IMG/VR virus record: IMGVR_UViG_3300029787_000169
Span: 1-23,834 of that record
Direction: 5' to 3' (one strand)
DNA length: 23,834 bases
From: a virus
The position numbers and the translations under genes are program-made. The notes beneath the pieces are model-generated. The model worked only from the letters and a program-made list of their open reading frames with translations. It searched no databases and was not told the DNA's origin. Positions within the stretch are counted from its first letter, which is position 1. Every line of letters starts with the position of its first letter. This document shows, piece after piece, positions 1 to 23,834 of the stretch.

Positions 1-582
1 ATTATTAAAGAATACCCTACTAAATCAGCATCCACTAATACAATCCGAGCGCATCTATCGCGTCTTGTGAAGAGAGGTATAAAGCCAGGAATGATCATTG
101 TAGATTATGCAGATCTTCTTAAGCCGGTACAGGTAAGAAAAGAGAAACGAAACGAATTGGAGTCTATTTATGAAGAGTTGCGCGCCCTTTCAACGGAGTT
201 CCAATGTCCTATCTGGACAGCATCACAAACAAATCGTTCAGGATTGAGCGCAGAAGTAATTACAATGGAGCAGATCTCCGAAGCTTTCAACAAGTGCTTC
301 GTGGCTGATTTCATTTTCTCAGTGTCCCGTACAATCGAGGACAAGCAAAACAACCAAGGCAAAATCTTTATTGCTAAAAACAGAAATGGTCCTGATGGAA
401 TGGTCTATCCTATATTTATGGATACGTCAAACGTTAACATTAAGATCCTACCCAAGCCCACGGCTCCTCCAGGGCAAACACAAAATCAAGTGGTTACTGC
501 GCCCGTCGCACTAGACCCTAAAGCACAGCAACAGCTGCTGTCAGTAAAATATACCAAACTACGAAAAGGAAAACGCAAATGA
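1..582 (+). CDS. DnaB-type replicative DNA helicase, C-terminal part (5' truncated)
   Basis: This is the 3' end of a RecA-fold replicative helicase, the hexameric motor that unwinds DNA at the fork. The frame is open from base 1 and the start lies outside the window; 193 residues are visible. Numbering the visible part, IIVDYADLL (32-40) is the Walker B strand and aspartate, TASQTNRSG (73-81) matches the DnaB motif with the conserved SQ-NR, and AKNRNGPDG (125-133) matches the DnaB GKQRNGPxG segment that carries the arginine finger. The Walker A motif would be upstream and is not seen. After the core there is a proline/glutamine-rich then lysine-rich tail (about 148-193). The stop overlaps the next start as ATGA. 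The family call is secure. Whether it is closer to bacterial DnaB or to T4 gp41 cannot be decided by eye. Confidence 0.88.
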   Translation: MIKEYPTKSASTNTIRAHLSRLVKRGIKPGMIIVDYADLLKPVQVRKEKRNELESIYEELRALSTEFQCPIWTASQTNRSGLSAEVITMEQISEAFNKCFVADFIFSVSRTIEDKQNNQGKIFIAKNRNGPDGMVYPIFMDTSNVNIKILPKPTAPPGQTQNQVVTAPVALDPKAQQQLLSVKYTKLRKGKRK

Positions 583-2546
583 GAACACTGGAAAATATCC
601 GCAGATTTAGACTATCAGATACTTTTATTGAACCTTACAAGCAGCAGGAAGTGCCTTGGGGCCCATTGGGGTATGTTACGTTCAAACGAACATACGCGAG
701 ACGCTTAAACGAATTTGATCCTGAAGCTTCGGGCTCAGAAGAGTGGTGGCAGACTTGCCGCCGCGTTATTGAAGGCATGTTCAATATGCAAAAGCAACAT
801 GTGTTTATGCTTGGCTTGGAGTGGAATGACAACAAGGCACAGAGAACAGCAAAAGAGGCTTATGATCGTTTATTCACTCTTAAGTGGACACCTCCTGGCA
901 GAGGGCTGTGGATGATGGGAACTAAGTTTGTAGAAGAGCGTACAGCAGCAGGACTATTCAATTGCGCTTTCCGTTCCACTCGCGATCTTGCCACAAAGGG
1001 CGGCTACCTCTTTGCGTGGATGATGGATGCTTTAATGGTTGGCATTGGAGTTGGATTTGACACTGAGGGCGAGAATTCTGTTACAATCAAAGAGCCTCAA
1101 TACACCAATGACACACTGGTTATCGATGACTCCCGCGAGGGATGGGTGGACTCTGTGCATACTTTGCTCGATGGCTTCTTTTTCGGCAACAAAGTACCTA
1201 AGTTTGATTACTCCGCTATTCGCCCAGAGGGCGCCCCAATCCGTGGCTTTGGTGGAACCTCCAGTGGTCATGGCCCTCTTAAGGAGCTTCACGAAAACCT
1301 CGTAGAACTATACACAGCTAAAGTTGGCGAGCCGATCACGTCCGTAGATATTGTAGATACTGAGAATTTGATTGGTCGTTGTGTGGTTGCTGGAAATGTG
1401 CGTCGATCCGCGGCACTAGCTATGGGCGCCTACGATGATCGTCAGTACCTTGAGATGAAGAACGATCAGGAGAAGCTTTACCATCATCGGTGGGGCTCAA
1501 ATAACTCTTTTAATGCCGTTGTGGGTATGGATTACACGTGGCACGCAGCACAGTCACAGAAAAACGGAGAGCCAGGATACATCTGGCTAGATAATGCACG
1601 CACGCGAGGCCGGTTTAAAGATGGTCCGCGCTTTGACGATATTAACGTGGCAGGCTTTAATCCCTGTGTTGAACAGCAGTTAGAGGATGCTGAATTATGC
1701 TGTCTTGTTGAGACGTTCCCAGCAAAGCATGATGATTATGAAGACTATGTAAGGACGCTAAAAATTGCGTATCTTTATGGCAAAACTATCACACTTTCAA
1801 ACACACATTGGCCAGAAACTAATGCAAAGATGCTTAAGAACCGACGCATTGGACTCTCTCAGTCTGGAGTCGTGCAGGCATTCAATAAGCATGGTAAGCG
1901 CGAGATGTTGAATTGGTGCGACAAGGCGTATGAACATGTGCAAGAATTAGATCAAGAATATTCTAACTGGTTGTGTATTCCTAAGTCTATTCGCATGACT
2001 AGTATTAAGCCAAGCGGAACTGTGTCATTGCTCAATGGTTCTACGCCCGGTATTCATTTTCCGGAAGACGAGTACTATATTAGGCGGATAAGATTTTCAA
2101 AAGATTCAGATTTACTTAAAACTTTATCCGATGCAGGCTATAATATGGAAGATGATGAGTATTCGCCTAATACCGTGTGCGTTGAGTTTCCTGTTCACGA
2201 GCCTTATTTTCAAAAAGGAAAGAGATCAGTTTCGATGTGGGAGCAGTTGGAAATGGCAGCGCAATACCAGCACTACTGGGCTGACAATTCAGTGTCTATT
2301 ACAGTAACATTTAAGCCTGAAGAAGCCCCACAGATTAAGGACGCATTAGAAATGTACGAAACACGACTTAAAGCAGTTTCATTTTTAAGATACGAAGAGA
2401 CTGGCTATGTACAGGCTCCCTATGAGCCTATCACTAAGGAAACTTATGAGAAGCTCATTAAAGATATCGCCCCGATTCAAAGATTTAATACCGATGAGGG
2501 CGGCAGTGGAACTAAATTCTGCACAAATGATAGCTGTACAATTTGA
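579..2546 (+). CDS. nrdJ: Adenosylcobalamin-dependent (class II, monomeric) ribonucleoside-triphosphate reductase
   Basis: It reduces ribonucleotides to deoxyribonucleotides by B12 radical chemistry, supplying DNA precursors for phage replication. Key residues line up with the Lactobacillus leichmannii RTPR pattern: Cys129 in LFNCAF (C119 there), Asn371-Cys373-Glu375 in NPCVEQ (N406, C408, E410), Cys384 (C419), and a C-terminal Cys648-x4-Cys653 pair that shuttles reducing equivalents. SIKPSGTVSLL is the conserved phosphate-binding loop. At 655 residues it is shorter than the roughly 740-residue Lactobacillus enzyme but retains all catalytic positions. The ATG overlaps the helicase stop (ATGA), with AAGGAAA as a weak ribosome site, so the two are translationally coupled. 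A dedicated thioredoxin could be the CHYC protein at 13319. The enzyme needs oxygen-independent cobalamin supply from the host or the environment. Confidence 0.95.
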   Translation: MRTLENIRRFRLSDTFIEPYKQQEVPWGPLGYVTFKRTYARRLNEFDPEASGSEEWWQTCRRVIEGMFNMQKQHVFMLGLEWNDNKAQRTAKEAYDRLFTLKWTPPGRGLWMMGTKFVEERTAAGLFNCAFRSTRDLATKGGYLFAWMMDALMVGIGVGFDTEGENSVTIKEPQYTNDTLVIDDSREGWVDSVHTLLDGFFFGNKVPKFDYSAIRPEGAPIRGFGGTSSGHGPLKELHENLVELYTAKVGEPITSVDIVDTENLIGRCVVAGNVRRSAALAMGAYDDRQYLEMKNDQEKLYHHRWGSNNSFNAVVGMDYTWHAAQSQKNGEPGYIWLDNARTRGRFKDGPRFDDINVAGFNPCVEQQLEDAELCCLVETFPAKHDDYEDYVRTLKIAYLYGKTITLSNTHWPETNAKMLKNRRIGLSQSGVVQAFNKHGKREMLNWCDKAYEHVQELDQEYSNWLCIPKSIRMTSIKPSGTVSLLNGSTPGIHFPEDEYYIRRIRFSKDSDLLKTLSDAGYNMEDDEYSPNTVCVEFPVHEPYFQKGKRSVSMWEQLEMAAQYQHYWADNSVSITVTFKPEEAPQIKDALEMYETRLKAVSFLRYEETGYVQAPYEPITKETYEKLIKDIAPIQRFNTDEGGSGTKFCTNDSCTI

Positions 2547-2554
2547 GGTGACAA

Positions 2555-2782
2555 GTGAATTTTAATCATTTAATGGAAAGTAGAACTCTTCGCTACCGCT
2601 GCCAGAAGGATGGCGGCGAATGCTATTGGGCACCGACAGGAAACATTCGTGCAATGGTTGGTGGCCATGTTAATGTAAGCATGTATTGCAAAAAATGTAA
2701 GGCGCGTGAAGAAGTTTTTTTAAGTGAGACTTTATATAAAAAACAACAAAAAATTTTAGAACAAGAGGTAGGAAATGTTTAA
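2555..2782 (+). CDS. Small zinc-ribbon-like protein, function unknown
   Basis: A 75-residue protein with two cysteine pairs: Cys16-x6-Cys23 and Cys45-x2-Cys48 (motifs YRCQ, GECYW and YCKKC). The spacing suggests one zinc site formed by a beta-ribbon, followed by a charged C-terminal helix. I do not recognise a named family. The GTG start at 2555 is chosen because GAGGTG lies 4 nt upstream; the alternative ATG at 2573 has no ribosome site. It starts 8 nt after the RNR stop and its end overlaps the GroES-like gene by 8 nt, so it is part of the same operon. A role in nucleic-acid or protein binding is only inferred from the cysteine pattern. Confidence 0.75.
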   Translation: MNFNHLMESRTLRYRCQKDGGECYWAPTGNIRAMVGGHVNVSMYCKKCKAREEVFLSETLYKKQQKILEQEVGNV

Positions 2783-3062
2783 ACCAGTTAATAGATACAT
2801 TCAAATAAAATTACCAGAGATATTGCCACAAACAGCAAGTGGAATTGTCTTGCCTGACGATTACAAGCCGACAGAAGAACGACATGCCACAGCCGAGGTA
2901 GTTGCTTACGCTTCAGACGTTAGGTTCAAGGATCAGCTTGTAATGTGCGGTGGTCCGGGAACATCAGTAATCATAGACAAATCCATGATTGAAGAAATAA
3001 CCGTAAATAATGGTAAAATAAATGTTATTCTTGATAATTATGTTGTGGGAATTATTAATTAA
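2775..3062 (+). CDS. groES: GroES-like co-chaperonin
   Basis: A 95-residue protein with the GroES layout: an N-terminal strand FKPVNRYIQIKLPE (like the GroES opening IRPLHDRVIVKR), then SGIVLPDD matching the start of the GroES mobile loop region (GGIVL), and a C-terminal strand VILDNYVVGIIN matching the GroES ending. The usual roof loop is altered, as in phage co-chaperonins such as T4 gp31. It would cap a GroEL ring, either the host's or the phage GroEL encoded at 19563, to fold a capsid or other phage protein. It overlaps the upstream small gene by 8 nt and has AGGTAGGAA as a ribosome site. Divergence from bacterial GroES is large, so identity rests on the overall pattern and on the presence of a groEL in the same window. 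Confidence 0.8.
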   Translation: MFKPVNRYIQIKLPEILPQTASGIVLPDDYKPTEERHATAEVVAYASDVRFKDQLVMCGGPGTSVIIDKSMIEEITVNNGKINVILDNYVVGIIN

Positions 3063-3076
3063 TAGGGGTATACTCC

Positions 3077-3985
3077 ATGGCAATCGACAAAAACTTTTAT
3101 AACGAATCATCTGCCGCCAAGCTTGGATGGGATCCAACGTGGTTTAATGAAAAATATTTTGATGATAAATTAGTCAGAGCAATTAAAAAATGGCAAAAAG
3201 AAAATGGCTTGTCTGCTGATGGTTTATGCGGCCCGACAACCTTTCGGCGCCTGTGGACTGAGCGCCAAGCTGATATTGATGATCACAAGCCTGGTAGCTG
3301 TCATTATTCAAATTATATTGTATACCAAGGCAGCTTTACTCCGATTGAGTGGGACAAGGTTGTTTTATGGTCAGAGCAGGGTGGTCTAGAAACGCCGGCT
3401 GGAAATTATTATAATTATTCAGGGCGCCCTAAGCGCAACATTCGCCTATTTGTAAATCACTGGGACGTGTGTCTATCATCTCGCTCTTGTCAACGTGTGC
3501 TTGACAAACGTGGCGTGTCTGTTCATTTTTTGATTGACAACGATGGTACAATTTATCAAACTCTCGACATGCAGCATGGAGCATGGCACGCAGGATCAGA
3601 ACGAGTCAATCGAGCGTCGGTTGGTGTCGAAATTTCCAACGCATATTATACAAAATATCAAAGCTGGTACGAGAAGAATGGTTTTGGCCCCCGCCCTCTG
3701 GTTGATGATGCTTGGGTGCACGGAAATAAACTAGAGGAGCACACTGATTTCTATCCTGTTCAGATTGAAGCACTTAAAGCTCTCTGGAAGGCAGTGCATA
3801 AAGCAGCTGAGATTCCACTAGAGGCACCTAAAAATCAGTTTAACAAAACATCAACTAAGTATGAGCAAGATGTAAAGTACGGTAACTTTTCTGGTTTTAT
3901 TAGTCACTATCATGTTAGTAAAAGAAAAATAGACTGTGCTGGTTTAGAAATCGCAAAACTCCTTGAAGAAGTGAAGGACGATTGA
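3077..3985 (+). CDS. N-acetylmuramoyl-L-alanine amidase with peptidoglycan-binding domain (endolysin)
   Basis: A modular cell-wall hydrolase of 302 residues. Residues about 26-62 form a PG_binding_1-type domain (RAIKKWQKENGLSADG, CGPTTFRRLW). Residues about 120-292 form an Amidase_2 (T7 lysozyme/PGRP-type) zinc domain: His128 in VNHWD, His171 in WHAGS, VGVEIS with Glu185, then His277/His279 in SHYHVS and Lys284-Ile-Asp286-Cys287. The final zinc ligand could be Asp286 (as AmpD, KxD) or Cys287 (T7 lysozyme has KxC). It cleaves the amide between MurNAc and the stem peptide, giving lysis at the end of infection. There is no signal peptide, so a holin or another route is needed; the membrane protein at 5750 is the only nearby candidate. 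The start has GGGG 4-7 nt upstream of a short spacer. Confidence 0.88.
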   Translation: MAIDKNFYNESSAAKLGWDPTWFNEKYFDDKLVRAIKKWQKENGLSADGLCGPTTFRRLWTERQADIDDHKPGSCHYSNYIVYQGSFTPIEWDKVVLWSEQGGLETPAGNYYNYSGRPKRNIRLFVNHWDVCLSSRSCQRVLDKRGVSVHFLIDNDGTIYQTLDMQHGAWHAGSERVNRASVGVEISNAYYTKYQSWYEKNGFGPRPLVDDAWVHGNKLEEHTDFYPVQIEALKALWKAVHKAAEIPLEAPKNQFNKTSTKYEQDVKYGNFSGFISHYHVSKRKIDCAGLEIAKLLEEVKDD

Positions 3986-4866
3986 TACTTGAGTATGAGG
4001 ACATAGTTATTGGCAGTGATTTAAAGGCGACATTGTTCGCCTTTAATAATAATCTACCCATCATTTTTTCTCAGCCTCGCCGCCCTTTTCGATTCGACTT
4101 CCTTGAGCCGAATACAAATTTAGGGTGCGTTAAACTTACTAGCGCAGGTGAGCTAGAACTTACTAGAACTAATGGTGTTAAAGTTGTTGGTTCGAGGGCA
4201 GAACTTCTGTGGGAGCGCTTGATGTTTTTGCTCAATCTCGATGGCAAAGTTCCGCTCGCAAATCTCTGCACGTCCATGAGATTTGATGGCGAACATTTAG
4301 TCTGCTCCAATGAATATTCAAAGATAGGTACGTTAAACTTTAGTAATTGCTTTTATTTTGGTGACGATAATATTTCTGGACTGGTGAGTGAAAAAGAGCT
4401 TGCTAATCCCGCCTATACATGTTATGATTGGGTTGCATTTAATAGCGGGGGTAAGCACAAAATTGATTACATTTGGGTAGGCGACGACTTCGTTAAGGAA
4501 ATTTGGTTCTACTCATCAGATCGTATGTGCGGTAACTCTCCGGTAAAAGATGCGTGCGTTGTCTCAACTCTGACGCAAAATCAGCTGTCAGAGTTTGACT
4601 ACAGCGAAACTATGGCGCGCTTCAAAATGATCTCCGAGATGGAGAAAAGAGGAATGAAAGGAAGACAGAATGGCTACTCAAGCAACGGAAATCCCAAACA
4701 TTATAAGTTTCGAACAACACCTATCGGACGAACAAAACGCAGAGATTCAATGGAGATTGTATCAAAAGACGATCAAGTATCGCTTCCAGAAGTATCAGAG
4801 AGAACTTTACTTACGGATCTTGCGGCGTCTTGTGCCGCCTACGATAGATTTCTAAGGTATTTGTAG
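3982..4866 (+). CDS. Hypothetical protein with basic C-terminal region
   Basis: A 294-residue protein that I do not recognise. It starts with TTG overlapping the endolysin stop (TTGA), which suggests translational coupling and low expression; no other start is close. The N-terminal half opens with a beta-strand-like LEYEDIVIGSDLKATLFAF and is rich in aromatic residues. Residues about 215-260 are basic and hydrophilic (MEKRGMKGRQNG, TPIGRTKRRDS), possibly disordered or nucleic-acid-binding. There are no transmembrane segments and no cysteine cluster. The next gene follows directly after the stop. Its position between lysin and the nucleotidyltransferase-like gene gives no clear hint of function. 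Confidence 0.75.
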   Translation: MILEYEDIVIGSDLKATLFAFNNNLPIIFSQPRRPFRFDFLEPNTNLGCVKLTSAGELELTRTNGVKVVGSRAELLWERLMFLLNLDGKVPLANLCTSMRFDGEHLVCSNEYSKIGTLNFSNCFYFGDDNISGLVSEKELANPAYTCYDWVAFNSGGKHKIDYIWVGDDFVKEIWFYSSDRMCGNSPVKDACVVSTLTQNQLSEFDYSETMARFKMISEMEKRGMKGRQNGYSSNGNPKHYKFRTTPIGRTKRRDSMEIVSKDDQVSLPEVSERTLLTDLAASCAAYDRFLRYL

Positions 4867-5763
4867 ATGCCACAACATATTCATATGGCCGGCATCATTC
4901 CTATAGCCGGCTTAAAAACTGATTTTAATCAACAATTACCAGAAGTTATGATGCCTATTGACGCTGGATTTACCGCTATTCAGAAGTCAGTTTACGAATG
5001 TGCGATGGTTGGTTGTCAGACAATTTGGATTGTCGCCAATAATGATTTGGCACCAATTATAAGAAACGCAGTAGGAGAATGGGTTTACGACCCAGTTTAT
5101 TATGAAACAAAATCAATGTTTCCATCGGAAAACCGAAAAGAAATACCTATTTATTATGTCCCTATCCATCCAAACGATCGTGATAAGCGCGATTCACATG
5201 GATGGTCTATTCTCTATGGAGCACACAGCGCATGGTTAGTCGCAGCAAAAATATCAAAATGGGTATTGCCAGAAAAGTATTACGTTTCGTTCCCGCTATC
5301 TGCTTACGATTTACAATCACTGCGTACACATCGATTAGAAATTGCTGCAAGGGACGCGAACTTTTTTCTTTCTTACGATGGTAAAACTATTAAAGATGGA
5401 TTACCGATAGCATTCACATTCAATGGAGACGATTTTAAAGCATGCCGAAACTACATAAACCAAACAACCTCTCGGGAATATTTACCCCGTTTACCCGGCC
5501 AAACCTTCCCGACGCAGAAACTGCCATACGACGATCGATGGTCAGCCCGACACTTCCCGCTGAAAAAGATATTCAAGAAAGTATCAGAGAAAAACAGAAT
5601 CCTAAAAAGCGTTGATTGGTATTATAATATATCCAAATGGGATAATTATCGAGCCTACTTGGGTTCAAAAAATATTATAGAAAAACCAAAACACCCATTG
5701 ACAATCACACACAAACACGCTAAAATACCATATAGGGTCGAGGAAGGCAATGAAGATACTTAA
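4867..5763 (+). CDS. Degenerate nucleotidyltransferase-like (GT-A fold) protein
   Basis: A 298-residue protein whose first 180 residues look like a sugar-nucleotide or NTP transferase: AGIIPIAGLKTDF then LPEVMMPID (about 8-33), a helix with VYECAMVGCQTIWIVANND (42-60), and later YGAHSAWLVAAKI with PEKYYVSFP (117-142). In active RmlA/GlmU-type enzymes the signature is GxGTRxxPxxxxxPKP; here Arg is Asp and the catalytic Lys is Glu, so normal transfer chemistry is doubtful. Residues after about 200 are basic and unfamiliar. It begins immediately after the upstream stop (TAG ATG) and overlaps the next gene by 14 nt. It could act in modification of surface sugars or nucleotides, together with the cupin at 23086, but this is inference. 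Confidence 0.55.
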   Translation: MPQHIHMAGIIPIAGLKTDFNQQLPEVMMPIDAGFTAIQKSVYECAMVGCQTIWIVANNDLAPIIRNAVGEWVYDPVYYETKSMFPSENRKEIPIYYVPIHPNDRDKRDSHGWSILYGAHSAWLVAAKISKWVLPEKYYVSFPLSAYDLQSLRTHRLEIAARDANFFLSYDGKTIKDGLPIAFTFNGDDFKACRNYINQTTSREYLPRLPGQTFPTQKLPYDDRWSARHFPLKKIFKKVSEKNRILKSVDWYYNISKWDNYRAYLGSKNIIEKPKHPLTITHKHAKIPYRVEEGNEDT

Positions 5764-6085
5764 ACGCCTGTGGCATAGAGTCACACATAAAATACATCAC
5801 TTTAAGTGGTCACACTTTAAAAACATTTTAAAAGAACATGGACTGGCGTTCTTAGTGATCTTTATTATATGGGAAATTATTGAGGACGTTTTGTTTCCGC
5901 TGTTGTTTATATGGCTTGGCAATAATGTTAATCCATGGTTTCTTACAGGCGCGCCAGTAAGCTGGCTGCTTTGTCTTCACCCTGTCGCAGTCCCAGTTAT
6001 GTGGGCAATTTGGGTTAAAATTTCAAGGAGAAAGAATGAGTCGAAAGACATCGAAGATCAAGTTTGTGGGCCTACATGCTCATAG
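5750..6085 (+). CDS. Small membrane protein with two hydrophobic segments
   Basis: A 111-residue protein with a basic, histidine-rich N-terminus (LKRLWHRVTHKIHHFK), a long hydrophobic segment at about 31-57 containing an acidic EIIED centre, and a second segment at about 68-90 (SWLLCLHPVAVPVMWAIW), followed by a charged tail ending in cysteines. GAGGAAGG lies just upstream of the ATG, supporting a real gene. It overlaps the previous gene by 14 nt and the polymerase gene by 50 nt, so the charged tail is read from sequence that also encodes the polymerase N-terminus. Its size and two segments would allow a holin role with the amidase at 3077, but acidic residues inside a segment are unusual for a holin and no family was recognised. 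Confidence 0.7.
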   Translation: MKILKRLWHRVTHKIHHFKWSHFKNILKEHGLAFLVIFIIWEIIEDVLFPLLFIWLGNNVNPWFLTGAPVSWLLCLHPVAVPVMWAIWVKISRRKNESKDIEDQVCGPTCS

Positions 6086-9000
6086 TGTAGCGGGTTCTAT
6101 TTTTGATGCGCTTGGTTATCCCCAGGCGCATATGGATTTTTGCTACGACAATGGAGGAGAGGCATTGGCGCTCACTGATCATGGAAACATGAACGGGCTA
6201 GCGTATCAGGTTCTGCACGCCAAGAAGATGCAGGAAGAAGGCAAAGACTTCAAGCCTATCTATGGTTGCGAAGCGTACTTCATCCCGTCCATTGAGGAGT
6301 GGCGGGAGGAATACGAGAAGGCTATGGAAGACAAGAAGCGCGCTCGCTCCGTCAAGAAGGACGAGCAGTCAGGCGCCACCGTTGAAGACGAGGGCAGCAG
6401 CAAAAAGACGCAAGACATTTTACGCCGGCGCCGCCATCTTGTGCTTTTGGCACAAAATCAGAAGGGGTTAAACAATTTATTCAAGCTGGTGTCGGAGTCT
6501 TATCAGTCGGAGAACTTTTATCGCTACCCGCGCATTGACTATAAGTTGTTGAAGAAATACAACGAGGGTATCATCGCTGCCTCTGCATGTCTTGGCGGTG
6601 TCTATGCTGGAAACTACTGGGAGAACCGAGAAGAAGGCGACGAGGCTGTGCTCAATGCGATGAGCGAGACAACTGAAAAGATGGTAGATATCTTTGGTGA
6701 TCGCTGGTATGCTGAAATTCAATGGAACAATGTGGAAGATCAGCACAAACTGAACCAATACATCATCCAGACAGCACAGAAGCACAACGTTAAACTTGTC
6801 AGCACAGCCGACAGTCACTACCCTGACCCAGAAGCTTGGCGAGATCGAGAACTATACACTCGCCTAGGCTGGCTTGGCAAGGGTGGTCTTCCTGAATACA
6901 TGAAGTCAGAACTGCCCGATGGCGTTGAAGAGGTTGGCTACGAGCTATACCCTAAGAACGGTGACGAGATGTGGGATAGCTACAAGAAGTATGCGACAGA
7001 GGGTGGCTTTGAATATGATGATCAGGTTGTTTTAGACAGCATTGAAGAGTCTCATCGTATTGCGTTTGACCGCATTGAAAAGTTTTTCCCAGACAATACG
7101 GTACGCCTCCCAAGTTTTGTGGTGCCAGCAGGCTTCACGGCTACACAGGCGTTAGTTCAGTATTCTCTTGAGGGATTAAAGGCGCGAGGCTTTCAAGGCA
7201 ATCCAGAATACATTCAAAGACTTAAGCACGAGCTTGACGTTATTGATGACCGAGGCTTCTCTAAATATTTCCTGACTATGAAGTCTATCGCAGACGTAGC
7301 CTCCACAATGATGCTGGCTGGTCCTGGTCGAGGCTCTGCCGCTGGCTCGCTAGTGGCTTATGTGCTAGGCATTACACAGGTTGATCCCATCAGACACGGG
7401 CTACTGTTCTCTCGGTTCCTGCGCTCCGATGCCACAGATTATCCTGATATTGATTATGATATATCTGATAGCATGGCGCTGAAGGAGAAGCTTGTGGAGA
7501 TGTGGGGGGCCGACTGCGTTGCTCCAATCTCTAACTGGAACACACTACAGCTCCGCTCGCTTATCAAGGATATCTCAAAATTTTATGATGTGCCGTTCAC
7601 GGAAGCCAACACAGTCACTTCTGTGATGATCCGAGAGGCTACGCCCGAGGCAAAGAAGAAGCACGGCATCAAGGCTGGTATCTATGCACCTACATGGGAA
7701 GAGACAATGGAGTTCTCTCCGTCGCTACGCGCATACCTGAACAAATATCCAGCAGTTAAGGCTCACGTTGAGGGTCTTGTTGGGCAGGTGCGGTCGTGTT
7801 CCCGTCACGCTGGTGGTGTGGTTATCGCAGAGAACCTAGACCAGAGTATGCCCCTAATTAACTCCGGTGGCGTGCGTCAGGCTCCGTGGGCAGAAGGTCA
7901 GAACGTTAGACATCTTGAGCCGATGGGCTTCATTAAATTTGATTTGCTGGGTCTGTCTACGCTAAAGATGATGGAGGGTGCAATTGAACATATCCTTCGT
8001 CGACATCATGGCATTGAGAATCCAACTTTTGCACAAGTGCGAGAGTATTACGATCAGAACCTGCACCCCGATAGGATTGACTTGGACAACCAAGAAGTAT
8101 ACGAGAACATTTTTCACAAAGGCAAGTGGGCTGGAGTTTTTCAGTTCACAGAGCAGGGGGCGCAAGGATTCTGTACCAAGGTTAAGCCGCGTAACATCAT
8201 TGATGTGTCAGCTGTGACTTCTATCTTCCGCCCCGGCCCCCTGTCGGCCGGCGTCGACGCAGACTATGTAGAAGCCAAGGAGAGTCCACACAAAATCTCA
8301 TACCTGTCAGATGAGGCATGTGACATAACCCAAGAGACATTCGGTTTCCTAATCTTTCAGGAGCAAATCGCACTGCTGGGTCATAAGCTTGGTGGGTTGA
8401 CGCTTGACGAAGGCAACATGCTACGGAAGGTGCTGACAAAGAAGGGAACCGGCAAAGGATCGGTAAAGCACAAGCTCCATACAAAGTTTATTAAGGGATG
8501 TGTTGACAAGGGTATAGCCCGTGACGCCGCTCAAGATCTGTGGGATAAATTTGAGTTCTTCTCAGGCTATGGCTTTAACAAGTCACACGCAGTCAGTTAT
8601 TCTATTATCTCGTTCCAGTGTGCGTGGTTGCTGAATTATTATCCTGCGGAGTGGATGGCAGCGTTCCTTGATAAGGAGCCTGAGACTAGAAAGGAAAAGG
8701 CGATCAACATCGCCAAGAAGTACGGCTTTAAGATCGCGCCGCTGCACATTAACAAGTCGGGCACAGTCTGGGAGATCAGCGACGATGGCAAAACAATGAT
8801 TCAGCCGCTTACTTCTATTAAGGGCCTGGGTATGGCAGCAATCGATCAGATCCTAGCGAACCGACCAATCAATAATGCGGAGGAGTTATTGTTCAACGAG
8901 AACATCACATATTCTAAGCTAAACAAGAAGTCTTTAGATGCATTGTGTCGCGGCGGTGCGCTGGATGATATTATAGATGATCGATTTACTGGCAGAAAAC

Positions 9001-9464
9001 ACTTTTGGTCTGCGTGTATCGTGGATCGCCCAAAAAATCCCAAAAGATTTTCTGAGAATTTGGAACTTTATCGACCAGAGGGAGATTTTACTGAGGAGGA
9101 GATTATACAGTTCAAGACAGAATTGACCGGAGTATTTCCGATTAATTTGGTCATTCCTCCGACAACCGTTCAAAGGCTACAAGAAAAATTTATTCCACCC
9201 ATTTCTGAGTTTGACCCTGAGTTGTGCGTATGTTGGTTTATTCCGCGCAAGATCACTCCGAGAAAGACAAAGAACGGAAAGAACTATTGGATTGTTGAAG
9301 TCATCGATTCCAACAACGAGCTTACTCGTATCCGGTGCTGGGGCATCAAGCCCGAGAAAGATCGCATTCACTTGAACCGCCCGTACATGGCCCGCTTAAA
9401 GTACGATGAGAACTGGGGCTTTTCAACCTACGCAGTAGGTAAAACATTTAAACTATTAGGATAA
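6036..9464 (+). CDS. dnaE: DNA polymerase III alpha subunit (C-family replicative polymerase)
   Basis: A full-length 1142-residue C-family polymerase (E. coli DnaE is 1160). An N-terminal PHP domain has LHAHS (His14, His16), LTDHGNMNG (Asp48, His49), GCEAY (Glu79) and ADSHY (Asp259, His261), so its metal ligands look largely present. The palm carries GPGRGSAAGSLVAY (429-442), PDIDYDIS with Asp473 and Asp475 (E. coli D401/D403), and IKFDLLGL with Asp636 (E. coli D555). HAGGVVIA, VFQFTEQG, SIFRPGP, and GYGFNKSHAVSY are conserved DnaE segments; a helix-hairpin-helix region (about 915-960) and an OB-fold-like C-terminus (about 1060-1130) follow. A lysine/glutamate-rich insertion sits at about 88-128 inside PHP. 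AAGGAG lies 5 nt before the ATG. It copies the phage genome with the helicase encoded at position 1. Confidence 0.96.
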   Translation: MSRKTSKIKFVGLHAHSVAGSIFDALGYPQAHMDFCYDNGGEALALTDHGNMNGLAYQVLHAKKMQEEGKDFKPIYGCEAYFIPSIEEWREEYEKAMEDKKRARSVKKDEQSGATVEDEGSSKKTQDILRRRRHLVLLAQNQKGLNNLFKLVSESYQSENFYRYPRIDYKLLKKYNEGIIAASACLGGVYAGNYWENREEGDEAVLNAMSETTEKMVDIFGDRWYAEIQWNNVEDQHKLNQYIIQTAQKHNVKLVSTADSHYPDPEAWRDRELYTRLGWLGKGGLPEYMKSELPDGVEEVGYELYPKNGDEMWDSYKKYATEGGFEYDDQVVLDSIEESHRIAFDRIEKFFPDNTVRLPSFVVPAGFTATQALVQYSLEGLKARGFQGNPEYIQRLKHELDVIDDRGFSKYFLTMKSIADVASTMMLAGPGRGSAAGSLVAYVLGITQVDPIRHGLLFSRFLRSDATDYPDIDYDISDSMALKEKLVEMWGADCVAPISNWNTLQLRSLIKDISKFYDVPFTEANTVTSVMIREATPEAKKKHGIKAGIYAPTWEETMEFSPSLRAYLNKYPAVKAHVEGLVGQVRSCSRHAGGVVIAENLDQSMPLINSGGVRQAPWAEGQNVRHLEPMGFIKFDLLGLSTLKMMEGAIEHILRRHHGIENPTFAQVREYYDQNLHPDRIDLDNQEVYENIFHKGKWAGVFQFTEQGAQGFCTKVKPRNIIDVSAVTSIFRPGPLSAGVDADYVEAKESPHKISYLSDEACDITQETFGFLIFQEQIALLGHKLGGLTLDEGNMLRKVLTKKGTGKGSVKHKLHTKFIKGCVDKGIARDAAQDLWDKFEFFSGYGFNKSHAVSYSIISFQCAWLLNYYPAEWMAAFLDKEPETRKEKAINIAKKYGFKIAPLHINKSGTVWEISDDGKTMIQPLTSIKGLGMAAIDQILANRPINNAEELLFNENITYSKLNKKSLDALCRGGALDDIIDDRFTGRKHFWSACIVDRPKNPKRFSENLELYRPEGDFTEEEIIQFKTELTGVFPINLVIPPTTVQRLQEKFIPPISEFDPELCVCWFIPRKITPRKTKNGKNYWIVEVIDSNNELTRIRCWGIKPEKDRIHLNRPYMARLKYDENWGFSTYAVGKTFKLLG

Positions 9465-9467
9465 AAA

Positions 9468-10076
9468 ATGAATATTATTTATACACCGAGCCCTCTTCTC
9501 AAAGAGGTAAAGTTTAGAAGCGAGAGTTTGCCTGTGGTTATTCGCGTCAACAAGTTTGATGAGAAAGCAGCGCAGGATTTCTCCAAAGATGTGGCAAGAG
9601 CCCAGAACACGGGACAGCCTACCTTGCCAATTATTATTGATAGTTATGGAGGTCAGGTTTACAGTCTCATGTCAATGATTTCTGATATCCAGCATTCTCG
9701 TATCCCTGTCGCAACAATCGTGCAAGGTAAGGCAATGTCGTGTGGAGCTATTTTATTTAGTTTTGGGGTGGATGGCATGCGCTATATGGATCCCGATGCT
9801 ACTGTAATGATTCATGATGTTAGTTCAATGGCATGGGGAAAAGTAGAAGAAGTTAAAGTTAGTGCCCAGGAAACTGAGCGCCTCAACCAGAAGGTTTATA
9901 AAATGATGGCCAAAAACTGCGGACATGACGAGAATTACTTTCTTGACATAGTTCATGAAAAAGGGCATGCTGATTGGTTTCTTGACGCAAAGGAGTGCAG
10001 AAGACATAAGCTAGCTAACAAGTTACGCATCCCAGAAATGAAGATTGGCGTAAAAGTTCAATTTGAGTTCAAATAA
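9468..10076 (+). CDS. ClpP-like serine protease (first copy)
   Basis: A 202-residue protein with the ClpP/crotonase-like protease fold. IIIDSYGGQVYSLM (55-68) matches the ClpP substrate-strand region with its SxGG motif; GKAMSCGAIL has the nucleophile Ser91, VMIHDVSS has His116, and ADWFLDAKE supplies Asp169 where ClpP has DRFLSAxE. The triad therefore looks complete. It is 4 nt after the polymerase gene with only a weak ribosome site (AGGATAAAA). No ClpX or ClpA unfoldase is in the window, so it may act alone, recruit a host unfoldase, or serve as a head-maturation protease. A second, divergent copy is at 16828. Confidence 0.85.
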   Translation: MNIIYTPSPLLKEVKFRSESLPVVIRVNKFDEKAAQDFSKDVARAQNTGQPTLPIIIDSYGGQVYSLMSMISDIQHSRIPVATIVQGKAMSCGAILFSFGVDGMRYMDPDATVMIHDVSSMAWGKVEEVKVSAQETERLNQKVYKMMAKNCGHDENYFLDIVHEKGHADWFLDAKECRRHKLANKLRIPEMKIGVKVQFEFK

Positions 10077-10079
10077 TTG

Positions 10080-10108
10080 TTGACAAACAGATTTCAGTTT
10101 GTTACAAT
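10080..10108 (+). promoter_or_regulatory. Sigma70-type promoter P1 for the 10134 operon
   Basis: TTGACA at 10080-10085 and TACAAT at 10103-10108 are separated by exactly 17 bases. The expected start is near 10115, giving a short leader before the AAGGAGG ribosome site (10121-10127). It sits in the first intergenic gap over 50 bases in the window. A dyad ACAAAC (10083-10088) / GTTTGT (10097-10102) lies inside the promoter and could be an operator or coincidental. Confidence 0.8.
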
Positions 10109-10133
10109 AATAAAGTATCCAAGGAGGGATAAA

Positions 10134-10385
10134 ATGGCTTCAACTAATGAAGAAAGAAAGCGTTATGTCAAGGAATATATTCGTTCGTTGGCAGCAATTG
10201 AAGAGTGTATCGAGCCCTATAAGGAGCAGAAGCGTGAGCTTCGTTCCGAGTTCCGTGAAAATGGATGGCTTAATACTGATGAGATCCGAGCTGCTGTGAA
10301 GGCTTATCGTCTTTATAAGGGTAAGGTAAATATTGACGAGGTTGTTGAAAACTTCAACATGCTCTCGGGAGGAGATGGGGAGTGA
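10134..10385 (+). CDS. Small charged helical protein, unknown
   Basis: An 83-residue, highly charged, probably all-helical protein (KRYVKEYIRSLAAIEECIEP, YKEQKRELRSEFRENG). It is the first gene after promoter P1. I chose the ATG at 10134 because AAGGAGGG stands 6 nt before it and because the upstream in-frame TTG codons fall inside the promoter. The C-terminal part (TDEIRAAVKAYRLYKGKVNIDEVVENF) resembles small phage proteins that accompany replication genes, but I cannot assign a family. It overlaps the dUTPase start as GTGA, so the two are coupled. Confidence 0.75.
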   Translation: MASTNEERKRYVKEYIRSLAAIEECIEPYKEQKRELRSEFRENGWLNTDEIRAAVKAYRLYKGKVNIDEVVENFNMLSGGDGE

Positions 10386-10843
10386 TCATCGAATACACCA
10401 AGACGCGAGACACAGCGCATAGCCCGCAGCGCGCAAATCCATCGGACGCAGGATTGGACGTGTTCTACTCTGCGACAGAGCCGCAAGAAATTATTTCGGT
10501 CCATCCCAATAATAGTATGCTGGTACCCACAGGCCTGCGCTTTGGTGTGCCTCATGGCTACATGCTGGAGGTAAAAAATCGCTCAAGCGTGGCAGCTAAG
10601 TTAAACTTGGTAGTCGGCGCTTGTGTAATTGATTCGGGATATGATGGAGAAGTGTTCATCAATGTCCACAACATTGGACGCGATACTCGCGTTATCCAAG
10701 ACGGCGACAAGATCGCGCAACTGGTCATGATGCCAGTAGTGCATTTTCAGCCGCAAGAAAATACAGAGGGTACTCTATATGATTATCCTAAAACAATTAG
10801 CAATAGAGGGACGGGAGCCCTAGGGAGTACAGATAATGACTAA
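10382..10843 (+). CDS. dut: dUTP diphosphatase (trimeric dUTPase)
   Basis: It hydrolyses dUTP to dUMP and pyrophosphate, keeping uracil out of phage DNA and supplying dUMP for dTMP synthesis. All five motifs of the trimeric family are present in 153 residues: motif 1 SDAGLDVF (about 21-28), motif 2 VKNRSSVAAK (64-73), motif 3 VGACVIDSGYDGEV (77-90) with the catalytic Asp and Tyr, motif 4 GDKIAQLV (107-114), and motif 5 RGTGALGSTD (142-151). In motif 5 the usual Phe that stacks on uracil (GGFGST) is replaced by Leu (GALGST). The GTG start overlaps the upstream stop. It works alongside the RNR at 579. Confidence 0.96.
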   Translation: MIIEYTKTRDTAHSPQRANPSDAGLDVFYSATEPQEIISVHPNNSMLVPTGLRFGVPHGYMLEVKNRSSVAAKLNLVVGACVIDSGYDGEVFINVHNIGRDTRVIQDGDKIAQLVMMPVVHFQPQENTEGTLYDYPKTISNRGTGALGSTDND

Positions 10844-12584
10844 GAAAACAATTGATATTACACCGACAGCGAATGTTCTACATTCCTTAAAGAGAACAGG
10901 ATATCACTGGTCTCAAGCTTTGATGGATATCATTGACAATTCAGTGGACACATTACGTGAGCGTTACAATAAGACTGGAAAGGAAGATGGTTTTATAAGA
11001 ATTATCCCTATCGGGTATGACGAAAAAGAACATAGGCAAAAAACTCGTTTTATCGTTGTTGCTGACAATGGCATGGGTATCGGTCCTGATGAACTACAAG
11101 AAATTTTGCGTTTAGGTGAGTCAGGCAAGAGAGGCACTGATGCATTGGGAACTTTCGGCATGGGACTAAAAACTGCCGCCATGTCTTTAGGTAGCAAATT
11201 GAGCATTGTTAGCACAACCTCCACAGTTGAGAAGCTCAACGCTGTTACTTGGGATGTTCAATCGTGCATGAAGAGTGGTAAGTTTGAGGCATCTTACAGC
11301 GATAAGCCGCATAGAGAAATTATTAATAGCTATTTAGAGTTTATGGAGGGAGATCGTCCTGGTACGATGATCATAATTGGGGATTTACACGATGGGTTTC
11401 CAACTATTCCAGCTACAGTTCAAACAATTAATTCTAAGTGCGCACACACTTATCGCCATTTGTTAAACTCAGACAGTCCGTTGGGCTTCCATTTTCCATT
11501 TAAGATCATTGCGGGAAAGACCGTCGCATCTAAAGAAGTGGAAAAGTCTAACGATCCGTTGTGCCTTGATCATGAGCTGACCAGTGTTTTGATTGGCGAC
11601 TCAAAAGGGGCATTCAAATCGGTAAAATATGGTAAGTATAAATTTAATATTCGTATGACTAGATTTGATTCCGATGGTAAGCGCGGCGGCACCTCCCGCA
11701 AAGCCAGAACCGGCCAGGGGCTTGGAAAGTCAATCGTTGGTACTCACAGACAAGGAGTGTACTGGTTAAGGGAGGGCCGAGAAATTTGCTGCGGCTCCTT
11801 TTGGTCGTCCCACCCAGTTCTTTCTAATGTTTACGCAGAAATTTCTTTTGAAGACAGCGGAGTGGCCACGGAAAGCAGTCCTATTAGAATGGATTTTGGC
11901 AAGAAAGGGGTCGATTTGGATGATGGTTTGCGCGATCACTTGCTCAGGCACATCTTTGCTCCGCATCTTGATAAAATTAAGAAAGAAGCAACTGCAAAAG
12001 CAAAAACTAAGAGAAAGTCAGATCGTACTGAGATTATGAAAAAGGTTGCGGAAGCCGCCCTGCCAACCGATCAATTTGGGCGCGCCAAGGCACCCCCTAA
12101 AGATCGCAAAACGCAGGCGATACAGAGTCTTTTTAGTCCACCTAAAAAGAACAATAAAACAAAACGCACTAACAGTAAGTATCGCGCGACTGGTGTAGGC
12201 TTGGGAGACAACCAAACACAATTAGAGTTTGAAGAATTGTCGTGGCCTGAATCCGCATTGCCGTTTTGTATCGACTACACTGTTGGTCAGCCGGTATGCA
12301 AGATTCAAATTAATATTGAAGATCCATGGGTTGAAAAAAACATCTATCTTTGCGAAAATACTGAACTAATTGCACGACATTTGCAATTGATTGCGGCCAT
12401 GACTGTCGCATGCATGTACGAAGATCAGGAGAAGAGGCAAGAATTGTACATTAAGATGGGAGCCTTGTTGAACCTCTTTGATGATGACTTTGGTCGCGTG
12501 GCTTCGGATCTTGAAGATTCTGAAATTGCTCCAGTGCCGCCTCAAAAGGTACACGTCCTCCAACAGCAGGAGGCAATTAACTAA
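10836..12584 (+). CDS. GHKL (Hsp90/MORC/MutL-like) ATPase
   Basis: A 582-residue ATPase of the gyrase/Hsp90/histidine-kinase/MutL superfamily. The N-box is ALMDIIDNSVDT (28-39), G1 is VADNGMGIG (75-83), and G2 is GTFGMGLKTAAMSLG (105-119). A second (S5-like) domain has GVYWLREGREI at 307-317, like the GVYxxRNxRLI element of MORC proteins. The general-base Glu of the N-box (E33 in Hsp90, E42 in GyrB) is Asp31 here, so turnover may be slow or altered. Residues about 370-455 are lysine-rich and probably disordered; the C-terminal part (460-575) is unrecognised. It overlaps dUTPase by 8 nt and shares one base with the Dam gene (TAATG). ATP-gated dimerisation around DNA or a client protein is a family-based inference. 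Confidence 0.8.
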   Translation: MTKKTIDITPTANVLHSLKRTGYHWSQALMDIIDNSVDTLRERYNKTGKEDGFIRIIPIGYDEKEHRQKTRFIVVADNGMGIGPDELQEILRLGESGKRGTDALGTFGMGLKTAAMSLGSKLSIVSTTSTVEKLNAVTWDVQSCMKSGKFEASYSDKPHREIINSYLEFMEGDRPGTMIIIGDLHDGFPTIPATVQTINSKCAHTYRHLLNSDSPLGFHFPFKIIAGKTVASKEVEKSNDPLCLDHELTSVLIGDSKGAFKSVKYGKYKFNIRMTRFDSDGKRGGTSRKARTGQGLGKSIVGTHRQGVYWLREGREICCGSFWSSHPVLSNVYAEISFEDSGVATESSPIRMDFGKKGVDLDDGLRDHLLRHIFAPHLDKIKKEATAKAKTKRKSDRTEIMKKVAEAALPTDQFGRAKAPPKDRKTQAIQSLFSPPKKNNKTKRTNSKYRATGVGLGDNQTQLEFEELSWPESALPFCIDYTVGQPVCKIQINIEDPWVEKNIYLCENTELIARHLQLIAAMTVACMYEDQEKRQELYIKMGALLNLFDDDFGRVASDLEDSEIAPVPPQKVHVLQQQEAIN

Positions 12585-13063
12585 TGAGTCCAATGAATAA
12601 AGAAGTCCGAAATGCAATGTTTAGTTCAAAAACAGGAGAGTGGGCTACTCCTCAAGAGTTTTTCGATAAGCTTAACTGGCGATTTGGCCCATTCGATCTT
12701 GATCCTTGCGCTAACATACATAATACAAAGTGCGCTAATTTTTACACTGAGGCGGAAGATGGCCTATCTAAAGATTGGTCGGGGCATACGACATTTGTTA
12801 ACCCTCCATATGGAAGAGGTATTGACAAATGGATTGAGAAGGGTTATAATACATCCATGGATGGAAAATCCAAGGTGGTTATGCTCATTCCAGCACGAAC
12901 TGACACAAAATACTGGCACAACTATGTAATGAGAGCCTCAGAAGTTTATTTCGTCAAAGGCCGACTAAAGTTTGGCGATAGCACAAATAGCGCACCATTT
13001 CCATCAGCTATTGTGGTTTTCGCCAGTGGTAGTCAACAGACATTTGGAACTATGAACAGATGA
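12584..13063 (+). CDS. dam: Phage-type DNA N6-adenine methyltransferase (Dam family)
   Basis: A 159-residue methyltransferase of the short phage Dam family. WATPQEFFDKLNWRFGPF (20-37) is the characteristic opening, FDLDPCA (37-43) resembles the SAM-binding strand, and FVNPPYG (71-77) contains the catalytic NPPY at 73-76; later VVMLIPARTDT and GRLKFG are typical. It transfers methyl from S-adenosylmethionine to adenine N6, giving protection from host restriction or marking phage DNA. The target site cannot be read from sequence. Start 12584 shares its first base with the upstream stop and has GGAGG 11 nt before it; ATG 12593 (Met4) is an alternative. It is coupled to the zinc-ribbon gene downstream (ATGA). 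Confidence 0.92.
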   Translation: MSPMNKEVRNAMFSSKTGEWATPQEFFDKLNWRFGPFDLDPCANIHNTKCANFYTEAEDGLSKDWSGHTTFVNPPYGRGIDKWIEKGYNTSMDGKSKVVMLIPARTDTKYWHNYVMRASEVYFVKGRLKFGDSTNSAPFPSAIVVFASGSQQTFGTMNR

Positions 13064-13326
13064 ATCGAAAGCAGCGCCGGGCAATACAGAAGAAAGTAGG
13101 GAAAGATAATTCACAAAAACTTGCCGAAAAAATTTTCCAGTTTGATCTTTTGCCAGACAAATGCTTAACGTGCTTAGAGCCTTTTGACAAGAAAAGCAAA
13201 GAGATGGCTCGCACTTGGAGCGTTGTTGTTAAAGATGAGAAAACTGTCAGGCTTTATTGCCCCACATGTTGGGGCACCGCTAAAGATGTTATTAAAGACT
13301 TCAAGGAGAGAATAAAAAATGATTAG
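13060..13326 (+). CDS. Small zinc-ribbon protein
   Basis: An 88-residue protein with Cys35-x2-Cys38 (KCLTCLE) and Cys67-x2-Cys70 (YCPTCW) separated by a charged strand region, the layout of a single zinc ribbon. The N-terminus MNRKQRRAIQKK is strongly basic, an opening common among small proteins of T4-like phages. It may bind nucleic acid or a protein partner; no specific function can be given. It overlaps Dam (ATGA) and the thioredoxin-like gene (8 nt), so it is co-translated in the middle of the P1 operon. Confidence 0.8.
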   Translation: MNRKQRRAIQKKVGKDNSQKLAEKIFQFDLLPDKCLTCLEPFDKKSKEMARTWSVVVKDEKTVRLYCPTCWGTAKDVIKDFKERIKND

Positions 13327-13672
13327 TAGGATATCGCCCGATGCTTTGCAAAAAATAATTACTGGTAATATGAGAGAGCCAGGAGCCTGTGTTATTAAGT
13401 TCTACTCAAACCAATGTCACTATTGTATTTCGTTGAAGGACGGGTTTCATAAAGTCGCCGCAAAGCACCCAGATATTAATTTTTTTGCATTTAACGTGCA
13501 GGACTACCCAAAAATAGATTCACTAATTAAATTGAACGGAGTACCGTCAGTTATATTTGTTAAAAACGATTTTTCAGGCAAGGTATCTATCTTGGAGGAT
13601 CCAGAAAACCCGCATCATGAGACTTGGTATTATCTTGAGGATATAAATAATTTTATTGAGAGAAACAAATGA
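13319..13672 (+). CDS. Thioredoxin-like protein (CHYC active site)
   Basis: A 117-residue thioredoxin-fold protein. VIKFYSNQCHYCISLKDGF contains the redox pair Cys33-His-Tyr-Cys36 after the central strand, and GVPSVIFV carries the cis-proline Pro76 that shapes the active site. CHYC differs from thioredoxin CGPC and is nearer to glutaredoxin (CPYC) or DsbA-type (CPHC) sites, which usually means a less negative redox potential. A likely job is re-reducing the C-terminal cysteine pair of the class II RNR at 579, as phages often bring their own reductant, but it could act on other thiol targets. There is no signal peptide, so it is cytoplasmic. ATGA overlap with the next gene. Confidence 0.87.
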   Translation: MISRISPDALQKIITGNMREPGACVIKFYSNQCHYCISLKDGFHKVAAKHPDINFFAFNVQDYPKIDSLIKLNGVPSVIFVKNDFSGKVSILEDPENPHHETWYYLEDINNFIERNK

Positions 13673-14109
13673 GGGGTAACGACGACTTCCCGTGTACAAA
13701 ATGTGGCGCATGTTGCACAGTTGTTGATCACAACAGGCTTGTAGATTTTTATAAAAAAGCTGCCGAGGAAGACCTTCTTGACAAGAGCAAGCTCGATAAA
13801 ATTGAGCGTCTTCCGATGAGGCCAGACGGCACTTGCCTCTATCTGCAAAAGGATAGAACATGTGCTATTTATCAGCAACGTCCAGAAATTTGTCGAACGC
13901 TTTCAAGTCCTTTAAAACCTAAAGAATTTTCCTCAAAAGAGTGGATAGCCGTCAATTTAATTTCGTGTAATATTCTAATGGACCAACGTAAAGATATAGG
14001 GGAGGAATATAAAATTAAAATGTCCGAGCCTATTAAAGAGCTTGGACAAGCAACCTATAGACGTTATACCCAGCTTATGGAAAACATACAAAAGAAATTA
14101 AAAAAATGA
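13669..14109 (+). CDS. YkgJ-family cysteine-cluster protein
   Basis: A 146-residue protein with the YkgJ (UPF0153, CxxCxxCC) signature: Cys9-x2-Cys12-x2-Cys15-Cys16 (CTKCGACC), GTCLYL (Cys56), RTCAIYQQRPEIC (Cys65, Cys75) and a later Cys100. The family binds a metal, iron-sulfur or zinc, and is often called a putative Fe-S oxidoreductase, though its biochemical role is poorly known. Lying directly after a thioredoxin-like gene, it may take part in thiol or metal chemistry in infection, for example around RNR. Both ends overlap neighbours by 4 nt (ATGA), so it is tightly coupled. Confidence 0.85.
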   Translation: MRGNDDFPCTKCGACCTVVDHNRLVDFYKKAAEEDLLDKSKLDKIERLPMRPDGTCLYLQKDRTCAIYQQRPEICRTLSSPLKPKEFSSKEWIAVNLISCNILMDQRKDIGEEYKIKMSEPIKELGQATYRRYTQLMENIQKKLKK

Positions 14110-15122
14110 ACAAAACATACTCATACGATGACGTGCTGTTAATGCCGCAATATTCCGATATACGCTCACGCTCAGAAATTAATATATCGACTGATTTAGA
14201 AAAGGGGATTGTGCTTCAATTACCGATTTTCGCCTCGCCTATGGATACGATATCAGAATCTGCCATGGGTAATGTGATGGGTGAAGTTGGTGCTAGCGCA
14301 ATCATTCATCGCTACAATACCATTCAAGGACAAATGAGTGAGATTAACAAAGTCGAATCTCCGCGAATCATTGGAGCTGCAATTGGTATCTCTGGCGACT
14401 ATTTGGAACGTGCTAGTGCGCTCGTAGACCATGGCGCTGATTTTCTATGTGTTGATGTTGCTCATGGCCACCACATTATGATGAAGGAGGCATTGTACGA
14501 AATTAAAAAATTGTTTGGTGATGATTATCATATTATGGCTGGCAACGTTGCAACGCTTGAGGGCATTAATGATCTTGCCGATTGGGGCGCCGATAGTGTC
14601 CGGTGTAATATTGGCGGCGGATCCATATGCTCCACGCGAATTCAGACAGGCCACGGTTTACCGGGCTTACAAACGATTATTGAGTGCGCTAAGACAGATA
14701 GAAACGTTAAAATTATCGCTGATGGAGGTATTAAGAATTCAGGCGATATGGTCAAGGCACTGGCAGCAGGAGCGGATGCAGTGATGGTCGGCTCTTTGCT
14801 GGCAGGTACCACTGAGACACCCGGAGAAATGTTTATGGATGCGAAAGGTGCTCGTTGGAAAACTTATCGCGGAATGGCCTCTAAAGAGGCGCAAGTCGAA
14901 TGGCGTGGAAAGTATTCATCTTTTGAAGGTGTAGCCACTCGCGTTCCGCATCGCGGTCCAGCAAAGCTAATACTTGAGGATTTAGAAAAAGGAATCCGTT
15001 CTGGCTTTTCTTATACTGGCGCGCGAAACCTTAAACAACTTCAGGCTAAAGCGCAGTTTGTTACACAAACCACCTCTGGTTTGTCCGAGAGCCGCACGCA
15101 TATTAATACGAGGAATTGGTAA
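14106..15122 (+). CDS. IMP dehydrogenase / GMP reductase family enzyme without CBS domains
   Basis: A 338-residue TIM-barrel purine enzyme. [13 protein letters not shown] opens the barrel, [10 protein letters not shown] and CVDVAHGHH are conserved, [10 protein letters not shown] has the catalytic Cys175 and Thr177, and IADGGI with VMVGSLLAG bind the phosphate. No CBS pair is inserted. Features are mixed: the stretch from 204 to 241 ([17 protein letters not shown]) reads like IMPDH, while TGHGLPGLQ after the active-site loop and the short flap between YRGM and FEG read like GMP reductase. IMPDH would make XMP for guanine nucleotides; GMPR would turn GMP into IMP. Either would shift the purine pool during infection, next to RNR and dUTPase. 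The reaction cannot be fixed by eye. Confidence 0.88.
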
Positions 15123-15448
15123 TGTCCGATGACGTAGCCAATCCTCACTTGGATAAGAAGGTTGCGTTTGTTGAAAACACACACCAGCACGCAAAACTTA
15201 TTTTAAAGTTGCGTCATGATGGTGTCACTCAGTCAAAGTTTTTTCGGGCAATGATCGCTGGGTACCTTGATGGCGATGAGCGCATACAAAGCTACATTGA
15301 CGATATGAAGCCGCAGAATAAAAAAAAGAAGGCAAAATCAAAGCAGTTGAGAGACAAAGGAAAGCAGAAGATGGAAGATTTTGGATTAAACGACGGAGAG
15401 ATAGAGAATATTTTTGATCTCATTGAAGAGGAGCACCCACAGCTATGA
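15122..15448 (+). CDS. Small basic protein, possibly ribbon-helix-helix-like
   Basis: A 108-residue protein. The part AKLILKLRHDGVTQSKFFRAMIAGYL (about 24-49) has the strand-turn-helix-helix look of a ribbon-helix-helix DNA-binding unit, followed by a very lysine-rich stretch (NKKKKAKSKQ at about 69-78) and an acidic C-terminus. A DNA-binding or regulatory role is therefore possible but not shown. I prefer the ATG at 15122, which shares one base with the stop of the upstream gene (TAATG) and has AGGAA 6 nt before, over the in-frame TTG at 15116. It is coupled to the sigma-like gene downstream (ATGA). Confidence 0.7.
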   Translation: MSDDVANPHLDKKVAFVENTHQHAKLILKLRHDGVTQSKFFRAMIAGYLDGDERIQSYIDDMKPQNKKKKAKSKQLRDKGKQKMEDFGLNDGEIENIFDLIEEEHPQL

Positions 15449-15708
15449 AAAAGGTTGATGGTTTACGTGAGTGCTCACGTCAATGTATGACAAAAAAGAA
15501 AGAATGTAAAGAAACGGAATGTAGACTATGGCAAGACTACCCAGATGAATACAATTGCACACTAATTTCAGTTTACGAACGCGGCCCCATGACACTTAGA
15601 GAGGTTGCAGAGCGCGAGCATCTTTCGTTTGCCCGCATCAAACAAATAGAAACTAAGGCTTTAAAAAAACTCAAGTCTTTAAATTTGATAAGTTGTTTTC
15701 GATTTTGA
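15445..15708 (+). CDS. Sigma-70 region 4-like protein with N-terminal cysteine cluster
   Basis: An 87-residue protein. Residues about 48-78 (GPMTLREVAEREHLSFARIKQIETKALKKL) match the sigma region 4.2 helix-turn-helix that reads the -35 element, including the typical RIKQIExxALxKL recognition-helix pattern. The first 40 residues carry five cysteines (10, 14, 21, 26, 38; CRxW context), a possible zinc or iron site. There is no region 2, so it cannot melt a -10 element by itself. It may replace or recruit host sigma region 4 at phage promoters, like a small co-activator (compare T4 gp55/gp33 division of labour), or act as a simple HTH repressor. The ATG overlaps the upstream stop. It is followed by a 65-nt gap with no promoter I can support. 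Confidence 0.75.
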   Translation: MKKVDGLRECSRQCMTKKKECKETECRLWQDYPDEYNCTLISVYERGPMTLREVAEREHLSFARIKQIETKALKKLKSLNLISCFRF

Positions 15709-15773
15709 GGCTATTATGGAAAGATGTTACTATTTATTTTTGAGTTTATGTCATTAAACAAGGAGATTTTACT

Positions 15774-16352
15774 ATGGCTCGTAAGAAACTATTAACAGAA
15801 GGCGAGATTCGCCAATTTATGAAACTCGCTAACTTGCGACCTATTGGTGAGGATCGCCTTAGTGAGATGGGCGGCGGCTACATGGCCGGTGCTCGTGATG
15901 ACGATGAAGAAGATGAGGGCGCCGAGGGAGACGAAGGTGAGGATGTCGAAGGCATGCTTGGTCTTGAAGAGCCAGAGGGTGTTGATGAACCAGCAGAAGC
16001 TGGCCCCGAACTTGACGCCGGCGATGGCATGATGGGCGGAATGGACGCCGACGAACGTGAGGAAATACTGACGGATGTTGTTATGGCTGTAGCCCAAAAA
16101 CTTGGTATTGAGGACAGAGTTGATGTTGAGGAAGTAGAGGGTGATGCTGACATGGAAGACATGGGCGACATGGGGGATATGGGAGACATGGAAGATGATG
16201 AGCCCGCGGAAGACCCAGCTGACGAATTAGATCCGGATGATGTTGTTGCCGAAGTAGTGAATAGAGTTGCATCTAGGCTTCAGAGAGAAAATCGCAAAGA
16301 GCAGTTGGCCGAACAACTCGCCGCTCAGATTATGAAAAGACTTACAAAATAG
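15774..16352 (+). CDS. Extremely acidic protein, possible scaffold/internal head protein
   Basis: A 192-residue protein, most of it Asp/Glu-rich (for example DDDEEDEGAEGDEGEDVEG at about 42-60) with a D-M-G/E repeat at 126-140, between a basic N-terminus (ARKKLLTEGEIRQFMKLANL) and a basic helical C-terminus (LQRENRKEQLAEQLAAQIMKRLTK). That layout, acidic centre with helical ends, recalls scaffold or prohead core proteins; the N-terminal LLTEGE resembles the short head-targeting peptides of T4-type internal proteins, which a prohead protease cleaves after Glu. It could instead be a DNA mimic. AAGGAG lies 8 nt before the ATG. It is the last gene before the terminator at 16381. Confidence 0.7.
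   Translation: MARKKLLTEGEIRQFMKLANLRPIGEDRLSEMGGGYMAGARDDDEEDEGAEGDEGEDVEGMLGLEEPEGVDEPAEAGPELDAGDGMMGGMDADEREEILTDVVMAVAQKLGIEDRVDVEEVEGDADMEDMGDMGDMGDMEDDEPAEDPADELDPDDVVAEVVNRVASRLQRENRKEQLAEQLAAQIMKRLTK
16149..16193 (+). repeat. Nine-base in-frame tandem repeat, five units
   Basis: Five consecutive units of GAYATGGRN encode Asp-Met-Glu/Gly inside the acidic protein. Third-position changes between units suggest that the peptide repeat is kept while the DNA drifts. Confidence 0.75.
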
Positions 16353-16353
16353 C

Positions 16354-16382
16354 TTGACACAGTTATAAACGTATGTTATATT
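16354..16382 (+). promoter_or_regulatory. Sigma70-type promoter P2
   Basis: TTGACA at 16354-16359 and TATATT at 16377-16382 are separated by 17 bases. The predicted start, near 16389, lies inside the left arm of the terminator hairpin at 16381-16408. It would drive the membrane-anchored protein, the second ClpP-like protein and the 676-aa gene. Confidence 0.78.
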
Positions 16383-16415
16383 AACCACTGAGCACACTCA
16401 GTGGTTAATTTTTTT
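16381..16415 (+). terminator. Intrinsic terminator with perfect 12-bp stem
   Basis: TTAACCACTGAG (16381-16392) and CTCAGTGGTTAA (16397-16408) are perfect inverted repeats around a CACA loop, followed by seven T (16409-16415). This is a textbook rho-independent terminator for transcripts arriving from the P1 operon. Its first two bases are also the end of the P2 -10 element. Confidence 0.88.
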
Positions 16416-16424
16416 GAGGTGATT

Positions 16425-16847
16425 ATGGAGCATTTCTGGTTATATATATTGGTTTTTGTGTTTGGGTATCTGACACATAAAACATTTTATTTCTTTCGTT
16501 CCATTAAGATCAGTATTGGTCTAATACGTGTGTCGCAACTAATTAGTTTAGCCGTGTTATCCAGATCTATGGAAAATTTTTACTATTCACATACTGCCCG
16601 TCTTCGTTACATGAGGGAGCACGGACACGACGATAAGAGTATTAAAGACGCGAGGCGTTCTTTTAACATTGAAATTAACAATTTTAAGAAAAAAACAATT
16701 GAAGAAATATTAGACTTGCATCCTAATTTTTACAGCCCAATTGTTGATTTTGATAACTGGAAATCGGCTATGGACTTTTTAGAAAATAATAAACACTTTG
16801 TGTTACAACTTTTAAATCAGGATAAAAATGATAAAAAAACTTCTTGA
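16425..16847 (+). CDS. Membrane-anchored small protein, unknown
   Basis: A 140-residue protein with an N-terminal hydrophobic segment (WLYILVFVFGYLTH, about 4-18), followed by a moderately hydrophobic helix (IGLIRVSQLISLAVL, about 30-44) and a long hydrophilic helical region with many aromatic and basic residues. Probably anchored in the inner membrane with the C-terminus in the cytoplasm. The start at ATG 16425 is preferred because TGAGGTGA stands 4-11 nt before it; an in-frame GTG at 16401 lies inside the terminator. It is the first gene of the P2 unit and overlaps the ClpP-like gene by 20 nt. Function unknown. Confidence 0.75.
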   Translation: MEHFWLYILVFVFGYLTHKTFYFFRSIKISIGLIRVSQLISLAVLSRSMENFYYSHTARLRYMREHGHDDKSIKDARRSFNIEINNFKKKTIEEILDLHPNFYSPIVDFDNWKSAMDFLENNKHFVLQLLNQDKNDKKTS

Positions 16848-17457
16848 CAAAATAACAAATATTGAGAGTGAGGAGCAAAAAGTCGTATTAATTGACGCGG
16901 ATTCACTAGATATGAGATCGGAGCCCGACTTAAGAACTATTGGTATGTTTTGCGATGTTCAAGAAGAAAAAGTTGCAGAAGTCATACATGCTATGCTTTA
17001 TCTCAACGAGACAAACAAGATAGAAAAAGATCCAACAAAGAAGCGTCCTATAGAATTTTATCTATCAACGTATGGCGGCAGCGCTGATGACATGTTTGCC
17101 CTCTATGACATAATGCGAACTATTCGACAAGAAACCGAAATTCACACATTAGGCCTGGGCAAAGTTATGTCTGCTGGGGTATTACTTTTAGCAGCGGGTA
17201 CAAGGGGTAAGCGTCGGATAGCAAAAAACTGTCGTGTGATGATTCATTCGGTGGCGGCAGGCAATCATGGTAACTTACAGGATTTGACTAACGAACTAGA
17301 AGCAATCTCAGATCTGCAAAAAATGTACACTAATTGTTTAGTAGCCGAAACCAATATGACTAAAAGCGATATAAAAGAAATGCTTAATCGCAATGTTAAT
17401 GTCTATTTATCAGCAGAAGAAGCTGTTAAGCTTGGGATTGCAGATATTATAATTTAA
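16828..17457 (+). CDS. ClpP-like protein (second copy, altered triad)
   Basis: A 209-residue ClpP-fold protein: YLSTYGGSADDMFALYDIM (78-96) matches the ClpP SxGG region, GKVMSAGVLLLAAG has nucleophile Ser115, VMIHSVAAG has His140, and VYLSAEEAVKLGIAD matches the ClpP C-terminal DRxLSAxEAxxxGLxD. The triad Asp of ClpP falls on Asn191, so activity may be weakened or the acid supplied otherwise. It has a longer N-terminal extension (about 30 residues) than the copy at 9468 and only modest similarity to it, so the two are old paralogs or separate acquisitions. AGGA lies 6 nt upstream of the ATG. Neighbouring acidic and 676-aa genes and groEL make prohead maturation a reasonable guess. Confidence 0.84.
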   Translation: MIKKLLDKITNIESEEQKVVLIDADSLDMRSEPDLRTIGMFCDVQEEKVAEVIHAMLYLNETNKIEKDPTKKRPIEFYLSTYGGSADDMFALYDIMRTIRQETEIHTLGLGKVMSAGVLLLAAGTRGKRRIAKNCRVMIHSVAAGNHGNLQDLTNELEAISDLQKMYTNCLVAETNMTKSDIKEMLNRNVNVYLSAEEAVKLGIADIII

Positions 17458-17467
17458 GGAACACAAC

Positions 17468-19498
17468 ATGTCAGAATTAAGAGATCTGTTGAGAGAAGAA
17501 TATATTAGACAAGTCAACCAGCTTGATTTAAAAAAGCTTTTAGAGATGGTTGAAGATGTGATGTCGCAGCCAATAACTATTGCAGAACAAGAAGCGCCAA
17601 CGATTGACGATGCTTCTGAGCAAGAAACGCTAGACATGGTTTTAAAGATGATCCCCAATATTGAGGTTTCTGAGATTGGCTGGTCAGATGTAAGTACAGT
17701 TGAAAAGGACGGTAAAGAACAAGTTGTTAGTGGGCCTCAGCGCGCCTTGTTGGAAAACTATCTTAACAATATAGCAGGGTCGACTTTCCAAGAGCGTATC
17801 GATAATGTGTCGATGTTCTATGCCGATGGTGCTGGTATCATCGGCCAAGGCAAAGATCAAAGCCGCGCCGGTCGCCTCACCCAGGCTATCTCTTATCTTG
17901 TGTTTTATAAGACTCTAACAAAGGTAATTACAAACTTTAATGCGTCCTCCGCTGGTTTTAGTTTTGAGTCTTTCCTATCTGCGCTTGTGGAGGGGCAACA
18001 AATTCAGACTGGTAATAAAACAATTGCTGATTACACAGATAATTTAAGCGGTGAAGAAATTCCTGTGAGCCTGAAGCTGTATCGCGAGGGAGGCTTAGAG
18101 GTCGGCGGAAGCTATACTGATCTTATTAATGACTTAGTTGACCCTAAGTTCCAATTTAAAGGCATGCGTTATGTTGTTTGTACAAAAGATTTAACCGGTC
18201 AAGATCTAGAACAGGAAGGTGAAATTAAGTTTTGGCAGTTTGACTTTACACTTGATAATGTGATGCGAATTTTGATGAACTCTAAAGAAAAGTCAGCAGA
18301 GTGCATTCGTCTTCCACAAGAAGCGGTCAGCTTAATCAGAGGCAAGGGTGCTGAGAGGAGCGATTATTCTAATATGCTAGGGCTACCACAGAAGGCGACC
18401 ATGCCCAGTGCAGACGAAGTTTACACTAAATTTTTTATTCCTAAATTTAAAGCCAATCTAGTGGCTCTTCAAAAAAATCAAAAAAGAATAATAAGTTATG
18501 TTTTGCGTAGCGAAAAAGAAGTTAATGATTTTTTAAATCAATTGAACTGGGATAGTAACGACAAGCTTTTTCAAGATGTGTTCATAACGATTCAACACCC
18601 AGGCGAGGAAGAACCACAGCAAGAAAACTATGGTGCCCAGCGAGGGCGCGCCCTAATCAATGACCAAGAGTTAATAAGTTTTGCAACGGAGTGGAAAGAT
18701 TCCTTGGTGCAGGACACATTGGGTAATCCCGATAAAAACCCTCCTTTGGCTGCTTTATTGAAAAGCGGCATAAGAAAAAACGGAGAGTACACCAGGAAAA
18801 TGGAAGACGTGCTCAAAGGACTAGTTCTTGATATTGCGCGCGCAGTTAAGCGCGCCAACCAGCAGAAGTCAAAAGTCAGCACAGAAGACCGAAAGAATCC
18901 AAATTATAGCCCCCAAAGAGATCCTACTGCGGGCGTAACATCTGTATTCCGTGCCTCTGAAATTGAATTAGAGCGCAAGGAAATGATTCGGCGTATACTT
19001 GATGCCGAGGGTGGTTTTCTGTCTCCTGTTGCATCGGCACAGGTATATGATGATACTAAAAACGAGGCTCACAAAAAAGCATTATTAAAGCACTCGCTTG
19101 GATATTTGAATACAATGCACTTTTCTCTTAATCAGAAGCAGGCAACAGACAGTGCACCCCCTGGTGAAGCCAAGTATGATATAGAAGACGAGACAGGAGA
19201 AGAGGTTAAAGTACGGGGTGGTGTTAGTGCTATATACTTGGGCGAGATTAAAGTGGGAGCTAAATATGTCGCAGAAGCCATGGCAGGAGTGCGAGATATT
19301 CTTAACGAAGAGATACTTGAGATTTTCCGAGCATTGAAATCCCTATCTGATAGTCTCAACGGCTTCTTTGCAGGCGGTTTAAAAGATGACAGCTTGGCTA
19401 CAACTGCCGTCAGCAGCGCCAATAACATTGGCTCTAAGGAAGTATTAACGGCTCCTGGTGGTGGCCAACAAATGTCGTTGCCTTTTGATAAAAAATAA
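17468..19498 (+). CDS. 676-aa unknown protein with nuclease-like residue pattern and clamp-binding-like tail
   Basis: I do not recognise this family. The N-terminus MSELRDLLREEYIRQ is an amphipathic helix like those of phage internal proteins. A central block (about 119-225) reads GAGIIGQGKDQSRAGRLTQA, then SAGFSFESFLSALVEG (Glu167), TIADYT (Asp188) and VSLKLY (Lys203). Glu ... Asp-x14-Lys with a 'xLK' strand is the spacing seen in PD-(D/E)XK nucleases, but the Glu of ExK is Ser here. The extreme C-terminus is GGGQQMSLPFDKK; QMSLPF (668-673) resembles the sliding-clamp-binding peptide of Hda (QLSLPL). It follows the ClpP-like gene by 10 nt. It may be a DNA-processing enzyme, an inactivated nuclease, or a structural protein. 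Confidence 0.72.
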   Translation: MSELRDLLREEYIRQVNQLDLKKLLEMVEDVMSQPITIAEQEAPTIDDASEQETLDMVLKMIPNIEVSEIGWSDVSTVEKDGKEQVVSGPQRALLENYLNNIAGSTFQERIDNVSMFYADGAGIIGQGKDQSRAGRLTQAISYLVFYKTLTKVITNFNASSAGFSFESFLSALVEGQQIQTGNKTIADYTDNLSGEEIPVSLKLYREGGLEVGGSYTDLINDLVDPKFQFKGMRYVVCTKDLTGQDLEQEGEIKFWQFDFTLDNVMRILMNSKEKSAECIRLPQEAVSLIRGKGAERSDYSNMLGLPQKATMPSADEVYTKFFIPKFKANLVALQKNQKRIISYVLRSEKEVNDFLNQLNWDSNDKLFQDVFITIQHPGEEEPQQENYGAQRGRALINDQELISFATEWKDSLVQDTLGNPDKNPPLAALLKSGIRKNGEYTRKMEDVLKGLVLDIARAVKRANQQKSKVSTEDRKNPNYSPQRDPTAGVTSVFRASEIELERKEMIRRILDAEGGFLSPVASAQVYDDTKNEAHKKALLKHSLGYLNTMHFSLNQKQATDSAPPGEAKYDIEDETGEEVKVRGGVSAIYLGEIKVGAKYVAEAMAGVRDILNEEILEIFRALKSLSDSLNGFFAGGLKDDSLATTAVSSANNIGSKEVLTAPGGGQQMSLPFDKK

Positions 19499-19511
19499 AC
19501 CAAGAATAGCC

Positions 19512-19540
19512 TTGACAAAAAACTATTCAGGGATTATAAT
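19512..19540 (+). promoter_or_regulatory. Sigma70-type consensus promoter P3 for groEL
   Basis: TTGACA at 19512-19517 and TATAAT at 19535-19540, both perfect consensus, are separated by 17 bases. Predicted start near 19547, only about 16 nt before the groEL ATG. A dyad GAATAG (19504-19509) / CTATTC (19523-19528) flanks the -35 element. No CIRCE (HrcA) element is present. Confidence 0.88.
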
Positions 19541-19562
19541 ATAAACTAACCATGAGGGAACA

Positions 19563-21134
19563 ATGAGCAGAGCTTATGATGACAATCAAACTCTACAACA
19601 GAAAATTATTAAAGGCGCTAACGTACTGGCAGACAACGTGGCGTCTACACTCGGGCCGAAAGGTCGCAATGTACTGCTAAAAGAGAAAGACAAGCAACCG
19701 TTTATCACCAAGGACGGTGTGACAGTTGCTGCATTTGTAGCATTGGAGGATCCATTTGAAAATGCAGGCGCTCAAATCTTACGCCAAGCGGCTATTGAAA
19801 CTAATAACGAGGCAGGGGATGGAACAACGACATCAACGGTTCTTGCAAGAGCTATCTTGCGAGAATCCCAAAGGTTCATCGCATCCGGTGTGTCTCCTAT
19901 CGAGCTACAACGTGGCATCGATTTGGCTGTTAGGGAAGTGGTAGTCAATCTTGAACAGACATCCCAGCCAGTCAAAAGCTTGTCTGACATTGAACATGTT
20001 GCTGCTATATCAGCAAACAATGATACAACAATTGGCAAATTAATTGCAACAGCGGTCGATAAAGTTGGACAAGACGGATCAATTACAATTGAAGAATCGC
20101 GTTCTATTGAAACTTCTTTGGATGTTACTGAGGGTTTTAAATTTGATGCTGGTTTTTGTGCCGGTGCTTTTGTAACAGATGAAAGGCGCGGCTTAATGCA
20201 CTATGAGGAGCCACTATTTTTGGTTACCGATCATAAGATTTCAAATGTTGAATCAATCTTGCCTGTTTTGGAAATGATTGCCCGCGAAAATCGGCCCCTT
20301 ATTATGGTGGCTGAAGATATTGAAGGTCAGGCTCTCGCCGCGATGATTATGAATGCTATGCGTGGTACGTTAAAAGTGGCAGCAATTAAGGCCCCAATGT
20401 ACGGCGAGGAGCGTAGAAATGTTTTATCAGACTTGGCTATGTCCGTGGGTGCAACATTTATTACCCGAGAGAGTGGCACCAAACTCGCTGATATTCAAAT
20501 GGTAGATCTGGGAACTGCAAAGTTTATTGAGAGTAACAAGAATAGCACAACTGTTGTTGGTGGAAATTGTAATTATGAGTTAATTGAAGAGAGAATTGGT
20601 TCGTTGAAGCAGCTGATTAAAGAAACTAGCTCACTCAGCGAGTGTTCTCGTATACAAGATCGAATTGTTCGCCTTTCCTCTGGTGTTGCCGTAATTAGAG
20701 TCGGTGGCGCCACTGAGGTTGAGATGACTGAAAAGAAACACCGAATTGAAGATGCTTTAGAAGCGGTAAGATCAGCCCAGCAAGAGGGAATTGTTATGGG
20801 CGGGGGTACGGCGTTACTGAAAGCTTCGGAAAAGATTAATATTGTTGGCGATGGTAATGAGCAGCAGTATGGCGCAACAGTAATTCGCAACGCTTGTCAA
20901 GAGCCACTGCGACAAATGGCTTTCAATGCATCTGAATCCCCAGATATAATAATCGATAAAATTTTGGCAGCTGATCAAAATTATGGCTGGAATTTTAGAA
21001 CCGGCGAATTGGTTAATCTATTTAAAAATGGCATTATAGATCCCGTTAAGGTTACCCGTGTTGCTTTGCAAAATGCTGCTAGCTGTGCAGGAACTTTAAT
21101 AACTACTAATTACGGGATTGTACAAACGGAGTAA
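19563..21134 (+). CDS. groEL: GroEL-type chaperonin
   Basis: A complete 523-residue group I chaperonin (E. coli GroEL is 548). ATP-binding motifs are intact: TLGPKGRNV (29-37), TKDGVTVA (49-56), AGDGTTTSTVLA (84-95), and RIEDALEAVRSAQQEGIVMGGGTALL with the ATPase Asp. In the apical domain, GroEL's GYLSPYF reads GFCAGAF, so Tyr203, a substrate- and GroES-contact residue, is Ala, while the downstream hydrophobic helix (VESILPVLEMI) is kept. The C-terminal GGM repeat tail is absent; the protein ends at TNYGIVQTE. It would form a folding ring, probably with the co-chaperonin at 2775, for phage proteins such as capsid. GAGGGA lies 3 nt before the ATG, and the gene has its own consensus promoter. 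Confidence 0.97.
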   Translation: MSRAYDDNQTLQQKIIKGANVLADNVASTLGPKGRNVLLKEKDKQPFITKDGVTVAAFVALEDPFENAGAQILRQAAIETNNEAGDGTTTSTVLARAILRESQRFIASGVSPIELQRGIDLAVREVVVNLEQTSQPVKSLSDIEHVAAISANNDTTIGKLIATAVDKVGQDGSITIEESRSIETSLDVTEGFKFDAGFCAGAFVTDERRGLMHYEEPLFLVTDHKISNVESILPVLEMIARENRPLIMVAEDIEGQALAAMIMNAMRGTLKVAAIKAPMYGEERRNVLSDLAMSVGATFITRESGTKLADIQMVDLGTAKFIESNKNSTTVVGGNCNYELIEERIGSLKQLIKETSSLSECSRIQDRIVRLSSGVAVIRVGGATEVEMTEKKHRIEDALEAVRSAQQEGIVMGGGTALLKASEKINIVGDGNEQQYGATVIRNACQEPLRQMAFNASESPDIIIDKILAADQNYGWNFRTGELVNLFKNGIIDPVKVTRVALQNAASCAGTLITTNYGIVQTE

Positions 21135-21138
21135 AAAT

Positions 21139-21363
21139 ATGACAGAAAATATGCAAAAAGGAGATCTAGTCTGGATCCCGCAGGATACCAGACTGCACTG
21201 GCTCCGTGAAGACAGCGACAAGCGTTATCTGGTCACGGATGCACCTCGCACGGCTGTTATTTGTGCACAAAGTGATAGAAGTTACGATGTGTTTATAGAT
21301 GGCAATGTGTGGACAGTCAATAAAATGCTTACTTACCATGTGGAAAGCGAATATGCTCGTTAA
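21139..21363 (+). CDS. Small beta-rich protein, unknown
   Basis: A 74-residue protein with alternating strand-like segments: KGDLVWIPQDTRLHW, KRYLVTDAPRTAVIC and SYDVFIDGNVWTVNKMLTY. The first segment, a charged residue and Gly followed by a hydrophobic strand, is typical of small SH3-like barrels. I prefer the ATG at 21139 with CGGAG 6-10 nt upstream; an in-frame TTG at 21118 lies inside groEL, and Met5 (21151) is an alternative. It starts 4 nt after groEL and overlaps the next gene by 11 nt, so it is part of the groEL transcript. Function unknown. Confidence 0.72.
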   Translation: MTENMQKGDLVWIPQDTRLHWLREDSDKRYLVTDAPRTAVICAQSDRSYDVFIDGNVWTVNKMLTYHVESEYAR

Positions 21364-21643
21364 ACTTACGGAAGTGTGTAACAACGGTGCTGTAACGACC
21401 AATAAGCATTACTCTTTAAGAGAGATTTTTATTAATCCGGAGCATGTTGTGATGATTCGCGAAGAGAAAAGAATGAAAGAATTGAACGAAAGAGGAAAGG
21501 TTGCAGCCGGCCTTGATGGTGCACATCAATTTTCAAAATTGACCATTAATCGAGGCCAAGCCGGTACGGAAATTGTTGTTGTAGGTTCCCCTGACATGGT
21601 AGAAAGCACATTAAAAACCGGCAAGAGATTACTAAAAGGATAA
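21353..21643 (+). CDS. Small FlbD-like protein
   Basis: A 96-residue protein. MLVKLTEV, REIFINPEHVVMIREE and TEIVVVGSPDMVESTL have the same order as FlbD, a short flagellar-region protein (IxLT opening, INPxxIxxIE centre, and a late VxES segment), with a 30-residue charged insertion in between. A connection to flagella is not implied; small proteins of this shape occur in many phages. I chose ATG 21353 because GGAAAG lies 6 nt upstream and overlap with the previous gene is then only 11 nt; earlier in-frame ATGs (21299, 21305, 21338) would give long overlaps. Role unknown. Confidence 0.65.
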   Translation: MLVKLTEVCNNGAVTTNKHYSLREIFINPEHVVMIREEKRMKELNERGKVAAGLDGAHQFSKLTINRGQAGTEIVVVGSPDMVESTLKTGKRLLKG

Positions 21644-21648
21644 ATACT

Positions 21649-22017
21649 ATGCGACAAAGAGTTACAATATCATATTCAATAGATTTAGAGGACTTGCCTA
21701 ATGAAGTTGGCAGATTGCTGGAATCGATGTTTGAGAGTGTTGACCAACTTCAGATTCTATGCGCTATGCCTTCGGAAGTTCTGTCTATTACAACTCTTGA
21801 TAAAATTAGTGAGATGAAAAATTCAATAATTGCCATGGATAGCCAACTAACTGATATTGACGCATTGATTCGTGGATATCTAAATCATGCCTCTCAATTG
21901 AAGCAGCCTATTGAAGATTCGGCTGACAAACTTGAACAGTTAGACAGTTTAAGACAAAAAATTGAAAACCTGAAGCGTCCACATGAGAGTACTGCACAAG
22001 AGCCCACTCAAAGATAA
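21649..22017 (+). CDS. Coiled-coil hypothetical protein
   Basis: A 122-residue, probably helical protein. It opens with a strand (RVTISYSIDLEDLPNEVGRLLE) and continues with heptad-like helices (KISEMKNSIIAMDSQLTDIDALI; DKLEQLDSLRQKIENL) consistent with a coiled coil from about 50 to 115. AAGGAT lies 7 nt before the ATG. It starts 5 nt after the FlbD-like gene and overlaps the next gene by 35 nt. No recognised family; a small oligomerising or adaptor protein is the most I can say. Confidence 0.7.
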   Translation: MRQRVTISYSIDLEDLPNEVGRLLESMFESVDQLQILCAMPSEVLSITTLDKISEMKNSIIAMDSQLTDIDALIRGYLNHASQLKQPIEDSADKLEQLDSLRQKIENLKRPHESTAQEPTQR

Positions 22018-22744
22018 CCGATTTAAAAACCTTTCGGTGGCCACATTAAAGAATATTATACCAAAGCATTCGGTTGTAAAATCTTATGGTCTTTTTGCTG
22101 GCAAGACAGAAATCTCTCTTGCCATGGATAAACGTCACGTCAATGCATATACTGATAGGGATATTATATTACATTTTTGGTATTGTTTGTTTGAAAATGG
22201 CGCCCGTATGTATGATATATTAACCAATAATATTTTCAATGTTGGCAGTGAGCTTGAGTTTAATATATTACAAGAAGATTTGCCCACTTATAAGGATGCT
22301 TTTTATTATTCAAGTGTGTTCTTTTTTCTTAACCGTTGCTCTAATACGGGTCAAGTATCCTGTGGTAAATATGATCCTGCTGGCCTAACTGAATACGCTC
22401 TTCGTTATCTTAAACTTTTTAAAAAACCAGAATTATTTAACGTTTTTAATCAAAGCACATCCGAGCCATCGCCCGAACCAGATTTTCTATTATACCCAAA
22501 TTTGTGTTATGATTATAATTTGTTTGATTATGGCAAGAGTCGCAGCTACGATACTTATCTTGTAAACCACAAAAAATTGAGACAAGTATTGTCAAAATCT
22601 AATAGAAAAATTATATTGGTGTATAACTTTCATCCCAAATTGTTGTCATTTTATGAAAATTATAATACTAGATTAGTCGATAAATATGGAAGAGTGTGTG
22701 ATAATCCTGAAAATTATGAGGAAGCAGTTGTTACAAATTTCTAG
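21983..22744 (+). CDS. D12-class adenine methyltransferase-like protein lacking the DPPY motif
   Basis: A 253-residue protein whose order of elements follows D12-class (Dam-type) methyltransferases. HSVVKSYGLFAGKTEISLAM (29-48) takes the place of the SAM-binding FxGGGxxxL motif, YYSSVFFFLNRCSNTGQVSCG (108-128) resembles the ARFFxINRxSxSGxxxSGG block, and HKKLRQVLSKSNRKIILVYN (196-215) resembles the FDHxxLxxxLxxxxgkxilSYN tail. Where the catalytic DPPY should stand, at about 167-175, it reads DFLLYPNLC, so methyl transfer is unlikely. The gene is more AT-rich than its neighbours. It overlaps the upstream gene by 35 nt with only a weak ribosome site. It may be a dead DNA-binding relative, possibly an inhibitor or a structural reuse. 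Confidence in the fold is moderate. Confidence 0.55.
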   Translation: MRVLHKSPLKDNRFKNLSVATLKNIIPKHSVVKSYGLFAGKTEISLAMDKRHVNAYTDRDIILHFWYCLFENGARMYDILTNNIFNVGSELEFNILQEDLPTYKDAFYYSSVFFFLNRCSNTGQVSCGKYDPAGLTEYALRYLKLFKKPELFNVFNQSTSEPSPEPDFLLYPNLCYDYNLFDYGKSRSYDTYLVNHKKLRQVLSKSNRKIILVYNFHPKLLSFYENYNTRLVDKYGRVCDNPENYEEAVVTNF

Positions 22745-23084
22745 TAAGTTAATGTTGGCTTTGTCGCTGTTTGCGTTAGGGCAAACCCTCGCGTGGTTCC
22801 AGATCAATAGCCAATTTGTATGGGACTGGTGGAAAGAGCATCCGATTTTTGCCGTTTGTCTTTACGGTATTCCTACCGGCCTATGCTTTCTTTATGGTGT
22901 GCGCTTTGCCTACGAAGAAATGGGGCAAGTATGGGGACCAAGATTTTTAATTTTTAGCATGTCTTATTTAACCTTTCCCATACTGACGTGGTATTTTTTA
23001 AATGAAAGCATGTTCACCACAAAGACTATGATTTGTGTATTTTTGTCCATGATGATTGTGGGCGTTCAACTTTTTTGGAGATAA
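22716..23084 (+). CDS. Four-helix membrane protein, unknown
   Basis: A 122-residue protein with four hydrophobic segments at about 10-28 (KLMLALSLFALGQTLAW), 43-62 (PIFAVCLYGIPTGLCFLYG), 77-95 and 100-120 (MICVFLSMMIVGVQLFW). The gene is a full integral inner-membrane protein. The pattern of short helices with FLNES between the last two recalls half of a drug/metabolite transporter (EamA) unit, but evidence is weak. Start choice is uncertain: ATG 22716 gives a 29-nt overlap with the previous gene; ATG 22686 and ATG 22752 are also possible, and none has a strong ribosome site. It ends 1 nt before the cupin start. Confidence 0.65.
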   Translation: MRKQLLQISSKLMLALSLFALGQTLAWFQINSQFVWDWWKEHPIFAVCLYGIPTGLCFLYGVRFAYEEMGQVWGPRFLIFSMSYLTFPILTWYFLNESMFTTKTMICVFLSMMIVGVQLFWR

Positions 23085-23085
23085 C

Positions 23086-23415
23086 ATGAGACGAGTAGAG
23101 AAGCCCTGGGGCTATGAAATAATCTGGGCTGAGACAGGTGGCTATGTAGGTAAGCTGCTACATATTAATGCTGGTCATCGCCTGTCCAAACAATACCACC
23201 AGATTAAAGAAGAGACTGTGTATGTTCTTAGCGGCATTTTATATAACTATGATGCTGATGATAAGATACAAAAGATCTATGCTGGTGAAGCCTTCCATGT
23301 CCAGCCTCACCAGATACATCGATTTGGTGCGAATGAAACTGCTGTAGAGATTGTAGAAGTTAGCACTCCACACCTTGATGATGTAGTCAGACTTGAGGAC
23401 GATTATGATAGATAA
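23086..23415 (+). CDS. Cupin protein, mannose-6-phosphate isomerase (type II C-terminal) like
   Basis: A 109-residue single-domain cupin. VEKPWGYEIIW and YVGKLLHINAGHRLSKQYH are the typical opening of the mannose-6-phosphate isomerase/GDP-mannose pyrophosphorylase C-terminal domain. Cupin motif 1 is YH38xxxxEETVYVLSG50, motif 2 is GEAFHVQPHQIHRF (67-80), and VSTPHLDDVVRLEDDYDR closes it. His38, Glu43 and His78 are the likely metal ligands. It may isomerise a sugar phosphate or serve as a sugar-binding accessory in surface glycan metabolism, perhaps with the nucleotidyltransferase-like protein at 4867. GGAG stands 6 nt before the ATG at 23086; the in-frame ATG at 23056 would overlap the upstream gene. 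Confidence 0.85.
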   Translation: MRRVEKPWGYEIIWAETGGYVGKLLHINAGHRLSKQYHQIKEETVYVLSGILYNYDADDKIQKIYAGEAFHVQPHQIHRFGANETAVEIVEVSTPHLDDVVRLEDDYDR

Positions 23416-23454
23416 TCCAAATTAGTAAACTATTTATAATGTTGAGGTTTATTT

Positions 23455-23834
23455 ATGGGTTATTCAAGCGATAGTTGGTTTAGGTATCTTAAAGAAAATG
23501 TAAGAATAGATGAGGGAGTCCGAGACATCGGGCTGACCGAAATGGTTGCAGACTTTATTGAGTCTGCGCTATACGATGCGCCCGAGAGCGCAAAGACGTG
23601 GATGGGGCACATGTGGAAGCGAACGCATCTCCACCAGTATATGCCCCGCATACAAATGCAGCGCCTTCGCTTTGAGACGATGGAGCCGCTGTTGTCGGCT
23701 CTTGACTATTGGACAGGTGGCACAAAGTCAGACGAGCTTCGATCTGCCAAAGTCACTACCAATACCGATTCACCGACTGACGTAAATCAAGCCTTACAAG
23801 GATTAGGGTTAGATGAGCCCCTCCCAGACGTTCA
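23455..23834 (+). CDS. Hypothetical protein, 3' end outside the window
   Basis: An open frame from the ATG at 23455 that runs to the end of the window without a stop, 126 residues visible. GAGG stands 10 nt before the start. It begins MGYSSDSWFRYLKENVRIDEGVRDIGL, then a helical region with many aromatic and His residues (KTWMGHMWKRTHLHQYMPRIQM), then a polar, Thr/Asp/Ser-rich stretch from about 98 onward. I do not recognise it. It is preceded by a 39-nt gap, one of the larger in this part, which has a TATAAT at 23435-23440 but no matching -35 element. Confidence 0.7.
   Translation, partial: MGYSSDSWFRYLKENVRIDEGVRDIGLTEMVADFIESALYDAPESAKTWMGHMWKRTHLHQYMPRIQMQRLRFETMEPLLSALDYWTGGTKSDELRSAKVTTNTDSPTDVNQALQGLGLDEPLPDV

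What the first reader, a model, noticed from the sequence alone, without database searches (positions are those of the whole stretch)
16354..16415. Promoter whose start site lies inside the upstream operon's terminator hairpin
P2 (TTGACA-N17-TATATT) ends at 16382, where a perfect 12-bp hairpin with seven T begins at 16381. A transcript from P2 starts near 16389, so it lacks most of the hairpin's left arm and keeps only about 4 bp (TGAG/CTCA); it should escape termination. A transcript arriving from P1 has the whole stem and should stop. The same bases therefore end one transcript and let the next begin, with no spacing wasted.
Basis: partly seen in the sequence, partly recalled or inferred. 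Interest (0 to 1): 0.65.

Follow-up and report, generated by a model that had tools for sequence, protein, structure and literature searches.

The report
Promoter starting inside a terminator hairpin
In a family of uncultured, mostly marine T4-like phages, the stop signal that ends one gene's transcript and the start signal for the next genes share the same few bases, and this layout is kept in 101 of 102 relatives, so it is very likely a real working joint between a late gene and an early operon.

Summary
TTGACA-N17-TATATT (16354-16382, extended -10 TG) runs into a 13-bp perfect hairpin (16380-16409) followed by T7, then the Shine-Dalgarno and ATG 16425. It is not chance: 200 simulated windows gave no such overlap. 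The decisive evidence is comparative. Of 102 non-redundant junctions behind the same upstream gene, 101 have a sigma70 promoter (at least 10/12, spacer exactly 17) starting 0-6 nt after the stop codon. In all 101 the hairpin's left edge lies -5 to +5 nt from the end of the -10. Arms covary and loop length varies, which fits an RNA terminator rather than an operator. In neighbouring DNA it is the only recurrent terminator, and no other strong promoter there overlaps one.

The upstream gene has a different promoter: a conserved ACTATTTA element that elsewhere precedes tail, head and lysis genes, whereas sigma70 promoters precede replication genes. The site is best read as a compact joint where a solitary late gene's transcript stops and early/middle transcription restarts. 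The promoter body also gives the 23-34 nt clearance from the stop codon that terminators need. The escape idea holds for the window, but about 12 of 101 relatives would keep 8 or more stem pairs. No RNA ends were mapped.

The parts
15729..15736 (+). P1: ACTATTTA element, candidate phage late promoter of the upstream gene (first part of ACTATTTATTTTTGAGTTT)
   Evidence: Invariant in 63 of 64 distinct relatives found through ClpP, one base different in the other; genome-wide upstream-of-gene enrichment; precedes structural and lysis genes
15774..16352 (+). Upstream gene: acidic protein, MARKKLLTEGEIRQFMKLANL...MKRLTK, 192 aa, function unknown, conserved ends and variable acidic middle
   Evidence: no PHROG or Pfam match
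16354..16359 (+). P2 -35 hexamer TTGACA, 1 nt after the TAG stop of the acidic gene
   Evidence: gap of 0-6 nt in 101 of 102 junctions
16374..16382 (+). P2 extended -10: TGT TATATT
   Evidence: TG present in 52 of 65 distinct cassettes, spacer 17 in all
16380..16409 (+). 13-bp terminator hairpin; left arm 16380-16392, loop 16393-16396, right arm 16397-16409; its first 3 bases are the last 3 of the -10
   Evidence: compensatory changes in relatives
16387..16390 (+). Predicted P2 start sites (A16387 or G16390), inside the left arm
   Evidence: inference from -10 position; not mapped
16409..16415 (+). T7 tract: release point of upstream transcripts, also 5' UTR of the P2 transcript
   Evidence: T-rich tract kept in relatives
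16416..16421 (+). Shine-Dalgarno GAGGTG directly after the T tract
   Evidence: same abutment in most relatives
16425..16847 (+). First gene of the P2 unit: small protein of 140 aa with a hydrophobic N-terminus
   Evidence: no family match
16828..17457 (+). Second gene of the P2 unit: ClpP-like protease
   Evidence: Pfam CLP_protease 1e-32
19512..19540 (+). Next conserved sigma70 promoter (12/12), before GroEL; no terminator overlap seen in any relative

Best explanation
The site is a compact terminator/promoter joint between two transcription units of different timing class. Upstream, a solitary late-type gene (acidic protein) is transcribed from a phage-specific ACTATTTA promoter; its mRNA, and any early transcript running through the gene, forms the full 13-bp hairpin plus U-tract and ends at about 16415. 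Because that terminator would also cut off early/middle transcription of the following genes (small membrane-like protein, ClpP and beyond), a strong host-sigma70 promoter restarts it there. P2 is placed so that its start lies inside the hairpin's left arm; its RNA lacks the outer part of the left arm, so the U-proximal half of the stem cannot form, the terminator does not act on it, and the T-tract becomes ordinary 5' UTR just before the Shine-Dalgarno. The promoter body (29 nt) also serves as the spacer that keeps a ribosome at the stop codon from blocking hairpin folding. Shown: the anatomy, its conservation, covariation, uniqueness, and the split of the two promoter classes. Inferred: start and stop positions, escape of P2 RNA, lateness of P1, the ribosome-spacer role.
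For: Anatomy and folds. Conservation: 80 of 80 loci found through the downstream ClpP protein; 101/102 non-redundant junctions, spacer exactly 17 in all 101, left edge -5..+5 from the -10 end. Covariation at all six consensus pairs, 67 distinct left arms and loops of 3-8 nt. Uniqueness: 68 of 76 plus-strand terminators in 557 kb are at this site; 0 of 103 other strong promoters overlap one, and the same in long contigs. Timing classes: ACTATTTA 23 times 15-70 nt before gene starts, best of 280 permutations (mean 0.8, next 9); behind it head-tail adaptor, tail sheath, tape measure, endolysin; behind sigma70 SSB, UvsX, exonuclease, DnaB, GroEL. Median hairpin energy -16.2 full against -4.4 kcal/mol for the P2 RNA, over the 87 junctions that pass the strict stem and T-tract filter. 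Stop-to-hairpin distance 23-34 nt, at least 27 in 87/101, matching the >27 nt needed for full termination in E. coli (PMC4824070).
Against: No RNA data. About 12/101 relatives would keep 8 or more stem pairs in P2 RNA by the +7 rule, and 36 more keep 6-7, so escape by truncation is not equally clean everywhere. In one relative (L123) the sigma70 promoter is gone, an ACTATTTA stands in its place and the hairpin lies wholly downstream of it. The host is unknown, so sigma70 specificity is assumed from the consensus. ACTATTTA is only a candidate late promoter.
Confidence: 0.75

Rival explanations
1. The inverted repeat is an operator: a dimeric repressor binds it and shuts P2 off; the T-run is incidental.
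For: A perfect palindrome over the -10 and start is the classic operator position; the outer AACCA/TGGTT is kept in 77 of 101 arms.
Against: Whole arms change with their partners (AACCACTG, AAGGGCCGCC, AAAATGGTCAC, AACCGTCAAC) and loop length runs 3-8, which would change the dimer spacing; a T-rich tract follows on one side; no such repeat is found at the other conserved promoter.
Confidence: 0.07
2. Attenuator: P2 transcripts do meet the hairpin and are partly terminated after about 25 nt, so that the joint tunes or conditions expression of the downstream operon.
For: GC-rich relatives (L069, L074, L093, L155) keep 7-10 stem pairs close to the U-tract even with the start at +7.
Against: In most relatives the kept stem is short and separated from the U-tract by unpaired right-arm bases; the left edge never lies beyond +5, as if a complete hairpin downstream of the start were avoided.
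Confidence: 0.1
3. 5'-end stabiliser: the residual hairpin at the very 5' end of P2 mRNA protects it from decay, and terminator function is secondary.
For: P2 RNA in many relatives begins with a 4-8 bp stem.
Against: Residual stem length is not kept (0-11 bp), whereas the full stem and T-tract are.
Confidence: 0.04
4. Mere compaction: a terminator and a promoter were squeezed together in a tight genome, with no selection on the overlap itself.
For: Intergenic space is minimal throughout; some terminators elsewhere are directly followed by ACTATTTA elements.
Against: Spacer, stop-to-promoter gap and hairpin offset are almost fixed over divergence down to about 60% protein identity, while the sequences of the arms turn over.
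Confidence: 0.04

Closest known systems
Early promoter p98 directly after terminator t97 in Staphylococcus Kayvirus 515A1 (PMC7698491)
   Same: Large lytic myophage; terminator and early promoter adjacent at the border of early and late transcription
   Different: There the promoter follows the terminator and late transcripts almost do not stop; here promoter and hairpin share bases and the start is inside the stem
Filamentous phage (fd/M13) gene VIII-gene III terminator and gene III promoter region (from memory, not tested here)
   Same: Terminator of a highly expressed gene next to or overlapping the promoter of the following gene
   Different: Unrelated virus; detailed geometry could not be checked in the library
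T4-type late promoters: TATAAATA in T4, CTAAATA in Aeh1 (PMC1524935, PMC2988020)
   Same: Short element without a -35, found before late genes; ACTA(A/T)(A/T)TA resembles the Aeh1 form; the phages here carry T4-type capsid and portal genes
   Different: The middle bases differ (TT for AA); no late sigma (gp55) was looked for
RNA polymerase recycling after intrinsic termination (Kang 2020 PMC6978380; PMC11347151)
   Same: Polymerase left on DNA after termination can restart at the nearest promoter; here that promoter is a few bases away
   Different: Shown in vitro with E. coli enzyme and engineered templates; not tested for this site

Membership tests
Intrinsic (Rho-independent) terminator | Stable stem of at least about 7 bp followed at once by a U-rich tract | tested here: met
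   13 bp, -17.8 kcal/mol, z -8.6, T7
Intrinsic (Rho-independent) terminator | Stem conserved as structure, not as sequence | tested here: met
   All six consensus pairs show changes on both sides
Intrinsic (Rho-independent) terminator | RNA 3' ends at the U-tract | not testable with these tools
   No transcript data for this virus
Sigma70 promoter | TTGACA and TATAAT with a 16-18 nt spacer | tested here: met
   11/12 here, at least 10/12 with spacer 17 in 101 junctions
Sigma70 promoter | Transcription start 6-9 nt after the -10 | not testable with these tools
   Only predicted
T4-type late promoter (for P1) | Short motif recurring upstream of late genes | tested here: met
   ACTATTTA enrichment and the genes behind it; not every occurrence lies before a gene
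T4-type late promoter (for P1) | Consensus TATAAATA | tested here: not met
   Element is ACTATTTA, nearer to the Aeh1 form; so it is called late-type only
T4-type late promoter (for P1) | Phage late sigma gp55 and clamp dependence | not tested
   gp55 was not searched for; a sigma region 4-like gene is present
Repressor operator | Conserved half-sites at fixed spacing | tested here: not met
   Arms and loop lengths vary

The most novel reading that the evidence does not exclude
The joint is a relay or switch, not just a border. Polymerase that terminates at the hairpin stays on the DNA a few bases from P2 and restarts there. In addition, a sigma70 polymerase parked at P2 covers the terminator DNA, so upstream 3'-end formation and P2 initiation exclude each other and change over when the phage replaces sigma70 late in infection.
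Probability: 0.12. Interest if true: 0.75.

Novelty: new variant of a known kind. Interest (0 to 1): 0.5.

Why it matters
It is a natural part in which a stop codon, ribosome spacer, promoter, terminator and ribosome-binding site are packed into about 75 nt and kept fixed through strong sequence turnover. It makes testable how close a start site may lie to a terminator before polymerase stops on its own hairpin, and whether polymerase recycling at terminators is used by phages. It also gives a candidate late-promoter motif (ACTAWWTA) for an uncultured T4-like lineage, which helps to sort its genes into early and late.

Tried and rejected
Operator reading: rejected on varying arms and loops. 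Known RNA family or riboswitch: no Rfam hit. Chance: no overlap in 200 simulated windows. General habit of these genomes: rejected, no other strong sigma70 promoter overlaps a terminator. Shine-Dalgarno masking in the P2 RNA (CACUCA with UGAGGUG): the fold is no better than shuffles, z +0.6. A second ACTATTTA in the same genome (L082 4782-4789, in G000 28381-28396) lies at the end of a coding sequence and may be chance. Link between the sigma region 4-like gene and P2: not supported, 17 junctions without its motif still have P2. Cultured relatives: none in the phage collection by DNA or protein, only distant ClpP and GroEL. Literature searches for promoter-terminator overlap gave nothing direct. 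Three first calls failed on a wrong start coordinate, and one script on file names.

Full report
WHAT IS THERE. The window is part of a 34.5-kb virus record. At 16354-16382 lies TTGACA-N17-TATATT with an extended -10; at 16380-16409 a 13-bp perfect hairpin with a CACA loop; then T7, GAGGTG and ATG 16425. The TAG stop of the upstream acidic gene ends 1 nt before TTGACA. The whole span from stop codon to start codon is about 72 nt. The full hairpin folds at -17.8 kcal/mol (z -8.6); RNAs that start at 16387-16391 can keep only 6 to 2 of its pairs and lose all pairs next to the U-tract. In 200 simulated windows no promoter of at least 10/12 overlapped a terminator of at least 10 bp.

CONSERVATION. 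A scan of IMG/VR with the downstream ClpP protein, which does not use the site itself, gave 80 loci with 58-86% identity. All 80 have the promoter, hairpin and T-rich tract in the same order. A second, partly independent scan with the upstream element added more. Together they give 102 non-redundant junctions behind the acidic gene; 101 have a sigma70 promoter of at least 10/12 with a spacer of exactly 17, starting 0-6 nt after the stop, and the hairpin's left edge lies -5 to +5 nt from the -10 end in every one. In two of the 101 (L041, L057) the automatic fold picked a weaker alternative pairing, but the hairpin is there by eye. The exception, L123, has the same gene order but an ACTATTTA in place of the sigma70 promoter, and a hairpin that lies further downstream.

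TERMINATOR, NOT OPERATOR. The stem is kept by compensatory changes: six of six consensus pairs have them. There are 67 distinct arms, and some clades have unrelated arms. Loop length runs 3-8. A T-rich tract follows on the coding side. Because the alignment was made by sequence and the sequences are related, the counts are not independent events, but the change of whole arms is hard to explain otherwise.

A SPECIAL PLACE. In 557 kb of surrounding DNA, 68 of 76 plus-strand terminator-like hairpins are at this site, and none of 103 other promoters of at least 11/12 (counted on both strands) overlaps one. The other conserved sigma70 promoter, before GroEL, has no hairpin. In longer contigs there are further terminators, some directly followed by ACTATTTA, but no second overlap with a sigma70 promoter.

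TWO PROMOTER CLASSES. The acidic gene is preceded by ACTATTTA in 63 of 64 distinct relatives, with one base changed in the other. In 357 kb ACTATTTA occurs 41 times on the coding strand, 23 of them 15-70 nt before a gene start, the best of 280 permutations of the same letters (next best 9); its reverse complement occurs once. Behind it are a head-tail adaptor, tail sheath, tape measure protein and an endolysin; behind sigma70 promoters are an SSB, UvsX, exonuclease, DnaB helicases, an endonuclease and GroEL. The contigs carry T4-type Gp23 and portal genes. The element resembles the late promoter of Aeromonas phage Aeh1, CTAAATA (PMC1524935). So P1 is a candidate late promoter and P2 an early/middle one. 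In the window the acidic gene is a lone late-type gene among early-type genes: sigma70-like sites lie at 5698 and 10080 upstream and at 19512 downstream, and the next ACTATTTA is at 23429.

HOW IT WORKS. Transcripts of the acidic gene carry the whole hairpin and should stop. The genes behind need a promoter of their own, and P2 gives it. With the start inside the left arm, the P2 RNA cannot rebuild the U-proximal half of the stem. Distance from stop codon to hairpin is 23-34 nt, at least 27 in 87 of 101; in E. coli a terminator reaches full efficiency only beyond about 27 nt from the stop, because the ribosome otherwise blocks folding (PMC4824070). A 29-nt promoter placed between stop and hairpin meets that need. 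This last point is inference.

LIMITS. Start sites are predicted from the -10. By that rule 53 of 101 junctions keep 0-5 pairs, 36 keep 6-7 and 12 keep 8 or more. The last group, several with GC-rich stems, would be expected to terminate early unless the start is a little further downstream or polymerase ignores a hairpin so close to the start. No cultured relative is known, and the host is unknown. That the lineage is mostly marine is judged from the kind of metagenomes named in the contig list, not from sample records that were read.

RELATION TO KNOWN THINGS. Neighbouring terminators and promoters are common, and a Kayvirus has an early promoter directly behind a terminator at an early/late border (PMC7698491). 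Sharing of bases with the start inside the stem, fixed over a whole lineage, was not found in the papers that could be searched; from memory, the fd/M13 gene VIII-gene III region is similar, but this was not tested. It is a variant of a known kind of joint. Recycling of polymerase from terminator to nearest promoter (PMC6978380, PMC11347151) offers a bolder, untested reading.

Noticed in passing
window 15729-15736, 23429-23436; L208, L210, L200, L203, L206 and others: ACTATTTA (variants ACTAATTA) is a candidate late-promoter motif of this uncultured T4-like lineage, before tail sheath, tape measure, head-tail adaptor and endolysin genes.
   Followed up: partly
window 15445-15708: Short protein with a sigma-70 region 4 (Pfam 9e-8) directly upstream of the acidic gene's late-type promoter; could be a gp33-like sigma4 partner. 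Its motif is missing in about 18 of 101 relatives.
   Followed up: partly
L123 1160-1290 (minus strand): Natural variant: the sigma70 promoter is replaced by an ACTATTTA element while the hairpin stays; the sigma region 4-like gene is also missing there.
   Followed up: partly
G002 (L203 minus strand, 10099-10141) and G003 (L206 minus strand, 4450-4494 and 17014-17059): Strong terminators followed within about 10 nt by ACTATTTA: close terminator/late-promoter joints without overlap.
   Followed up: no
window 19512-19563: Consensus 12/12 sigma70 promoter before phage GroEL, conserved in most relatives that reach it.
   Followed up: partly
window 9468-10076 and 16828-17457: Two ClpP-like proteins in one phage; only the second was matched to Pfam here, the first is judged from its sequence.
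   Followed up: no
window 10836-12584: Protein that looks like a GHKL-type ATPase (judged from its sequence), followed by a DNA methyltransferase-like gene.
   Followed up: no
window 15774-16352 and relatives: Acidic protein with conserved ends (LLTEGEIRQFMKLANL and AERIMKRLTK) and a length varying from about 190 to 315 aa by an acidic repeat-like middle; function unknown.
   Followed up: no
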